DNA of 64,000 nucleotides from Jeotgalibaca porci (lineage in GTDB: Bacteria > Bacillota > Bacilli > Lactobacillales > Aerococcaceae): contig NZ_CP049889.1 of the NCBI RefSeq assembly GCF_011299095.1, positions 1,468,501 through 1,532,500 of the forward strand, written 5' to 3'. Both the position numbers and the translations under genes were made by a program. The notes beneath the pieces are model-generated. The model ran no database searches. It saw only the letters and a program-made list of their open reading frames with translations, and was not told the origin of the DNA. Shown here in pieces: positions 1 to 64,000 of this stretch; the stretch's first letter is position 1; each line of letters begins with the position of its first letter.

Positions 1-573
1 ACAAAAGAACGGACTTATCTGATGCAGGCAAATGAAGATGAACGTCAACGCTATAATGATGGGAAACTGGATCCAAACGGGCGCTTTTTGATCGGCACAA
101 TGGGTTACGGAGAAACGCTTGAGGGAGAAGCACGTCTGTTTATTATTGAAGATGGCGAAGTGCGTATATTGCTTAGTGATTTGACGCTTTCCAATGGTAT
201 GGGCTGGACGAAGGATGGCCGCACGTTTTACCATATTGATACACCGACTAAAAAAGTCAAGCAGTACGATTATGATTTAGCCAACGGTACGGTATCGAAC
301 GGAAAAACAATCGTTGAGATAACAGGCAATGGTTCTCCAGATGGTATGTGTGTGGATGTGGACGAAAAGATTTGGGTCGCAGAATATGGCGGCAAACAAA
401 TTTGTAAGTGGGACCCTGCTACGGGAGAGAAGTTACTAACGATTCCGATGCCCGTATCCAATATTACCTCTTGCTGCATTGGTGGGGAAAACAAAGCGTA
501 TCTCTATATCACTACTGCCAAAGAGAACGATGAACCGTTATCCGGTGGGCTATTCAAAGTGAAAATTAGATAA
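1..573 (+). CDS. SMP-30/gluconolactonase family protein (3' part)
   Basis: This is the C-terminal part of an SMP-30/gluconolactonase/LRE-like beta-propeller hydrolase; the frame is open from base 1, so the true start lies outside the window. Visible family features are the NGMGWTKDGRTFYHIDT segment, the NGSPDGMCVDVD segment and IWVAEYGG, which carry the Asn and Asp residues that normally bind the catalytic divalent metal. Family members hydrolyse sugar lactones or related esters. About 190 residues of a usual 290 are visible. There is no clear terminator directly after the stop. The substrate cannot be read from the sequence. Confidence 0.85.
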   Translation, partial: TKERTYLMQANEDERQRYNDGKLDPNGRFLIGTMGYGETLEGEARLFIIEDGEVRILLSDLTLSNGMGWTKDGRTFYHIDTPTKKVKQYDYDLANGTVSNGKTIVEITGNGSPDGMCVDVDEKIWVAEYGGKQICKWDPATGEKLLTIPMPVSNITSCCIGGENKAYLYITTAKENDEPLSGGLFKVKIR

Positions 574-640
574 TTAGCGTATAAAAAATGCTCGAAAAGG
601 CTTTTCCCGTGAACCATTTATTAGAGGAAAGAACTGTCCA

Positions 641-742
641 TCAGAAGAGAAACGGCCAAAATACTAGCTTCAAATGTTCCCAAATGCTTTCGTTGATTGG
701 CGCAATCAGTCCCCCACGTCTATTTCGAGCAACAGCATTCAT
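641..742 (-). pseudogene. DUF6512-type membrane protein remnant (33 codons)
   Basis: On the minus strand an AGGAGG ribosome site precedes an ATG that opens a 33-codon frame. It contains INESIWEHLKLVFWPF, which I recognise as the conserved (P/V)NESxWEHLK(L/M)xFxP block of DUF6512 integral membrane proteins, normally about 180-200 residues. The frame stops straight after this block and the residues usually before it (a first membrane helix and a WSGN-like segment) are mostly missing. It is best read as a gene reduced by deletions at both sides but still carrying its start region. The alternative, a chance match, is less likely because the ribosome site is in the right place. Confidence 0.55.
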
Positions 743-908
743 GTAAAAAACCTCCTGCTATTTATTTGTTAAATTAATAATAGAGGACCTAAACAGGTAA
801 ACAAAGAGATATGTCGGAACATCTCGAAAATAGCGCAAAAATCTCCTAAAGTAGCATATAGATAGAAATGAGTAAGCATGGGTTTAGGAAAGTGGGAGGA
901 TGAGTATC

Positions 909-1706
909 ATGGAGAAAAACATAATCAAAAGAAATAATGTCAATGTGGTTGGGAACGGGGATAAAGTTCTCGTTTTTGCACATGGATTTGGATGTGAACA
1001 AGGGATGTGGCGGTATATCTTGCCCGCATTTACACATGATTATCAAGTTGTTCTGTTTGATTATGTGGGATCTGGAAATTCAGATGTCAGTGCGTATGAT
1101 CCAGAAAAATATAACCAGTTGGAAGGATACGCATAAGATGTTATTGATGTAATTGAATCCCTCGCGTTAAGTGATGTCACCTTCGTCGGTCATTCGGTAA
1201 GCTCCATGATTGGTTTGTTGGCAGCGAATGCCCGTCCTGACTTAATTACTGATTTGATTATGATTGGCCCTTCACCTTGTTACTTGAACACAACCGACTA
1301 TCAAGGCGGTTTTGATGAAGCAGATATCACGGATATGTTGGAAATGATGGAAATGAACTTTGAAGGATGGGCTAGCTACATGGCTCCAATGGCGATGGAA
1401 GCTTCTCCCGATGAAGAAAAAGTACGGGACTTGGAAAGTACATTTGTTTCCAATGAACCAGGGATTGCTCGTCAATTCGCAGAAGTAACATTTTTCTCTG
1501 ATTATCGTCATATTTTACCCGAATCTGATGTCAAAACCTTGATTTTACAATGTGCACAAGATAGTATCGTTCCCGTTGAGGTGGGTTATTACTTAAAAGA
1601 TCATCTGAAGAACAGCGAATTATTTGTCATGGAAACGAAAGGTCACTATCCACATATTAGTCAGCCAGAGAAAACAATTGAAGCAATTAGAGCATATATA
1701 GCCTGA
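909..1706 (+). pseudogene. RsbQ-like alpha/beta hydrolase interrupted by an in-frame TAA
   Basis: This is an alpha/beta-hydrolase closely resembling RsbQ, which in Bacillus subtilis supplies a ligand to the PAS domain of RsbP. The frame runs 265 codons (RsbQ is 269 aa) but codon 76 is TAA (1134-1136) in the context GYA-stop-DV, where RsbQ proteins have GYAQDV; one C-to-T change of CAA would produce it. The nucleophile is Ser96 in GHSVSS, the same number as in B. subtilis RsbQ. The acid is in CAQDSIVP and the His in KGHYPHIS. ATG 909 is chosen because GGGAGG (894-899) sits 9 bases upstream. An internal ATG at 1206 could yield a C-terminal piece, but it lacks Ser96. The PAS-GGDEF gene follows 19 bases later. 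Confidence 0.8.
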
Positions 1707-1725
1707 TTATGAGGGGGTATCAGAG

Positions 1726-2709
1726 ATGGAAGAGCGCTTTAAGAATGCGCCTTGTGGTTTTCTATCCATTGATTATGAGGGTTATATCGTCGCTGTCAAT
1801 GATACATTTTTAATTGAAATGAACTATGAACAGGATGAATTGGTTGGTAAACACGTGGAAATCATTTGCCGGCCACCCGCACGTATGATTTTTCATTCTT
1901 ATTTCTATCCGACGATTCATCTTTACGGCAGAGTAAGAGAATTATTTGTGAAATTGATGAAAAAATCTGGAGAAGAAGTACCTTTTATACTAAGTGCACG
2001 CTGCTTCGAGGCCGAGGCTGCGTATCGCGTGGACATTGTGATGTTGCCGATGATAAAGCGGATGGAGTATGAACAGGTTTTACGTCAAACTAAAGTAAAA
2101 GTTGAAGAGATTTTGAAAGAAAAAGAAGTCGCACATCAAGAACTACAAGCGCTATATGCAGAAATTAAAGAAAAGAAAATAGAGTTAGAAAATATGAATG
2201 AGCATTTGGTGGTATTATCCAACACCGACAAGTTGACCAACATCCCTAATCGCAGGTATTTCCACCATAAATTTGATGAAATCGTCATTGAGTATGAAAA
2301 GACTCAGCAACCATTTTCACTCATGATGATGGACATCGATCACTTTAAACGCGTGAATGATCGTTACGGTCATCAAATAGGCGACCAAGTCTTAATTCAA
2401 GTAGCAGCGATTTTATTTGAGAATCTTCCGGAAAATGCCGTAGTAGCACGCTATGGGGGAGAAGAGTTTGTTGTATTACTTCCGGGCATGTCAGAAAACG
2501 ATGCGATGGCTACCGCCGAAATACTGAAAGATAATATTCAACACGCTCATTGGGATATCGTGAACCGGATGACAATCAGTGCCGGTATCGCAACGTTTAC
2601 CGAAGATGATGATCCTTATTCAATCATTACGAAAGCTGATCAAGCACTTTATTTATCCAAAGAAAGAGGTCGTAACTGTGCGACTCATTTTAATATGGTG
2701 TCATCATAA
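1726..2709 (+). CDS. PAS-GGDEF diguanylate cyclase
   Basis: Soluble 327-residue signalling protein: a PAS domain (about residues 5-110), a charged coiled-coil linker (about 110-165) and a GGDEF domain (about 165-322). The active-site loop is intact (GGEEF, residues 244-248), as are MMDIDHFKRVND, the metal-site region, and TISAGIA. It should therefore make cyclic di-GMP from two GTP. The RxxD product-inhibition site is absent (P at -9 and A at -6 relative to GGEEF). It lies 19 bases after the rsbQ-like gene with its own GAGGGGG site, mirroring the RsbQ-RsbP pair but with a cyclase output in place of a PP2C phosphatase. The PAS domain therefore probably depends on the hydrolase product. Confidence 0.88.
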   Translation: MEERFKNAPCGFLSIDYEGYIVAVNDTFLIEMNYEQDELVGKHVEIICRPPARMIFHSYFYPTIHLYGRVRELFVKLMKKSGEEVPFILSARCFEAEAAYRVDIVMLPMIKRMEYEQVLRQTKVKVEEILKEKEVAHQELQALYAEIKEKKIELENMNEHLVVLSNTDKLTNIPNRRYFHHKFDEIVIEYEKTQQPFSLMMMDIDHFKRVNDRYGHQIGDQVLIQVAAILFENLPENAVVARYGGEEFVVLLPGMSENDAMATAEILKDNIQHAHWDIVNRMTISAGIATFTEDDDPYSIITKADQALYLSKERGRNCATHFNMVSS

Positions 2710-2753
2710 AGTGCTCAGCAGCTAATTTAACGAATAAAAAAGGGGTGTATAAC

Positions 2754-3263
2754 ATGGAGACAACACAAGGCTTTGGTCCGGTTTTTGATGAGAAGACACG
2801 CGTTCTAATCTTGGGTAGTCATCCGGGAGTCCCTTCCTTACGTAAAAGACAATATTATGGTAATCCCGGGAATGCTTTTTGGCGGACTGTCTTTCATGCC
2901 CTGGAAGTAACCGACCCCGTTGATTACACGCAACGCTTGGAACTGCTATTGGAGAACGGAATCGGACTGTGGGATGTCTATGATACGGTTCAGCGGGCGG
3001 GTAGTTTGGATGTTAACATTAAGAATGAAACGCTGAACGACTTCTCACGCATATTAGATGGCAGCGACGTTCGGTTGATTATCGCTAACGGTCAAACGGC
3101 TTATCGCGAAACGCAGAAGCATGCTATTTTCGAACGTTATGAAGTTGTCAGTGCCCTTTCAACAAGCGGTCTCAATAACGGACGTGAAAAAGAACGGATG
3201 GCGCAATGGAATCAAGCTATCCGTTATGGATTGAATAAAGAAGAAGGACCAAAAGATGCGTAA
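2754..3263 (+). CDS. DNA-deoxyinosine (hypoxanthine-DNA) glycosylase family
   Basis: The protein belongs to the uracil-DNA-glycosylase superfamily branch annotated as DNA-deoxyinosine glycosylase. Supporting segments are VLILGSHPGVPSL near residue 20, the NPGNAFW block (family form HPRNAFW), NGIGLWDV and STSGLNN near the end. Such enzymes remove deaminated purines such as hypoxanthine from DNA. Length (169 aa) is normal. ATG 2754 is preferred to the upstream ATG at 2745 because the AGGGGTG site lies just ahead of it. The 3' end is part of a shared hairpin with the convergent ligase-like gene. Confidence 0.75.
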   Translation: METTQGFGPVFDEKTRVLILGSHPGVPSLRKRQYYGNPGNAFWRTVFHALEVTDPVDYTQRLELLLENGIGLWDVYDTVQRAGSLDVNIKNETLNDFSRILDGSDVRLIIANGQTAYRETQKHAIFERYEVVSALSTSGLNNGREKERMAQWNQAIRYGLNKEEGPKDA

Positions 3264-3287
3264 AATTCGCTCACTTTGGTCCTTCTA
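3243..3287. terminator. Bidirectional hairpin between convergent genes
   Basis: GAAGGACCAAA (3243-3253) pairs with TTTGGTCCTTC (3275-3285). It overlaps the end of the glycosylase gene and lies just past the stop of the minus-strand gene. Confidence 0.7.
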
Positions 3288-3288
3288 T

Positions 3289-3915
3289 TTAGTTAAATCC
3301 TTTTGGTTCTTTTGCGATAGCTACCAGACGGTTAATCAAAGCGTCATACGTATATCCAGCCGCTTGCGCCAAACGTGGGAAATAAGAAAAATCTTTTCCA
3401 AGACCCGGATAAGTATTCAACTCAATCACGTGTGGGTGTCCCTCGGCGTCGAGACGAATATCCACACGTGCGAAATCTTGGCAACGTAAAATGCGGTACG
3501 TTTTGGCTGCCATTTCTTCAATTTCTGCTTGGAGTTCCGGCGAAAGGTTCGCAGGAATGATTTCCGTACTTTTAGAACCGGCTTTTTCTGTGTTCGTCAG
3601 AATTTGTGGACCATCTTTATGGAAAATGGTTTCTTTAATAGGCAAAATTTCCAGAACTTCATTGCCTATTACTCCGACGGTAAATTCACGACCCGGCAAG
3701 AATTCCTCGACCAGTAAGACCTGCTTGTATAAGTGGAGTTTTTCTTTAATAACTTTCTTCAGTTGCGCAACGGAATCTACTTTGGAAGATTCCGTTACGC
3801 CAATTCCTGACCCTTCATGTTCTGGCTTCACGATCAAAGGAAACGTAAAGTCGGAGCGAATCTCATCTGTTTCATCTACGTTGTCGTACTTGGAATGAAT
3901 TAAAGCGATGTGCAT
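3289..3915 (-). pseudogene. D-Ala-D-Ala ligase-like ATP-grasp protein with an in-frame internal deletion
   Basis: Residues 1-22 (MHIALIHSKYDNVDETDEIR) are the normal N-terminus of a D-alanine-D-alanine-ligase-like ATP-grasp enzyme. Residue 24 onward is already the central ATP-grasp subdomain (FPLIVKPEHEGSGIG). The second half is complete, with VEEFLPGREFTVGVIG, the metal-binding ARVDIR and IELNTYPG. About 100 residues covering the rest of the N-terminal domain are missing, so the protein is 208 aa against a usual 300-330. The join is near 3846-3850 and keeps the frame. A GAGGG site precedes the ATG. It is very likely inactive as a ligase; a functional short form is possible but unsupported. 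Confidence 0.8.
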
Positions 3916-3989
3916 TTCGATCCCTCCATATTGTACTTAATTGATAAACTAAGTATAACATCACCTCGCAAATGTGCCATTAAAAGACA

Positions 3990-4556
3990 TTATGCGCCTT
4001 TGGGACGAATAAATACCCAATTGATTGGCCCCGATTCCGTTTCGCTAAACTGATACCCCATGTCGGTAAAAGACTTAATATCAGTCAGATTGGTTACGCG
4101 TTTACGTGCGATAAAGTTCACCAACTGACCGCGTCCTTTCTTAGAAATCGTGGAATGTTTCTTCAGATGGCCTTCACTATCCCTTTCGAAAAATGAAACG
4201 GAGACGATGTGATCTTCGGGTGTTGCATAGCGCGTGATTGTCTTTGAGAACTCATCGCTTGCTACATTTAAAATCGTACGTCCTTCTTTTACAAGCGCTT
4301 GATAGATCTGGTCGTTCCATTTTTTGTACAAGCCTTTTTCGGTAAAATCACGGCGATAGGCACCGATTTCGTCAAGGGGACGTAGTAGTCCATGCTCGGC
4401 AGAAATAATATGTAACTGTTGGTTTAAGAACGAGAAGTCCTCATTGGTAAGATTTTCCCTTAGATAACGAAATTGTAAGCCATTATAGAGGTGGATTGCT
4501 GGCTGTTGTGAATCGGTGGACGTCATTTCTTTTGACGGTGAAATAATAATATTCAT
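3990..4556 (-). CDS. yaaA: YaaA (DUF328) peroxide-stress protein, short form
   Basis: YaaA family proteins limit intracellular iron and protect DNA during peroxide stress. Recognisable parts are the N-terminal IIISPSKEM, LYNGLQFRYL, LRPLDEI, NVASDEFSK, SKKGRGQLVNFIA and the C-terminal YQFSETESG. The protein is 188 aa against about 245 in the family. The segment that normally lies between the ISPAKKM start and the Y-x-G-I/L-Q-Y block (roughly 50 residues) is absent, consistent with an in-frame internal deletion after about residue 20. The neighbouring ligase-like gene has the same kind of lesion. Function may be lost. Confidence 0.8.
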   Translation of the reverse strand: MNIIISPSKEMTSTDSQQPAIHLYNGLQFRYLRENLTNEDFSFLNQQLHIISAEHGLLRPLDEIGAYRRDFTEKGLYKKWNDQIYQALVKEGRTILNVASDEFSKTITRYATPEDHIVSVSFFERDSEGHLKKHSTISKKGRGQLVNFIARKRVTNLTDIKSFTDMGYQFSETESGPINWVFIRPKGA

Positions 4557-4730
4557 TTTTTACCTTCTTTCTCACTATAGAGGTTACAGGAATTCTTTTA
4601 TTTTTCATAATTGTAAACAATTATAAGGTTAAATGTCTATTAAGTGGCGTGATTCGTATAGCAATAACTGTTAGAATTGTTTATACTTTGTATAAAGTAG
4701 AGAAAATGATTTATATATGAGGAGATTATA

Positions 4731-5603
4731 ATGATTAAAATCATGGCGGATTCGACTTGCGATTTATCACCGGAAGTTCTAGCGCAATATAATATTGGGG
4801 TAGCACCATTGAATATTACAATTAATGGCGTATCATATCAAGATAAAATTGATCTTACAGCAGACGCGTTTTTTGAACAATTACCAAAATTGAAAGAGCT
4901 ACCAACTACAGGGATGCCTAGTCCCGAAGCATATTTGAATATCGTAGATGAAGCCATGAAAGAAGGCTATACGGAGTTTCTATGCATCTGTATGTCAAGT
5001 GGAACAAGTGGTTCCTATCAATCTGCAGTTATTGCAAAGGAACTTTATTTTGAACGTCATCCGGAATCTACAATAAAATTCCATGTAGTCGATTCATTGT
5101 CGATGAGTCATGGTAGTGGGTGGTTAATTCTGAAAACCGCACAATTACGCGAAGAAGGTTACACGTTCGAAGAATTGGTAGCGTTTTGCGAAACGTATAA
5201 AATACGTGTTAAACATTTCTTGTGTGTAGAAGATTTGCATAACTTAATCAAAAGTGGTCGGATTTCCAATGCAGGTGCCTTTATCGGCAGCTTGCTTCAA
5301 GTGAAACCTATCATGACAATGAAAGATACCAAAGGAACAATTGCAACAAAAGTAAGAGGGATGAATAAAGCGTTGAAACACTACGTGGATGAATTCATCA
5401 AACGTGTGGACTTAGAATGGACGAATTTTGTTATCATCGGTTATTCCAACGATCTTTCAATCGCAGAAAAATTAAAAGAACGTCTAGTTGAGAAAGCGCA
5501 TTTCACGGGAAATATCTACATCATGCAGATGGGTGTTGCAGTTGGAACACACGTTGGCCTTGGTGGCGTTTCGATGTTCTTTATGGAAAAAGAAAACCAG
5601 TAA
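4731..5603 (+). CDS. DegV family fatty-acid-binding protein
   Basis: DegV/FakB proteins bind a fatty acid and, with the kinase FakA, present it for phosphorylation and entry into phospholipid synthesis. The 290-residue protein has the usual two-domain layout, with IMADSTCDLS at the N-terminus, LPTTGMPSPEAYLN, the SSGTSGSYQSA loop, VVDSLSMSHG, and LIKSGRISNAGAFIGSLLQVKPI in the second domain. ATG follows ATATGAGGAG with normal spacing. It stands alone, with about 175 bases of AT-rich upstream sequence that should hold its promoter. Which FakB-type lipid it prefers cannot be told. Confidence 0.9.
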   Translation: MIKIMADSTCDLSPEVLAQYNIGVAPLNITINGVSYQDKIDLTADAFFEQLPKLKELPTTGMPSPEAYLNIVDEAMKEGYTEFLCICMSSGTSGSYQSAVIAKELYFERHPESTIKFHVVDSLSMSHGSGWLILKTAQLREEGYTFEELVAFCETYKIRVKHFLCVEDLHNLIKSGRISNAGAFIGSLLQVKPIMTMKDTKGTIATKVRGMNKALKHYVDEFIKRVDLEWTNFVIIGYSNDLSIAEKLKERLVEKAHFTGNIYIMQMGVAVGTHVGLGGVSMFFMEKENQ

Positions 5604-5730
5604 TAAATTGCAAAGAAAATTTCTGACACCCTCACGTTGCGTAGACTGGTGAGCATCCTCTCTGAGAAGGGTTATTATAAGAACTTTCCAGAAAAATGTT
5701 ATATGCTATGAGCAAAGGCAGGTGAGTGCT

Positions 5731-6195
5731 TTGTACTTAATAATGAAGCAGAATGGCTTTACAGAACGACCGTCCTATTATGTTTTTGGCAGTCAGGGTG
5801 AGAAGCTTTACCGAGTGGTACATGAGCCGTTGCAATATGGTCGCTATATAACGATTTATGATGGTAAAACAGAAGTGGAAATCGCTGTCCTGAAAGATGT
5901 TGTGTCGCGCGTTTTTGAAGTTGAGATGGGACTTTTCGTTGCGGACGAAAAGTATCTCGGTGTTAAAGAGTTACGCATTGGGTACCTAGTTTCGGTTCCG
6001 CTCGTAGTAGTGGGAAGAGATTGGTATATTGAAGATGATGGAAAAATTGTGGACGCTGAAGGAAGAAATCTCTTCCAAGTTCAATACAAAAACGGCGAAA
6101 CGCACTTCTTAGTCGATAATGATTTATTAGAACCCATTGAAATACTGGCAGTAGGCTTAGCGAAAAAGTTGCTTGAAGAGCAAATGATTAAATGA
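5731..6195 (+). CDS. LURP-one/tubby C-terminal-like protein
   Basis: A 155-residue soluble protein of short alternating beta-strands, with YLIMKQNGF at the start and repeats of strand-turn segments, resembling the YxjI/LURP-one (tubby C-terminal-like) fold. Such proteins may bind phospholipids, but their role in bacteria is not settled. TTG 5731 is preferred because AGGTGAG (5720-5726) lies just upstream; GTG 5722 overlaps that site and ATG 5743 would remove the first strand. It is a single-gene unit ended by a strong terminator. The family assignment rests on pattern resemblance. Confidence 0.55.
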   Translation: MYLIMKQNGFTERPSYYVFGSQGEKLYRVVHEPLQYGRYITIYDGKTEVEIAVLKDVVSRVFEVEMGLFVADEKYLGVKELRIGYLVSVPLVVVGRDWYIEDDGKIVDAEGRNLFQVQYKNGETHFLVDNDLLEPIEILAVGLAKKLLEEQMIK

Positions 6196-6237
6196 AAAAA
6201 CCGACACCTATCGTAAAATGATAGGTGTCGGTTTTTT
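6195..6237 (+). terminator. Rho-independent terminator
   Basis: An 18-bp stem, ACCGACACCTATC with flanking A-run, pairs with GATAGGTGTCGGT and ends in TTTTTT. It closes the tubby-like gene, and the repeat array starts 15 bases later. Confidence 0.9.
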
Positions 6238-6251
6238 GACGTTCTAGTGCT

Positions 6252-6387
6252 GCGCACTCAAACGCTAAAACGGATTTGAGTGCGCAGTTTTGTTCTATTT
6301 CCGCGCACTCAAACGCTAAAACGGATTTGAGTGCGCAGTTTTGTTCTGTTTCCGCGCACTCAAACGCTAAAATGAATTTGAGTGCGC
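6252..6387. repeat. Tandem palindrome array, 3 units, 51-bp period (family A)
   Basis: Units start at 6252, 6303 and 6354. Each has arms GCGCACTCAAA and TTTGAGTGCGC around a 12-base loop (CGCTAAAACGGA in two, changed in the third), 34 bases in all, followed by a 17-base linker ending in a T-rich stretch. Arms are identical in all three units. It lies between the convergent tubby-like gene and truA. The same arms occur at 13920-14004. Confidence 0.95.
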
Positions 6388-6393
6388 AGGTTA

Positions 6394-7143
6394 CTATACT
6401 TCTTCGTAATATACTTCGTCCAAGAATAAACCGTGGGCAGGAACAGTTTCGCCTGCTTGGGCTCTAATCCCGCTAGTAAAAATCGCGTCAATATCTTCCA
6501 ATTGCATGCGACCGGCGCCAATAGCCAAAATGGTTCCCATTATAATCCGGATTTGATTGTAGAGGAAGCCTTCGCCCACGAAAGCGAATTGAACAAGATT
6601 ACCGTGTTCAATAATTTTGATACTTTCAATCGTACGAACGGTTGATTTTTTCGACTTCTTCAAAGAAGAGAAGCCTAGGAAATCATGACGGCCCACGAAC
6701 TTTTGGCTCGCTTGATGCATCAACGAATAGTTTAATTCGTCGGAAACGTGGAAGCTCCGATTTCTCTCAAAGGCAGAAGGAACGGTATTATTCCAAATGT
6801 AATAGCTATATTTTTTGCTGATTGCATGATAACGTGCGTGGAAACGATCGGGAACATCCAATACTTCTTTCACGACGATATCGCGCGGCAAATAGCGGTT
6901 GAGGTGCTCTTGCATCGCTTCTAAAGTCATCACAGATTCTGTCTTAAAGTTCGCAACTTGTCCATGCGCATGTGTGCCGGCATCCGTACGTCCCGATCCG
7001 ACAATTTCAATCTCTTCTCCTGTCATGTTTGACAAAATATTTTCAATTTTTCCTTGTACTGTTTTGTCGGAATCACCTAGACGTTGCCAGCCTAAATAAC
7101 GGGCTCCGTCATACTCGACAGTCATTTTGATATTTCTCATCAT
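6394..7143 (-). CDS. truA: tRNA pseudouridine synthase A
   Basis: TruA converts uridines 38-40 in the anticodon arm of tRNAs to pseudouridine. The catalytic Asp is in GSGRTDAGTHAHGQ (about residues 49-62). Also present are NRYLPRDIVV, FHARYHAISKKYSYYI, FVGRHDFLGFSS and EGFLYNQIRIIMGT, so both halves of the fold are complete at 249 aa. The start is uncertain between adjacent ATG codons at 7143 and 7140. No hairpin plus U-tract follows the stop; the first structure reached by transcription is the palindrome array. Confidence 0.95.
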   Translation of the reverse strand: MMRNIKMTVEYDGARYLGWQRLGDSDKTVQGKIENILSNMTGEEIEIVGSGRTDAGTHAHGQVANFKTESVMTLEAMQEHLNRYLPRDIVVKEVLDVPDRFHARYHAISKKYSYYIWNNTVPSAFERNRSFHVSDELNYSLMHQASQKFVGRHDFLGFSSLKKSKKSTVRTIESIKIIEHGNLVQFAFVGEGFLYNQIRIIMGTILAIGAGRMQLEDIDAIFTSGIRAQAGETVPAHGLFLDEVYYEEV

Positions 7144-7554
7144 CTATTCACCATTTTCTATATGTATCTCTCACCATTATACCGAAAAAGCTGTCATTTG
7201 CATCGCTGGATTTTTCGTGGTATACTACGTACTCAACATCCTAACATATGCAACACTATGTAAGGAACGAAGGCTTTTCTCTATACTGCAGCAAGTACTG
7301 CAGATACTCGGAACCAAAAATAAGTGAAGTTAAATTTATAAACGAAGTACACAGGTGCTTCATAATGAATTTCCAAGATTTAGATTTGATAGTGAAAAAG
7401 TCGTGTTTCCTAACTATAGGAATACCTTTTTCTTTCTTATAAATAAGAAGCGGAAGGTGCTCAGAGGAGTGCTTTTTTTATTACGGAAAAAAGGAAATCA
7501 AGGGGGTTGAAAAACGCCGGGACGCGCATATGGTGTCCTAAAAAGGAGTACGAT
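7144..7554. other. Intergenic region without a convincing gene
   Basis: About 410 bases lie between divergent truA and the small ORF. Open frames here lack ribosome sites and resemblance. Direct repeats of CTGCAG occur near 7288-7305. A GGGAC...GTCC imperfect hairpin around 7519-7538 precedes the small ORF. A run of seven T after AGTGCT near 7473-7480 could end a short transcript, but its stem is weak. Confidence 0.4.
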
Positions 7555-7680
7555 ATGGAAAATATCGTCTATACCAACACAGAAAATGTGACGGTTGAAA
7601 TATCTTGGGAAGATTATTTCAAAGAAATCGAAATGCGCAAGCAAGAACGATTAAAGAAAAAACCAACACCTAAAAAATAG
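7555..7680 (+). CDS. Small 41-residue protein of unknown function
   Basis: ATG 7555 follows AAAGGAG with ideal spacing, and the frame encodes 41 residues. There is an acidic/aromatic middle (VEISWEDYFKEIEMRK) and a basic tail (QERLKKKPTPKK). It is predicted to be a short amphipathic helix and has no membrane segment. A strong terminator starts 26 bases after the stop, so this is a compact monocistronic unit. I do not recognise the family. Real translation is supported by the ribosome site and terminator placement only. Confidence 0.6.
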   Translation: MENIVYTNTENVTVEISWEDYFKEIEMRKQERLKKKPTPKK

Positions 7681-7706
7681 ATAAAAGTGTTTCACTCTTA
7701 TCTCCC

Positions 7707-7756
7707 AAGAACTCGCAAAGTTAGCGTAAAAACCTAACTTTTTCGGGTTCTTTTTT
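7707..7756 (+). terminator. Rho-independent terminator of the small ORF
   Basis: AAGAACTCG...AAAGTTAG pairs with CTAACTTT..CGGGTTCTT, followed by six T. Confidence 0.85.
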
Positions 7757-7945
7757 CGACACAACTTGAAGGCGCTTTCTGATTATGTCATAATAGATGT
7801 GGTATCTACTAAGATATAATCTTTCCTATTTGGAAATGATTAAAACGTTTGTTTAGTATCTCTACCCATTCATGTGGTATAGTGAACAAACATTATGCTA
7901 CAAATTGATAGTTAAAATAAAGTACTTTAATGAGGAGTGGACAAG

Positions 7946-8974
7946 TTGCTGAGAGTAGCAATTATCGGATTGGGAACAATTTCCTATATCCATCAATTAG
8001 GAATTCAACAAAGTGGTTTAGGGAAACTGGTCGCGGTTTGTGATAGCAATCCGAGTACGGCTGGCGATTATGCCGATCTACCTTTTTATGATAACTGCGA
8101 AGAGATGTTGGAAAAAGAAAACCTAGACGTTGTTCATATCTGTTTGCCACATGATTTGCATGCACCCATCGCTCAAAAATGTATGGAATACGGCGTGAAT
8201 GTTTTCTTAGAAAAGCCGCTGTCATTGACTTACGAAGAAGGACTAAACCTTTCAAAAGCTGTTTCAGATAGTAAATATAAACTAGGTGTCTGTTTCCAGA
8301 ACCGTTATAATCGAACAACAACAAAACTGATTGATATTTTAGAAAATCAGCCCGTTGAGGAAATTGGATCTATCCGTGCAGTAAAAGGCGTGGTTACGTG
8401 GTTTAGACCGGAGAGTTATTATGAAGCACAGCCGTGGCGCGGGCAATTGGAGCGTGCGGGTGGCGGAACGATAATCAACCAGTCGATTCATACATTGGAC
8501 CTGATGCATTTGTTTGGCGGTAATCCATTGACATGTAACGGCCACTTGTTAAATTTGTTAGATTATAAAATCGAAGTAGAAGATACAGCAGTAGCACGGT
8601 ACGAGTTCGAAGAAAATATTTCCGGATTGTATTTCGCAACCAATAGTTATGCGGTGAATTCACCAGTAGAGCTTGAAGTGATAACAGAGCGAAGACGTTT
8701 TGTGATTAAAGACTACAAACTATTCGAATATAAATATAACAGCGATGATGGTGTTCTGCTCGAAAGTGATGATATTTTTGAAAGTACGAAGTCTTATTAT
8801 GGTCAAGGGCACCTTTTAGCGATTCAGACATTTTACAAAGCTATTATTGATAAAACAGAAGATTATATCCACATTGAAGATGCTTTAGGAAGCATGCTTA
8901 TGATTGATATGATGCGTAAATCAAGCGAAACAAAAGAAACAGTACACGCAAGTACGTTTACGAAAAGTGAATAG
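7946..8974 (+). CDS. Gfo/Idh/MocA family NAD(P)-dependent oxidoreductase
   Basis: Predicted sugar or cyclitol dehydrogenase with an N-terminal Rossmann domain (AIIGLGTISYIH, residues 4-15), the EKPLSLT loop carrying the conserved Lys, and a C-terminal alpha/beta domain with GGGTIINQSIHTLDLM holding the catalytic-region His. Length is normal. The start is taken as TTG 7946, since GAGGAG (7932-7937) lies 8 bases upstream and overlaps the alternative GTG 7937. It is monocistronic with a bidirectional terminator after it. An 8-bp palindrome AAACGTTT lies about 100 bases upstream and might be an operator. The substrate is unknown. Confidence 0.88.
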   Translation: MLRVAIIGLGTISYIHQLGIQQSGLGKLVAVCDSNPSTAGDYADLPFYDNCEEMLEKENLDVVHICLPHDLHAPIAQKCMEYGVNVFLEKPLSLTYEEGLNLSKAVSDSKYKLGVCFQNRYNRTTTKLIDILENQPVEEIGSIRAVKGVVTWFRPESYYEAQPWRGQLERAGGGTIINQSIHTLDLMHLFGGNPLTCNGHLLNLLDYKIEVEDTAVARYEFEENISGLYFATNSYAVNSPVELEVITERRRFVIKDYKLFEYKYNSDDGVLLESDDIFESTKSYYGQGHLLAIQTFYKAIIDKTEDYIHIEDALGSMLMIDMMRKSSETKETVHASTFTKSE

Positions 8975-8988
8975 ATGACGCCAATAAT

Positions 8989-9034
8989 AAAAAGCAGCAG
9001 CTCAAGAACAAAAAGTTCCGGGCTGCTGCTTTTT
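8989..9034. terminator. Bidirectional terminator
   Basis: AAAAAGCAGCAGC pairs with GCTGCTGCTTTTT, with an inner GAAC/GTTC stem. It serves the oxidoreductase and the PAP2 gene. Confidence 0.9.
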
Positions 9035-9661
9035 CTATGTGACGTTCTCAACTTTTTCAATCACAAAGCGGGTTAGGTAGTAAAATGCGTAGCCAAGTGA
9101 ATAACCGGCAAGAACATCCGTCAGGAAATGAACACCTAAGTAGATACGGCTGAATCCGATTGAAAGGATAATCAAAGCAACAACAACTGCGACAGTTTTA
9201 GGATACCGTCCCAAGCTTGTGTAGCGCATCAAAATATAGGCAGTTAACGGATAGATCATAGCCGAAGCAAATGAATGCCCGCTCGGGAAGGAAAAAGAGC
9301 TCTCGGAAACGAGTCTCAGTTCTTCAGCCGGACGTTCGCGTTTGAACACGTTCTTTAGTGAAGAATTAACTCCGAGATTCCCAACGACAACGCCTACTAA
9401 ATAAATGAGTGCAACACGCCATTTCCTAAATGCTAATACGACAACTAAAAGCATGACGAGAATAGCAATAATCACAAATTCCTCATTTGCCAAAGTAGTC
9501 ATCAGACGGAAATAAATATAGGCAATCCCATTACGAAATTGAATGACGAAATCAGTGACTGACTGGTCGAAACGCGCTGTCTCTTCTGGTGCAAAGATAA
9601 ATAAGAGCCGAATAAGAATGTATGGAATGACAGCCAACAGTGCTTTTTGAATATTTTTCAT
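9035..9661 (-). CDS. PAP2 family membrane phosphatase
   Basis: Integral membrane phosphatidic-acid/undecaprenyl-pyrophosphate phosphatase-like protein of 208 aa with about six membrane segments. All three PAP2 motifs are present: KNVFKRERP (motif 1), FPSGHS (motif 2) and SRIYLGVHFLTD (motif 3), placing the active site on the outer face. It may recycle undecaprenyl pyrophosphate or dephosphorylate lipids. It is monocistronic, with start ATG 9661 and AAGGAG upstream. Confidence 0.92.
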   Translation of the reverse strand: MKNIQKALLAVIPYILIRLLFIFAPEETARFDQSVTDFVIQFRNGIAYIYFRLMTTLANEEFVIIAILVMLLVVVLAFRKWRVALIYLVGVVVGNLGVNSSLKNVFKRERPAEELRLVSESSFSFPSGHSFASAMIYPLTAYILMRYTSLGRYPKTVAVVVALIILSIGFSRIYLGVHFLTDVLAGYSLGYAFYYLTRFVIEKVENVT

Positions 9662-9843
9662 GGTACTCTCCTTGTTTAATTGATTTCATTAGCAGTATCA
9701 TATAACACTTATCCAGAAAGTTATAGAAAAATGCTGTAAACAGAATATTTAAGAAAAGAAATTAAATGTTTGCATTATTATTTCAAATTTGATATTCTTT
9801 GATTGTACTTATCAACTGATAAAAAAGAACGTAGGTGTAAGAT

Positions 9844-10419
9844 GTGAGTAGTAAAAAGAAAACGACACGCCAAAATATATTAGATATTTCTTCGGAATTA
9901 TTTATGGATAAAGGCTTTCAGGCGACTTCTACACGTCAAATTGCAGAAAGGGCGGGGATTACTCAACCTAATCTGTACTATCACTTCAAAACAAAGGAAG
10001 CAATTTATATTGCTGTTCTTGAAGATTTGTCTAAAGTGGTCAGAGAGCAACTGGAACTGATTATTCAGGAAGATAATCAACTTCTGGAAGAAAAGTTGTT
10101 ACATGTTATCCATTTTTTGAAAGAAAAACATCCCGTCAATCTTTTTATCATGCGGCATGACATTAATAATGAGATGTCCAAGGAGAACCATCAGTTCTTG
10201 TATCAATTATGGCGTCAATCGTATCTCCAGCCCTTGATTGATTTATTCACTCAATATATTAAAGACGACGCATTGTTTAATGCAGTTGAGTTGGCGATGC
10301 ACTTCTATGGTAATATTTCCCCTTATATTCAAAAAAGTGAGGGGAATCATGAGACGTTGCGGCCCGACCAACTGGTTCATTTATTTGTTTATGGAATCAT
10401 TGATAGAAAAGATACATAA
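9844..10419 (+). CDS. TetR family transcriptional regulator
   Basis: The N-terminal helix-turn-helix (TSTRQIAERAGITQPNLYYHF, about residues 28-48) is typical of TetR/AcrR repressors; the C-terminal helical ligand domain is divergent. It starts with GTG 9844. The next gene is a wrecked ABC ATPase 20 bases downstream, so this was probably the regulator of a drug or peptide exporter whose genes have largely been deleted. The target and ligand are unknown. Confidence 0.9.
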   Translation: MSSKKKTTRQNILDISSELFMDKGFQATSTRQIAERAGITQPNLYYHFKTKEAIYIAVLEDLSKVVREQLELIIQEDNQLLEEKLLHVIHFLKEKHPVNLFIMRHDINNEMSKENHQFLYQLWRQSYLQPLIDLFTQYIKDDALFNAVELAMHFYGNISPYIQKSEGNHETLRPDQLVHLFVYGIIDRKDT

Positions 10420-10439
10420 TGTCCGAGGAGGTTATTAAA

Positions 10440-10834
10440 ATGGAGCGTTACTGGAAAACGTGCTGATGCCCTATCGTATAAAGCATGGAAAAGTCACTAA
10501 AGAAGCGATGCAACGCGCGAATGACTTGATTGATATCGTAGGTTTGACGAAAGTAAAAGATAATAAATCGACAGATATCTCCGGTGGACAGCAACAGCGT
10601 GGCGCTATTGCCAGAAGCTTAATTAACAATCCGCGAATTATTTTAGGAGATGAGCCGACCGGTAACTTGGATTCCGAAACAACCCAAACTGTTTTCAAGT
10701 TACTAAAGGAAATCAACCGCGAATACAAATCAACCTTTATTCTGATTACACATGATCAAAGGGTTGCTCAACAAGCCGACCGTATCATCGAGATTAAAGA
10801 TGGTCGAGTTAACATGGATATTTATAACAATTAA
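10440..10834 (+). pseudogene. ABC transporter ATPase, 5' part deleted and frameshifted
   Basis: The preserved frame (from 10442) reads GALLENVLMPYRI, then the ABC signature ISGGQQQRGAIARSL, Walker B (IILGDEPTGNLD) and H-loop (LITHD) of a MacB/LolD-type ATPase. Walker A and the Q-loop are missing. The original ribosome site and ATG (GAGGAGGTTATTAAAATG, ATG 10440) are still there, but the sequence after ATG is joined out of frame to the ENV block, and the ATG frame stops at TGA 10464-10466. The partner permease is also gone; a terminator follows at once. It is a clear deletion relic next to its TetR gene. Confidence 0.85.
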
Positions 10835-10836
10835 TG

Positions 10837-10873
10837 CCAACAAAAAAAGACCATAATGGTCTTTTTTTGTTGG
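10837..10873. terminator. Bidirectional terminator
   Basis: A perfect 17-bp inverted repeat CCAACAAAAAAAGACCA with its complement separates the ABC relic from the convergent oxidoreductase. Confidence 0.9.
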
Positions 10874-10874
10874 A

Positions 10875-12410
10875 CTATTCGCCACTTTCTACTCTTTCTA
10901 ATGGTTTTACAGCCGGACCATTTAACACAGCGCCTTCATAGCTAAAGCGCGAGCCGTGGCACGGGCAATCCCAAGAACGCTCGGCATCATTCCAATTTAA
11001 TCCGCAGCCCAGATGGGTACACGTTGTCTTAACGAGATGCAGCTTGCCTTTTTTGTCACGGTATCCACCTAACTTTTGTCCGTTAAAAGAGAGTAGACCA
11101 CCTTCATCGACAGCGAGTTCCTCCGGTGTTTTGTCTGGTCTTTTTGCCTTAGAAACAAGCAAGTCTTTTCCAACAGCAAGATTCTTTTTCGTAAATTGTT
11201 GCATATCTTTCAGTTTTAATTTCGGACGGGTAGGGTCAAACAAGCGCGTATAAGAATTTTCATTTCCTAAAATGGCGTCTGAAAGAACCTTTCCGGTAAT
11301 AGCCCCCGCTGCCATTCCCCATTTATTAAAGCCGGTCGCGACGGAAATATCGGGCGTCCGCTTAGTCATTTCACCGATGTAAGGCATCTTATCCAGTGTC
11401 GTCATATCCTGAGCAGACCAATGATTCATGACGTCGGTCAAGCCAAAATGTTCTTGGCCAAATGCGACTAAGTTTTGATAATGACTTTGGGTATCCTCGT
11501 TACTTTTTCCAGTCGGGTGGCCATCCCCACCGATTAACAACTGGCCATTGGGTAACGAACGCAAGGAGCGCGTCGGTTCCTCAACGCTGATATACATCCC
11601 ATCCGGAATCGGGCCAACGACATTCGCAGCGATACCGTATGAGCGCTTAATTTCCAACTTTGCGAAATAAAAACCCTTGAAATCGTTAAACGGGAAATGC
11701 GTGGCAACGACGACTTTATCTGCTTTAAGCACTGTTCCATTCTCCATTTCAATGTTAGTGGCATGCTGACATTTAACGGCCCGGGTTTGTTCGTATATTT
11801 TTCCGCCGCTCGCAACGATAGCGTCTAAAAGGGGAACAAGGAATTTGACCGGATGGAACTGCGCTTGATCGGGCATCGTTAAAGCTCCCAGTGTTTTGAA
11901 AGGCAGATCTTGGAGTGGCCCCATCGAAAAACGGCCCGGTATTTCTAATTGTTGGTAAGCACGGACTTCTTTCCGAATTTTTTGTACACCTTTTTCTGAA
12001 GTCGCGTAAAGAACAGCTTTCTTAGGTTCCAAATCACAATCAATGTTTAGTTCTGCGGCCACTTCTTGTATCAAATGGAGACCATCCATGTTTGCATCGA
12101 AGTAAAGCCGTGCTTTTTCTTTTCCAAAAGTTTGAATCAGTTCATCGTAAATGAGGGCGTGTTGCGCCGTTATTTTAGCGGTTGTATGGCCTGTCACGCC
12201 GGTGAGAACCGTGTCTGCTTCTACGAGCGTCACGCGTTTTCCAGCTTTCGTCAGTAAATACGCCGTCATAATCCCAACGATTCCGGCGCCGATAACAGCG
12301 ACTTCGGTTGTTTGGTCGGATTGCATAGGTGGATGGTGAGGAATCGGGTAGGAGCGCCAGTAGGAATGAGGGAAGTCAGCAAGTGAGTGGTTGTGTTGTT
12401 CGTGCGACAT
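10875..12410 (-). CDS. FAD-dependent oxidoreductase with C-terminal Rieske [2Fe-2S] domain (YhfW-like)
   Basis: The 511-residue protein combines a DAO-type FAD domain (AVIGAGIVGIMTAYLL near residue 37, GHTTAKITAQH) with a C-terminal Rieske domain. CTHLGC and CPCHGS supply the two Cys and two His of the cluster. It matches the B. subtilis YhfW architecture and length. It probably oxidises an amine or amino-acid-like substrate and passes electrons through the cluster; the substrate is unknown. ATG 12410 has an AGGAGAG site. It is monocistronic. Confidence 0.9.
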   Translation of the reverse strand: MSHEQHNHSLADFPHSYWRSYPIPHHPPMQSDQTTEVAVIGAGIVGIMTAYLLTKAGKRVTLVEADTVLTGVTGHTTAKITAQHALIYDELIQTFGKEKARLYFDANMDGLHLIQEVAAELNIDCDLEPKKAVLYATSEKGVQKIRKEVRAYQQLEIPGRFSMGPLQDLPFKTLGALTMPDQAQFHPVKFLVPLLDAIVASGGKIYEQTRAVKCQHATNIEMENGTVLKADKVVVATHFPFNDFKGFYFAKLEIKRSYGIAANVVGPIPDGMYISVEEPTRSLRSLPNGQLLIGGDGHPTGKSNEDTQSHYQNLVAFGQEHFGLTDVMNHWSAQDMTTLDKMPYIGEMTKRTPDISVATGFNKWGMAAGAITGKVLSDAILGNENSYTRLFDPTRPKLKLKDMQQFTKKNLAVGKDLLVSKAKRPDKTPEELAVDEGGLLSFNGQKLGGYRDKKGKLHLVKTTCTHLGCGLNWNDAERSWDCPCHGSRFSYEGAVLNGPAVKPLERVESGE

Positions 12411-12539
12411 AATGAAACTCTCCTAGTAATTTCTCTTGTTTCCGCAAGTTTACTACAATTGTGGAGTGAGGAAAAGTAAAAACAACGGTGCATGCTATAA
12501 TAAATGTAAACGCTACACATTTGAAAAAGGAGGATTAAG

Positions 12540-13118
12540 ATGGCTAAAATGAATTTTGAGCCGCCGTCCGATTATTATGATGAACGGGTTGCGGGTATAG
12601 ATGAAAAGATTTGTGAGTTAGTGAAGGAACGAAAAGAGCGTGCGGAAGGGAATCCCGGCTTTCCGATGCAAATACGAATCAATGAGTGGGCTCAAAAATA
12701 CGATTTCAATGCAATGTTTTTGAACAGTATTTTTTCAACGCTGTATTTTGAAGAAATGCATGGATCGGATATTGAACCGGAAAATTTTATAAAAAATGTA
12801 TCCGTGATGCGGACAAAAGAAGCGAATGATGGTTTCTATTCAATATTGTGGATGCGTCAGTTTGAAAATGCGAGTGTCGTGTATTTAAATGTTTCGATGA
12901 CTGAAGAGGGCCGTATGAAATTCCACACGCTTTCCATTACTGGCACGGATGAGGAATTTAATTGTCGAAGTGAGGGCGGTGGTGGTTCAGACGGAAATCT
13001 CACCTATACGTACGTTGTTACACCTGCGCTGTCGGAAGATATTTCCCGCTATCAGTTTATTATTAATGAATCCGAGGTTCCGTTAAAAAAAGACGGAAGC
13101 ACGGAAATCGTTATTTAA
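12540..13118 (+). CDS. Conserved hypothetical protein with chorismate-mutase-like N-terminal helix
   Basis: 192 residues behind a perfect AAGGAGG site. The N-terminus (YDERVAGIDEKICELVKERK, then a GNPGFP motif) resembles a family of Bacillus/Clostridium proteins of unknown function whose first helix looks like an AroQ chorismate-mutase helix. The rest is predicted beta-rich with a GGGGSDGN loop. No catalytic motif is recognised. It overlaps the upstream alternative ATG of the GloB-like gene (TAATG), so the two genes are probably co-transcribed. Confidence 0.6.
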   Translation: MAKMNFEPPSDYYDERVAGIDEKICELVKERKERAEGNPGFPMQIRINEWAQKYDFNAMFLNSIFSTLYFEEMHGSDIEPENFIKNVSVMRTKEANDGFYSILWMRQFENASVVYLNVSMTEEGRMKFHTLSITGTDEEFNCRSEGGGGSDGNLTYTYVVTPALSEDISRYQFIINESEVPLKKDGSTEIVI

Positions 13119-13168
13119 TGAAAAGTTTGATAGGATGGAATCAAAGATTTGCGAAGGGGGATATAAGA

Positions 13169-13870
13169 GTGGAAATCAATCCAGTTAAGGCATTTTCAGA
13201 TAATTATATTTGGGTTATGGAAGAAGGAACAGAGGCAGTCATTGTGGATCCGGGTGAAGCGGAGGGCGTGTTGCGTTATTTGGAAGAACAAGCATTGGGT
13301 CTGACAGCGATTTTGTTGACGCATAAGCATGATGACCACATCGGCGGAGTCCGTGAAATTTTAGAAAAGTATCCTGCTACGCTTGTATATGGTCCGACTG
13401 AAACAGCGGATTTGGCGACTCAGGTGGTTAAAGAGGGCGACAGGTTTGAGTTGTTTGACAAACAAGTTAAAGTTATTAAAACAGCAGGACATACTGAAGA
13501 GCATATCAGTTTCTTAATTGAAGATGCGTTGTTCAGTGGCGATGCGCTGTTTTCAGGCGGCTGCGGCCGTGTGTTTACCGGCGATTTCGAGGCGCAATAC
13601 GACGCGCTCCAAAAGTTTAATCAATTGGCAGATGGAGTTAAAGTATATGCCGGACACGAATATACGCAAACGAATCTGCGCTTTGCGATGAGCGAAACGC
13701 CAACGAATCCGGACATTCTGAGCACATTGCACGCTGTCAACGAAAGACGGGCATCTGATTTGCCAACATTGCCATCGACGATTGGAAAAGAGAAACAAAT
13801 CAATCTCTTCCTCCGTGCTGAATCACTGGAAGAATTTATAGAACTCAGACAAGCGCGCGACAAATTTTAA
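13169..13870 (+). CDS. GloB-like metallo-beta-lactamase-fold hydrolase (hydroxyacylglutathione hydrolase family)
   Basis: It carries the binuclear-metal motif LTHKHDDHIGG (THxHxDH), AGHTEEH, SGDALFSGGCGR and AGHEYT, plus the C-terminal PSTIGKEKQINLFLR block of glyoxalase II. It should hydrolyse thioesters such as S-lactoylglutathione or a bacillithiol/other thiol analogue. GTG 13169 is chosen because AAGGGGG lies 8 bases upstream and the product then starts EINPVKAFSDNYIWV as in the family; the longer frame from 13118 has no ribosome site. Confidence 0.9.
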   Translation: MEINPVKAFSDNYIWVMEEGTEAVIVDPGEAEGVLRYLEEQALGLTAILLTHKHDDHIGGVREILEKYPATLVYGPTETADLATQVVKEGDRFELFDKQVKVIKTAGHTEEHISFLIEDALFSGDALFSGGCGRVFTGDFEAQYDALQKFNQLADGVKVYAGHEYTQTNLRFAMSETPTNPDILSTLHAVNERRASDLPTLPSTIGKEKQINLFLRAESLEEFIELRQARDKF

Positions 13871-13875
13871 GCACA

Positions 13876-13907
13876 ACAGACCTGCAATGGCGGGTCTGTA
13901 TTTTTTT
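13876..13907 (+). terminator. Rho-independent terminator
   Basis: ACAGACC pairs with GGTCTGT, followed by a seven-T run. Confidence 0.75.
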
Positions 13908-13919
13908 GAGTTTTTAGTT

Positions 13920-14004
13920 GCGCACTCAAACTGCAAAACCCATTTGAGTGCGCGATTCAGGTAGCAAACTGCGCACTCAAACTGCAAAACCCGTTTGAGT
14001 GCGC
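13920..14004. repeat. Tandem palindrome array, 2 units, 51-bp period (family A)
   Basis: Hairpins at 13920-13953 and 13971-14004 have the same 11-base arms as the 6.25-kb array (GCGCACTCAAA/TTTGAGTGCGC) but a different loop (CTGCAAAACCCA or CTGCAAAACCCG). It lies between the terminators of convergent gloB-like and MATE genes. Confidence 0.95.
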
Positions 14005-14014
14005 AATTTAGACA

Positions 14015-14043
14015 CAAAAAAACTGCCCCCATCCAGGAGCAGT
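14015..14043 (-). terminator. Terminator of the MATE gene
   Basis: Read on the minus strand, ACTGCTCC pairs with GGGGGCAGT, followed by seven T. Confidence 0.8.
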
Positions 14044-14055
14044 CCCCACACATCT

Positions 14056-15366
14056 TCACACAACACGTTTTCTTCTTTCGTTCCAAAAAATCATTAAAAT
14101 CCCGATCAGCGTGAGTATCTCCACAACGGTCATTGCCAGCCACACGCCCGTGAGCCCTAGTGATCGACTCAGCAATGCGACAGCAGGGTAAACGAAAACC
14201 AAGCCGCGCAATGCGGAAATAACCATGGATTTCTTTCCTTCGTTTATCGCAGCTAGATAGAAAATCATTGTGAAGTTCACACCGGTAAATAAGAATGAAG
14301 TGAAATACAAACGTACACCAGGGGTCGCCAATTTCGCTAATTCGATGTTTCCATCCCCGTTGAAAATAGCGACAATCAAATCAGGTAAAAATAAGCCGAT
14401 AGCTACAAACAGCCCACCAATTATCAGCGCGGTTCTCAGTCCCAACCGCAAGACGGTATTCACAGCCTCACGATTATCTTTACCGTGATACGCACTGACC
14501 AGCGGCTGAACGCCTTGCCCGATTCCCGTGAAAATAGCCACCGCGATGATATTCATATTTGCTACAATACTGTAAGCAGAGACGCCAATATCGCCCGCCA
14601 AATCTAAAACAATTAAGTTGAAAATTAACATCACAAATGCAGAAGAAAACTCATTCAAGAAGGATGAAAATCCATTTCGTAAAGTCGCAAGAATACTGCC
14701 AAAACGCAGCCTAATCGGTTGAAATGCCAATGTACGGCGGCTGTATTTGAAATGAAAACTACAAATCATTAGACCTACTGCCGGTGAAAAGACGGTCGCA
14801 ATGGCCGCACCCGTCAGTCCCATTCTCATTGGATAAATAAAGATATAATCAAAAATGATGTTAATAATTCCACCCAAAATCATCCCAATCATCGCCAAAC
14901 GCGGATTGAAATCATTTCTAATAAAGGTAATAAAGACATTATTGAGAATAAATAAAGGCGTAAAGAGTGTCAAAATCGTAAAATAGCTGCGTGACATTTC
15001 GAATAGAGCAGGGGTCACACCCAAGAAACCTAAAATATCATCTACAAACATTTGACTCAATAGCGTGAATAAAATAGCAATCAAGCTCGCTGCCACAACC
15101 GTTTGCGTAAAATGATTGTTGGCCTTATCCAACATTCCCTGGCTCTTGGTAATCGCGAATTGTGTCGCGCCACCCACCCCAAACATCCAGCCCAAACCAT
15201 TAATAATATTCACAACCGGCAGAACAATGTTTAACGCTGCCAGTCCCTGCGCACCGACACCATTTGCAATAAAAAAGGTGTCAGCCAAAATGAACAGAGA
15301 TTGGCCGACCATACTCATAATACTGAACGTGACAAATTGATAAAATTCCCGATGGATTGTCCGCAT
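14056..15366 (-). CDS. MATE family multidrug/cation antiporter
   Basis: 436-residue, about 12-helix MatE-type exporter with two repeated halves. Features are QSLFILADTFFIANGVGAQGLAALNI in the first half, and IGVSAYSIVANMNIIAVAIFTGIGQGVQPL at the start of the second. Such proteins export drugs or metabolites using Na+ or H+. The start ATG 15366 is set by GGAGG at 15375-15379; the longer open frame upstream is leader. The leader carries two hairpins, described separately. Confidence 0.9.
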   Translation of the reverse strand: MRTIHREFYQFVTFSIMSMVGQSLFILADTFFIANGVGAQGLAALNIVLPVVNIINGLGWMFGVGGATQFAITKSQGMLDKANNHFTQTVVAASLIAILFTLLSQMFVDDILGFLGVTPALFEMSRSYFTILTLFTPLFILNNVFITFIRNDFNPRLAMIGMILGGIINIIFDYIFIYPMRMGLTGAAIATVFSPAVGLMICSFHFKYSRRTLAFQPIRLRFGSILATLRNGFSSFLNEFSSAFVMLIFNLIVLDLAGDIGVSAYSIVANMNIIAVAIFTGIGQGVQPLVSAYHGKDNREAVNTVLRLGLRTALIIGGLFVAIGLFLPDLIVAIFNGDGNIELAKLATPGVRLYFTSFLFTGVNFTMIFYLAAINEGKKSMVISALRGLVFVYPAVALLSRSLGLTGVWLAMTVVEILTLIGILMIFWNERRKRVV

Positions 15367-15407
15367 AGAAAATGCCTCCTTCTTTTTGAATATAAAAAAA
15401 GCGCCCC

Positions 15408-15473
15408 TTTTTGTTTGCTTCAATGGCCTACGCAAACAAAAATAGCACGCAACATATTTTCCGGCGAAAATAT
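15408..15473 (-). promoter_or_regulatory. Structured 5' leader of the MATE gene (two hairpins)
   Basis: On the minus strand an 8-bp stem (ATATTTTC/GAAAATAT, loop GCCG) at 15454-15473 is followed by an 11-bp perfect stem (TTTTTGTTTGC/GCAAACAAAAA) at 15408-15442, then a GGGGCGC-T7 stretch and the GGAGG site. The layout would suit an attenuator or ligand-sensing leader, but no known riboswitch consensus was recognised. Confidence 0.45.
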
Positions 15474-15625
15474 ACGGTTTTTTATCAAATAGTTTAGCAC
15501 ACATTAGATAGTAGAATCTTTCCCCTAAAGATTTCTCATCAAAAACTAATCGTGTAAGTGCTTGCCATAATAATTAGAGCATGTTAATTTACGTATGTAA
15601 AGCGGTTCCTTCATGTGAAGTTTAT

Positions 15626-15781
15626 ATGAAACAATTAAATATAGTTGAGGTTTCGGAGTTTGACGAACAAAGCGTGCTTTGTTTGATCGTTTCGAAGCGA
15701 TCAACAAGGGTCATCTTATCGATGAATTAGAAAACAGCCATTCTAATCTTAAATCGTTAATTATAAGACCGGGTTAATGAA
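15626..15781 (+). pseudogene. Vestigial coding sequence upstream of the thiolase fragment
   Basis: An ATG at 15626 opens a 34-codon frame. From about 15670 another frame reads KRALFDRFEAINKGHLIDEL and on to a TAA near 15779, which looks protein-like and could be the continuation after a frameshift. I cannot name the family. It may be what remains of a gene ahead of the thiolase. Confidence 0.25.
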
Positions 15782-15807
15782 TGCGGACCATTCTCTTTTA
15801 AAAGAGA

Positions 15808-16221
15808 GTGCTCCCAAAGTATTCATTTGACAATAAAGGTGTACGTGTTATTGCACAAGCAGCTGCTGGTGTAGAACCGACAACGATGGGTGAAGGGCCA
15901 ATTCCAGCTACAGAAAAAGCACTTAAAAAAGCAGGCTTAACAATCGAAGATATCGATGTTATTGAACTAAACGAAGCATTTGCGGCACAATCACTGGCAT
16001 TCTTCAAAGCCTTTGATTTACCGTATGATTCAGAAAAAGTAAATCCTAATGGTGGTGCAATTGCCCTCGGACATCCGATTGGTGCAACAGGTGCAATCTT
16101 GATGACCAAGTTGATGCATGAGTTAGAAAGAACGGGTAAGCGTTACGGTTTAGTTACACGATGTATCGCTGGTGGATTGGGAATTGCAACAATTGTAGAG
16201 AACATAGCTGCGACAGAGTAG
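15808..16221 (+). pseudogene. Thiolase (acetyl-CoA acetyltransferase) C-terminal fragment
   Basis: Only the C-terminal third of a thiolase is present. It has AGVEPTTMGEGPIPAT, IELNEAFAAQ, GGAIALGHPIGATGA with the active-site His, and TRCIAGGLG with the second Cys. The N-terminal domain with the acylated Cys (about 250 residues) is missing, and homology begins abruptly about 10 residues into the frame. No ribosome site fits. The intact BKACE gene follows 12 bases after the stop, so this was probably a beta-keto-acid pathway operon. Confidence 0.85.
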
Positions 16222-16233
16222 AGAGATGATGAA

Positions 16234-17094
16234 ATGGAAGCCGAAAATAAAACAATAATCACCGCTGCCCTTACCGGATCACAGGGTAATAAAAGGAAAA
16301 ATCCTTATACACCTGTGACTTGCGATGAAATCATTGCAGATGCCTACGAATGCTATTTGCATGGAGCAGCAATTGTCCATATCCATGTAAAAGCAGATGA
16401 TGGAATCGAGCGGGAAATTAATAACGATAAATTCCAGTATATTAAAGAAGGAATTCAAAGCAAGTGCGATTTGATTATAAACTTTACGACTTCTGGCGAA
16501 TACAATCATTTCGAAGGTATGGATTTAATTGGAACAGCAGACGCCCATCAAGAAAAACGGCTGCGTATTCTAGATGTAGAACCTGATATTGCAACCTATG
16601 ATATTCCGACACTGAATTTTGGAGAACGTATTTTTATGAATCCTTTGCCTTTTTTACGCAAGTTGGGTGTGGAAATGCAAGCCCAGAAGATTAAGCCCGA
16701 AGTAGAAGTCTACAGCGTAGGAGATATCGCATTAGCGGAGAAACTAATGGCTGAGGGAGTTCTGGAACAGGATGCTTTCTTCCAAATTTGTTTAGGGATT
16801 AGTGGCGGAACACCTGCGACGGTCAAGAATTTACTTGCGATGCAGGAAGCTTTGCCACAAGGTATTAATTGGAGCGCATTCGGAGTAGGTATTCATCATT
16901 TACCTATTTTATATACGACATTGGCTTTAGGCGGACATGTCCGCGTAGGGCTGGAAGATAATCGTTACTATAAAAAAGGTGAATTGACTACTAATAGTGA
17001 GTTGGTGAAATGTGCGGCCAGAATCATTCACGAGTTTGGCAATACGGTTGCAACACCGGATGATGCGCGTGCCATATTAGGTATAACAAGATAA
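16234..17094 (+). CDS. 3-keto-5-aminohexanoate cleavage enzyme (BKACE) family protein
   Basis: A beta-keto acid cleavage enzyme (DUF849) that splits a beta-keto acid with acetyl-CoA, giving acetoacetate and a CoA ester; the best-known member acts in lysine fermentation. Metal and substrate motifs include VHIHVKADDG, the FGVGIHHLPIL block, GGHVRVGLEDN and ATPDDARAILG. Length (286 aa) is complete. The preceding thiolase is truncated and no CoA-transferase or lysine-fermentation genes are seen, so its present role is uncertain. Confidence 0.88.
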   Translation: MEAENKTIITAALTGSQGNKRKNPYTPVTCDEIIADAYECYLHGAAIVHIHVKADDGIEREINNDKFQYIKEGIQSKCDLIINFTTSGEYNHFEGMDLIGTADAHQEKRLRILDVEPDIATYDIPTLNFGERIFMNPLPFLRKLGVEMQAQKIKPEVEVYSVGDIALAEKLMAEGVLEQDAFFQICLGISGGTPATVKNLLAMQEALPQGINWSAFGVGIHHLPILYTTLALGGHVRVGLEDNRYYKKGELTTNSELVKCAARIIHEFGNTVATPDDARAILGITR

Positions 17095-17100
17095 AGCTAA

Positions 17101-17137
17101 GAGAGTGGGACTGTAAAAAGTCTCGCTCTTTTTTTGC
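17101..17137 (+). terminator. Rho-independent terminator
   Basis: GAGAGTGGGAC and GTCTCGCTCT form a stem with some mismatches, followed by seven T. Confidence 0.75.
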
Positions 17138-17144
17138 TCTCTTC

Positions 17145-17190
17145 CTTACAAATACTGTAAGTGTTTTTTGAACGGCATCTGTCGTATAGT
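17145..17190 (+). promoter_or_regulatory. Promoter and BceR-like operator of the ABC/two-component module
   Basis: An inverted repeat CTTACA-N5-TGTAAG (17145-17161) abuts a -35-like TGTTTT (17162-17167), with TATAGT (17185-17190) 17 bases on. Operator-next-to-weak--35 is the layout of BceR-type positively controlled promoters. Confidence 0.65.
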
Positions 17191-17223
17191 TAAGGTGACA
17201 AAGAGAGTACGGAGGAGAAAGCG

Positions 17224-17994
17224 ATGAGTAAACTATTACAAGTAGATAATGTAGAGAAAGTGTATGACAGTGAAGGGTTGCCAACACAGGCTTTGGCAGG
17301 CATCAGTTTTGATGTGTTGGAAGGAGAGTTCTTGGGAATTATGGGGCCGAGCGGTTCTGGGAAAACGACATTATTGAACTGTATCGCAACAATTATTAAG
17401 CCAACATCCGGGCAGATTTTATTGGAAGGTGAAAGCATCAGCGCCTTTAACAGTAAAAACCTGGCAGCGTACCGTGGTAATCGTATCGGCTATTTATTTC
17501 AAGATTTTGAGCTCCTCGATAATCTGACAGGGCGTGAAAATATCATGTTGCCGTTGTCGATTCATGGGGAGTCCGTTGCAACAGCGGAGAAAAAAATAAC
17601 GGAGATAGCGAATTATCTGAATATAACCGATGTGCTGGATAAATTTCCGGCGCAAATGTCGGGTGGGCAAAAACAACGGGTCGCTGCTGCACGCAGTCTT
17701 GTTCCGGAGCCAGCGATAATTTTGGCAGATGAGCCGACCGGTGCTCTGGACACACGCTCGGCACGCACGTTGATGGAAAAATTAAAAGGAATCAATGAAG
17801 AGAAAGGACGAAATATTTTAATGGTGACGCATGATGCCAATGCTGCCAGCTTTTGTTCGCGTATTTTGTTTATCCAGGACGGTGTCATTTTCCATGAATT
17901 GCGTTACCAGGAAAATGAATCGCGCGAAGCATTTTATGACCGGATCTTGCAAGTAATGGCACAGCTCGGAGGAGGAAGTGCAAATGTTCTTTAA
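17224..17994 (+). CDS. Bce-type peptide-resistance ABC transporter, ATPase subunit
   Basis: Complete ABC ATPase: Walker A GPSGSGKTT, Q-loop FQDFELLD, signature MSGGQKQRVAAARSL, Walker [14 protein letters not shown]-loop VTHD. With the following large permease and two-component genes it forms a BceAB/YxdLM-type unit that frees lipid II-cycle intermediates from bound antimicrobial peptides such as bacitracin. ATG follows GGAGGAG. Its last 11 bases overlap the permease start, indicating coupled translation. Confidence 0.92.
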   Translation: MSKLLQVDNVEKVYDSEGLPTQALAGISFDVLEGEFLGIMGPSGSGKTTLLNCIATIIKPTSGQILLEGESISAFNSKNLAAYRGNRIGYLFQDFELLDNLTGRENIMLPLSIHGESVATAEKKITEIANYLNITDVLDKFPAQMSGGQKQRVAAARSLVPEPAIILADEPTGALDTRSARTLMEKLKGINEEKGRNILMVTHDANAASFCSRILFIQDGVIFHELRYQENESREAFYDRILQVMAQLGGGSANVL

Positions 17995-20092
17995 TCTCGT
18001 TTTTCGAAATGCAAAGCGCAGTCGCAAAGAAAATCTGATTTATTTTGCGACCTTGGTAACGGCCGTGACTTCTTTTTACTTGATTCTCTCGTTAGAAAAT
18101 CAGGGTGTCATTCTCTATTTGAAAGATTTTGAGAGTGAAGCGGTAGACCGTTTATTTAGCCTCATGCCTATTTTATATGGTTTTGCGTTGTTTCTGTTGT
18201 TCTTCTTGGTGCTCTTTGCGAATCGGTATCAATTGGATCGTCGGAGTAAAGAGTTCGGCATGTATTTGATGATGGGGATGTCACAAGTCAGATTGTTCCT
18301 TTTATTGCTGGCTGAGAGTGTTTTGACGTCGTTATTGGCACTTGGAATCGGGATTGGGCTCGGATCTTTATTGGCGGAAATAATCAGTTTGGCAACTTCG
18401 CGACTGATTGGGCAAGGGATTATCGGCCACGAATCCAGTTTTTCCTTATTGGCTGTGGGGTATACGATTCTTGGTTTTTTAGCAATTCAAATAGTGGCCT
18501 TATTGATTTTAGCAGGCTCACTTTCTAATCGGGAGTTGGACCGGTTGTTATATGGACAAACGGCGAAGAAACAAAACATGGGAAAAACTAAAAATAATTG
18601 GGTAACTTTTACAAGTGGGGTGCTTTTTTTACTAGGAGCTTACTTCTTAATCATTCGTTACTTTTGGTTAGTGAATATTCCGATGATTGCTTTGGCTGTT
18701 GTACTCGGGATAATCGGAACTATTCTGGTCATTCGTGGAACCGCACGCCTCTTAAATGCGTTTGCTTTACGCGATAGAAACGCGAAAGGGCTGAAGAATT
18801 TTACAATTCGTCAACTTCAGGAAAATATTGCGAACCGTGCGACGGCTATTACCGTTTCGTCTATTCTGATGATGTTCTCGCTGATTCTATTGGCAGAGGG
18901 CGGTTCGACAATTATGAGTGCTACTGAGCAACTCGATCGAGATGCTGCTGTTTATGATTTCACATTGCAAGGAGATAACCCAGCCATTCAGTCATTCCTG
19001 ACTTCAGCGGAGATGACGCCTTATGTATCACATTTGAATCCCTTAGAGTTAGCATATATGGACCAAGACGTTTCCTTTGAGTGGGAGGAGCTGCGTCAAC
19101 TCATTGTGGCGCGCTTGCCTGAAGGAATGGCGGATCCCACCATCGAAAGTCCGGATTCCTACAGTATTACGGAAGACCAATCCGCTGCGGAAAATCTATT
19201 ATGGATACTGGCGGGGCGCATGGGCGGCTATCTGATTCGAGAATCGAACTATAACCGTTTGTTGGAAGCAGCCGGTGAAGAACCCATTCAGTTGAAGGAA
19301 AATGAACTGGCGGTTTATATGAACTCAGATTATGGCTTCGGCGCGCAACCGTTGTTGGAAGAAATCATAAAGGAAAGCGCTACGGAACAGACCGCGATGG
19401 GAGAAATCGCGGGCGAACCTTTTTATTTGGTTCCTGGATTGCCGATGAAAGATTTGGTGACGGATCGCAGTATTACGATTATGAGTGGTTTGGTAGTGCC
19501 GGATGCTTTTTTTGAAGCTTATACGAAACCGAATAGTCGAGAAATCTATTGGAATTTCACGATGCCCGAAGCAATTATTGCTGAAAAAGGGTTGATGGTA
19601 CCGATGAAGGAAGCCAGCGAATTGATTTCTAAAAAGGGGTTTACGTTCGAGAGTTACCTCCAAAACTTTGGTCGCCAACTGTTCTATATTATTGCCGGCA
19701 GTTACACGATGCTATATTTATCCTTCTTGTTCTTAATCATAGGCTGTACTGTTTTGGCGTTACACTTTTTGACGCAATTCAAGCAAACGATGCGTCGCTA
19801 TCAGACACTAGCATTTCTTGGTGCCAAACGCGAACAAATGCGCCAGTCGATTCGCAAACAAATTACGTGGTACTTCCTGTTTCCGCTGGTACCGGCATTA
19901 ATCAGTGGCACAGTGGGTATCATTGCTATGAAGACTTACATTCGTTTTAATGTTGAGTTTTTACCATCTATTATGAAAATGTTACCTTTTGTTTTCCTAA
20001 TGATATCCGTGTTTCTTCTGATACAATATATATATGCAAAGGCAGTTTATAAAACTTCAACGCGTGAGTTGGAACAACTAAACTTTAAATAG
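17984..20092 (+). CDS. Bce-type ABC transporter permease (FtsX-like, large extracellular domain)
   Basis: 702-residue permease with the BceB layout: about ten membrane helices and, between helices 7 and 8, an extracellular domain of roughly 250 residues (about residues 310-565) that senses or contacts the peptide-lipid complex. The FtsX-like first helices carry NAKRSRKENLIYF. ATG 17984 is preferred to GTG 17978, since GGAGGAGG ends 8 bases before it. This transporter also normally acts as the sensor for the kinase encoded two genes on. Confidence 0.9.
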   Translation: MFFNLVFRNAKRSRKENLIYFATLVTAVTSFYLILSLENQGVILYLKDFESEAVDRLFSLMPILYGFALFLLFFLVLFANRYQLDRRSKEFGMYLMMGMSQVRLFLLLLAESVLTSLLALGIGIGLGSLLAEIISLATSRLIGQGIIGHESSFSLLAVGYTILGFLAIQIVALLILAGSLSNRELDRLLYGQTAKKQNMGKTKNNWVTFTSGVLFLLGAYFLIIRYFWLVNIPMIALAVVLGIIGTILVIRGTARLLNAFALRDRNAKGLKNFTIRQLQENIANRATAITVSSILMMFSLILLAEGGSTIMSATEQLDRDAAVYDFTLQGDNPAIQSFLTSAEMTPYVSHLNPLELAYMDQDVSFEWEELRQLIVARLPEGMADPTIESPDSYSITEDQSAAENLLWILAGRMGGYLIRESNYNRLLEAAGEEPIQLKENELAVYMNSDYGFGAQPLLEEIIKESATEQTAMGEIAGEPFYLVPGLPMKDLVTDRSITIMSGLVVPDAFFEAYTKPNSREIYWNFTMPEAIIAEKGLMVPMKEASELISKKGFTFESYLQNFGRQLFYIIAGSYTMLYLSFLFLIIGCTVLALHFLTQFKQTMRRYQTLAFLGAKREQMRQSIRKQITWYFLFPLVPALISGTVGIIAMKTYIRFNVEFLPSIMKMLPFVFLMISVFLLIQYIYAKAVYKTSTRELEQLNFK

Positions 20093-20107
20093 AAGCGAGG
20101 TGCTAAA

Positions 20108-20785
20108 GTGACTAAAATTGCCGTTATCGAAGACGATGAAATGTTGCAGGAAGAGCTAGTTCATCTGCTTCAAAAAGAAGATTACGAGACGGTAGCCATC
20201 ACTGATTTTGAAGGGGATATTTTGTCTCAATTAGCTGCTTTAGCACCTGATTTGGTATTATTGGATATTAATTTACCGAATCAATCGGGGTTTGAAATTT
20301 GTCGTGGGGCTAAGAATAAAGGTCTCGCACCGGTTTTGATTCTCACGTCGCGCAATCGTTTGAGTGATGAGCTGCATGCATTGGATCTTGGTGCCGATGA
20401 TTATTTAACCAAACCTTTTCATAAGGAAAAACTAATGGCGCGCGTTCGTAATCTATTAAGACGAACAGAGAGTGGACCGCGTTTGTTGGATGGTGGGGAG
20501 TTTCAAATTGACCCGCAAACGTTTGTCGTTTACTGGGAGCAGAAAGCAATCGTCTTACCGCCCAATGAAGGGAGAATCCTCGTGACATTGGTAGAAATGC
20601 AAGACCAAATTGTCACGAAAGAAAGATTGAGTGAGAAGCTATGGGGAACATCGGAGTTTATCGACGAGAATGCGTTGCAGGTAAATATTACGCGCTTACG
20701 CAAAACGATGCGACAGTTGGGCATGGATCATCTAATTGAAACGGTTCGTGGACAAGGCTACTACTTAAAGAAAAGGCAGGGATAA
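20108..20785 (+). CDS. OmpR/PhoB-type response regulator (BceR-like)
   Basis: 225-residue regulator: receiver domain with phosphorylation Asp in LVLLDINLPNQSG (about residue 53) and Lys in DDYLTKPF, then a winged-helix DNA-binding domain (IVTKERLSEKLWG, ALQVNITRLRKTM). GTG start with a GCGAGG site. It should bind the inverted repeat upstream of the ATPase gene and activate the module. It lies 15 bases after the permease and 2 bases before the kinase. Confidence 0.93.
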   Translation: MTKIAVIEDDEMLQEELVHLLQKEDYETVAITDFEGDILSQLAALAPDLVLLDINLPNQSGFEICRGAKNKGLAPVLILTSRNRLSDELHALDLGADDYLTKPFHKEKLMARVRNLLRRTESGPRLLDGGEFQIDPQTFVVYWEQKAIVLPPNEGRILVTLVEMQDQIVTKERLSEKLWGTSEFIDENALQVNITRLRKTMRQLGMDHLIETVRGQGYYLKKRQG

Positions 20786-20787
20786 GA

Positions 20788-21771
20788 ATGAAACGATTTT
20801 TCCAACATCTTTATGATGCACGCGTTTGGATAATAAGTCAGTTCATCTTAACTGCCTTTTTTATCTTTTTAGCTTGGCTGGCCTATCCTGAAACATTTAC
20901 AGTGTTGATTTTAGTGATGGTTTTGATGAGTGGATTGTTGCTACTCGTTCCGATTGGTTATTTGATGCGTAAGGAAAAAGTAGTGCAAAAGGCTTTTCGT
21001 ATATTCCTGGCAGAGCCAGAGTTGGAAAACGAGCAATATTTGGCTCGCTTTGTGTCCAAAAGCAATAGCAAATTAATCCAACAACTAGGCGAAACCTTGC
21101 GGGAAAAGGAAGACCGACTGACTCAACAGAACTTGGAAGTTTCTGACTATGAAACATATATTGAAGAGTGGGTACACGAAATAAAAAAACCGCTCTCCTT
21201 ATTGACTTTGATTTTAGATAACCGCAGTGATGAAATGTCCGCATTGGTTCGGCAACGCACAACGCATGCCCGGAATGAAATTCAAAATGATGTCGAAAAG
21301 ATTCTTTATTTTTCGCGGTTGCGAACCGTTCACCGTGACTATTTATTTGAACGGGTAGCGTTACGTGCGGTTTTTGAAGAAGCAATCGCTGAAAACGCGT
21401 CATTAATAGCAGAAAGTGACTTAACGATAAGCATTGAAGGGAACGATATAAGTGTCACTTCGGATCGTCGGAGTTTATTGTTTATTTTGGCACAGCTTAT
21501 TCATAACAGTGCGAAATATGCCGGCAAGGGTGCTCACTTGTCGGTGAGGATTGAAGAGAAGGAAGCAATTATTGTGACTTTCCATGATAATGGGCCGGGT
21601 ATTTCGGCGCGGGATTTGCCTTTTATATTTGATAAAGGCTTTACTGGTGGGAGAGCGAAAGCGACCGGGATGGGTTTATATTTAGCTCAGCGAATCGCTA
21701 CGGATTTGAATATTCAACTCGTAGCGGAGACCGAGGAAGGCTTGCGCATGTCCTTGGTTATCCCAAAATAA
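20788..21771 (+). CDS. Intramembrane-sensing histidine kinase (BceS-like)
   Basis: 327 residues with two N-terminal membrane helices (about 12-32 and 36-56) and almost no extracellular loop, as in BceS-type kinases that take their signal from the transporter. The phospho-acceptor His is in YIEEWVHEIKKPLS (about residue 131). ATP-binding motifs are the N-box IHNSAKYA, the G1 box DNGPGIS and the G2 box GRAKATGMGLYLA. Last gene of the resistance operon. Confidence 0.93.
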   Translation: MKRFFQHLYDARVWIISQFILTAFFIFLAWLAYPETFTVLILVMVLMSGLLLLVPIGYLMRKEKVVQKAFRIFLAEPELENEQYLARFVSKSNSKLIQQLGETLREKEDRLTQQNLEVSDYETYIEEWVHEIKKPLSLLTLILDNRSDEMSALVRQRTTHARNEIQNDVEKILYFSRLRTVHRDYLFERVALRAVFEEAIAENASLIAESDLTISIEGNDISVTSDRRSLLFILAQLIHNSAKYAGKGAHLSVRIEEKEAIIVTFHDNGPGISARDLPFIFDKGFTGGRAKATGMGLYLAQRIATDLNIQLVAETEEGLRMSLVIPK

Positions 21772-21829
21772 TCTTGAATAAATAACTTTTGAGGAATATG
21801 ATAATAGCAAATAAATAAGAGGTGATGAA

Positions 21830-22768
21830 ATGATTAACTTTATGAGAAGGGTACCAGCAGGCACGTTCCTGATTCCGATGGTTGTGTCGATGGTAATCTA
21901 TTCTTTTTGGCCAAGCTTATTTAAGATTGGAGGACCGACAGAAGCCTTCTTCTCAAGTATGGGAACAAATTATATTATTGGACTACTCGTTTTTGCTTCG
22001 GGAACAACGGTAGACCTACACAAAATTGGGAAATTATTAAAGCATCAAGGTGCACTAGTTGTATTTAAAATTGTATTATCAATTATTTATTCTTTCGTGT
22101 TTCTGTACTTTTTCGGATTGGAAGGTATTTGGGGTATTTCAGGGCTAGGCTTCGTTGCGGTTATCATGTCAATCAATCCAGCGATTAACTTGTCCATCAC
22201 GGATACATATGGTGAAAAAGACGATGCAGCTATTTATCCTTTTGCGGTGATTCCGTCGTTGCCGGCCATTCCTTTAATTATTATGAGTGTTTATATTTCT
22301 GGTGGCTTGGGCGAGGTTGACTGGACACCGGTTATTTCCGTTTTCTTCCCATTGATTGTAGGGATTATCTTCGGGAACGTTGATAAAGAAATGGGTAAAA
22401 TATTCGGGGCAGCGATGCCTGCTTCACTTATTTTACTCGGTTGGTTGTTGGGACAAAACATGAATATGTTTGAAGCAATCAAGTCAGGCGTTTCCGGTGT
22501 GATTGTCACAGTTATATTTATGGCTTTGACAATGCCGTTGATGGACTTTTTCGAAACGAAAATTCTGCATTACGAAGGCTACTCCGGTATTGCTTTGAGT
22601 ACAGTAGCGGGTGTCACCACGGCTGTTCCGGCTATTGTGGCGGTTGCTTTACCGCAAGTAAGTGAATATGTTGTTTCAGCTACCGCTCAAATTTTGACAG
22701 CGACTATTATCACGAATGTATTTGCGCCGATTATCGTTAGAAAGTTATATGGAAAAAGACATCACTAA
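21830..22768 (+). CDS. kdgT: 2-keto-3-deoxygluconate permease
   Basis: 312-residue, about ten-helix transporter of the KdgT family, which imports 2-keto-3-deoxygluconate with protons. Family blocks include RVPAGTFLIPM at the start, FASGTTVDLHKIG, SINPAINLSITDTYGEKDDAAIYP and AGVTTAVPAIVAVALPQ. No KDG kinase or aldolase is next to it here. It has its own ribosome site AAGAGGTGATG and terminator; no operator was recognised. Confidence 0.9.
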   Translation: MINFMRRVPAGTFLIPMVVSMVIYSFWPSLFKIGGPTEAFFSSMGTNYIIGLLVFASGTTVDLHKIGKLLKHQGALVVFKIVLSIIYSFVFLYFFGLEGIWGISGLGFVAVIMSINPAINLSITDTYGEKDDAAIYPFAVIPSLPAIPLIIMSVYISGGLGEVDWTPVISVFFPLIVGIIFGNVDKEMGKIFGAAMPASLILLGWLLGQNMNMFEAIKSGVSGVIVTVIFMALTMPLMDFFETKILHYEGYSGIALSTVAGVTTAVPAIVAVALPQVSEYVVSATAQILTATIITNVFAPIIVRKLYGKRHH

Positions 22769-22786
22769 GAACCAGAATCGAATAAA

Positions 22787-22828
22787 AGAGGGGCCGTGAA
22801 TTATTTTCGGTCCCTCTATTATTTTTTC
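22787..22828 (+). terminator. Terminator of kdgT
   Basis: AGAGGGGCCG pairs with CGGTCCCTCT, followed by a T-rich run. Confidence 0.8.
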
Positions 22829-22838
22829 TAACGAAAAG

Positions 22839-22900
22839 CGTGCAAAGGTTAATCAAAAACAACCGACTCTTGCACACTTTCAGCCTAAATCTGTTCGCAT
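22839..22900. repeat. Degenerate single palindrome unit
   Basis: GTGCAA...TTGCAC enclose 24 bases; the sequence then continues TTGCACACTTTCAGCCT, which resembles the left arm and loop of the 25.25-kb units (CTGCACAACTTCAGCCT). It sits right after a terminator like the other arrays. Confidence 0.45.
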
Positions 22901-22976
22901 AAACTAAAATAACAATTGTGATTTACACTACAAAGCGATAAGATAGAAGCACTGAATAATGAAAGAAGGTTGAAAG

Positions 22977-23897
22977 ATGATTGAGTTGATTGCAACAACT
23001 GAATCGCTGGAACAAGGCATAAAACTCCTTGATAATGGTGCAGATTGCGTCGTTACGGGAGAAGAGATTTTTGGCTTGCGCCTGCCGGGTTATTTGACAG
23101 ACGAGGAAATAGGCAAGTTGATAAAACATGCACATGCGAACGGGAAACAAGTTGTTGTCGCGGCGAATGCCATTTTACATAACGACAAAATTGCGTTGGC
23201 GCGCGATTACTTAAAACGGATGAAGGCACTGAAGGTCGATAAACTTCTCGTGGGTGACACAGGCCTGATTCAAATTATGAAAGACCCTGAACTTTATATC
23301 CCGTATATTTACGATGCTTCCGTTTTGACAACGAGCAGTGGACAAGTGAATTTCTGGAAAAAATATGGTGCGATTGCGGCTCTAGTTGCCCGCGAAGTAC
23401 CTTATGTTGAGTTGGAACATTTGGTTTCCAAAGCAGAACTTCCAGTTGTGACACAAGTTTATGGTGCCCAGTGCATCCAACAAAGCAAACGAAATTTATT
23501 GGACAATTATTTTAATTTTATTGGAAAAGAACCTCTAAACTTTGAAGAACGTCACCTTTTCATTTCCGAACCCGGAAAAGATGAAACGCACTATTCTATT
23601 TACCAAGATTCGCATGGGACACATGTTTTTGCGAACAACGACATACATTTAATGGAACAATTACCACTTTTGTATGAAATAAATGCGAAAAAATGGTACC
23701 TCGACGGCCTTTATACACCGGGCGAAGATTTCGTAACGGTAGTGAAGGCGTATGATCAGGCTCGCCGTCATCTGAAAATGAATAAATGGGATAATAAAAT
23801 TATCTCGCCATTGGATGAAGCAGTGAAGAAGGCGCACCCCGCTAACCGCGAGATGGATACGGGCTTCTTCCTCTATACAGCGGACAAAGTACAATAG
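22977..23897 (+). CDS. trhP1: U32 family tRNA hydroxylation protein TrhP1 (YrrN-like)
   Basis: 306-residue member of peptidase family U32, corresponding to B. subtilis YrrN. YrrN and YrrO act together in prephenate-dependent hydroxylation of U34 in tRNAs (ho5U synthesis). Family segments are NGADCVVTGEEIFGLRLPGYLT, YDASVLTTSSGQVNF, AREVPYVELEH and the final DTGFFLYTADKVQ. It lacks the Cys-rich block, which its partner has. The partner follows 18 bases later, as in B. subtilis. Confidence 0.88.
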   Translation: MIELIATTESLEQGIKLLDNGADCVVTGEEIFGLRLPGYLTDEEIGKLIKHAHANGKQVVVAANAILHNDKIALARDYLKRMKALKVDKLLVGDTGLIQIMKDPELYIPYIYDASVLTTSSGQVNFWKKYGAIAALVAREVPYVELEHLVSKAELPVVTQVYGAQCIQQSKRNLLDNYFNFIGKEPLNFEERHLFISEPGKDETHYSIYQDSHGTHVFANNDIHLMEQLPLLYEINAKKWYLDGLYTPGEDFVTVVKAYDQARRHLKMNKWDNKIISPLDEAVKKAHPANREMDTGFFLYTADKVQ

Positions 23898-23915
23898 AAA
23901 AGGGGACATCTGAAA

Positions 23916-25190
23916 ATGACGAAACAAATGAAACGTCCCGAACTGCTGGCACCTGCCGGGACACTTGAAAAATTAAAAACGGCCATTCATTACGGTGCGG
24001 ATGCTGTCTATATTGGCGGAGACGCATATGGTCTACGTAGTCGAGCTGGGAATTTCTCGTTCGAAGAAATGGCTGAAGGCGTGGCATTTGCACACGAACG
24101 CGGCGCAAAAGTATATGTCGCAGCGAACATGGTAACGCACGAAAACAATGAAATCGGCGCGGGTGAATTTTTCCGGACGATCCGGGATATTGGGATTGAT
24201 GCAATTATTGTCTCTGACCCTGCGCTTATGCAGATTGCGGCAATGGATGCACCGGGATTAGAAATCCATTTATCAACACAACAATCAGCAGTAAACTATG
24301 AAACTTTGAATTTTTGGCAAGAAGCTGGTTTGACACGTTGTGTATTGGGACGGGAAGTCTCTATGGCAGAAGTGGCTGAAATCCGCCAAAATACGACCGT
24401 CGAAATCGAAGCATTTATCCACGGCGCCATGTGTATTGCCTACTCTGGACGTTGTGTGCTTTCTAATCACATGTCTAACCGCGATGCGAATCGTGGCGGT
24501 TGTTCGCAATCTTGTCGTTGGAAATATGGTTTATTTGACCTGCCAACAGCGGGGAATCGTGAATTGGTCGGAAAAGGCGAAGAAGACGAAGATATCGACG
24601 AAGCATTTTCGATGAGTGCCGTTGACCTATCGATGATTGAGCACATCCCGGATATCGTTGAGAACGGCATCGATTCGTTGAAAATTGAAGGGCGAATGAA
24701 ATCCATTCACTACGTTTCAACGGTCGTGAATGTATACCGTAAAGCGATTGACAGCTATTTAGAAGATCCAGAAAATTACGAACTGCAACAAGACTGGGTC
24801 GATGAATTGTGGAAAGTGGCGCAACGCGAGCTGGCGACTGGTTTCTTCTACGGTGCACCAACGGAAAATGAGCAATTGTTCGGCGAGCGTCGTCGTTTGC
24901 CGCGTTATAAATTCGTTGGTCAAGTGTTAGCATATGATCCAGAAACGCAAATGGCAACTATCCAACAACGCAACAAGTTTAAAGTGGGCGACACTGTTGA
25001 ATTTTACGGACCGGGCATGCGCCATCATATGGAAACGATTGAAGAGATTTGGGACGAGGTCGGTGAAAATATCGACGCAGCACCACATGCGATGCAAGTG
25101 ATTACGATGAAAGTGTCACAGCCGGTAAAACCGCAAGACATGATTCGTAAATCTTTAGAACGTACACGCCGGAAAGCTGTTCAAAAATAA
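23916..25190 (+). CDS. trhP2: U32 family tRNA hydroxylation protein TrhP2 (YrrO-like)
   Basis: 424-residue U32 protein matching YrrO in length and layout. The U32 signature EAFIHGAMCIAYSGRCVLSN, followed by NRGGCSQSCRWKY, holds the conserved cysteines expected to bind an iron-sulphur cluster. ELLAPAGTLEKLKTAIHYGADAVY is the conserved N-terminus. It probably carries out the hydroxylation of tRNA U34 with TrhP1. A terminator and then a palindrome array follow. Confidence 0.9.
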   Translation: MTKQMKRPELLAPAGTLEKLKTAIHYGADAVYIGGDAYGLRSRAGNFSFEEMAEGVAFAHERGAKVYVAANMVTHENNEIGAGEFFRTIRDIGIDAIIVSDPALMQIAAMDAPGLEIHLSTQQSAVNYETLNFWQEAGLTRCVLGREVSMAEVAEIRQNTTVEIEAFIHGAMCIAYSGRCVLSNHMSNRDANRGGCSQSCRWKYGLFDLPTAGNRELVGKGEEDEDIDEAFSMSAVDLSMIEHIPDIVENGIDSLKIEGRMKSIHYVSTVVNVYRKAIDSYLEDPENYELQQDWVDELWKVAQRELATGFFYGAPTENEQLFGERRRLPRYKFVGQVLAYDPETQMATIQQRNKFKVGDTVEFYGPGMRHHMETIEEIWDEVGENIDAAPHAMQVITMKVSQPVKPQDMIRKSLERTRRKAVQK

Positions 25191-25205
25191 TTAACCTGAA
25201 TAAGA

Positions 25206-25234
25206 AGAGGCATCCCGAGTCGGGGTGTCTCTTT
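25206..25234 (+). terminator. Terminator of trhP1-trhP2
   Basis: AGAGGCATCCCG pairs with CGGGGTGTCTCT. The T-run is short. Confidence 0.75.
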
Positions 25235-25253
25235 AAGTATGCATAAACCGATA

Positions 25254-25346
25254 GTCTGCACAACTTCAGCCTTTGGAGCCATAGTTGTGCAGACTATTGT
25301 AAGAAGTCTGCACAAGTTTAGCCTTTAGCGCCGTAGTTGTGCAGAC
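25254..25346. repeat. Tandem palindrome array, 2 units, 52-bp period
   Basis: Hairpins at 25254-25294 and 25306-25346, each 41 bases, with arms GTCTGCACAACT (GTCTGCACAAGT in the second) and AGTTGTGCAGAC and loops around GCCTTTGGAGCC or GCCTTTAGCGCC. This is the only array between co-directional genes (trhP2 and the SDR gene); it ends 30 bases before the SDR -35 box. Confidence 0.95.
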
Positions 25347-25375
25347 TATTCGTTTCTATCAAGAAAGTGGATTGT

Positions 25376-25404
25376 TTGGAAAGCTTTCCAGAGACCTCTA
25401 TAAT
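25376..25404 (+). promoter_or_regulatory. SDR promoter with overlapping palindromic operator
   Basis: TTGGAA (25376-25381), 17 bases, TATAAT (25399-25404). A perfect 14-bp palindrome TGGAAAGCTTTCCA (25377-25390) covers the -35. It is cre-like in form but has a GC instead of the CG centre, so the binder is uncertain. Confidence 0.7.
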
Positions 25405-25435
25405 AAAAGAACAGACAAAGGAGAGGATGAAAGTA

Positions 25436-26176
25436 ATGAGTAAATTACAAGATCGTGTCGCCTTAGTGTATGGAGGAACGTCAGGTTTGGGCGAAGCTAG
25501 CGCGAAGAAGTTTGCCGCAGAGGGTGCAAAAGTCGCTATTGCCGGTCGTTCAGAAGAAGATGGGAATAGAATTGTCGAAGAAATCACTGCAAAAGGTGGC
25601 GAGGCTATTTTTGTGAGCGTTGATTTGATGGATGTCGCGCAAATTAAAGCGAGTGTTCAAACAGTCGTTGATACATACGGAACGATTGATATTCTATATA
25701 ATGGTGCAGGTATTTTGGACAAGTATGAAAATGTGATAGATACAGATGAAGACACCTTTGATAGTTTAATCGCCTTGAATGTGAAAGCACCATTTATGGC
25801 GACAAAAGAAGTCATGCCGATTTTTGTGGAAAAGGGATCAGGAACAGTTATTAACGTTGGTTCACAAGCAACGCGTTTTGCTGGAGTAGGCGGGACGGCT
25901 TATGTCACAACAAAACATGCAATAGAAGGATTTACTAAACAACTTGCATATGACTTTGGGCCAAAAGGTATCAAAGCAAACTTATTGGCGCCGGGCTTCA
26001 TCGAAACACCGATGACAGACGGATTAGAAGAAGCGCGCTTGAAGGAAATCCCCGATCAACGTGCGGGTAAGGCGGAAGAAATTGGCAACTTGGCGTTATT
26101 CTTGGCTTCTGATGATTCAAATTATATGAACGGCGCAACGGTCTTGATGGATGGTGGTTGGACAGTAGGGCGTTAA
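25436..26176 (+). CDS. Short-chain dehydrogenase/reductase (SDR)
   Basis: Classical 246-residue SDR: cofactor loop GGTSGLGEASAKKFA (about residues 13-27), the NGAG structural motif, the catalytic Ser in INVGSQA, and YVTTK with the catalytic Tyr and Lys. The C-terminus GATVLMDGGWTVGR is typical of FabG-like or sugar-alcohol dehydrogenases. ATG 25436 is preferred to ATG 25427 because of spacing from GGAGAGG. The substrate is unknown. It is monocistronic with a strong promoter. Confidence 0.9.
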   Translation: MSKLQDRVALVYGGTSGLGEASAKKFAAEGAKVAIAGRSEEDGNRIVEEITAKGGEAIFVSVDLMDVAQIKASVQTVVDTYGTIDILYNGAGILDKYENVIDTDEDTFDSLIALNVKAPFMATKEVMPIFVEKGSGTVINVGSQATRFAGVGGTAYVTTKHAIEGFTKQLAYDFGPKGIKANLLAPGFIETPMTDGLEEARLKEIPDQRAGKAEEIGNLALFLASDDSNYMNGATVLMDGGWTVGR

Positions 26177-26193
26177 GCTAACATAAATAACTC

Positions 26194-26236
26194 AAAGAGG
26201 AGTTCGTTGACGGTCAAACGTCACGAACTCCTCTTT
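26194..26236. terminator. Bidirectional terminator
   Basis: AAAGAGGAGTTCGT and ACGAACTCCTCTTT form a long stem between the convergent SDR and metE-like genes. Confidence 0.9.
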
Positions 26237-26240
26237 AAGT

Positions 26241-27413
26241 TTATTCGCCCCAAAATGCTAAGGCAATAGCTTGTCCTTGTTTGATTTTTGCCCATTGTTG
26301 CTCAGAGGAAAGCTCGTTTCCGCAGTCACAAGATGCAAATCCACATTGATGGGAAAGGAATAATTTATCCTTGTCCACATACTGGGTTGCTTCCTCTAGT
26401 TGAGCCAATACTTCTTTTTCGTCCGCCAAAGTTGTGGTTTTGCTGGATAGGAAACCAAGCACAACTTCTGTGTTAGGTTTATTTTCGAATACTTTTAAAG
26501 CATCGAGTCCGCCCGCACGAGAATCATCCCACTCGAGATAGAAACGGTCGTAGTTTTGACGCTCTAGGAAAAATTTCGCCACTTCGCCATAAGAACCAGC
26601 CATGGCGTTACGAGAAGCATAGTTGCCGCGGCAGTTATGCGTATAAACGGTCAAACCTACCGCATGGGCAGCGTCGATTGCAGCATTGTTCAAATTGATG
26701 AAACTAAGGGCAATACCTTCAATCTCTTCTTCAGTCATAGCGGGATTATTGTGGAAACCAGTTGGATTATCTTTGGCAAAAAGAGACCACACGCAGTCGT
26801 CTAGTTGAATGGTTTTACCTCCAACAGCAGCGAATTGTTCGAAGAACTGGGTATAAGCAACCTTCATCCCTTCCGCTAACTCAGCCGGAGTCGCATAAAC
26901 ATTGCTGAAAGATTCTGGACGACCTGTCAGCTCTCCGTACAGATGTCCAGGAGAAGGAATCGTTAATTTTACTTCAACATTGTCGGGCGTTAATTCACGC
27001 GTGCGCACATAGTGGGCGATAAAAGGGTGTTTTTTGCTAGTTAGTGGCGCAGTGATTTCAATTCCGATGTCCTTGCGTGTTTCGAAATTGTAGTCCGTCG
27101 TATGGGAATGCGCTTCTTCCTGGAAGAAATAGCCATGATCTGCGATAAAACGGCGGACTCCTTCAAATCCCCAGAAAAAGTCTAAATGCCATAACGAACG
27201 TGAGAACTCGCCATCGGTAATTTCTGGTAAACCGGCTTCAATTTGTTCTGCCACGATTTGATTGACAGCTTGCTCTTCTGTCTCACGGTAACCTTTGAAG
27301 TCTTCGTAAAAAGGGTAAGTAATATCATCGCGGTGTTCAATTTTTTCTTTATATTCTAATAAGTCAGCAGGTCTTAAAAATGAACCAACAGTCAAAAAGC
27401 GTTTAGATGTCAT
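26241..27413 (-). CDS. MetE-like methionine synthase family protein (YxjG/YxjH type)
   Basis: 390-residue protein of the cobalamin-independent methionine synthase C-terminal family, short form as in YxjG/YxjH. Zinc-ligand regions are seen as VYTHNCRGNY and LSHQCGFASCDCG, and DGEFSRSLWHLDF, IPSPGHLYG and QLDDCVW are conserved. It likely transfers a methyl group to homocysteine or a related thiol. The divergent LysR gene suggests specific control. No S-box or T-box leader was found in the 117-base gap. Confidence 0.88.
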   Translation of the reverse strand: MTSKRFLTVGSFLRPADLLEYKEKIEHRDDITYPFYEDFKGYRETEEQAVNQIVAEQIEAGLPEITDGEFSRSLWHLDFFWGFEGVRRFIADHGYFFQEEAHSHTTDYNFETRKDIGIEITAPLTSKKHPFIAHYVRTRELTPDNVEVKLTIPSPGHLYGELTGRPESFSNVYATPAELAEGMKVAYTQFFEQFAAVGGKTIQLDDCVWSLFAKDNPTGFHNNPAMTEEEIEGIALSFINLNNAAIDAAHAVGLTVYTHNCRGNYASRNAMAGSYGEVAKFFLERQNYDRFYLEWDDSRAGGLDALKVFENKPNTEVVLGFLSSKTTTLADEKEVLAQLEEATQYVDKDKLFLSHQCGFASCDCGNELSSEQQWAKIKQGQAIALAFWGE

Positions 27414-27496
27414 GTAATCTCTCCTTGTTTTGTTTTCGTTCTCTCATTGTATTATAATAAACTTACCATTGATAATACTTATAAAGAGTCGCTATC

Positions 27497-27513
27497 CATA
27501 GTAAAAAACTATG
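27497..27513. promoter_or_regulatory. Inverted repeat in the metE-like/lysR divergent promoter region
   Basis: CATAGT-AAAAA-ACTATG, a 17-bp inverted repeat just upstream of the lysR gene, has the size expected of a LysR-type binding site. Confidence 0.5.
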
Positions 27514-27530
27514 AATAAGAGGAGGAGCCT

Positions 27531-28433
27531 ATGAATATCCGCCATCTACACTACCTTGTGCGAGTCGTGGAGAAGGGGTCTATTACCCAAGCCGCCAAGG
27601 AACTCTATATTTCGCAGCCGTCATTATCCAATGCGATTACTAAATTAGAGAAAGAAATGAATATTCAAATACTTAATCGCAGTGCAAAAGGCATTATTTT
27701 GACCAAGGATGGTGAAGAATTTCTTGCCTACGCTAACCAAGTTTTGGAGCAAGTCGAACTTATGAATCGGCGTTATAAGAATCAAGAATCGCCCAAACGC
27801 ATTTTTAGTGTTGCAGCGCATCATTATTCTTTCGTAGTTGAAGCCTTTGTGAAATTATTAAAAGAAATCGACGCGGAACGCTATCAAGCCAATCTGAATG
27901 AAGGACGAACCCACGATATTATCGAGGAAGTGGCAAATCTTAAGAGTGAGATTGGCGTCCTGTACCGTAGTCGCTATAATCACCGGGTCATCACGACAAA
28001 ACTCGAGGAGCAACATTTAACCTTCCATCCATTGAAAACAGCACATCCGCATCTTTTTGTCTTTAAAAAACACCCTTTGGTCAATCGGCAATCTGTTACA
28101 TTGGCGGATTTAGAGCCTTATCCCAAGCTTAGTTTCGAACAAGGTAAATACAATTCCTTTTACTACTGGGAAGAAGTATTAGCCGATCATCCCTCACCAA
28201 AATCCATTATTGTGACGGATCGTGCTACCTTATTTAATTTAGCAATTGGTCTAAATGGCTACACCATCAGTTCCGGAAATTTGAATAAAGAATTAAATGG
28301 TGAGGATATCGTCGCTGTTCCTTTAGAAACGGATGAAGAGATTGAAATCGGCTATATTACTAACGATTTCCATACCTTGAGCGTAACAGCGATACGCTAC
28401 ATCGAATTGTTAAGGATGAGCTTGACTGATTAG
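27531..28433 (+). CDS. LysR family transcriptional regulator
   Basis: 300-residue LysR-type regulator with N-terminal winged helix (GSITQAAKELYISQPSLSNAITKLEKE, about residues 16-42) and a periplasmic-binding-like effector domain. It is transcribed away from the metE-like gene, so it most likely controls that gene and itself through the inverted repeat between them. The effector could be homocysteine or another sulphur compound; this is inference from context. GAGGAGG precedes the ATG. Confidence 0.9.
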   Translation: MNIRHLHYLVRVVEKGSITQAAKELYISQPSLSNAITKLEKEMNIQILNRSAKGIILTKDGEEFLAYANQVLEQVELMNRRYKNQESPKRIFSVAAHHYSFVVEAFVKLLKEIDAERYQANLNEGRTHDIIEEVANLKSEIGVLYRSRYNHRVITTKLEEQHLTFHPLKTAHPHLFVFKKHPLVNRQSVTLADLEPYPKLSFEQGKYNSFYYWEEVLADHPSPKSIIVTDRATLFNLAIGLNGYTISSGNLNKELNGEDIVAVPLETDEEIEIGYITNDFHTLSVTAIRYIELLRMSLTD

Positions 28434-28564
28434 CAAAAAGAGTAGACGGAGGCGACGTCTACAATGCAGATATTCGGATATAGGATCTACTTGGCTAGTA
28501 TAGGTTGTTTGGATAATATGCTACACTATACTTGATAAGGCTTACATTAAAAGGAGGTTTAACG

Positions 28565-29263
28565 ATGCAATTTAAAGTATCACCCAGTTTCTGGGAAGTA
28601 TTTCCTGAAGGAGAAATCAGTGTTCTCGTACTAAAAGGGATTAATAATAACCCAGGGAATACGGATTTTTCAAAGATGTTGGAAGAGGCAAAAATGGCGA
28701 GTAAGCAATACCTGACAGAGGATGTATTCTCGCAAAATGCTGTTGTTCAAACGTGGCGGGATGCGTACAAAAAATTCAAAACGAAAAAGGGTGCCCGTTC
28801 ATCCATTGAGGCGCTTTTGAAACGGGTTGATCAGGACCGGACATTCACGCCGATTAATCCGTTGGTAGACATTTACAACAGTGTCTCCTTGACGTATGCC
28901 GTTCCTTGCGGTGGTGAGGATTTGGATACGATGAAAGGTGATATGATTCTTGGGAAAGCACAGGGTGGCGAAAGCTTTCGTGCACTGGGCGACGAGGCGG
29001 ATTCACCTGCTTTGCCCGAAGAAATTATTTACTATGATGAAGAAGGGGCGATTTGTCGGTCGCTGAACTGGCGTGACGCGCAACGCACCATGCTGACGGA
29101 AAAAACCACGCATGCGATTCTCCTGATGGAAGCAGTCGACGCGGACATGATTCCCAAAACAAGAGAAGCCATGCAGGCACTCCAAGAACGTTGCGAAGTG
29201 TATTTTGGTGTAAAAGGAAATCGTTTTGAAGTAACGGTTTCAAACCCCACGATTGAAATCTAA
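28565..29263 (+). CDS. B3/B4 domain-containing protein
   Basis: 232-residue stand-alone version of the B3/B4 (tRNA-binding/editing-like) domain found in the beta subunit of phenylalanyl-tRNA synthetase. Typical segments are FKTKKGARSSIEALLKRV, INPLVDIYNSVSL, GGEDLD and SLNWRDAQRTMLTE. It may edit mischarged tRNAs or bind RNA, unproven for this subfamily. ATG 28565 is chosen by AAAAGGAGG immediately ahead. Confidence 0.85.
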   Translation: MQFKVSPSFWEVFPEGEISVLVLKGINNNPGNTDFSKMLEEAKMASKQYLTEDVFSQNAVVQTWRDAYKKFKTKKGARSSIEALLKRVDQDRTFTPINPLVDIYNSVSLTYAVPCGGEDLDTMKGDMILGKAQGGESFRALGDEADSPALPEEIIYYDEEGAICRSLNWRDAQRTMLTEKTTHAILLMEAVDADMIPKTREAMQALQERCEVYFGVKGNRFEVTVSNPTIEI

Positions 29264-29268
29264 CGAAA

Positions 29269-29317
29269 AACCGGCAATCAGAGACTTAAAAAATCTCTGA
29301 TTGCCGGTTACTTTTTT
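29269..29317. terminator. Bidirectional terminator
   Basis: AACCGGCAATCAGAGA pairs perfectly with TCTCTGATTGCCGGTT, followed by six T. Confidence 0.93.
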
Positions 29318-29323
29318 AATCTG

Positions 29324-30211
29324 TTATTTTGTTTGTGTCATAAATTCTTTGGGTACTTTAGAAGTATAACGTTCTAATTTCCCAGTTGTTGGATGAATAA
29401 AGGCTAGTGTCGTCGCATGCAGGCCTAAACGTTTTAGAGGATTACGCAACGCACCATATTTTTTATCGCCGGCGACAGGATGTCCCAATGATTCCATATG
29501 GACGCGGATTTGATTCTTGCGGCCTGTTTCCAGTTCCACTTCCAATAAAGAAAAATCTTTGTTATTACGTACTTTTTTCCAATGAGTAACGGCATATTTT
29601 CCGCCATTATCATAGTTATAAGAATGGACTTTCATCGCTTTACTTTCCATTAACCAAGACTTAATGGTTCCTTCTGCTTCCGCGACTTCACCTTCGACAA
29701 GCGCCGTATAAATACGTTCCTTGACGATTGTATGCCAATCCTGTTGCAAAGCCTCTTTCATGGCTTCAGTTTTCGCATAGAGCATCACACCTGATGTATC
29801 ACGGTCTAATCGATGTACAATAAAAATGCGATTGTTTTTATTGGTTTCTTTTACATACTGCGTTAATTGACGATACGCTGTCATTTCCGCCTGGCTGCGG
29901 TCTCCCATTGAGAGGACGCCGGCATCTTTATGAATAACGATGATAGAATCATCTTCATGGAGGATACGAATGCCTTTGAGAGCTGTTTTAATCATTGCTG
30001 TCTTGTTATTCATGACACTGACCGTTTGACCGATAGCTAGCGGGTGGTTATGCTGGGTTACTTTTTTGCCGTCGACTGCAACTTGGCCGCGCGTCAAAAT
30101 AGCTTTAACGGCATTACGACTTAAATGGGCATGCGTTTCAATCAGAAATGGTAAAAGGGTTGTTGGTTCGGTAATTTGATAATCCGTTACACCTGTTTTA
30201 ATAGAAATCAC
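29324..30211 (-). CDS. RluA family pseudouridine synthase
   Basis: 295-residue enzyme with an N-terminal S4-like RNA-binding domain (SRNAVKAILTRGQVAVDGK) and an RluA catalytic domain whose active Asp is in VHRLDRDTSGVMLYAK. GRKNQIRVHMESLGHPVAGDKKYG is also conserved. It modifies uridines in rRNA or tRNA; the exact site (RluD-, RluC- or YlyB-type) cannot be told. The ribosome site is weak (AAAGAGTGA). Confidence 0.92.
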   Translation of the reverse strand: MISIKTGVTDYQITEPTTLLPFLIETHAHLSRNAVKAILTRGQVAVDGKKVTQHNHPLAIGQTVSVMNNKTAMIKTALKGIRILHEDDSIIVIHKDAGVLSMGDRSQAEMTAYRQLTQYVKETNKNNRIFIVHRLDRDTSGVMLYAKTEAMKEALQQDWHTIVKERIYTALVEGEVAEAEGTIKSWLMESKAMKVHSYNYDNGGKYAVTHWKKVRNNKDFSLLEVELETGRKNQIRVHMESLGHPVAGDKKYGALRNPLKRLGLHATTLAFIHPTTGKLERYTSKVPKEFMTQTK

Positions 30212-30285
30212 TCTTTCTTCTTATGTTGTCACTGTAGTATAGCAGAAAATTTGTTATAATATGAGAGAAATGGAAGGTGCTAAAT

Positions 30286-30756
30286 ATGGATAATAATGAT
30301 CGATTAACACGTTTACGTTATGCGTTGAATATTAAAGATAATGATATGGTAGAAATTTTTCGTTTGGGCGGTGCAACCGTAACAAAAAAACAGGTACGTG
30401 CCATGACAAAGCGCGATGAAGAGGGCGTTTATGAAAAGGAATTGGCTGACGAAACATTTGAGCGTTTCTTGAACGGAATGATTACGTCGCAAAGAGGCGT
30501 ACAAGAAGGCGCACCTGAGCCAAAATTCGAACTTCACCACGGAAATGCTAATAACTTACTGTTGAAAAAAGTGAAAATTGCACTCTCGCTAACAGGAGAC
30601 GATATGTTAGAAATTTTGGATAGCGTCGAAGCACGTATTTCAAAAAGTGAGTTAGGTGCCGTCTTACGAAAAGAAGGGCATCGGAATTATAAAGAATGTG
30701 GCGATCGCTATGTCAGAAACTTCTTAAAAGGTTTGGCACTTAGATACCGCGGATAA
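30286..30756 (+). CDS. DUF1456 (YehS) family protein
   Basis: 156-residue protein made of two copies of a helical repeat (NDRLTRLRYALNIKDNDMVEIF and LLKKVKIALSLTGDDMLEIL), each followed by an (I/V)(S/T)K(K/S) segment, the hallmark of DUF1456/YehS. The function is unknown; the repeat resembles small DNA-binding helices. ATG 30286 is chosen over GTG 30277 by position of GGAAGG. Monocistronic. Confidence 0.88.
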   Translation: MDNNDRLTRLRYALNIKDNDMVEIFRLGGATVTKKQVRAMTKRDEEGVYEKELADETFERFLNGMITSQRGVQEGAPEPKFELHHGNANNLLLKKVKIALSLTGDDMLEILDSVEARISKSELGAVLRKEGHRNYKECGDRYVRNFLKGLALRYRG

Positions 30757-30768
30757 GAACGAAAAGGT

Positions 30769-30797
30769 ACTTCCTCGTCTTGAGGAAGTGTTTTTTT
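30769..30797 (+). terminator. Rho-independent terminator
   Basis: ACTTCCTC pairs with GAGGAAGT, followed by seven T. Confidence 0.9.
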
Positions 30798-30860
30798 GAG
30801 AAATGCGTATTAAATGGAATGTAAGTGTTTTAATTTGTAAAAATATATGTTATTATAGGG

Positions 30861-30905
30861 TTGTGATACGAAAAGGCTAATCATAAAATAATGTATGTCT
30901 ATACA
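30861..30905 (+). promoter_or_regulatory. Promoter and GntR-type operator of the PTS IIA-IIB operon
   Basis: TTGTGA (30861-30866), 17 bases, TAAAAT (30884-30889), then TGTCTATACA at 30896-30905. The same 10-mer lies at 37787-37796 in front of the phospho-beta-glucosidase, which ties the two PTS loci together. Confidence 0.75.
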
Positions 30906-30925
30906 AATTAAAAGGGAGTAAGACA

Positions 30926-31246
30926 ATGTCAGAACCTAAAAATCTTGAAGTAATTATGCAACTTATTATGCACGGTGGCGACGCAAAAGGAAAAGCAATC
31001 GAAGCGATTGAAGCTGCCAAAGCGGGCGATTTTGAATCCGCTAACAACAAGCTGAAAGAATCTGAGCAAGCATTAGTGGAAGCGCATCATTCGCAAACAG
31101 GATTATTGACGCAAGAAGCTTCTGGAGAAGCTGTTGAAGTATCCTTACTAATGATTCATGGACAAGACCATTTAATGACAGCAATAGCATTTAAAGACTT
31201 AGCAAAAGAAATAATTGAAGTATATAAAAGAATGGAGAGTAAATAA
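30926..31246 (+). CDS. PTS lactose/cellobiose-type IIA component
   Basis: 106-residue IIA protein of the lactose/cellobiose family, which passes phosphate from HPr to IIB. The phosphorylated His is in VEAHHSQTGLL (about residue 52-53), and MIHGQDHLMTAIAFKDLA is the conserved C-terminal helix. The gene for IIB follows 2 bases later. No IIC gene is in this operon; the only one in the window is at 35076-36350. Confidence 0.95.
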   Translation: MSEPKNLEVIMQLIMHGGDAKGKAIEAIEAAKAGDFESANNKLKESEQALVEAHHSQTGLLTQEASGEAVEVSLLMIHGQDHLMTAIAFKDLAKEIIEVYKRMESK

Positions 31247-31248
31247 TT

Positions 31249-31566
31249 ATGGCTGATAAAACAATCATGTTAGTATGTGCATCTGGAATGAGTACAAGTT
31301 TGTTGGTATCTAAAATGAAAAAAGCAGCAGAAGAAAAAGGCGTAGACGCTGAAATCTTTGCTGTATCAGCTTCTGATGCAGATGCAAACTTGGCAAGCAA
31401 AAATATCGACATCCTTTTACTTGGACCTCAAGTTAAATATATGCACAAACAATTCGAAGAAAAGTTAGCAGGTTCATCAACGAAACTTGACGTCATCAAT
31501 ATGCAAGATTACGGCATGATGAAGGGCGAAAAAGTTCTAACTGAAGCCTTGGAAAAATTAAACTAA
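31249..31566 (+). CDS. PTS lactose/cellobiose-type IIB component
   Basis: 105-residue IIB with the phosphorylated Cys in MLVCASGMSTSLLVSKM (about residue 11), followed by LLLGPQVKYMHKQFEEK. It accepts phosphate from IIA and donates it to the sugar carried by IIC. It is co-transcribed with IIA and followed by a terminator. Confidence 0.95.
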   Translation: MADKTIMLVCASGMSTSLLVSKMKKAAEEKGVDAEIFAVSASDADANLASKNIDILLLGPQVKYMHKQFEEKLAGSSTKLDVINMQDYGMMKGEKVLTEALEKLN

Positions 31567-31579
31567 GAAGTATAAAACA

Positions 31580-31617
31580 AGAGGAGTTGGAGCAGAAACG
31601 CTCTAGCTCTTTTTTTG
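31580..31617 (+). terminator. Rho-independent terminator
   Basis: AGAGGAGTTGGAGC pairs imperfectly with GCTCTAGCTCT, followed by seven T. Confidence 0.8.
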
Positions 31618-31674
31618 AATCTCAGATCTTTCACGTTATAATAAATGAAACAACCAAAGATAAGGAGTGGAAAA

Positions 31675-32532
31675 ATGTTAGTAGGCGCAATTGAAGCTGG
31701 CGGAACAAAATTTGTTTGTGCAATCGGAGATAAGGAAAACCAAGTTATTGAACGGGTTTCCTTTCCAACCACGACTCCGGAAGAGACATTGGCACATGTC
31801 TTTGCATTTTTTGATAAATATGAAGTTGAAGCAATCGGGATTGGATCATTTGGACCGATTGAAGTAAATGAGGCTTCTGGAAAGTATGGCTACATCCTTT
31901 CCACACCAAAGTTAGCTTGGAAAAATTTTGATTTTATTGGAGCGATGAAAGCCCGCTATCATGTACCGATGGGCTGGACGACGGACGTAAACGCGGCTGC
32001 GTTAGGAGAGTCTATATTTGGAGCGGCTAAAGGATTGACGAATATGTTGTATCTGACAGTCGGAACGGGCGTCGGTGGCGGTGCGATTGTTGACGGCCGT
32101 ATTCTGGAAGGTATTGGTCATCCAGAAATGGGACATCTCTTAGTAAAACCGCATGAGCATGACCACTATGCGGGCTTTTGTCCGTACCATGGCAACTGTT
32201 TGGAAGGGATGGCGGCAGGTCCGTCAATCGATGGCCGTCTGGGAGTAGCAGGTAAAGATGTCGATCCAGACAATGCCGTTTGGGATTATATCGCTTATTA
32301 CTTAGGTCAAGCAATTGTGGCGTATACGGTTATTTTACGTCCGGAGCGCATTGTTTTAGGAGGTGGTGTTATGAAGGTACCAGGTCTTTTAAACAAAGTG
32401 AAACGGAGTTTTGAAACACTATTAGGTGATTACGTGCCTGTACCTGCATCCGATTCATACTTAGTACTGCCTGGATTGGAAGACGACGCCGGTATCACCG
32501 GTGCACTTATTTTAGCGAATCAACAACTATAA
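31675..32532 (+). CDS. ROK family fructokinase
   Basis: 285-residue ROK kinase of the ScrK/GmuE fructokinase type. The phosphate loop is IEAGGTKFVCAIGD. The zinc-binding region GHLLVKPHEHDHYAGFCPYH-GNCLEG and the catalytic-region DVNAAALGE are present. It phosphorylates fructose (or a related hexose) with ATP. ATG 31675 follows AAGGAGTGG. A Gfo/Idh gene follows 14 bases later, so the two probably form an operon. Confidence 0.9.
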   Translation: MLVGAIEAGGTKFVCAIGDKENQVIERVSFPTTTPEETLAHVFAFFDKYEVEAIGIGSFGPIEVNEASGKYGYILSTPKLAWKNFDFIGAMKARYHVPMGWTTDVNAAALGESIFGAAKGLTNMLYLTVGTGVGGGAIVDGRILEGIGHPEMGHLLVKPHEHDHYAGFCPYHGNCLEGMAAGPSIDGRLGVAGKDVDPDNAVWDYIAYYLGQAIVAYTVILRPERIVLGGGVMKVPGLLNKVKRSFETLLGDYVPVPASDSYLVLPGLEDDAGITGALILANQQL

Positions 32533-32546
32533 AAGGGGCGAAGACT

Positions 32547-33515
32547 GTGAAGAAATTAAATTGGGTCATTTTAGGAACCGGAACAATTGCTAACTCATTC
32601 GCTAAAGCCTTCGAAGCAGAGAAGGCGACGCTTTACGGAGCGGCATCTCGTAATGAAGAAAAAGCACAGGGCTTTTGCGAGCAGTATGCGATTCCTAATT
32701 ATTTTGGATCCTACGAAGAAGCCTTAAATGATGCAAATGTGGATGTGGTATATATTGCTGTTCCGCATAATCATCACTACGAATTAATAAAAGCCGCTCT
32801 CCATGCAGGTAAACACGTCCTGTGTGAAAAAGTGATTACTATAAATGGCAAACAACTGCAAGAAATCATGGCGTTAGCTAAAGAAAAACAACTCTATGTG
32901 GCGGAAGCCATGACGATTTTTAATATGCCGCTGTATCGGAAATTAAAAGAATGGATTCAAGAAAATGATTTGGGTCCACTTAAAATGATTCAAGCGTCAT
33001 TTGGCAGCTTTAAAGAAACAGACCCATCTGTTTACTATTTCAACAAAGAGTTGGCAGGCGGGGCTTTGTTCGATATCGGAACCTATGCCTTGTCGTTCGT
33101 CCGTTATTTCTTGAGCAGCACGCCTACAGAAATTTTAACTATGGGAAATCTACATGAGTCAGGCGTGGATGAAACATCGGCCATTATCTTACGGAATAAA
33201 GAGCAGGAAATGGCAACTGTTTCCTTAACATTCCGTGCGAAAATGCCGAAACAGGGGATTGTTGCTTTTGAAAAAGGCTTCTTTACAATTATGGATTATC
33301 CGCGTGCTACGGAAGCGACTTTTACTAGTTACGATGGCAAACAGCAGACCATTAAAGCAGGTGATTCCGCTGAGGCACTGAATTATGAAGTTGCGAATGT
33401 TACCGAGATGATTCTCGCGAAAAAAGAAAATCATACCCTGACATTGACCGCAGACGTTGTAGAAATAATGGACGTCGCCAGAAAAGACTGGGGACTCGTT
33501 TATCCGTTTGAATAG
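32547..33515 (+). CDS. Gfo/Idh/MocA family oxidoreductase
   Basis: 322-residue NAD(P)-dependent oxidoreductase with N-terminal Rossmann motif VILGTGTIANSFAKAF, the CEKVITI loop with the conserved Lys, and GGALFDIGTYALSFVRYF in the C-terminal domain. This subgroup resembles dihydrodiol/xylose-dehydrogenase-like members. GTG start with AAGGGGCG upstream, and co-transcribed with the fructokinase. The substrate is unknown. Confidence 0.88.
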   Translation: MKKLNWVILGTGTIANSFAKAFEAEKATLYGAASRNEEKAQGFCEQYAIPNYFGSYEEALNDANVDVVYIAVPHNHHYELIKAALHAGKHVLCEKVITINGKQLQEIMALAKEKQLYVAEAMTIFNMPLYRKLKEWIQENDLGPLKMIQASFGSFKETDPSVYYFNKELAGGALFDIGTYALSFVRYFLSSTPTEILTMGNLHESGVDETSAIILRNKEQEMATVSLTFRAKMPKQGIVAFEKGFFTIMDYPRATEATFTSYDGKQQTIKAGDSAEALNYEVANVTEMILAKKENHTLTLTADVVEIMDVARKDWGLVYPFE

Positions 33516-33771
33516 AAGTAAGAGAGTGGGAAAAAAGGCGTTTAGATCCAAAACTTCTAAACGCATATCCTATCCGTAAGCTACTAAAGTAGACAGTTAA
33601 ATAAACAAAATAGTTTGTGGGGCTGGGAAAAAGTCACTTTTTTATAATCTGAGTAATTAAAAAACCGTCATATCAAGGGTTATTCTTCCTAGATATGACG
33701 GTTTTTTCTAATTTAGCTAGTTATTTCCCAGTTCCTTTTAGACTTTATATATGAAGAAATGAATCGCTGAC
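33516..33771. other. Intergenic region with nested hairpins
   Basis: Holds a GCGTTTAGA/TCTAAACGC hairpin (about 33539-33565) and a strong terminator (33661-33707). Outer arms GGGGCTGGGAAA (33619-33630) and TTTCCCAGTTCC (33724-33735) enclose the terminator. No gene was seen. Confidence 0.5.
33661..33707 (+). terminator. Rho-independent terminator
   Basis: AAAACCGTCATATC pairs with GATATGACGGTTTT, ending in T6. Confidence 0.9.
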
Positions 33772-33975
33772 AGCTTTACAATCAGTTGGTGGCCGGAATT
33801 CCCAGTCGAACTCGCTGTAAATAGCTTTACAATCAGTTGGTCTCTGGAATTCCCAGTCGAACTCGATGTAAACAGCTTTACAATCAGTTGGTGGCCGAAT
33901 TTCCTAGTTGAACTCGATGTAAACAGCTTTACAATCAGTTAGTCGACGGATTTTCTGTCCCAACTGATTATAAAA
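33772..33975. repeat. Tandem palindrome array, 4 units, 51-bp period
   Basis: Units start at 33772, 33823, 33874 and 33925. The left arm TTTACAATCAGTT is constant. The right arm is degenerate in units 1-3 (CGAACTCGATGTAAA type) but nearly perfect in unit 4 (AACTGATTATAAA). It lies between the convergent Gfo/Idh and GntR genes. Confidence 0.93.
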
Positions 33976-34169
33976 AGTAGGTTCCTCGGTATTTACCCTG
34001 TGCTATGAAGTTAGCCTTTAAAACATTGCTGAATCTTTGTTTGGCACATGAGTTTCCACACCATTCATACAGAGAACTGACGGTCAATTTCATATTTGGA
34101 AATAAACGCTGGTATTCCCCGGCCGCAGGGCATTTCCGTCTCATCTCGAATAACTTAAAAAATGGTTAC
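33976..34169. other. Intergenic stretch without a supported gene
   Basis: A 72-codon plus-strand frame at 34005-34223 has no ribosome site and runs through the GntR terminator. I do not accept it as a gene. Confidence 0.4.
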
Positions 34170-34210
34170 AAAAAAAGGAAGCACCCATCCAACAGATGCA
34201 TGCTCCCTTT
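34170..34210 (-). terminator. Terminator of the GntR gene
   Basis: On the minus strand AAAGGGAGCATGCATC pairs with GATGGGTGCTTCCTTT, with some mismatches, and runs into T7. Confidence 0.8.
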
Positions 34211-34234
34211 CTATAGTTATTAAGTCCCTTACTT

Positions 34235-34948
34235 TTACTGTTTAATAATATCGGTAATAGTATACGCACGCGTGTCGTAACGACTGCGTGAGGTTGAATA
34301 CTCAAATGGCGTACCATTTGTCAGATAAACAACTTGTTCGACTTCCAGAATCGGTGTACTCTCCGTGCAGTTCAGTTCAAGTAAATCCAATTCATTAGGC
34401 AGATCCGCATGAATCTTACGATAAGCACCGCCGATTTTGAGTCCCAATGTCTGTTGGATATATTCGTAAATAGAAGCGTAGATGGTTTCTTCCGTTAATT
34501 GCTGAACTAAACCAGCTACAAAGTAAGTCTCTTCCAAAATATACGGTTTGTTATCAATAATTCGTAGACGTTTAATATGGTAAACAGGGTCATTTTCCTC
34601 AATCATCAACAAAGATTGTAGTTCTTTAGATGGGAAAACAATATCAAAGAGAATAATTTTACTCTCTACTTTTTTGTTTGGGAATTGTTTTGAAAGACCA
34701 GTATAGTCGTCAATTTTTGAGTCGCTGGTATTCCATAGAGCACTTTTAAGGACGAAGGTTCCGACGCCTCTTTTACGGAAAACGAGACCTTCCATTGCAA
34801 TGATATCGATGGCTTTCTTTAGGGTCATGCGGCTAACATTAAATTCTTTTGATAATGCGATTTGATCCGGTAACATTTCACCTTCAGCATATTCGCTTTC
34901 GGCAATGCGGCGTCTGAGTTCATTTGCTATTTCTTCATATTTATTCAA
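34235..34948 (-). CDS. GntR family regulator (UTRA domain)
   Basis: 237-residue HutC-type GntR regulator. The N-terminal winged helix is SKEFNVSRMTLKKAIDIIA, followed by KRGVGTFV, then a UTRA effector domain (about residues 75-232) that usually binds a phosphorylated sugar. TTG 34948 follows GGGGGGA with 7-base spacing. It is separated from the upstream IIC gene by a terminator and has its own promoter region with two TGTC..TACA-like sites. It most likely represses the beta-glucoside PTS genes on both sides. Confidence 0.9.
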   Translation of the reverse strand: MNKYEEIANELRRRIAESEYAEGEMLPDQIALSKEFNVSRMTLKKAIDIIAMEGLVFRKRGVGTFVLKSALWNTSDSKIDDYTGLSKQFPNKKVESKIILFDIVFPSKELQSLLMIEENDPVYHIKRLRIIDNKPYILEETYFVAGLVQQLTEETIYASIYEYIQQTLGLKIGGAYRKIHADLPNELDLLELNCTESTPILEVEQVVYLTNGTPFEYSTSRSRYDTRAYTITDIIKQ

Positions 34949-34995
34949 GTATATCCCCCCAAGAGACAGAGTATGTTTGCTCTATTATACAATAA

Positions 34996-35024
34996 TGTCT
35001 ATACTTAGTAAAACAATGTCTACA
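34996..35024 (-). promoter_or_regulatory. Putative GntR autoregulatory sites
   Basis: TGTCTATACT (34996-35005) and TGTCTACA (35017-35024) resemble the TGTCTATACA operator of the two PTS operons. Confidence 0.55.
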
Positions 35025-35064
35025 AAAAAAGGACAACTGATATAATAGTCAGTTGTCCTTTTTT
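35024..35064. terminator. Terminator after PTS IIC
   Basis: AAAAAAGGACAACTGA pairs with TCAGTTGTCCTTTTTT, nearly perfect. It separates IIC from the GntR gene. Confidence 0.9.
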
Positions 35065-35075
35065 GAAATGAGTAA

Positions 35076-36350
35076 TTATTCTGCTTCGAAAGCCAAGTTT
35101 ACTTTGTCTTGTGCTTTCAAGAATGGGAACCAGATTGCTGCTACAATAGCAACGTCGATTAATTGAAGAACCCCACCCATGATTGAGTTTGTTGCCATCA
35201 TACCACTGAAGAACAAAGGCATTGTCCAAGGAACAATAACACCTGTTGTTGCAGGGAAGATACCTGAATACATCATGAAGTAGTTGAATGTTGTAACAAC
35301 AAGCGGTGTTAATACCCAAGGAATAACAACTGCTGCATTCAATACGATTGGAAGACCAAAGATAACAGGCTCGTTAACGTTGAAAAGACCAGGTCCAATA
35401 GCTAGACGACCGATTTCTTTCATTTGTTTACTCTTCATTACGAATGCCATCAAGATAACAACCATCAAAGTCATACCAGTACCACCAAGGCTTACTGTAA
35501 AAGTATCCATGAATGATTTAGTAATAATATGTGGCAAATCTTGACCTGATTCAAATGCAGTCAAGTTTTCCAATGCAAGTGCTTGCCAGATTGGCTCCAT
35601 AACGGAGTTGATGATAACTTGACCGTGTAAACCAAAGAACCAAAGCATTTGAGTTAATAGAAGAGCTAGCAATGTTGCAGGCAAGCTACTTCCTAAACCA
35701 GTAAGTGGTTGTTGGATAAACTTGTAGATAACGTCATGCAAGTTTGTAGAGAAAGCGCCACTTACGAAAGCATTAACCAATGTAAATACTGACAATGTCG
35801 CAATAGCAGGGATTAATGATGTAAATGAACGAGATACAGCATCAGGAACACCTTCAGGCATTTTGATTACGATACCTTTTTTCTTAACGCGTGTGTAGAT
35901 TTCAGCAGCTAGGAAAGCAGCAAGCATACCGATGAACATACCTTTTGCACCAAGACGGTCTGATGTAAGAACGCCACCGACTTCTACGCCATCAGCAGTA
36001 GTAAGGTTGAAAGGAGTTAAGATTAAGAAGGAAGCAAGTGAGACAACCCCACCGAATACGCCGTCTTCATCATAGGATTTTGTTAAATAATAACCGATAC
36101 CAAATGCAATAAATAGTGTCATGATGGACATTGTTGCGTTTTGACCGTTTCCGAACAAACCGTTTAATGTACCTTTAAGATCGTCGCTGAAAAATGGCAA
36201 GTTGTTTAATACGACAACGATGGAACCAAACATCGTCAATGGGAAAGCAAGCATAAATGCATCACGTAATACTGTTAAGTAACGGTTAGAGCCTAATTTT
36301 GCTGCTAACGGAGTTAATTTCTCCGCTAGTTTATCAATGAAATTATTCAT
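35076..36350 (-). CDS. PTS lactose/cellobiose-type IIC component
   Basis: 424-residue sugar-translocating membrane subunit with about ten helices. Typical IIC segments are FMLAFPLTMFGSIVVVLNNLPF at the N-terminus, WFFGLHGQVIINSVMEPIW, and GPGLFNVNEPVIFGLPIVLN, which holds the substrate-site Asn-Glu-Pro. It is 28 bases after the phospho-beta-glucosidase gene in the same operon. The matching IIA and IIB are about 4 kb away in the opposite orientation. Confidence 0.95.
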   Translation of the reverse strand: MNNFIDKLAEKLTPLAAKLGSNRYLTVLRDAFMLAFPLTMFGSIVVVLNNLPFFSDDLKGTLNGLFGNGQNATMSIMTLFIAFGIGYYLTKSYDEDGVFGGVVSLASFLILTPFNLTTADGVEVGGVLTSDRLGAKGMFIGMLAAFLAAEIYTRVKKKGIVIKMPEGVPDAVSRSFTSLIPAIATLSVFTLVNAFVSGAFSTNLHDVIYKFIQQPLTGLGSSLPATLLALLLTQMLWFFGLHGQVIINSVMEPIWQALALENLTAFESGQDLPHIITKSFMDTFTVSLGGTGMTLMVVILMAFVMKSKQMKEIGRLAIGPGLFNVNEPVIFGLPIVLNAAVVIPWVLTPLVVTTFNYFMMYSGIFPATTGVIVPWTMPLFFSGMMATNSIMGGVLQLIDVAIVAAIWFPFLKAQDKVNLAFEAE

Positions 36351-36378
36351 TTTTTTATTTCCTTTCTCATTTTAGAAA

Positions 36379-37767
36379 TTAGAAGCCGTTATTATCTGCG
36401 ACTTCTTTAAACCAATGGCCGCTCTTTTTGATGGTACGTTTTTTGTTGTTGTCTAAATCGACGGAAACAAAACCGTATCTGTTTTTGTATGCGTTTGTCC
36501 AAGACCAGTTATCCATGCATGTCCACATATGGTATCCCTTAACATTGCAACCTTCTTCAATTGCTTTGTGTACATATGACAAGTGATCTTTCAGGAATTC
36601 AATGCGGTAATCATCTTCAATCATGCCATCAGCATTAATGAAACGACCTTCGCCTTCTACACCCATTCCGTTTTCGGAAATGAAACATGGAATATTTCCA
36701 TAGTTATCGCGTACGTTTATCAAGCAATCATAAATCCCTTTTTCGTAGATTTCCCAACCACGATATGGATTCATTTTACGTTCTGGCCAAATGTAGTTAT
36801 CGAAGTAATCATCTGGCATAGGTTTGTCAGACAGTCTTTCAGTACTTTCCTTTTTCTTGATACGGCGTGGTTGGTAGTAGTTAATACCTAATAAGTCCAC
36901 AGTGTTGTTTTTAATAATCTCTAATTCTTCAGCCGTATATTCAGGTAAGTAATCCAGTTCTTTCAATAATTCGACCAAATCTTCAGGGAACTCACCGCGT
37001 AGGGCAGGGTCCAAGAATGAACGGTTGAAAAATGCATCAGCAAGTTTTGCAGCTTTCACATCTTCCGGATCATTCTCATCACGTGGGTAACTTGGTGTTA
37101 GATTCAACACGATACCAATTTGTCCGCCGAGATTCATTTCGTGATACGCTTGAATAGCTTTCGCACTTGCTAGGCTTTCATGATAAGCAACTTGCACTGC
37201 TTTTTTCATGTCCACAATACTTGGGTAGTGGAATTTGTATAAATAACCACCTTCAACCGGTACGATTGGTTCATTGTTCGTGAACCATTTGTTAACACGG
37301 TCACCAAATAATTCAAAACACTTACGTGCGTAGGCAACGTATGCTTCTACAACTTCTTTGCTTTCCCATCCTCCTTTCTCTTGTAGTGCTAAGGGCATAT
37401 CAAAGTGGTAAAGATTAAGGAATGGTTCAATATCGTTCGCAATCAATTCATCAATGTAAGCATTGTAGAATGCAACTGCCTCGGGGTTTACTTCACCTGA
37501 ACCATCAGGAATCAAACGGCTCCATTGAATGGATGTCCGTAGTGAGTTATGACCAGTTTGTTTCATTAAAGCAATATCTTCTTTGTAACGGTTGTAGACA
37601 TCTGAAGTTTCACCAGGTCCAACTTGATCGAAGAATAGCTCCGGGCTTTCTTCATACCAGTGATCCCAAATACTCTTTCCTTTACCGTCACCGTCAACTG
37701 TTCCTTCTGTTTGCGGTCCGCTTATTGCAGAACCCCACCAGAAGTCAGCTGGAAATTTGTAATTCAT
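36379..37767 (-). CDS. 6-phospho-beta-glucosidase (GH1)
   Basis: 462-residue glycoside hydrolase family 1 enzyme that cleaves the phosphorylated disaccharide imported by the PTS (cellobiose-6-P or an aryl-glucoside-P). The acid/base Glu is in WFTNNEP (about residue 165) and the nucleophile in CFISENGMG. FPADFWWGSAISGPQTEG is the usual N-terminus and GYHMWTCMDNWSW the conserved C-terminal block. AAAGGAG precedes the ATG. The promoter carries both a cre and a GntR-type site. Confidence 0.95.
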   Translation of the reverse strand: MNYKFPADFWWGSAISGPQTEGTVDGDGKGKSIWDHWYEESPELFFDQVGPGETSDVYNRYKEDIALMKQTGHNSLRTSIQWSRLIPDGSGEVNPEAVAFYNAYIDELIANDIEPFLNLYHFDMPLALQEKGGWESKEVVEAYVAYARKCFELFGDRVNKWFTNNEPIVPVEGGYLYKFHYPSIVDMKKAVQVAYHESLASAKAIQAYHEMNLGGQIGIVLNLTPSYPRDENDPEDVKAAKLADAFFNRSFLDPALRGEFPEDLVELLKELDYLPEYTAEELEIIKNNTVDLLGINYYQPRRIKKKESTERLSDKPMPDDYFDNYIWPERKMNPYRGWEIYEKGIYDCLINVRDNYGNIPCFISENGMGVEGEGRFINADGMIEDDYRIEFLKDHLSYVHKAIEEGCNVKGYHMWTCMDNWSWTNAYKNRYGFVSVDLDNNKKRTIKKSGHWFKEVADNNGF

Positions 37768-37786
37768 CTAAGCAACTCCTTTACTT

Positions 37787-37849
37787 TGTCTATACATACT
37801 TTCATAATGAATTATACATTTGCGCAAAGATTATTGCAAGCGATTTCTT
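37787..37849 (-). promoter_or_regulatory. Promoter, cre box and GntR-type operator of the beta-glucoside operon
   Basis: On the minus strand TTGCAA (37834-37839), 17 bases, TATAAT (37811-37816). A box read on the plus strand at 37834-37849 fits the cre consensus WTGNAANCGNWNNCWW at every fixed position and covers the -35. TGTCTATACA lies at 37787-37796, downstream of the -10, a good repressor position. Confidence 0.8.
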
Positions 37850-37864
37850 TAAAAATATTTAAAT

Positions 37865-37904
37865 AAAAAAGGAAGGGCTGGACGAATTGTCCTGGCCCTT
37901 CCTA
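37865..37904 (-). terminator. Terminator of the pspA operon
   Basis: On the minus strand AGGAAGGGCCAGGAC pairs with GTCCAGCCCTTCCT, followed by T6. Confidence 0.9.
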
Positions 37905-37917
37905 AATGGGGAATTGC

Positions 37918-38598
37918 TTACATACCTAAATCTTTTTTCAATCTTTCTAATTCGTCTTCAACAGCTGCAGAAGTTTGAGAAGCGTATTTTTCTTCCAAAG
38001 CTTTTGCGCTGTCAACTGGTTCAGAGTTCAACTCAGACATTGCGTTTGCTTCATCCAACATACGATTTGCTTTGTCCTCCATACGTTTGAATGAACCCAT
38101 TGCACTTTCAGAACGTGTCACGTTTTCAGAAACATCGTTCAGTTTTTCTTGTGCTTTGGCAACAGACATCTTACCTTTAATCATTGAACGACGTTGACGA
38201 AGTGTTTCAATATCTTTCGCTAACTTGTCATGCATCTGACGCATCTTCACTGCATTTTCGTGTGCAGAAGCATAGCTCGTTGCGAGACCAGCTCCAACAC
38301 TTTCGATTTCTTGTTTCTTAGAGAGGAAAATACGGGCATCATCTTCGTTGCCAGCTTCTAAAGCTTTCTTAGCAAGTTCGTTGTATTTATTAACTTCGGC
38401 CTCGTTTTGGTCTACTTCGCGTTTGGCACGTGTTTCTTCTGCCATTACACCAGCAGTATTTTGTTTAACCTCTGCTAAATCTTCCATCATATCACGGAGA
38501 TATTGATCAATCATTTTTTCCGGGTCTTCCATGCGATCGATCACAGCATTTACATTTGCACTGATAATATCTGAAAAGCGTCCTAAAATTGACATAAT
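37918..38598 (-). CDS. pspA: PspA/IM30/LiaH family membrane-stress protein
   Basis: 226-residue coiled-coil protein starting SILGRFSDIISANVNAVIDRMEDP, the N-terminal amphipathic helix of PspA. The rest is almost all helix with conserved LRDMMEDLAEVKQ. PspA-family proteins form rings or rods that stabilise damaged membranes. ATG 38598 follows AGGAGG. It lies 28 bases after the TPM-domain gene, the same neighbourhood as B. subtilis ydjF (pspA) with ydjH, so the two probably act together. Confidence 0.93.
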   Translation of the reverse strand: MMSILGRFSDIISANVNAVIDRMEDPEKMIDQYLRDMMEDLAEVKQNTAGVMAEETRAKREVDQNEAEVNKYNELAKKALEAGNEDDARIFLSKKQEIESVGAGLATSYASAHENAVKMRQMHDKLAKDIETLRQRRSMIKGKMSVAKAQEKLNDVSENVTRSESAMGSFKRMEDKANRMLDEANAMSELNSEPVDSAKALEEKYASQTSAAVEDELERLKKDLGM

Positions 38599-38626
38599 TC
38601 GTTTCCTCCTAAAATATTTCATTTTA

Positions 38627-39712
38627 TTATTCTTTATCCTCGTATTTCTTTGCTAAGTCGTCGGCCGGGGAATCTGTACCAAATGTATCAATTGGTGTAT
38701 TCAGGATATCCGCAGTCCGTTTTGCTTCGATTGCTTCTTGTTCTTTGCGTTTCCGCCACCATAGGAATAAAATACCTGCCAAGCCGACAAGTCCTACTAT
38801 AATTAAGACTGGAATCCAAGGTGATGTGGTTACTTCCATCATCCGATCAGCTGCGTCTTTGAATGAACGACTGAAGAACTGTTCGTCGGTCAAACTTTTG
38901 TCGTAGTAGTTTCGATCAATGTAATCTAGTAAGATTGTTCCTGCTTCGGCATCAATGACTTGCTTGGCCTGTGTACCGGTCACATAATAGGTAATGTATT
39001 CATTTGGTACACCTTCATAGAAGACAAACAGGAGATGAGCTTCATCTGTAAATAAATCATCGTACAAATCATTTGCAAATGTCTCAACTTCTGCCATGCT
39101 GGCTCTTTCAGAACCGTTAATTTCCTCTGTAATATACAAATGAGGTTGCACACCGGTTTCGTTATAAAAATGTCTTAAACCATCTGTTAATTGCCCATCA
39201 TTTGTAATCCAGCCTGCTTCATCGGTGAAATAGGCTGTTTCTTTAACTGCACCTGAAGGGAGCGCTTCTCTTTCAATTGTTGAAGGAGCTACAGAATTAC
39301 TACCGCCTGAACTGCCATTACCGACATTAGCCAAGAAGATAAAGACTGCCATTAATACAATAAGAACGAGTGCCGCTGTTCCGCAACCTGGTGCACAGCC
39401 GCTGCCGCCACCACCGCCACCACCGCCTGGATAATTTGGCCCGCGATTTGAATAATGTCTTCGTCCTGTATTTACAAAGATTGGACCAGTTCGAATGGGT
39501 CTCCCCCATGAACTGCCGCCACCCCAGGAACTTCCACCACGATTGCTACCAGAGCCGCCACCGAATGAGCCACCGCCGCGACCACCTGAACTACTGCGAC
39601 CGCCACCCCCACGGCTACCACCGAACGAGCCACCGCCGCCACGGAAACCACCGCCACCGCCAAACGAGCCGCCGCCACCGCCGCGACCACCGCCTCCTCC
39701 TCCTCTACCCAT
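38627..39712 (-). CDS. TPM-domain membrane protein with long N-terminal Gly/Arg-rich region
   Basis: Layout (361 aa): about 110 residues of Gly/Ser/Arg-rich low-complexity sequence with RGG repeats and a GCAPGCG motif, a membrane helix (AALVLIVLMAVFIFLANV), an extracellular TPM (YgcG-like) domain of about 150 residues, a second helix (PWIPVLIIVGLVGLAGILFL) and a charged cytoplasmic tail. TPM proteins accompany PspA in several Firmicutes. ATG 39712 is preferred since AGAGGG lies 6 bases ahead; ATG 39733 lacks a site. The Gly-rich part is placed before the first helix, so probably cytoplasmic. Confidence 0.8.
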   Translation of the reverse strand: MGRGGGGGGRGGGGGSFGGGGGFRGGGGSFGGSRGGGGRSSSGGRGGGSFGGGSGSNRGGSSWGGGSSWGRPIRTGPIFVNTGRRHYSNRGPNYPGGGGGGGGSGCAPGCGTAALVLIVLMAVFIFLANVGNGSSGGSNSVAPSTIEREALPSGAVKETAYFTDEAGWITNDGQLTDGLRHFYNETGVQPHLYITEEINGSERASMAEVETFANDLYDDLFTDEAHLLFVFYEGVPNEYITYYVTGTQAKQVIDAEAGTILLDYIDRNYYDKSLTDEQFFSRSFKDAADRMMEVTTSPWIPVLIIVGLVGLAGILFLWWRKRKEQEAIEAKRTADILNTPIDTFGTDSPADDLAKKYEDKE

Positions 39713-39936
39713 GGGCATCCCTCTTTCTCTCATTTTTCATTCAAGATAACTTTCATATCTTCAATATATCACATGCGTTTCTCAGGTGCAATTTTGAACC
39801 CATTAAAACATAAAAGGGCTTACAAAGTGTTATTAAGCAAATATTAAATAATAATGAGGGCTTTTGGTGTACACTATTAGTAGATAGTTCGAAGATAAGC
39901 GTGATTGGCAGAGACTATTCTGGAAGGTGAGAGAGC

Positions 39937-42543
39937 ATGTTAGAGTTAAAAAATATTACAAAAGAATATCGAACGGGCGACCAAGTTGTCCAAGCGCTAA
40001 AAGGAATCAACTTAAAATTCCGCAGCAATGAATTTGTTTCGATTCTGGGTCAAAGTGGATCCGGTAAAACAACATTACTAAATATCATTGGCGGGTTGGA
40101 CCGTTATACAGAAGGCGACTTGCTGATTAACGATCGTTCAACCAAGGAGTATAAAGACCGTGACTGGGATACATACCGTAACCACTCTGTCGGTTTTATT
40201 TTCCAAAGTTACAACTTAATTCCGCATCAAAGTGTCTTGTCAAACGTCGAGTTAGCTTTGACATTGTCTGGTGTTTCCAAAGATGAGCGTCGTGAACGCG
40301 CGCGCGAAGTATTGGAAAAGGTTGGGTTGAAGGACCATGTTACGAAACGTCCGAGCCAACTATCAGGTGGACAAATGCAACGGGTGGCAATTGCCCGTGC
40401 TTTGATTAACGATCCAGAAATCCTTTTGGCGGATGAACCAACCGGAGCATTGGACTCAGAAACGAGTTTGCAAATCATGGCATTGTTGCAAGAAATTGCG
40501 GCAGACCGCTTAGTTATCATGGTAACGCATAACCCGCAGTTGGCAGAAGATTATTCTACGCGTATTATCAAAGTTTTGGATGGTGAAATCATCAGCGACT
40601 CCAATCCAGCGAGCGAAATCGAAATACGCGACAGTAAGATTTTGAAAAATGATAAGACATTCATGTCCTTCTTTACAGCTTTGAGTTTGAGTTTCAATAA
40701 CTTATTGACGAAAAAAGGGCGAACACTGTTAACGGCATTTGCAGGAAGCATCGGGATTATTGGTATTGCTTTAATTATGTCCCTTTCAAACGGTGTGCAA
40801 AATTATATTGCTCGTATTGAAGAAGATACCTTGTCTTCGTATCCTTTAACGATTGAAGAATCAACTTTAGATATGGGAATGATTATGGGTGCCTTGATGG
40901 GTGTCAACACGGAAGAGTTGGACGAAGTTGAAGAGGGCGAAGTCGCAGGGACACCGATTATGACCGATGTATTGGCTACATTGGCAAGTCGCAAAGATTC
41001 AAATAACTTAACTGCCTTCAAAGAATTTTTGGAAGAAGACGCAGCTGTTCAAGAGAACATCAATGCGATTCAGTACAGCTACAATATTCCGATTAACATT
41101 TTCAACGAGAATGGTGTCGATGGTGTTGTGCAGGTAAATCCTTCGAATGTTATGAATGCAATTGGCATGGGTCAAGCGATGGATGCTCAAACCTCTAATC
41201 CGTTGCAAAGTGCAATGGGTGGCGGCGGAATGATGGGGGCATCTGGTGTCGATTCTTGGAAAGAATTATTGAATAATCAAGAATTGTTGGAGAGCCAGTA
41301 TGATACAGTAAGCGGACGTTGGCCTGAATCTTTTAACGAAGTTATTTTAATCGTTGATGAGAATAACCGCGTCAGTGACTATATGCTTTATTCATTAGGT
41401 TTGTTGAGTCAGGAAGAATTAAGTGAAAGTTTCCAATCCATTTTGGAAGGCAAAGATTATGAACTATCGGACATTCCGACTTACTCCAATGAAGAGTTGT
41501 TAGGCATGACATTTAAATTAGTATTAAATACCGACCTTTATGAAAAAGAAAACAACTTGTGGGCGAACCGCAGTGATGATCAAGCGTTTGTGGATGAAGT
41601 AGTTGCAAACGGCGAAGACATGGAAATCGTAGGAATCATGCGTCCGAATCCGGAAGCTGTTACTACCGGCGAAACAGGTTCAATCGGCTACACAAGCTTA
41701 TTGAAAGAACATATCATGCAAGCCGTAAATGGTTCAGAGATTGTGGAAGAACAAATCAATAATCCCGAAATCAACGTTTTCACAGGTCTGGAATTCCCAG
41801 AAAATGCCAACGAAGAATTTGATTTCGCAGCATTGTCAGACGAAGAACGCGCATATATGGCGACTCTTTCCGAAGTGGAATTGGCAGAATTGTTGAATAC
41901 TTACCAAGACAATTTCAACGCCACATACGAAAGCAACTTGGCAACCTTAGCAGCTGTAGATGAAGAAAAACCATCTGCGATTAACCTGTACGCAAAAGAT
42001 TTCGAAACAAAAGATAATCTGGAAGCAATTATTTCCGATTACAACACACGTGAAACAGATGCAGGTCGCGACGAAAATGTCATTACTTACAGTGACTTAG
42101 TTGGAACAATCATGTCATCTGTTACATCTATCATTAATATTATCAGCTATGTTCTGATTGCGTTCGTTGGAGTATCTTTAGTGGTATCTTCCATCATGAT
42201 CGGAATTATCACATACATCTCTGTGTTAGAACGTACCAAAGAAATTGGAATCCTGCGAAGCGTAGGGGCATCCAAGCGTGATATTTCCCGCGTATTTAAT
42301 GCGGAAACATTTATCATTGGTTTGTTCTCTGGACTATTGGGAATTGGTATCACAGCGTTACTGAATATTCCAATCAGTGTCATTATTAAAAATATGACTG
42401 GTATTTCAGGCATCGCATCCTTACCAATTGAAGGTGCAGCCTTCCTAGTCCTTGTAAGCTTAGTGTTGACAGTCATCGCTGGACTAATCCCCGCTCGAAT
42501 GGCAGCCAAGAAAGATCCAGTAGAAGCATTACGCTCAGAATAA
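39937..42543 (+). CDS. MacB-like fused ABC ATPase-permease
   Basis: 868-residue fusion. The N-terminal ABC ATPase (1-230) has [34 protein letters not shown] and VTHN. A first membrane helix follows near residue 270 ([20 protein letters not shown]), then an acidic extracellular domain of about 430 residues, then three C-terminal helices with the FtsX motif ([21 protein letters not shown]). This is MacB architecture but with a larger, very acidic external domain. The substrate is unknown; peptide export or envelope work is typical. Confidence 0.9.
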
Positions 42544-42549
42544 AATACT

Positions 42550-42585
42550 AAAACCTGTCCCCAACAACCAGGGGACAGGTTTTTT
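42550..42585 (+). terminator. Rho-independent terminator
   Basis: AAACCTGTCCCC pairs with GGGGACAGGTTT, followed by a T-run. The 10-unit array starts 4 bases later. Confidence 0.93.
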
Positions 42586-42588
42586 AGT

Positions 42589-43088
42589 ATAAAACGCTGA
42601 CTCAGATGCTATTTTTGGTTTGAGCCGTCGTTTTTGTTATAAAACGCTGACTCAGATGGTATTTTTGGTTTGAGCCGTCGTTTTTGTTATAAAACGCTGA
42701 CTCAGATGCTATTTTTGGTTTGAGCCGTCGTTTTTGTTATAAAACGCTGACTCAGATGCTATTTTTGGTTTGAGTCGTCGTTTTTGTTATAAAACGCTGA
42801 CTCAGATGGTATTTTTGGTTTGAGTCGTCGTTTTTGTTATAAAACGCTGACTCAGATGCTATTTTTGGTTTGAGTCGTCGTTTTTGTTATAAAACGCTGA
42901 CTCAGATGGTATTTTTGGTTTGAGCCGTCGTTTTTGTTATAAAACGCTGACTCAGATGTTATTTCTGGTTTGAGCCGTCGTTTTTGTTATAAAACGCTGA
43001 CTCAGATGTTATTTCTGGTTTGAGCCGTCGTTTTTTGTATAAAACGCTGACTCAGAAGTTATTTTCGGTTTGAGTCAGCGTTTCTCAT
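42589..43088. repeat. Tandem palindrome array, 10 units, exact 50-bp period
   Basis: Units start at 42589 and every 50 bases to 43039. Left arm AAAACGCTGACTCA is invariant; right arm TGAGCCGTCGTTTT or TGAGTCGTCGTTTT pairs imperfectly in units 1-9, but unit 10 has TGAGTCAGCGTTT, a perfect complement. Variation between units is limited to a few positions in the loop and right arm. The NERD gene on the minus strand ends inside unit 10. Confidence 0.97.
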
Positions 43089-43934
43089 CCTGATAACACT
43101 TCGAATATGTGACTGCGAAATCAAACCGCCACACCACTCTGCCAAAACAGAACCACTCAACTTCCGATCCGAGAATAAAAATTCATAGTCTGTGATGGCC
43201 GCCTCGACAGCATCGGCGCGGTTAGTCTTGTGGCCGCATGACGGGCAGAGGCAAATCCGTTGCGAAAACTGCTCGACAAATCCAGCACATGCTTCACACT
43301 TTAATCCCTTCTTCAATGATCCAAAGCTATACTCCGGAATCATCTTTGTAAACGGCGGTGCGACGCGCACCGCAAGTTCCAGCTGACCGGCCAGATCAAC
43401 TAATGACTGCGACACATCATACTGGTACTGATTTAATTTCGTCACGTGTTCCTGAATTTGGGTCGGTAAAATGACATTCCGATTCTCCGGCGCGCCGAGC
43501 AACGTAAAGGTAGTACCGACATGAAACACCACCGCATCCACAGTTACGTGCGTATATCCCAGCTCCCGCAGCAATGCCTTGAAATTCTGCTTCGTTCGCG
43601 CTAACTGAATGAGGGGATTGGCGCGCTCGAATTCTTTTTGGCGATACGCTTCTTCCGAATACTGCCACACGCCGGAATAATTTTTAACTTCGTAAATAAC
43701 CGCAGTATTCCCAATCAGCAACAAAAAATCGATCTGTATCGGACCCGAAAACTTCGGTTCAAAATACAAATCACGCTGCAAAATATGGGGGCATTTTAAA
43801 TCCTCCATCACCGCAACAAATTCACACTCACCATTGTATCCACCTTGCATGTTTCGCAAATAACGGAACTGCTCATCGTTAAATGTTAAGCGTCCGTTTA
43901 AAGCTTCCATCACTCTTAACGTATTTGGCTTCAT
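43059..43934 (-). CDS. NERD-domain protein with C-terminal zinc finger
   Basis: 291-residue protein with a nuclease-related domain (about residues 25-130; IQIDFLLLIGNTAVIYEVKNYSG holds the D...ExK nuclease core) and a C-terminal Cys4 zinc-ribbon (CEAC ... CPSCGHK). It may act on DNA. AAAGGAG precedes the ATG. Its last codons and stop lie inside the last palindrome unit of the array, so the tail residues are encoded by repeat sequence. There is no known partner nearby. Confidence 0.88.
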   Translation of the reverse strand: MKPNTLRVMEALNGRLTFNDEQFRYLRNMQGGYNGECEFVAVMEDLKCPHILQRDLYFEPKFSGPIQIDFLLLIGNTAVIYEVKNYSGVWQYSEEAYRQKEFERANPLIQLARTKQNFKALLRELGYTHVTVDAVVFHVGTTFTLLGAPENRNVILPTQIQEHVTKLNQYQYDVSQSLVDLAGQLELAVRVAPPFTKMIPEYSFGSLKKGLKCEACAGFVEQFSQRICLCPSCGHKTNRADAVEAAITDYEFLFSDRKLSGSVLAEWCGGLISQSHIRSVIRMRNADSNRK

Positions 43935-44021
43935 CTTAAAAATCTCCTTTCATATATATATAAGCAAAAAATCATGAAAAGCTTTTTTTATTTAAAAGAA
44001 ATTTTTATAAGTGTTCAACCT

Positions 44022-44049
44022 TAACTTTTTACCGTCTTAATCCGATAAA
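44022..44049 (+). promoter_or_regulatory. Sigma-28 (SigD/FliA)-like promoter
   Basis: TAAC (44022-44025), 16 bases, CCGATAAA (44042-44049). This fits the SigD consensus TAAA-N14-16-CCGATAAT with one mismatch in each box and lies 37 bases before the chemoreceptor start. Confidence 0.7.
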
Positions 44050-44086
44050 TAGATTAACTCAAACTAAGGAAAGTAGGTACTAATAA

Positions 44087-46102
44087 GTGAAAAAAAGGCA
44101 GTCAAAAACTCGTAAAGCACATACAGTAAAATTTGGTATCAAAGCAAAGTTAATTGCAATTATTATTCCAACTATCGCAACAGCCGTCGTCACAATACTG
44201 TTCCTTACTTTTAATTCATCTGAAAAAATTATTATCGATTACGGAATGAAAATGGTAGCATCAGAATCCGCCACTAGTGCCAGCAAGGTTGAAACATGGG
44301 CACAAGGTATTTTTTCTTATTTAGAAGAAGCACGAAATACACTGAAAACGGTTTCTTTTGATGAAGAAAGCGAAATGGCGTACTTAAAAACATCTTTAAA
44401 CAGAAATGAGAGCTACCCGAATGGGATTTATATAGGAGAGAGTTCAGGTAATTATATTGATCCTTCTGGTTGGGTTCCGGATGCGGATTATGATTTCAGA
44501 TCCCGGAAGTGGTATCAGGAAGGTATTGATAATGAGACGTTTACATTTGGTGCAGCTTATTTAGATGATATTTCTGAAGAATATGTGGTGAGTGCAACCA
44601 CACGTTTGAACACGGCAAGAGGACTCGCGCGCGTTGCGGCCATTGATATTGCCTTAACCGAAGTATCGGATATGATTGGTGCAATCGAACTAATGAAAAC
44701 GGGTGCAGCGATGCTAGTGGATGCGAAAACGAATACGATTATCGCTCATAGCAACCCGGATTATATTGCAACGGTAATTTCGGAAGAGAGTGAAGACCCG
44801 TTGTTCCGAAGTATATTTGAAAAAATAGCGAGTGAAGAGACAGAGACGTTTGAAACGGACATTTATTTAGCTAATCTTCAGACAATCGCAAATACGAGCT
44901 GGGTATTGGCTTCTTATGTCCCACGTTCCGAAGTTGTGAGCCAATTAAATGGATTGAGAAATACTATTATGATTATTGCTTTGGTTGCTATTATTGGGTT
45001 AATGGTGGTTATTGAAAGAACGGTTCATTTCATCATACGTCCGATTAATGAATTAACGTCTCACATCGTGCAAATAACAGAGGGTGATTTTACCGTTGTC
45101 ATCGAACCCAAAAATAACGATGAAATTACCGTCATGGGAGAACGTTTGCGTGTGTTTGTAGAAACGATGCGCCAGATGCTTGGTGGTATTACTGATACAG
45201 CAGCGCATTTGAGAAATCAGTCGCAAGAAAGCCGCAGTGTCGTTGTGAACGTGCAACAATCGACTGATATTCAATCACTCTCTATGGAACAACTGAGTGT
45301 GGCTGTTGAAGAACTGGCTAAATCAACTTTTGAAATGGTTGAACACGCGACCGGGCTTGCGACGGTTGTTTCGGAAACGAGCAGCAAAGGTTCGGAAGCG
45401 AAAGCACATATGCAGGAGACCGTTTCTGTTTCCGAACAAGGGAAAATGAATATGGATCAAATCAATGCGTCCATGACAGTTGTAGAGCAGACTGTAGCTT
45501 CTTTAATCGGGACTATTTCTGAAATCGAAACGTCGAATCATAAAATTAACAAGATCGTCGATGTCATGAGTGGTATCGCTGCTCAAACGCACCTGCTCGC
45601 ATTAAATGCCAGTATTGAAGCAGCGCGTGCGGGAGAGTCTGGACGAGGATTCGCCGTAGTGGCTGACGAAGTGCGAAAATTAGCAGAAAGCAGTTCGGAA
45701 TCGGCAAAAGGCATTTCTGAACTGATTAACGAAGTGAACAGTCAAGTGACAAGTACGATTGAAAAGAGCTCGGAAAGTGCCGAAAGCATTAAGGACAGTG
45801 CGCAACTAGTTGGTGGAGCCAGCAAAACGTTCACTGAAATTTATGACCATGTTGACGAAACCAGCCGTCTATTAAATGCAATTTTAACTCAGATAATGGA
45901 TGTGGACGAAGTGGCTAACTCTGTTGCAGCAATCACAGAAGAACAATCGGCTGGTACTGAAGAAATTGTTGCGACCATTCAGGAACTGTCCCAACAATCG
46001 CATCATATCGCAAAAGAAAATAACGGAATCGAAAAAAATGCCAGTGAAGTGCAACGCGCTGCCGAAGCTCTTGAAGCCGATTTAGCAAAATTCAAAATAT
46101 AA
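44087..46102 (+). CDS. Methyl-accepting chemotaxis protein with amino-acid-type dCache domain
   Basis: 671 residues: first helix (about 19-41), extracellular dCache domain (about 45-290), second helix (about 293-315), HAMP domain, and a cytoplasmic signalling domain with the hairpin tip ([21 protein letters not shown]). The seven residues of the described dCache amino-acid-binding motif all align with exact PctA spacing: Y135, R140, W142, Y143, Y158, D160, D187. It should therefore sense amino acids. GTG start; a sigma-28-like promoter precedes it. Confidence 0.93.
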
Positions 46103-46156
46103 ATTTGGATGCCATCTGTGTTAAAATAAAGCAGATAAGCTAAAGGAAGTGATACG

Positions 46157-46669
46157 TTGAAACCACAAATTTTGCATTTGATGCCAAATATAACCGATGA
46201 AAAACGCTGGGTCGCAGAGATTACGGGGGAAGATCCGACATTCAAATTAAAGCGCGATTTCCAACCGGATGGTCCAGAAGGTGTCTGGGAGATTTATGAC
46301 GGATGGTATCAAATTCACGGCCAGGCTACCGGCGTTTCGCCATTTAATAAAGAATATGTGCATGTGCAAAATGGCAGAATGCTACGGCACTTGAATTTCC
46401 GTTATGTCTTGGCGCATTTGGAAGATATTAAAGCAGCCGAGCCGGAAAGGATGGAGCGGATGCGGCAGCAAATTTATACGATGTTGGATGAAATCAAACG
46501 CAAAGCGCCATATCAGCCTGTGGAAGAAGCGATGGAACGGCAGAAAGAGGATTGCAATATGACAGATGAACCCGATCAACTGTTGGGTGCAATTGCAATT
46601 TTGAAAAAGCGGAAAGACGCCATGATTAAGGAATACCATAAAACGTTTGAAAATTACCAAGAGTGGTAA
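46157..46669 (+). CDS. Hypothetical protein
   Basis: 170-residue soluble protein starting with TTG 46157 after AAAGGAAG. The first half has aromatic-rich beta segments (VWEIYDGWYQIHG) and the second half is helical and charged, with ERMERMRQQIYTMLDEIKRK. No membrane segment or catalytic motif is seen and I do not recognise the family. It stands alone between the chemoreceptor and a bidirectional terminator. Confidence 0.6.
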   Translation: MKPQILHLMPNITDEKRWVAEITGEDPTFKLKRDFQPDGPEGVWEIYDGWYQIHGQATGVSPFNKEYVHVQNGRMLRHLNFRYVLAHLEDIKAAEPERMERMRQQIYTMLDEIKRKAPYQPVEEAMERQKEDCNMTDEPDQLLGAIAILKKRKDAMIKEYHKTFENYQEW

Positions 46670-46671
46670 AC

Positions 46672-46722
46672 AAAAAAGTGCACGCCTCAACGGATCTAAA
46701 TCCGGCGAAGCGTGCACTTTTT
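46672..46722. terminator. Bidirectional terminator (gene and tRNA)
   Basis: AAAAAGTGCACGC pairs with GCGTGCACTTTTT, with an inner CGGAT/ATCCG stem. On the minus strand it ends the tRNA transcript. Confidence 0.9.
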
Positions 46723-46728
46723 ATATAA

Positions 46729-46800
46729 TGGGCCGTACTGGGTTCGAACCAGTGACCTCTTCCTTGTCGAGGAAGCATTCTCCCACTGAACTAACGGCCC
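46729..46800 (-). tRNA. tRNA, anticodon GAC (Val) with C33
   Basis: A full cloverleaf can be drawn: acceptor GGGCCGT/ACGGCCC, D-arm GTTC/GAAT, anticodon stem CTTCC/GGAAG with loop TCGACAA, T-arm ACTGG-TTCGAAC-CCAGT, discriminator A. The anticodon read from the loop is GAC. Position 33 is C instead of the nearly universal U. The 3' CCA is not encoded; TTATAT follows directly. The gene is single, with a terminator straight after it. The identity should be taken with care because of the odd loop. Confidence 0.8.
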
Positions 46801-46929
46801 GTTTTTTTGGGGGTAATGATTCTATTATACGCTGACCTTTAAAGGAAAGTCAATATTCCATCCAAACGTTGCCATGCTCAAAAAAAAGGCTATAATTAAT
46901 AGAGTTGATTAGAATCGAGGAGGTAGGAA

Positions 46930-48438
46930 ATGAATAAAATAGGATTTGATTCAAAAAAGTACATCGAAGAACAGACACGTTATATTTCTGAACGCGTCAA
47001 TGATTACGATAAACTTTATCTAGAATTCGGTGGGAAATTAATTGGCGATAAACATGCAAAAAGGGTCCTACCTGGTTTCGATGAAGATGCGAAATTAAAA
47101 ATTTTACAACGCTTGGCAGATAAATCCGAGATCGTGATTTGTGTGTATGCGGGCGATATCGAACGTAATAAAATTCGTGGGGATTACGGCATTACATATG
47201 ATATGGAAGTCTTCCGCTTAATCGATGAATTCCGTGAGTACGGCCTTTTGGTAAACAGTGTTGTGATTACACGTTACCACGGCCAACCAAACACCAAACT
47301 GTTTATCAATAAACTAGAAAAACGCGATATCAAGGTATACCGTCACCAAAGTATCGACGGCTATCCATCTAATATTGAAATGATAGTGAGTGAAGAAGGG
47401 TTCGGTTCGAATCCATATATTGAAACAACGCGCCCGATTGTTGTTATGACAGCTCCAGGTGGTGGTAGTGGGAAATTGGCGACATGCTTGAACCAACTGT
47501 ATCACGAAAATCAAATGGGCCGGACTGCCGGTTATTCCAAGTTCGAGACTTTCCCGGTTTGGAATGTACCATTGAAGCATCCGTTGAACATGGCCTATGA
47601 AGCAGCGACGGTTGATTTGAGAGATGTAAATATGATTGATAACTTCCACTTTGAGAAATATAACGAGGTAGCAGTTAACTATAACCGCGATATTGAGATT
47701 TTTCCGGTCATCAAACGTATTATTGAAAAAATTACGCAAAAAGAATCTGTCTATCAATCGCCAACGGACATGGGTGTGAACCGGGTTGGATTTGGTATCG
47801 TGGATGATGAAGTCGTGCGTGCTGCATCCAAGCAAGAAATAATCCGTCGAAGCTTTGCGATTGAATCTGATTTCAAAAAAGGTCTTCTAAGTGAAGATGT
47901 TGTGTATCGGATGAAAATATTGTTGGATGAAGCGGAACTGACACCAACGGACCGTCTTTCTGTTCAACCAGCTCGAGATTATGCCGATGAATGCCGTAAA
48001 CGCTTTGAGACAAACGATACACAGGCAGTTATTGCATTTGAATTGAATGATGGTCAAATTGTTACCGGACGGACATCCAATCTGATGGATTCCTCATCTG
48101 CAGCGATTTTGAACTCGATTAAAAAATTGGCAAATGTCGGCGATGAAATTCCATTGCTGTCGTTGACTATTCTTGAAACGATTCAAAAAACGAAATCGGA
48201 TGTCTTGCATAATCGTCGTCCCATTTTAAATGCGAATGAAATACTGATTGCCCTTGCCATCAGTGCCGTAACCAATCCGACAGCACAACTTTGCTATAAC
48301 AAGTTATCTGAGCTGGAAGGTGTGCAAGCACACTCAACAGTTATGTTGAAAAAAGATGACGAACAAATATTACGTAACTTGGGAATTGATATTACCAGCG
48401 ACGCACAATACCCATCAGAAAACCTTTATTACATATAA
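46930..48438 (+). CDS. DUF1846 family protein
   Basis: 502-residue member of DUF1846, widespread in Firmicutes and of unknown function. Conserved segments are [20 protein letters not shown] at the start, LYLEFGGKL, the glycine-rich loop [20 protein letters not shown] and [14 protein letters not shown]. The glycine-rich loop suggests nucleotide binding. GGAGG precedes the ATG, and it is monocistronic with its own terminator. Confidence 0.92.
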
Positions 48439-48443
48439 TCAAT

Positions 48444-48474
48444 AATGGAGTGCTGTGTAGAGGCACTCCATTTT
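48444..48474 (+). terminator. Rho-independent terminator
   Basis: AATGGAGTGC pairs with GGCACTCCATT, ending in TTTT. Confidence 0.75.
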
Positions 48475-48516
48475 CTGTTATAATAAACAAAACATACTAT
48501 TATGAAGAGGTGTCCA

Positions 48517-48978
48517 ATGACATTATCATTTGAAGAAAAACAAGCAATTTTTGACAGCTACACAGAATTAGAAGCAGCACCGGTTTCTTTGAAACGGTTC
48601 AATTATCATTTCAAAGACAGCGCTGTAGAAAAGACAGTTTTGGTTCGCCATTTGCATCCAAACGGAAACGCATGGATTTACGCAGGTTATTTACCAAAAG
48701 AAGAAACACAAAAAGGCTATGTTTCCGTTCTGGAAGCAGATGAAGCAGCTTTGCGGGAATGGGTCGATAAAGCAATCGCACATTTGAAAAAAACTGTCGA
48801 TGGCTATGAGGACGGCTACTCCGAGTTATGGTTTGATGCGCAAGGAGATGCCTTACGTCTGACATATGAAAATCCAGTGTGGTCTGTTACGCTTGCCGAT
48901 GGCCAAGTAGAAGGAATCTTTAAAACGAAAGAAGCAGGAGAAGGTTACTTGCATGATGAAGGGTTTGAGAAAGGTTAA
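48517..48978 (+). CDS. Hypothetical protein
   Basis: 153-residue acidic protein; ATG 48517 follows GAAGAGG. Segments such as VLVRHLHPNGNAWIYAGYL and a repeated GY.SV.E pattern suggest an alpha/beta fold. No motif, signal peptide or membrane helix is seen. The nuclease gene starts 2 bases after its stop, so the two are translated from one message. The function is unknown; a link to the nuclease is possible. Confidence 0.6.
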   Translation: MTLSFEEKQAIFDSYTELEAAPVSLKRFNYHFKDSAVEKTVLVRHLHPNGNAWIYAGYLPKEETQKGYVSVLEADEAALREWVDKAIAHLKKTVDGYEDGYSELWFDAQGDALRLTYENPVWSVTLADGQVEGIFKTKEAGEGYLHDEGFEKG

Positions 48979-48980
48979 AA

Positions 48981-49727
48981 ATGACAAGAAGTAGAAAAAA
49001 GAAAGACGAAATAGATGTAAATTTAAAAGTGATATCTAGTGTATTGACGGTTGCAGCCACACTGTTTATCTTCTTAACGCAGCCGTTGCCGGTTATACAT
49101 AACTTTGTCGAATCACTTTTGATGACACAGACGATTCCAGAATCCGAACTGACATACTTAGAGTATGACGGTGTCAATCAAGTCATCGAAGTGAACGACA
49201 ACATGCCTGAGTTTTCAGAAGATGAATTATCATTGGAAGACGGCAGTTGGCAGGCATTTACAGAACTGGACCGCTTAAACCGAGTGGGTCCGGCTCACGC
49301 TATGTTGGGAGTCGATCTGTTTCCAACTGAAGAGCGTGTGGGCTTATATATCGATCCGACTGGTTGGAAACAAAAGAAACTGGCTAACGGACAATGGTTA
49401 TATAACCGCAGTCATTTAATTGGTTTCCAACTAACCGGAGAGAACAACAATATCCGTAATTTAATGACGGGAACACGAAGTCTGAACAACCCCAATATGT
49501 TACGGTTCGAAAACGATATTGCTTATTATTTGAAGCAGACGAAAAACCACGTGCGTTATATGGTCCGCCCGATTTTCAGAGATGAAGAAAAAGTGGCCCG
49601 TGGTGTACAGTTGATGGCTCAGTCGGTTGAAGATGAAGGCTTGCGTTTTAATGTCTATATCTTCAACGTCCAAGAAGGTTATGAGATTAATTACAGTGAT
49701 GGTTCCAGCAAGAAAGTGGCAAAATAG
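48981..49727 (+). CDS. Membrane-anchored DNA/RNA non-specific endonuclease (EndA/Sda-like)
   Basis: 248 residues with one N-terminal membrane helix (about 17-39) as an anchor or signal, then a His-Asn nuclease domain. The catalytic His is in YNRSHLIGFQL, and the metal-binding Asn lies in ENNNIRNLMTGTRSLN. This is the form seen in streptococcal cell-surface DNases. It should degrade extracellular DNA or RNA. No competence genes are near. It follows the small hypothetical gene in one operon. Confidence 0.9.
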   Translation: MTRSRKKKDEIDVNLKVISSVLTVAATLFIFLTQPLPVIHNFVESLLMTQTIPESELTYLEYDGVNQVIEVNDNMPEFSEDELSLEDGSWQAFTELDRLNRVGPAHAMLGVDLFPTEERVGLYIDPTGWKQKKLANGQWLYNRSHLIGFQLTGENNNIRNLMTGTRSLNNPNMLRFENDIAYYLKQTKNHVRYMVRPIFRDEEKVARGVQLMAQSVEDEGLRFNVYIFNVQEGYEINYSDGSSKKVAK

Positions 49728-49760
49728 CAAAATTAGAACGGAATCAGAGGAGGAATCGCG

Positions 49761-50081
49761 ATGAAACTAACGCTACGTCCGCACACGCTATTGGGGAAAA
49801 TATCAGCATGTGGAATTTTATACTTTATTATAAGCTGGGTGTTGGTCGCGCTGTTGCAGCCGCGATTGGGAGGCCCAATTGGTCAACCGAACAGTTTTGA
49901 TTGGTTAATGATTTTCTTTGCTTTAACAGGTATTTTAGGTGTCTTTTTAAGTTTAGTGGGGAATCTCATTGCTTTGGTGTGGCTCGAGGATCGCTCGTTG
50001 CTAGGGTTCCTGGCCTTTGTTATTTCAATACCCATTGCCGTGTTGTTGGCAGGTTTTTTGCTGAGCCATTTTATGGGGTAG
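49761..50081 (+). CDS. Small membrane protein, three predicted helices
   Basis: 106-residue hydrophobic protein with helices at about 14-32, 48-68 and 78-100. It has AGGAGG in front of the ATG and lies 33 bases after the nuclease gene. No family is recognised. It may be the last gene of the nuclease operon, given the shared strand and the terminator after it. Confidence 0.6.
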   Translation: MKLTLRPHTLLGKISACGILYFIISWVLVALLQPRLGGPIGQPNSFDWLMIFFALTGILGVFLSLVGNLIALVWLEDRSLLGFLAFVISIPIAVLLAGFLLSHFMG

Positions 50082-50114
50082 GCTCAAAAAATCTTGAGTT
50101 TTATACTTACACAT

Positions 50115-50163
50115 AAAAAAGGAAGAGGTCCGGGAGTTATTTCCCCGATCCCTTCCTTTTTTT
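50115..50163. terminator. Bidirectional terminator
   Basis: AAAAAAGGAAG and the complementary CTTCCTTTTTTT flank an inner, partly paired region. It overlaps the last two bases of the crp/fnr-like gene. Confidence 0.8.
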
Positions 50164-50839
50164 ACCCGAGTAACAATTCATCGGCATCCATAATCGCAAT
50201 CTCTCTGTTCGAAATGTGTCGAATTAAACCGCGGTCTTCCATTGCCCCAAGTTTTCGACTGATTGTTTCAGGTGTTGTCCCCAAGAATGAAGCTAAATCT
50301 TTTTTAGTCATCGGTAACGTAGCAATGTTTGAACCTTCTTCCAACAATTCCACGAGGAACATCGCTAAACGATTTTCCACTTTTTCAGTTGCGACAAGTG
50401 TTGTCTGACGTTCAGATTGTTCCAAACGATTGGAAAATTCCGCTAATATTTTCAATGAAATAGCAGGATAAGTGGCCAACAAAGGCTGTAAATCATCTTT
50501 GGTGATAACGCAAACAGCCGTATCGCGCGTCGCTTCTGCGAACGAATCATGAAGCGAAGAGCGGAATAAAGCCATTTCTCCGGTGAAGTCGCCAGGTCCC
50601 AGAAAGCGAACTAACTGTTCTTTACCGTTTTCTGTCAAACGATAAATCCGCACAAATCCTTTATGCACAATATATAAAGAATCGGATTCATCCAGAGGCT
50701 GATAAAGGCGTTCACCTTTTTTAAAGCGTCGGGTGTGAGCAGTTGCTGAAATTTCGTCCATTTGTTCTTTTTCTAAGTGGTTGAAGATCGGTACAAGCGA
50801 GACACACGAATGAACGTGGTCGCGTGAATGTTTAGACAC
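50162..50839 (-). CDS. Crp/Fnr family transcriptional regulator
   Basis: 225 residues: an N-terminal cyclic-nucleotide-binding-like beta-barrel (about 15-130) and a C-terminal winged helix (TKKDLASFLGTTPETISRKLGAM). The N-terminus has SCVSLVPIFNHL, as in Fnr-like proteins of Lactobacillales, but not a full set of four cysteines, so a standard Fnr [4Fe-4S] cluster is not expected. GTG 50839 is chosen since AAGGAG lies 8 bases upstream and overlaps the earlier GTG. It may control the DUF1858-DUF438 genes 2.5 kb away. Confidence 0.85.
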   Translation of the reverse strand: MSKHSRDHVHSCVSLVPIFNHLEKEQMDEISATAHTRRFKKGERLYQPLDESDSLYIVHKGFVRIYRLTENGKEQLVRFLGPGDFTGEMALFRSSLHDSFAEATRDTAVCVITKDDLQPLLATYPAISLKILAEFSNRLEQSERQTTLVATEKVENRLAMFLVELLEEGSNIATLPMTKKDLASFLGTTPETISRKLGAMEDRGLIRHISNREIAIMDADELLLG

Positions 50840-50861
50840 CTTATTCACTCCTTAAGTGATT

Positions 50862-51182
50862 TCAATTTAGTTTAACGGCGGTTCCACTGCAAGTCACCAT
50901 AATCATACCGTTATCCGCACCAAGAGTTTCATAATCCATCTTTACACCGATAACGGCGTCTGCACCTAAATCAAGGGCACGACTCTCCATTTCAGTTAGA
51001 GCTTGTTCACGCGCCATAACGATTTCTTCCTCGTAACCTTGCGAGCGGCCACCAAAAAAGTTCCGCATCCCTGCACCGATATCTTTCATAAAATTAATTC
51101 CGGAAATAACTTCGCCAAAAACAACATCTTCATAGGATACGATTGTTCTACCTTCAATACTATTTGTAGTTGTGATAATCAT
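50862..51182 (-). CDS. YbjQ/UPF0145 family protein
   Basis: 106-residue heavy-metal-binding-like domain, UPF0145/YbjQ. Typical are [25 protein letters not shown] at the start, [21 protein letters not shown] and VTCSGTAV near the end. The family forms pentameric rings; the role is unknown. It lies 22 bases upstream of the crp/fnr gene on the same strand. Its start is 76 bases from the LexA-like box of the divergent gene. Confidence 0.9.
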
Positions 51183-51247
51183 ACGAACGCCTCCTTAAAT
51201 TTGGTTGAATCTGTTAAAATTATACCATATCCTTTCTAGTTGTTCGC

Positions 51248-51277
51248 TTGACAAGCGTGAACGTATGTTCGTATAAT
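51248..51277 (+). promoter_or_regulatory. Promoter with LexA (SOS) box between -35 and -10
   Basis: TTGACA (51248-51253), 18 bases, TATAAT (51272-51277). TGAACGTATGTTCG at 51258-51271 matches the Gram-positive LexA box CGAAC-N4-GTTCG at 9 of 10 fixed positions and fills the spacer. Confidence 0.85.
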
Positions 51278-51303
51278 GAGAACGAAGAAATGAGGTGCGG
51301 AAA

Positions 51304-51540
51304 ATGGAAGGGAAATGGTGTTTGCAAGGGAAGGTCGAAAAAATAAAAGTTTTGAAACTGGAAGAGATGCCGCTTGTGCGGTTCACATTGACAGATGAAC
51401 GTGAGACAAGAGAGAATTGTCTCATCAAAAACCATTCACTCAATTTCCTTTTCCAGGTCACCGAGGGTAAATCGATTGTCATTTATGGCAAACGCAATAA
51501 TCATAATCAATTCGTGGTACACAAATATCATGTGAACTGA
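51304..51540 (+). CDS. Small SOS-controlled protein, possible OB fold
   Basis: 78-residue protein behind a near-consensus promoter that carries a LexA box. The pattern of strands (WCLQGKVEKIKVLK, VRFTLTD, SIVIYGKR, FVVHKYHVN) resembles a single-stranded nucleic-acid-binding OB fold, like a short PriB/SSB-type protein; this is inferred from pattern only. ATG 51304 follows GAGGTG. The NUDIX gene begins 15 bases after its stop and is likely co-induced by DNA damage. Confidence 0.7.
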   Translation: MEGKWCLQGKVEKIKVLKLEEMPLVRFTLTDERETRENCLIKNHSLNFLFQVTEGKSIVIYGKRNNHNQFVVHKYHVN

Positions 51541-51555
51541 AGGAGTCGGGAGACA

Positions 51556-52122
51556 ATGAATTATCGCCAGGAAATAATGGATTTTGAACCTTACAACGAA
51601 CAGGAAAGAACAGATAAAGCCCGCATGCTCGAATACATCGATGTAGTGCAAGATATTTTAATCCGTGACAGTACCGCTGCTCACTTCACAGCGTCTGCTT
51701 GGATTGTAAACGAAGACTATACAAAAACAGTGATGGTCTATCATAATATCTACGATTCTTGGGCTTGGACGGGTGGACACGTTGACGGGGACAGTAACTT
51801 CTTACGGGTCGCTTTGAAGGAAGCCGAAGAAGAAACAGGTCTGAAGGATTTAACGCCTGTGTCGGAAGAAATTTATGGCCTGGAAATACTCGAAGTTCCC
51901 GCCCATATGAAAAATGGGCAACATATCCGTCCGCACTTACACTTAAACGTGACATACTTATTGCAGGCGTCAGAATCGGGTGCATTAACGATTAAACCGG
52001 ACGAAAATAGTGCGGTCGCTTGGATGGCGTTGGCTGAAGCAGTAGCTAAAACATCTGAATCGGAAATGAAGCCGATTTATCAGAAATTAAACGATAAATT
52101 ACCAAAAAACGGGCAATCTTAA
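51556..52122 (+). CDS. NUDIX hydrolase
   Basis: 188-residue NUDIX protein. The NUDIX helix is GGHVDGDSNFLRVALKEAEEETGL (split: GGHVDGDSNFLR and VALKEAEEETGL), a slightly relaxed form of GX5EX7REUXEEXGU with Asp for the first Glu and Lys for Arg. The Glu residues for metal binding are kept. It may clear damaged nucleotides, matching its place behind an SOS-controlled gene. Its stop overlaps the convergent DUF438 gene by 4 bases. Confidence 0.85.
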   Translation: MNYRQEIMDFEPYNEQERTDKARMLEYIDVVQDILIRDSTAAHFTASAWIVNEDYTKTVMVYHNIYDSWAWTGGHVDGDSNFLRVALKEAEEETGLKDLTPVSEEIYGLEILEVPAHMKNGQHIRPHLHLNVTYLLQASESGALTIKPDENSAVAWMALAEAVAKTSESEMKPIYQKLNDKLPKNGQS

Positions 52123-52138
52123 TCGATTGTCCGTTTTT
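52104..52138. terminator. Bidirectional terminator inside both gene ends
   Basis: AAAAACGGGCAATC pairs with GATTGTCCGTTTTT. It spans the overlapping stop codons of the NUDIX and DUF438 genes. Confidence 0.85.
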
Positions 52139-53324
52139 CTTCATCAATATCAATAATGTGTTGGATATCTTGTACCCATTCCAATGTTCCCATGTATGAA
52201 CCATCGTCATCACGAACAGCTGCATACGTCACCATGACATACGTGCCGCGCGTCTGAAACCACAATGTTTCAATGTCTTTCGTACCCGCTTTAAAATCAG
52301 CAATCAACTTGCGAACGATTGATTGGCTCTTTGGCGGGTGACAGTTATAAACTTCGCGCCCAATAGCGTTTCGCGTACGTGGGAATAGCTTCCGTCCAGG
52401 TGTTTCATTGAAATATTTGACAATATCATTGGCATCAATAAAGGTTAGTTCCAATGGTTGCAAGTCCAAAATTTTACGCAATTCTTTCTGTGTCAAATAC
52501 CCAAGACCCAAATCAATATTGCCAGATTCAACGCTGGCATCCACAACTTCACGTTTTGGTTCCCATTTTTTATCTGGTTTAACGATACAGTAGCCAATTT
52601 CATCCGACTCCGCGGCAATTGAAATCCAGTCATCTTCGTTAAAGAATGGCATAATCATCGGTAACATGATTTCTTCTTCTTTAACAATCATTTCTTCGAC
52701 TTCATATTTAGCCGGTTCGAAATCTATCCCATCTAAATCATCGTTTTCAATACGTGTACGGAAATCTTTGATCAGCTCACGAATTTCATCATCTACGCCC
52801 CACATAACTTTAGGCGGCGCAGTCATGCCATAACGTTCCATAATGGGGAAATAGGAATTTTCTTTTCGTGCGTAATGCTTATCGATTTCCCACAGCATAT
52901 CCAGTTGCATCAGCAATCCTTTTTTCAATTGCGCGTCGGGTGAATCTAAGTAAACTTTCAATAAGTTCACAATCTTATCCATCGTACTTTCTAATGCCAG
53001 GTTCTCTTCTTTCAAAACACGAACGGGATGACCCGGGCTGTCGAATCCTTCACCTTGCTCGTAGACGGCTTCGATTGAGCCATTGAAAAGGGATGCGTGG
53101 ACGTTACACAAACGCATGATTTCCTCAGCTTCAATTCCTTCACCCATCAAACGGCGTTCCATAACGGATATTTCAAAGGCACTCACAGTACCGAAATGTT
53201 CTTTAAATTCTTTTTTAATCACTTCTTGATCTTCATCAGCATGAAGCCGTAAGATCAAATCTTTTAAAATAGCTTGGCGTGCTTCAAAATCTTTAGAACG
53301 TTTATTCTTTAATTCTTCAATCAC
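52119..53324 (-). CDS. DUF438-hemerythrin-PAS protein
   Basis: 401 residues in three parts: an N-terminal DUF438 domain (about 1-90), a hemerythrin-like His/Glu helical domain (about 95-235; HPVRVLKEEN, EIDKHYARKENSYFP, IVKEEEIMLPMIMPFF) and a C-terminal PAS-like domain (about 275-395). Such proteins are placed in sensing or repair of nitric-oxide damage to iron centres. GTG 53324 overlaps the TGA of the DUF1858 gene (GTGA), so translation is coupled. Confidence 0.9.
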   Translation of the reverse strand: MIEELKNKRSKDFEARQAILKDLILRLHADEDQEVIKKEFKEHFGTVSAFEISVMERRLMGEGIEAEEIMRLCNVHASLFNGSIEAVYEQGEGFDSPGHPVRVLKEENLALESTMDKIVNLLKVYLDSPDAQLKKGLLMQLDMLWEIDKHYARKENSYFPIMERYGMTAPPKVMWGVDDEIRELIKDFRTRIENDDLDGIDFEPAKYEVEEMIVKEEEIMLPMIMPFFNEDDWISIAAESDEIGYCIVKPDKKWEPKREVVDASVESGNIDLGLGYLTQKELRKILDLQPLELTFIDANDIVKYFNETPGRKLFPRTRNAIGREVYNCHPPKSQSIVRKLIADFKAGTKDIETLWFQTRGTYVMVTYAAVRDDDGSYMGTLEWVQDIQHIIDIDEEKRTID

Positions 53325-53554
53325 AAGCTGTCCTCCTTAATGGTAAAGCCGTTTGCTTGGAGCGTCTTGACAACTGTTTCATAGGAAATGCCAAATTGTT
53401 TGGCGGCTCTACCCAGTGTCATCATGCGTCCTGCAGTTTGTAGCATTTTATCATCACGTAACGGCGCAAAGCCCAAGCCGACAATAACCTCGCGGATCTC
53501 CGGGTTTTTCGTTACTGTTTCATAGACGGTATCTTTCAAGCTGATTTCTTTCAT
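53321..53554 (-). CDS. DUF1858 domain protein
   Basis: 77-residue DUF1858 protein (ScdA/Ric N-terminal-like domain): LKDTVYETVTKNPEIREVIVGLGFAPLRDD, then MMTLGRAAKQFGIS. In ScdA/YtfE proteins this domain precedes the di-iron hemerythrin domain; here it is a separate gene coupled to the hemerythrin gene. The conserved Cys of the ScdA version is absent. ATG 53554 is used because GAGGTGAGG lies just upstream. Confidence 0.85.
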   Translation of the reverse strand: MKEISLKDTVYETVTKNPEIREVIVGLGFAPLRDDKMLQTAGRMMTLGRAAKQFGISYETVVKTLQANGFTIKEDSL

Positions 53555-53586
53555 TTCCTCACCTCGCATAAATACTAAACAATTCC

Positions 53587-54204
53587 TTATTTTAAAGCAA
53601 GCTGTTCTAGCAGTTCACTGTCCGTGAGCTGCTCGAATTCGTGATAGTACGAACCGACTGAACCACGATACGCGCGTGTACGTTCAATACTGATAACAGC
53701 ATCTACCAATGTTTCAAGTTGCTGTGCCATGCGTTCCGGGACAACCGGGATAGCCACAACAATGTGACTGGGATTATCTTTTTTGACATCATTGATGGCA
53801 GCCCGCATCGTAAAACCAGTCGCAATGCCATCATCAACAATAATCGCTGTTTTTCCATTGGCCGACACAAGGTTCGTACCATATTTATAGCGGCGGCGTT
53901 TAATCTCATTCATGAGCCGCGCTTCTTCGTTATTTAACCAAGTCGGATCGACCTTCGCGATTTCCAGTTCATTATATAAAGTCCGTCCATGTTCTGAAAT
54001 GGCGCCAATCGCATACTCAGGGTTGAGCGGGTGACCAATTTTTCTGGTAATAATCAAATCCAGTGGTGCATGTAAATGCTTGGCTACTTCCACTCCGAGT
54101 GGTACGCCACCGCGGGGGAGAGTAAAAACAACGACATCCTGATTTTGGTAGTGCTCCAGTTTTTTTGCGAGCTGAACGCCGGCATCTTGACGATTCTTAA
54201 ACAT
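53587..54204 (-). CDS. Phosphoribosyltransferase family protein
   Basis: 205-residue type I PRTase-fold protein. The PRPP-binding loop is AIIVDDGIATGFTM and the PPi loop region is LPRGGVPLG, as in the stand-alone PRTase family often seen near stress genes. The substrate is not defined. ATG 54204 is set by AAAGGAG 9 bases upstream; the longer open frame is ignored. Confidence 0.88.
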   Translation of the reverse strand: MFKNRQDAGVQLAKKLEHYQNQDVVVFTLPRGGVPLGVEVAKHLHAPLDLIITRKIGHPLNPEYAIGAISEHGRTLYNELEIAKVDPTWLNNEEARLMNEIKRRRYKYGTNLVSANGKTAIIVDDGIATGFTMRAAINDVKKDNPSHIVVAIPVVPERMAQQLETLVDAVISIERTRAYRGSVGSYYHEFEQLTDSELLEQLALK

Positions 54205-54443
54205 GATAAAGGCTCCTTTCATAATAAAATGAAACGCTTTCTTATGTCTTAATAATAGCACGAATGAATCAAAATCCCAATCGCAAATGTAAACAGGGTT
54301 TCTGAACTGCTTCATTTTGTGAAGGATTTATGAAAATAAGCGTAAAATAGGGAAATGAAGGGTGAATTATGCTAGAATAGGAAGCGATAAATGAAACAGA
54401 AATTTTAAATATAGATACAGATTTTAGGAAAGGAGGGCAAACA

Positions 54444-56864
54444 GTGGAATCAACATTTAAGGAAGATGGCTCTATCACAATGGATGGAATGACAGTCGAA
54501 ACGATGGAGTCGCGTCTGCGCGGGATGGAATACAATATTAAAAGTAATATGGCTTTGAGCAGTGTACCGATTTTACGGGAAGCTTACCAAGCGTATCCCG
54601 AACATCCGCAAGTAAATTACTTGCTGGCTCTGAGTTACTTCAAGAGTCATGATTATAAAAAAGCGATGGCGTTTGCTCAAAAAGCAGTTGAAGCTGAGCC
54701 GGATAGGGACAACTACCTGGTCCTGTTGGCGCAGTTATTCTTGAATTTGAAAATGGCTAAAGAAGCAGAACACTATGCAGCCCGCGCTTATGAAGCGAAT
54801 GAGGGTAATTGGGAAGCAGCAAAAATTTTGGCGGATATGGCATTTGGCCGTAACCAATTAGATAAAGCATTAACGTTGACGGAAGGAATTTTGGCAGAAC
54901 GACCAAAAACGTATGCGTCACACCGTTTGAAAACAAAAATCTTACTGCAAAAAGAAGCGCCATTAGACGCTATTTTAGATTCAATCACCGTCTCTGAAAA
55001 ACACGGGTATGATGACGACATCGAGTATGACCGCGTGTATGCATACTACATTCACGGTGACTTTGAAGAGTGCCGCAAGATTTTTGAATATTTGAAACAG
55101 ACGCGCCCACTGTCTCATAGTACGGCGAAAGTGGCGTCTTTGATTGATAGTATGCAACCGAAAAAGAATCGTCGCTCAAACGCGGATGATTTCTTCGGAT
55201 TTGAAGCGGCGCAGCCTTACAACCACAAAGCCAAGCGTTCATTGGATGATGCTTTGGAAGAGTTAAACAATTTAATTGGCTTGGACGATGTGAAACGCGA
55301 GATAAACCGGATAGTTAAACTCGTGGAATATGAGAAACGCCGTTCATATATGCTTTCGATTGAGAAGAGCCAACAGCCGAGTTATCATTTCGCCTTTTCC
55401 GGAAATCCGGGAACAGGAAAGACAACTGTTGCACGTATTATTGGCGATATTTTCACGGCATTAGGGATACTGGAAAGAGGACAGCTGGTGGAAGTGGACC
55501 GTTCTGGTTTAGTCGGCGGTTATATGGGGCAGACAGCGCAGAAGACACGCGAAGTGATTGAATCCGCAAAAGGCGGCGTTTTGTTTATCGATGAGGCGTA
55601 CGCATTGGCCCCTGCCAAAAATGACCAATCGGACTATGGATCAGAGGCATTGGAAGTTTTAATTAAATCAATGGAAGATTACCGTAATGATTTTATCGTT
55701 ATTTTAGCGGGCTATGATGAAGGTATGAAGGAATTGTTGAAATCCAATCCTGGTTTGTCGAGCCGTATTAACATGCAAGTAAACTTTGATGATTTCTCTG
55801 ATTTTGAATTATTAGATATTGCGAAGCAGCAAGCAGAAGCCAATCACTATACGTTGACTGAAGCTGGCGAAAAAGCTTTTGTGGTGAAAGTGAATCAAGA
55901 AAAAGTACTGCCACAGTTCGCCAACGCGCGTGCGGTCCGCAATATCATGGAAGCAGCGATGCGTGAGCGCGCCTTCCGTTTGAGTGATCAGGTGTTAAAA
56001 GAAGAGGACCTGGTTATTTTAGAACCATTAGATTTTGGGATTGATCCGGCGCAATTATTCGGAGACGACATCAAAGATTTAATGGGACAGCTCGAAGAAT
56101 TAATTGGACTTGAAAATGTAAAAGAACAAGTGAAGTCGATTACCAACTACGTCCGTGCTGAGAAACGTCGCGAGGAAAAAGGCTATACGATGACGGATTT
56201 GGCTTTGCATATGGTATTTACCGGGAAGCCCGGGACTGGTAAAACGACGATTGCGCGCTTAATCAGTAAAATACTGAAATCCATCGGTGTTCTGAAGCGC
56301 GGCCACATGATTGAAGTGACGCGTGATGATTTGGTCGGCCAGTTCGTCGGTCAAACCGGTCCGAAGACGTTGGATAAAATTAAGGAAGCATATGGCGGGG
56401 TTCTATTTATCGATGAAGCCTACTCGCTGTACTCCGGTTCGCAGAATGACTTTGGTTACGAAGCGATCAGTACCTTAATCAAAGAAATGGAAGATAACCG
56501 TGACAAACTGGTCGTTATTATGGCTGGTTACCCGGATGAAATGGAGCGGATGCTGAGCATGAACGCTGGTATCCGCAGTCGTGTGTCTTACACGATTGAT
56601 TTCCATGACTACAGCAGTGAGGAGCTCGTTGAGATCTTTACAATGGGTGCTCAAAAGCAAGGATTCGTATTGCTTGAGGAGACTGTTGCAAAATTGGGAG
56701 AAGTTTTCGAAGCAGCCTACGCAAACCGCGATCGTCATTTCGGAAATGCCCGCGCAGCCCGCAGTTTATTTGAACAAACAAAACTGCAGCAAAGTAACCG
56801 TCTGGCCTTGGATGAAGAGGCCGACCTGTTTACGATTCTGCCAGAAGATATTAAAGAATTATAG
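54444..56864 (+). CDS. Double AAA+ ATPase (CbxX/CfqX/SpoVK type) with N-terminal TPR-like region
   Basis: 806 residues. The N-terminal 240 residues are helical TPR-like repeats (NYLLALSYFKSHDYKKAMAF). Then come two AAA+ domains of the CbxX/CfqX family, each complete: Walker A SGNPGTGKTT (about 319-328) and TGKPGTGKTT (about 593-602), Walker B VLFIDEAYALA and VLFIDEAYSLY, sensor-1 ILAGY and IMAGY. SpoVK and EccA have one AAA domain; two plus TPR is a larger form. GTG start with GGAGGG upstream. The remodelling target is unknown. Confidence 0.9.
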   Translation: MESTFKEDGSITMDGMTVETMESRLRGMEYNIKSNMALSSVPILREAYQAYPEHPQVNYLLALSYFKSHDYKKAMAFAQKAVEAEPDRDNYLVLLAQLFLNLKMAKEAEHYAARAYEANEGNWEAAKILADMAFGRNQLDKALTLTEGILAERPKTYASHRLKTKILLQKEAPLDAILDSITVSEKHGYDDDIEYDRVYAYYIHGDFEECRKIFEYLKQTRPLSHSTAKVASLIDSMQPKKNRRSNADDFFGFEAAQPYNHKAKRSLDDALEELNNLIGLDDVKREINRIVKLVEYEKRRSYMLSIEKSQQPSYHFAFSGNPGTGKTTVARIIGDIFTALGILERGQLVEVDRSGLVGGYMGQTAQKTREVIESAKGGVLFIDEAYALAPAKNDQSDYGSEALEVLIKSMEDYRNDFIVILAGYDEGMKELLKSNPGLSSRINMQVNFDDFSDFELLDIAKQQAEANHYTLTEAGEKAFVVKVNQEKVLPQFANARAVRNIMEAAMRERAFRLSDQVLKEEDLVILEPLDFGIDPAQLFGDDIKDLMGQLEELIGLENVKEQVKSITNYVRAEKRREEKGYTMTDLALHMVFTGKPGTGKTTIARLISKILKSIGVLKRGHMIEVTRDDLVGQFVGQTGPKTLDKIKEAYGGVLFIDEAYSLYSGSQNDFGYEAISTLIKEMEDNRDKLVVIMAGYPDEMERMLSMNAGIRSRVSYTIDFHDYSSEELVEIFTMGAQKQGFVLLEETVAKLGEVFEAAYANRDRHFGNARAARSLFEQTKLQQSNRLALDEEADLFTILPEDIKEL

Positions 56865-56884
56865 TGTGAGAAAAAGCATCAAAG

Positions 56885-56922
56885 AAAGACTGGAGATAAT
56901 CAATTGCCTCCAGTCTTTTTTT
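56885..56922 (+). terminator. Rho-independent terminator
   Basis: AAAGACTGGAG pairs with CTCCAGTCTTT, ending in T7. The palindrome array begins 12 bases later. Confidence 0.92.
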
Positions 56923-56934
56923 CGTGTATTCATT

Positions 56935-57085
56935 AATAAGGACTTTCTAATCGAATTTAACGGCCTAGAAGTCCTAATAAACGATAATAAGGACTTTCTA
57001 ATCAAATTTAACGACCTAAAATACCTAATAAACCATAATAAGGACTTTTTAATCAATATTTAATCGACTTAAGTCCTAATTATTC
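56935..57085. repeat. Tandem palindrome array, 3 units, 51-bp period
   Basis: Units start at 56935, 56986 and 57037 with left arm AATAAGGACTT. The right arm is AAGTCCTAATAAA in unit 1, decayed in unit 2, and AAGTCCTAATTATT in unit 3. It lies between convergent genes, and the minus-strand gene stops inside unit 3. Confidence 0.9.
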
Positions 57086-57717
57086 CGAGTCGCTTCGTAA
57101 TACGGATGGAGGGCACGGAAACCGGACATTATTTCTGCAACTAAGTCTTCGTCTGTCTCAAATTGGCCTAAATCTGAAATGTCGAATTTTACCAACACTT
57201 TCCTGAAAAGACCAGCGGTGCGCTGCTCCATTAAATCCAGCCGATTTTCTTCGGTTCCTTCGATGCGATGGCTTTCCCCGTCCCTCTGAACAAAATAATA
57301 AACACCGTCAGAAACGGGAGCATCCAACACCCGATTTTGCCGAATAATGGTTTCTGGAACGACACCCCGTTCGATGAAACTTACCTCGACCGTAATTCCC
57401 AACCGTTCTTCAATCATCACTAAACGAATCGCAAATGTTGGATCCAATCGACTGGCAGCCTCATGATTGTAGTAACAAAAGAAAAGAGGGCGTCCAATTT
57501 GCGCCTGATTCATCCACCCGCTGACGCGTTCCATCTTAAAATGAGCGAGCTCTGAATCAATCTGCTTGGCCAAATCTGAAAAAGAAGCTCGGGCAGTTTG
57601 ACCGTCTTTCTTAAATGTTTCCATTTCATCCGCGCGCTCACCAGCCTTGGCGGGGGCAATATATTTCATATCACGATAACCTACATACTGTTCTAATGCT
57701 GCAACATCAACTTTCAT
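57076..57717 (-). CDS. Hypothetical protein
   Basis: 213-residue soluble protein with AAAGGAG before its ATG. The N-terminal third is charged and helical; the rest alternates strands and helices (IGRPLFFCYYNHEAA, FAIRLVMIEERLGITVEVSFIE). Similar proteins occur in Lactobacillales as far as I recall, without a known role. Its stop codon TAG falls inside the last unit of the palindrome array. No partner gene is nearby. Confidence 0.65.
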   Translation of the reverse strand: MKVDVAALEQYVGYRDMKYIAPAKAGERADEMETFKKDGQTARASFSDLAKQIDSELAHFKMERVSGWMNQAQIGRPLFFCYYNHEAASRLDPTFAIRLVMIEERLGITVEVSFIERGVVPETIIRQNRVLDAPVSDGVYYFVQRDGESHRIEGTEENRLDLMEQRTAGLFRKVLVKFDISDLGQFETDEDLVAEIMSGFRALHPYYEATRNN

Positions 57718-57797
57718 CTATCATCGCTCCTTTAACTCATTATAACAAAGTGGTATAGTATTACCGACTCTACAATCGAAAGGGATTGAAAATTACT

Positions 57798-59978
57798 ATG
57801 CAAAAAAGTGTCGTACTGGCCGAAAAACCTTCAGTCGCGCGTGACATTGCGCGTGTTTTGAAGTGTAACAAAAAAGGTCAAGGTTATTTGGAAGGTGACC
57901 GTTATATCGTAACTTGGGCGTTGGGACACCTCGTTACTTTAGCGGAACCAGAACAATACGATCAGAAATATAAAACGTGGAACTTAAATGATTTACCGAT
58001 GCTGCCGAACAACCTGAAATTGACTGTTATTCGTCAAAGTGGCAAGCAGTACAATGCAGTGAAACAACAACTGCTTCGCAAGGACGTCAATGAAATCATC
58101 ATTGCGACAGATGCCGGGCGTGAAGGGGAGCTGGTAGCACGTTGGGTTATTGATATGGCGAAAGTTAAAAAGCCAATCAAGCGTCTGTGGATTTCTTCCG
58201 TAACGGACAAAGCCATCAATGATGGTTTCAATAATTTGAAACCGGGCAAAAACTACGAAAATCTCTATCAATCAGCTGTGGCACGTTCGGAAGCGGACTG
58301 GTACATCGGGCTGAACGCAACGCGCGCCTTGACGACGAAGCACAATGCACAACTGAACTGTGGACGTGTACAGACTCCAATCGTTGCGATTATCGCCAAA
58401 CGTGAAGATGAGATTAAACAATTCCAACCTAAAACGTATTACGGATTGGAAGCTCGCACCAGCGATGGACTCAAATTAACGTGGCGCGATAAACAGAACA
58501 ACACCCGTTCCTTTAACCGTGAACAAATCCAAAAACTGCATAAGCAGCTAGGGACTTCTGATGCGACCGTTATAAATATTGATCGCAAACGCAAGTCGAC
58601 ACCTGCGCCGGGTTTATACGATCTAACGGAACTGCAACGGGACGCGAACCGCCTCTTCGGCTACTCTGCTAAAGAAACGCTGAACCTGATGCAAACTCTT
58701 TATGAGCGTCATAAATTGCTGACGTATCCGCGTACTGATTCGCGTTATTTATCTGCCGATATCGTTGGAACGATTCCTGATCGTTTGCGTGCCATCGCAA
58801 TTCCGGCGTACCGTTCCGCAGCTAATATGATTCAAAACCAACCGATTAAAGTTAACAAATCATTTGTTGACGACGCAAGAGTTTCTGATCACCATGCGAT
58901 TATTCCAACCGAAGAAGTTGTGCAATTGCAGAAGCTGACAGACCGTGAACGCAAAATTTACGACTTGGTTGTCAAACGATTCCTAGCGGTTTTATCACCG
59001 AATGAAGTGTGGGAACAAGTGACGTTAGAAGCTGATTTGCAGGGCGAACGTTTCTTTGCAAAAGGTAGAACGATTATTAATCCCGGATGGCGTGATATCT
59101 ACAACCACCGCGAAGACGACGAGGATGAAGTAAAAGAGCAGCTCCTTCCAGAACTGGAGGCAGGCATGACTCTGGCGATTGACTATGTAAATGAAACAAC
59201 GGGACAAACGAAACCCCCAGCACCATTTACAGAAGCGACCTTATTGTCAGCGATGGAAAATCCAACGTCCTATATGGAAGCAAGCAATAAAAAACTCGCT
59301 CAAACTTTGAAAGAAACCGGTGGATTGGGTACTGTTGCGACGCGTGCGGATATCATCGATAAATTATTTAACTCATTTATGATTGAAAAACGCGGCAATA
59401 ATATTCACACGACTGGAAAAGGACGTCAGTTACTAGAATTGGTACCGGCAGAGTTGAAATCACCGGAACTGACTGCAGAGTGGGAACTGAAACTTGAAAA
59501 AATCGCAAAAGGTCAATTGAATAAAGCCGTCTTTATAGAAGAAATGAAAAACTATGCCAAAGCGATTGTGACGGAAATTAAGCAAGACGATACACAATTC
59601 AAGCACGATAACCTGACTTCAAAAGCTTGCCCAGATTGCGGCAAGCCAATGTTGGAAGTAAATGGTAAAAAAGGCAAAATGTTGGTTTGCCAAGACCGCG
59701 AGTGTGGCCACCGCAAGAATATTTCTCGTGTGACCAACGCACGTTGCCCACAGTGCCATAAGAAATTGGAAATGGTCGGCGAGGGCGACGGGCAGATGTT
59801 TGTCTGCAAGAATTGCGGACATCGCGAAAAACTTTCGGTGTTCCAAAGTCGTCGCAAGCAAAATAATAAAAAAGCGGACAAACGCGACGTCCAAAAATAT
59901 TTGAAGATGCAACAAAAAGACGAGCCGGTCAATAACGGATTGTTTGACGCACTAAAAGGACTAAAACTAGATGATTAA
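57798..59978 (+). CDS. topB: DNA topoisomerase III
   Basis: 726-residue type IA topoisomerase that decatenates DNA through a 5' phosphotyrosine. The TOPRIM metal site is IIATDAGREGELVARWV (about residues 95-111), and the active Tyr lies in LLTYPRTDSRYLS. The C-terminus has two Cys4 zinc ribbons (CPDCGKPM ... and CPQCHKKLEM ... CKNCGH), a common Firmicute form. ATG 57798 is chosen, since TTG 57786 overlaps the ribosome site. Monocistronic. Confidence 0.96.
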   Translation: MQKSVVLAEKPSVARDIARVLKCNKKGQGYLEGDRYIVTWALGHLVTLAEPEQYDQKYKTWNLNDLPMLPNNLKLTVIRQSGKQYNAVKQQLLRKDVNEIIIATDAGREGELVARWVIDMAKVKKPIKRLWISSVTDKAINDGFNNLKPGKNYENLYQSAVARSEADWYIGLNATRALTTKHNAQLNCGRVQTPIVAIIAKREDEIKQFQPKTYYGLEARTSDGLKLTWRDKQNNTRSFNREQIQKLHKQLGTSDATVINIDRKRKSTPAPGLYDLTELQRDANRLFGYSAKETLNLMQTLYERHKLLTYPRTDSRYLSADIVGTIPDRLRAIAIPAYRSAANMIQNQPIKVNKSFVDDARVSDHHAIIPTEEVVQLQKLTDRERKIYDLVVKRFLAVLSPNEVWEQVTLEADLQGERFFAKGRTIINPGWRDIYNHREDDEDEVKEQLLPELEAGMTLAIDYVNETTGQTKPPAPFTEATLLSAMENPTSYMEASNKKLAQTLKETGGLGTVATRADIIDKLFNSFMIEKRGNNIHTTGKGRQLLELVPAELKSPELTAEWELKLEKIAKGQLNKAVFIEEMKNYAKAIVTEIKQDDTQFKHDNLTSKACPDCGKPMLEVNGKKGKMLVCQDRECGHRKNISRVTNARCPQCHKKLEMVGEGDGQMFVCKNCGHREKLSVFQSRRKQNNKKADKRDVQKYLKMQQKDEPVNNGLFDALKGLKLDD

Positions 59979-59984
59979 TAAAAG

Positions 59985-60013
59985 AAGCCGGGGAGTTATT
60001 TCCCGGCTTTTTT
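59985..60013 (+). terminator. Terminator of topB
   Basis: AGCCGGG pairs with CCCGGCT, ending in T6. Confidence 0.9.
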
Positions 60014-60037
60014 CATGCATACACATAAACCTAATAA

Positions 60038-60076
60038 AACGGACATGCAAGAGTAATCATGTCCGGGCTCATTTAT
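60038..60076. repeat. Single palindrome after a terminator
   Basis: GGACATG and CATGTCC flank CAAGAGTAAT. One unit only; it may be a solo member of the palindrome class. Confidence 0.4.
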
Positions 60077-60123
60077 TTCGCAAAAAACCAATTCTTTTGT
60101 TCGCAGATTCACATAGCAGTTAT

Positions 60124-60193
60124 AGTCAACGTTTTCAGAAAATGGAGAACGCTTTTCTGAAAAGCTTTACAAATCCATTGAAAACGCAACCAT
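60124..60193 (+). promoter_or_regulatory. Two cre-like boxes upstream of the GPH transporter
   Basis: TTGAAAACGCAACCAT (60178-60193) fits WTGNAANCGNWNNCWW at every fixed position. TGAAAACGTTGACTA, read on the minus strand near 60124-60138, fits except for the outer W. A third, weaker box (ATGGAAGCGATTTACA) lies at 60297-60313, near the likely promoter. Confidence 0.7.
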
Positions 60194-60373
60194 TTTAGAT
60201 GTTTGAACTATATTGACTGATTTGTCGCAAATCCGCACAAATGTCTCAATAGGTTATATATTGTATTTTAAATAATTTGAGCTATAATTATGGTATGCAA
60301 TGGAAGCGATTTACATTCTTTATGACGTCCTTTTATTGTAAATATTATTCCAATAAAGGAAGGGAGTAACACC

Positions 60374-61831
60374 ATGTCACAAAATCAATCTAGTACAACA
60401 GGGAATTACCATCGCGCGAAACAATGGGAAATCGCATTCTTCTCTTTGAACAACTCTGCTACTAACTTATACTTATTTGCTTTTGGATTCTTGACTTATT
60501 ATGCAACTGGTATCGCTGGATTTACAACTTTGGTTGTAGGTAACTTGCTAGGAGCTGCACGTCTATTCGATGGTTTCATCGATCCAACAATCGGAGTTAT
60601 TATGGACCGATTCAATACACGTTGGGGTAAATTCCGTCCCTTGATGATTGCTTCAAACATCGGGCTCGTTCTATCGTTCTTGCTATTATTCAGTACACAC
60701 CGCTTTGAGGGAGCTCTACAAACAGTTATTTTCTTAATCGCTCTTATTTTCCATAAAGTCGTGTACTCATTCCAACAAACAGTAACAAAAGCTGCACAGC
60801 CAGCTTTGACAAATGATCCATCACAACGTCCATTGTTCTCCATCTATGACACTGTATTCAGTTCAATCGGAGTATTCGCATTAGGCCAAGTTGTTGTTTC
60901 TAACTTCTTATCACCACGTCACGGTGGCGAGTTTAACCAAGCATTCTATACAGAATTCCTTGGTGGTGTAATGATTCTTTCAGCAATTCTAACGACACTT
61001 GCTGTTATTGGTATCAGAAGAAAAGACCGCACAGAGTACTTTGGTCTTGGTGAAGATACTGTTGAAACGAAATCATTGAAAGATTACTGGTCTGTTATTA
61101 AAGGTAACAAGCCATTGCAAGTTCTAGCTATCAGTGGTGGTTTGATGAAGTTTAACGCACAGTTGATCGGTGACCAAGCGTTTATCGTTATTCTGTTCGG
61201 TATCATCTTAGGTAACTACGGTTTATCTGGACAAATTTCATTACTACAAATTATTCCTAACCTATTAGTCGTTATCTTGTTTACACGTCTTGCAACTAAG
61301 AAAGACTTGAAGTCATCTTATACAGCTGGTGTTTTAGTAGCACTTGCTTCGGCAGCTACAATGTTGACAATCTTGTTCTTCTCAGAAGACCCAACACAAA
61401 TTTTCGTTAACGGTGGTTTACCATCAATCCTATTCATCATTGGATTTATCGGTCTAAAAGTTGGTAACTCTTACCCAACATCTGTTGTATTGACAATGTC
61501 AGCAGATATTACAGACTACGAAACTGCACGTTCAGGACGTTTCGTTTCTGGGTTGATTGGAACAATCTTCTCATTAACAGACTCTATTGCTTCATCTCTA
61601 GCTCCAATCGTAATCGGGTTCATCGTTGCAGGTGTTGGATTTACTGAAAGCTACCCAGATGCAAGTGAAAAATTAACATCTGCACTTCTAACAGGTGGGA
61701 TGATCATGATCGGACTACCAATGGTTCTGTACTTGATCGTATTGGTATTAATCCGTATCTATCCACTTGATAGAGCAGCAATGGATCAGATTCAAACTGA
61801 TATTGCAACTAAAAAGAGTAAAAGTAACTAA
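60374..61831 (+). CDS. GPH family MFS sugar transporter
   Basis: 485-residue, 12-helix transporter of the glycoside-pentoside-hexuronide family. GPH features are the RLFDGFIDPTIGVIMDR loop with conserved Asp, TRWGKFRP, and VVLTMSADITDYE in the second half. It imports a glycoside or uronide with a cation. No IIA-like tail is present. The cre boxes upstream point to glucose repression through CcpA. No sugar-degrading enzyme is next to it, so the substrate is open. Confidence 0.9.
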   Translation: MSQNQSSTTGNYHRAKQWEIAFFSLNNSATNLYLFAFGFLTYYATGIAGFTTLVVGNLLGAARLFDGFIDPTIGVIMDRFNTRWGKFRPLMIASNIGLVLSFLLLFSTHRFEGALQTVIFLIALIFHKVVYSFQQTVTKAAQPALTNDPSQRPLFSIYDTVFSSIGVFALGQVVVSNFLSPRHGGEFNQAFYTEFLGGVMILSAILTTLAVIGIRRKDRTEYFGLGEDTVETKSLKDYWSVIKGNKPLQVLAISGGLMKFNAQLIGDQAFIVILFGIILGNYGLSGQISLLQIIPNLLVVILFTRLATKKDLKSSYTAGVLVALASAATMLTILFFSEDPTQIFVNGGLPSILFIIGFIGLKVGNSYPTSVVLTMSADITDYETARSGRFVSGLIGTIFSLTDSIASSLAPIVIGFIVAGVGFTESYPDASEKLTSALLTGGMIMIGLPMVLYLIVLVLIRIYPLDRAAMDQIQTDIATKKSKSN

Positions 61832-61844
61832 TTAAACGTTCCCT

Positions 61845-61877
61845 GACCAGAGACACAAGTCTCTGGTCTATTTTTTT
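61845..61877 (+). terminator. Rho-independent terminator
   Basis: GACCAGAGAC pairs with GTCTCTGGTC around ACAA, followed by T7. Confidence 0.92.
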
Positions 61878-61923
61878 GTCCACGTGTACAATAGAAGAAA
61901 GGTAAAAAAAGGAGGAAAACAGA

Positions 61924-62304
61924 ATGGACTTACATGGCTTGTTAGTACAAATTATTCCCAATCTTGCAGCAATTATCGAGTTAATTGGTGTCGTAGTAGT
62001 GGTATACGGCGTTATTCGCTCACTGTATTTATTTATTTTTTCAGGTGGGAATTTAATGGCATCTGATCCTAAATTAGATTTGGCCAAAGCGCTCGCCTAC
62101 AGTTTAGAGTTCAAGTTGGCTGCGGAAATATTGAAATCAGTTGTGATTCAAACGCTTGATGAATTTATTATTCTCGCAGCCATCGTGGTATTGCGGGTGA
62201 TTTTGACTTTTGTTATTCACTGGGAAATAGAATCCAGTGAGAAAAGTGATTTGGTCCATCGTTTAGATGAAGTAGAAGGCAACGAGAAGAAAAATGCGAA
62301 TTGA
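61924..62304 (+). CDS. DUF1622 family membrane protein
   Basis: 126-residue protein with about three membrane segments (about 12-40, 60-78 weak, 82-100) and an acidic tail. ELIGVVVVVYGVIRSLYLFI and DEFIILAAIVVLRVILTFVIHWEIE are typical of DUF1622. The function is unknown. AAAGGAGG precedes the ATG. Its last 11 bases overlap the start of the RsuA-like gene. Confidence 0.88.
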   Translation: MDLHGLLVQIIPNLAAIIELIGVVVVVYGVIRSLYLFIFSGGNLMASDPKLDLAKALAYSLEFKLAAEILKSVVIQTLDEFIILAAIVVLRVILTFVIHWEIESSEKSDLVHRLDEVEGNEKKNAN

Positions 62305-63013
62305 TAAAATATTGGAAGAAAAAGGATTTGGTTCGCGCAAAACGGTCAAGCGCCTCATTCAAAGAAAAGTTGTTTTGGTAGACGGCGAAGCAGTTACGAA
62401 TGGGAGTTTTAACGTAGAGGGACGTCTGCATCAGGTCACTGTCCAGGGAGCGCCTATCAGTGGCTTTCCACATCAATATGTGATGCTGAATAAACCGGCT
62501 GGCGTCGTCACAGCCTTGACGGATGCGACCTGCGAAACAGTTTTAGATTTGATAAATGATAGGGATAAGACAGAGGGGTTGTATCCCGTTGGGCGCTTGG
62601 ACCGCGACACGGAAGGGCTTCTCTTATTAACGGATAACGGCCAATTAGGTTACCAGTTACTCATTCCCGACAAGAAAGTTTCTAAAGTTTATGAAGTGAC
62701 GACAAAAGAACCTTTGGAAACGACCGATATAGCAGCTTTTGCAGCTGGGATTGTCTTCATCGGTGGTGAAATGTGTAAACCGGCGCAACTAGAAATAGTG
62801 GATGCGCATCGTGCGCGTTTGAGTTTGTCAGAAGGAAAATTCCACCAAGTGAAAAAGATGTTTTTAGCAGTTGGAAAAAAAGTTGTTCATTTGAAACGGA
62901 TAGCGATGGGGCCATTAGAGTTGGATGAAACTTTGCCTCTAGGGAGTTATCGCTCCTTAACTCAGCAAGAATTACAGTTACTTAAACCGTATTTTACGTA
63001 TAAAGAGGGATAG
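62294..63013 (+). CDS. RsuA/RluB family pseudouridine synthase
   Basis: 239 residues: an N-terminal S4 domain (MRIDKILEEKGFGSRKTVKRLIQ) and a catalytic domain with the active Asp in VGRLDRDTEGLLLLTDNG. It is closest in layout to RsuA, which modifies 16S rRNA U516. It is translationally coupled to the DUF1622 gene. Third pseudouridine synthase in the window, after truA and the RluA-type gene. Confidence 0.93.
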   Translation: MRIDKILEEKGFGSRKTVKRLIQRKVVLVDGEAVTNGSFNVEGRLHQVTVQGAPISGFPHQYVMLNKPAGVVTALTDATCETVLDLINDRDKTEGLYPVGRLDRDTEGLLLLTDNGQLGYQLLIPDKKVSKVYEVTTKEPLETTDIAAFAAGIVFIGGEMCKPAQLEIVDAHRARLSLSEGKFHQVKKMFLAVGKKVVHLKRIAMGPLELDETLPLGSYRSLTQQELQLLKPYFTYKEG

Positions 63014-63016
63014 ACA

Positions 63017-64000
63017 ATGCGAGAAATATATCATCAGATACAAGCACGCTTAGACCGCCTGGATTTTTCCGCTTTATGGCCGGGATTCAATCTGTTTCCA
63101 TTTGCACTTTATGACGATCAAATCGTCTATTTAGCTGATTGTGAAATCCCTTGGGACGAACGCTTTCTCGCTAATACTGCGATTGCGTTTGAAGGCTCGT
63201 ACATGGCCATCTGGAACATGGATTTTGAAGTAAATAAAGACTTAGATTTACTGACTGCAAATATAGTGCACGAAATGTTTCATTGCTATCAAAATGAACA
63301 TGGTGAGAGCCGGTTTGCCAACGATTTGGAACTTTTGCGCTATCCTTTAGATATTGAGATATTTCAAACAAAGTACGCAGAAAATGAACGATTGGTGCAC
63401 TATATTCAAACGGCTGACAGGTCAGCGTTGCAGCAATTCGTCTATTTGCGTGACACGCGTCATAAGAAAACACCTGTGCATATAGAAAATGAATGGAAGA
63501 TTGAAACAATCGAAGGTGCAGCCGAGTTTGTCGGTATGCGGGCTCTTCGGCAGTTAGCACCGGATAAGTTTGAGGAGCGGCTTCAGTCCTATCTGGCAGC
63601 CATTACCGGCTTGTCCGCCGAAATACTGGCTGTTCGTCGTCAAGCCTATTACACGGGAACATTACTGCTGCTAGCACTTCCACCCGTGGAGTTGAATCAA
63701 ACTGAGTTGATTTACAAACAATTGACTAAAGAAATTGAACCACTCCCTTTTAGCGTTAGGCATGAAGAAAAAATTACACAGATTTTGAAAGAAGAAACAG
63801 AGCAGCGTAAAGCAATCATGACGCACTTCACTGAAAAGGAACATATCACTGGGAAGATAACCGGATATGATCCTATGAATATGGTGCGTTGGCAAGATTT
63901 TATTTATTGTAAGCATTTTGTAAAAGTGGGCGCGACATTTTTATCAGGGCCGCTTGTTCTGGAAATGCAAATCGATAGCTTGAATGACGTGCAGGCAGTT
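63017..64000 (+). CDS. HExxH-motif protein, possible metallopeptidase (3' end outside window)
   Basis: A frame opens at ATG 63017 behind GAGGG, 3 bases after the RsuA-type stop, and runs to the window edge (328 codons, no stop). It encodes IVHEMFHCYQNEHGE, a zinc-peptidase HExxH motif near residue 94, with a further acidic helix IETIEGAAEFVGMR near residue 165 where a third zinc ligand (ExxA) could lie, as in gluzincin-type proteins. No membrane segment is seen. The family is not named with certainty; co-transcription with the pseudouridine synthase is likely. Confidence 0.75.
   Translation, partial: MREIYHQIQARLDRLDFSALWPGFNLFPFALYDDQIVYLADCEIPWDERFLANTAIAFEGSYMAIWNMDFEVNKDLDLLTANIVHEMFHCYQNEHGESRFANDLELLRYPLDIEIFQTKYAENERLVHYIQTADRSALQQFVYLRDTRHKKTPVHIENEWKIETIEGAAEFVGMRALRQLAPDKFEERLQSYLAAITGLSAEILAVRRQAYYTGTLLLLALPPVELNQTELIYKQLTKEIEPLPFSVRHEEKITQILKEETEQRKAIMTHFTEKEHITGKITGYDPMNMVRWQDFIYCKHFVKVGATFLSGPLVLEMQIDSLNDVQAV

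Follow-up and report, generated by a model that had tools for sequence, protein, structure and literature searches.

SSB ends in an acidic C-terminal tip, and its partners are normally recruited through this acidic tail. PriB replaces or modulates SSB locally in restart, and OB folds in general often bind proteins and can also bind RNA. Among the closest described SOS systems, the YolD/UmuC-type gram-positive counterpart of Pol V (YqjX-YqjW, UvrX) is described as comprising a polymerase, a YolD homologue and RecA, and the part of that text searched contains neither OB fold nor SSB (PMC6511836). A survey of SOS components mentions YolD and, in its accessible portion, not OB fold, SSB or Nudix (PMC3765255), and a regulon reconstruction for lactic acid bacteria predicted 13 LexA operons in Lactobacillaceae, with the OB gene considered below unnamed in the portion available (PMC3616900). 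PrgE of pCF10, an atypical OB-fold, SSB-like protein found only in Enterococci and their relatives within Lactobacillales, resembles the protein studied here in being an odd OB protein within the same order; it differs in having been studied in plasmid conjugation, with LexA unmentioned in the accessible part of that report (PMC11137577). None of the titles and abstract beginnings found names the OB family, in a literature coverage to which subscription papers mostly do not belong.

The window analysed here is a 64,000-nucleotide stretch of the 2.35-Mb genome of Jeotgalibaca porci. In it, two genes, ORF1 and ORF2, follow a promoter whose spacer holds a LexA-type operator (Table 1). The operator, the promoter, the gene order, their conservation and the OB fold of the first product are computationally supported. 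The first-pass annotation had read a LexA box in the spacer of a near-consensus promoter, and the sequence at 51248-51277 agrees: both hexamers are perfect and the 14-mer adjoins the -10. The hairpin behind ORF2 is absent from the output of a simple terminator scan.

Table 1. Features of the ORF1-ORF2 operon, in window coordinates
Feature	Position	Strand	Basis
-35 hexamer TTGACA	51248..51253	+	with -10, 12/12 consensus match, 18-nt spacer
LexA-type operator TGAACGTATGTTCG (14-mer), fills spacer, touches -10	51258..51271	+	sequence, homologue promoter layout
-10 hexamer TATAAT	51272..51277	+	promoter match
ORF1 ribosome-binding site GAGGTG	51292..51297	+	read from sequence
ORF1, 78 aa from ATG, single-domain predicted OB fold of SSB/PriB structural type, phrog_15227	51304..51540	+	
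ORF2 ribosome-binding site AGGAG, inside 15-nt intergenic gap	51541..51545	+	read from sequence
ORF2, 188-aa NUDIX hydrolase, second gene of the operon	51556..52122	+	PF00293; 3fcm relative
Probable bidirectional terminator hairpin, 14 pairs, -18.2 kcal/mol, z -6.9	52105..52138	.	faces convergent gene

Immediately 5' of the -35 lies GTTCGC (51242-51247), which resembles the right half of a LexA box. The same hexamer occurs 6-18 bp upstream of the box in 13 of 54 box-bearing homologue promoters, and it may be a second half-site or reflect shared ancestry. Further upstream, the opposite strand encodes a Crp/Fnr-type regulator and a YbjQ-family protein (50162-51182).

The 14-mer by itself is not beyond chance. 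For CGAACN4GTTCG with one mismatch, 1.83 sites are expected per window; for CGAACRNRYGTTCG with two mismatches, 9.63 sites are expected in the window and 9 were found. Across the host genome the exact core GAACN4GTTC is not enriched, with 18 occurrences compared to 26 for the reversed control pattern. A chance palindrome was accordingly the first reading considered, as no excess of sites is seen in either the window or the genome.

What makes the site significant is where it lies in the promoter, together with its conservation across homologues. A set of 100 loci was assembled from 61 loci of a search of genomes of the order and 56 named loci after exact copies had been removed; wider flanks were drawn for 60 of the 93 order-genome matches plus the window's own locus, leaving aside the 30 weakest matches and a further two that lie on short contigs. 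Of 99 ORF1 homologues, 33 have the exact core in the 100 bp before the gene, and 48 of 98 have it in the 450 bp before it, counts that miss some boxes since start codons were set by rule (that of locus L108 is too early); three control patterns gave 0-2, and other genes of the same loci 0 of 617. As the 100 loci retain near-identical copies, counting was done by clusters of less than 80% identity. By this measure an exact box lies in the operon lead of 33 of 64 clusters and of 0 of 547 control windows, so that the conservation upstream of homologues on which the first-pass annotation had staked its LexA box is indeed found. With up to one mismatch the counts are 53 of 64 and 16 of 547; a cluster could draw on more than one upstream window per locus and a control gene on a single one, which favours the family somewhat, mostly in the one-mismatch count. 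The remaining 11 of the 64 clusters have no box in the operon lead even with one mismatch allowed, and in a clade of six uvrC-linked loci the 450 bp upstream contain neither an exact nor a one-mismatch site.

The geometry of these promoters is fixed. The exact box was found in 51 distinct homologue promoters. In 50 of them the -10 directly adjoins it, the exception having a gap of one base; 45 have both hexamers (≤1 mismatch each) in place, compared to 5% of shuffled flanks. Conservation across clusters together with this geometry led us to reject the chance palindrome, which, for all the unremarkable site counts given above, we now regard as a very remote explanation of the site.

The host genome encodes LexA (PF01726, E = 7.7e-22; TIGR00498 lexA, 212 bits against a cut-off of 111), and a similar box, CGAACGTTTGTTTG, lies 59 bp upstream of lexA itself in a promoter whose layout differs from that of the window. 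Boxes were also found upstream of sbcD, a Y-family polymerase gene (umuC-type) and two yolD-like gene fragments; lexA, sbcD and the polymerase were identified by domain and family profiles and the yolD-like fragments by BLASTP. The polymerase gene and one of the fragments (L047) share the -35/box/-10 layout of the ORF1 promoter, the box touching the -10. At sbcD, TATAAT starts one base past the box and no clear -35 is seen; at the other fragment (L034), TATAAT overlaps the last base of the box. Beyond this genome, LexA scores above cut-off in 77 of the 78 genomes that carry the OB gene, the exception being an 89%-complete assembly. The LexA-type control proposed at the outset is thus carried by a conserved layout, by a lexA with its own box and by the similar Y-family polymerase promoter. 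This is evidence computed from layout, from which LexA would very probably be the regulator of the operon.

The two yolD-like ORFs behind host boxes are partial: L034 (C1:127865) has no start, and L047 (C1:2056391) matches over 17-30 residues near its end. Two further LexA-like boxes, 28 bp apart (C1:420032 and 420060; L036/L180), lie 5' of genes that by eye resemble those of a V-type ATPase.

The product of ORF1 almost certainly adopts an OB fold, as judged from its predicted structure. The AlphaFold2 model (48 sequences; pLDDT 92, pTM 0.80) has its elements in the order b-b-b-a-b-b, which is the OB topology. Foldseek matched it to the OB domain of a lysyl-tRNA synthetase, the match of lowest E-value, and to trypanosome editosome proteins, PriB and SSBs (E = 2e-4 to 1e-3). 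A second structure aligner returned SSB, PriB, mitochondrial SSB and editosome proteins with 74-78 residues aligned, and nearly all of the 50 matches listed are SSB, PriB or mitochondrial SSB chains. The model superposes on B. subtilis SsbA over its full length (Z = 12.5, rmsd 1.9, 78 aligned) and on E. coli PriB over 77 residues (Z = 12.1). The first-pass annotation had noticed an OB-like strand pattern in this 78-residue protein and suggested comparison with PriB and SSB; the predicted fold bears this out, with Z of about 12 to both.

By sequence the relationship is fainter. ORF1 itself gives nothing above cut-off in Pfam or NCBIfam (the best Pfam models being CcmE at 0.026 and an OB domain at 0.042) and no match to the Pfam SSB model PF00436 up to E = 1, whereas that model matches 9 of 58 aligned family members at E ≤ 0.5 (best 2.6e-5). 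Profile-profile comparison of the ORF1 family with SSB gave E = 1.6e-4 and a probability of 51%. When the family profile was searched against solved chains, no chain was retrieved up to E = 10; this holds for PriB, whose likeness to ORF1, that of a single tail-less OB of similar size, lies in the fold, and the empty search likewise sets ORF1 apart from PrgE. In PHROGs, ORF1 matches phrog_15227 (E = 1.7e-9), labelled as of unknown function, as do 39 of the 58 members at E ≤ 0.001. PADLOC, which covers anti-phage defence, has no match for ORF1 or ORF2.

The 58 aligned members are short (75-123 aa), and the predicted pI is above 7 in every one. Residue 15 is Lys or Arg in all 58, Asn65 is invariant, Gln69 is present in 57, and residue 67 is Lys or Arg in 97% and His in the window protein; the most conserved positions include the polar Asn65 and Gln69 alongside residues of buried type. 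Asn65 to Gln69 fall between strands 4 and 5 of the model, a hairpin that we take to correspond to the ssDNA-contacting hairpin of SSB. Bacterial SSB (B. subtilis SsbA and SsbB) shares the OB topology and the full-length superposition with ORF1, but an acidic tip of SSB type is found at none of the 58 C-termini, and ORF1 ends with its last strand. Taken together, fold and charge suggest that ORF1 probably binds ssDNA.

Among the genomes sampled from the order, an ORF1 homologue is present in 78 of 295, spread over 34 of the 74 genera. All five matches in a class-wide sample of 398 genomes, a number of them not stated lying outside the order, fall within the order too. The top full-length named match is from J. 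caeni (68%), followed by Trichococcus (64-67%). Within 3 kb and on the same strand, the neighbours at the 100 loci include a yolD-like gene (19 loci), a gene of ~105 aa (15), DUF5960 (6), uvrC (6), a umuC-type gene (5), NUDIX (3) and DUF7694 (3). The gene order box-umuC-yolD-OB occurs at two loci and box-OB-yolD-umuC at one. Profile searches confirm Y-family polymerase domains and UvrC among the neighbour genes. The yolD-like proteins resemble one another by BLASTP, and none of the five sent to the Pfam YolD model PF08863 (L086, L063, L092, L034 and L047) matches it. On the family tree, the uvrC-linked OB proteins form one supported clade with a fixed, boxless arrangement; for the yolD-like link, supported branches force at least five changes, on a tree with few columns and many open forks.

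These neighbours admit a reading in which the OB protein does not itself bind ssDNA and acts as a protein-protein adaptor of the UmuC-type polymerase or its YolD-like partner, of RecA or of UvrC. The recurrence of yolD-like, umuC-type and uvrC genes, the repeated changes in the yolD-like link, the general readiness of OB folds to bind proteins and the polar character of Asn65 and Gln69 among the most conserved residues all speak for it. The structure matches, nearly all SSB, PriB and mitochondrial SSB among the 50 listed, and the uniformly basic members argue the other way, as do the low counts of umuC-type (5 of 100) and uvrC (6 of 100) genes within 3 kb on the same strand; we consider the adaptor role possible, if on the unlikely side. 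The same size, tail-less single OB and Z of about 12 to PriB structures would also suit a restart factor active in SOS, by which helicase-loading proteins are loaded or bridged at stalled forks. Yet PriB and SSB score alike, so that the fold fails to separate them, and no primosomal protein was recognised by eye among neighbour clusters of at least three proteins, which makes this role improbable.

In the reading that we favour, and consider the most likely, the OB protein is a factor of SSB/PriB type without a tail, induced in SOS and serving repair or translesion synthesis, and a NUDIX hydrolase was recruited next to it in one genus. Since the OB gene often stands beside YolD/UmuC-type genes, a more specific form can be put forward tentatively: the OB protein might be an unrecognised ssDNA-binding subunit of a gram-positive Pol V-like machine consisting of UmuC-type polymerase, YolD-like protein and OB protein, and might also serve UvrC-dependent repair. 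It would then be a stripped-down SSB, made only in SOS, that readies gapped DNA for the error-prone polymerase; this is a speculative step, and so is a direct partnership with the UmuC-type polymerase, which we hold to be somewhat doubtful. The streptococcal hdiR-umuC cassette may also hold a relative of the ORF1 family.

Besides chromosomes, the OB gene is found on 62 viral contigs and in 8 plasmid and 8 phage records, one phage being represented by two of the latter. The phage records include EG-TP1 and TMW 1.1365 P3, both from induced lysogens. In Enterococcus phage EG-TP1 (PQ571292.1), gp32 is an ORF1 homologue (54.5% over 71%); its record gives the product as hypothetical protein and, without citing an experiment, refers in a note to the alignment of its structure with a predicted protein that bears the name SsDNA-binding protein. 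Two genes 5' of it lies gp30, annotated in its record as an RNA polymerase subunit; by BLASTP it is yolD-like, and its match to PF08863 (E = 0.002) stays below the cut-off. Enough upstream sequence (at least 320 nt) was available for 48 distinct viral loci, and 20 of these show an exact box within 620 bp; the control pattern gave 0. The boxed viral loci, the 62 contigs and the two lysogen phages would agree with a prophage accessory gene, timed by SOS and serving the phage (for example in ssDNA protection), of which the chromosomal copies are relics. Against such an origin, no phage gene was recognised by eye among the larger ORFs of the window between 47 and 56 kb, and the uvrC-linked proteins form one clade in a fixed arrangement; we regard it as improbable.

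The second gene of the operon is, as first annotated, a NUDIX hydrolase: ORF2 matches PF00293 at 41.3 bits (cut-off 21.1; E = 1.9e-10). It is related over residues 1-184 to PDB 3fcm (E = 3.4e-55), which is named only as a NUDIX-family hydrolase and for which no SOS link was seen. In its NUDIX motif, GGHVDGDSNFLRVALKEAEEETGL, the E..EE part is kept and the Glu position of Gx5E is occupied by Ser (GGHVDGDS...). In homologues this position holds Glu, Ala, Thr or others, and the residue before it is mostly Asp, Glu or Asn.

All six genomes of the genus that were searched contain the NUDIX gene, and three contain the OB gene. An exact box stands ahead of the NUDIX operon in five of the six, two of them without an OB gene. 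The order box-OB-NUDIX is found in the window genome and in G214. In G655 a gene of 105 aa intervenes (box-OB-105aa-NUDIX), an order that the named J. caeni locus L117 shows in its entirety; the OB proteins of the two have identical first residues, and they are probably of the same species. G654 has box-105aa-NUDIX with no OB gene, and in G229, also lacking the OB gene, NUDIX directly follows the box and a 12/12 promoter. At locus L236 the box lies at 860, the 105-aa gene starts at 1169 and the NUDIX match begins at 1501. The sixth genome (G266) has neither box nor OB gene at its NUDIX gene.

Outside the genus the picture changes. NUDIX homologues (E ≤ 1e-25) are present in 42 of the 295 order genomes, 4 of them in the genus, and none of the 26 out-of-genus homologues read (of 38 matches) has an exact box within 500 bp; in three, a one-mismatch site lies at a distance of 261-418 bp. 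On this count we rejected the idea that OB and NUDIX form a conserved pair. The first-pass annotation had proposed the two genes as a new damage-response unit; box plus OB gene is the conserved part of that unit, whereas the NUDIX gene belongs to it at the level of the genus. From these gene orders the NUDIX gene seems to have been brought under LexA in the lineage of the genus and retained there while its neighbours changed; we take this as the strongest sign of a functional pairing in the genus, and equally as a sign against a general one.

The ~105-aa family (including L117:6263-6568, L270 and loci of Trichococcus and Carnobacterium) recurs downstream of LexA boxes, whether or not the OB gene is present. 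In G168 its gene stands directly behind an exact box (L270) on a different contig from the OB gene, and for this reason we consider it a third candidate SOS gene. The protein has no Pfam match, and its model (7 sequences; pLDDT 72) matches no solved fold convincingly among the folds listed, the best Foldseek E-value being 0.18 and the best Z 5.5.

We hypothesize the following course of events. LexA bound in the promoter spacer, a position given by the computed layout, would block RNA polymerase. Self-cleavage of LexA stimulated by RecA is established, and upon DNA damage it would free the near-perfect and very strong promoter, from which ORF1 and ORF2 would be expressed as one damage-induced transcript. 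The basic, tail-less single OB protein would most likely bind ssDNA, or repair machinery already bound to ssDNA, and might act at gaps in repair or translesion synthesis. Because it has no tail, recruitment of the partners of SSB would not be expected, so that it may replace or modulate SSB locally. The NUDIX enzyme would presumably hydrolyse a damaged or surplus nucleotide arising from damage or repair.

If true, an SSB-like protein without a tail, made only in SOS and recurring with YolD-like, UmuC-type and UvrC genes, would fill a gap in the picture of gram-positive mutagenesis and repair, and it would also bear on the means with which prophages provide themselves when induced. A simple sequence rule for finding more SOS genes in the order, among them several small genes with no assigned function, follows from the fixed -35/LexA box/-10 cassette.

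In the viral contigs, 73 stretches have the exact promoter cassette at one of two spacings and 11 have it at the other (L336-L416). Fourteen of the 81 first genes behind these viral cassettes are labelled OB, yolD-like or umuC-type, and the remaining 67, unlabelled, fall partly into recurring small families.
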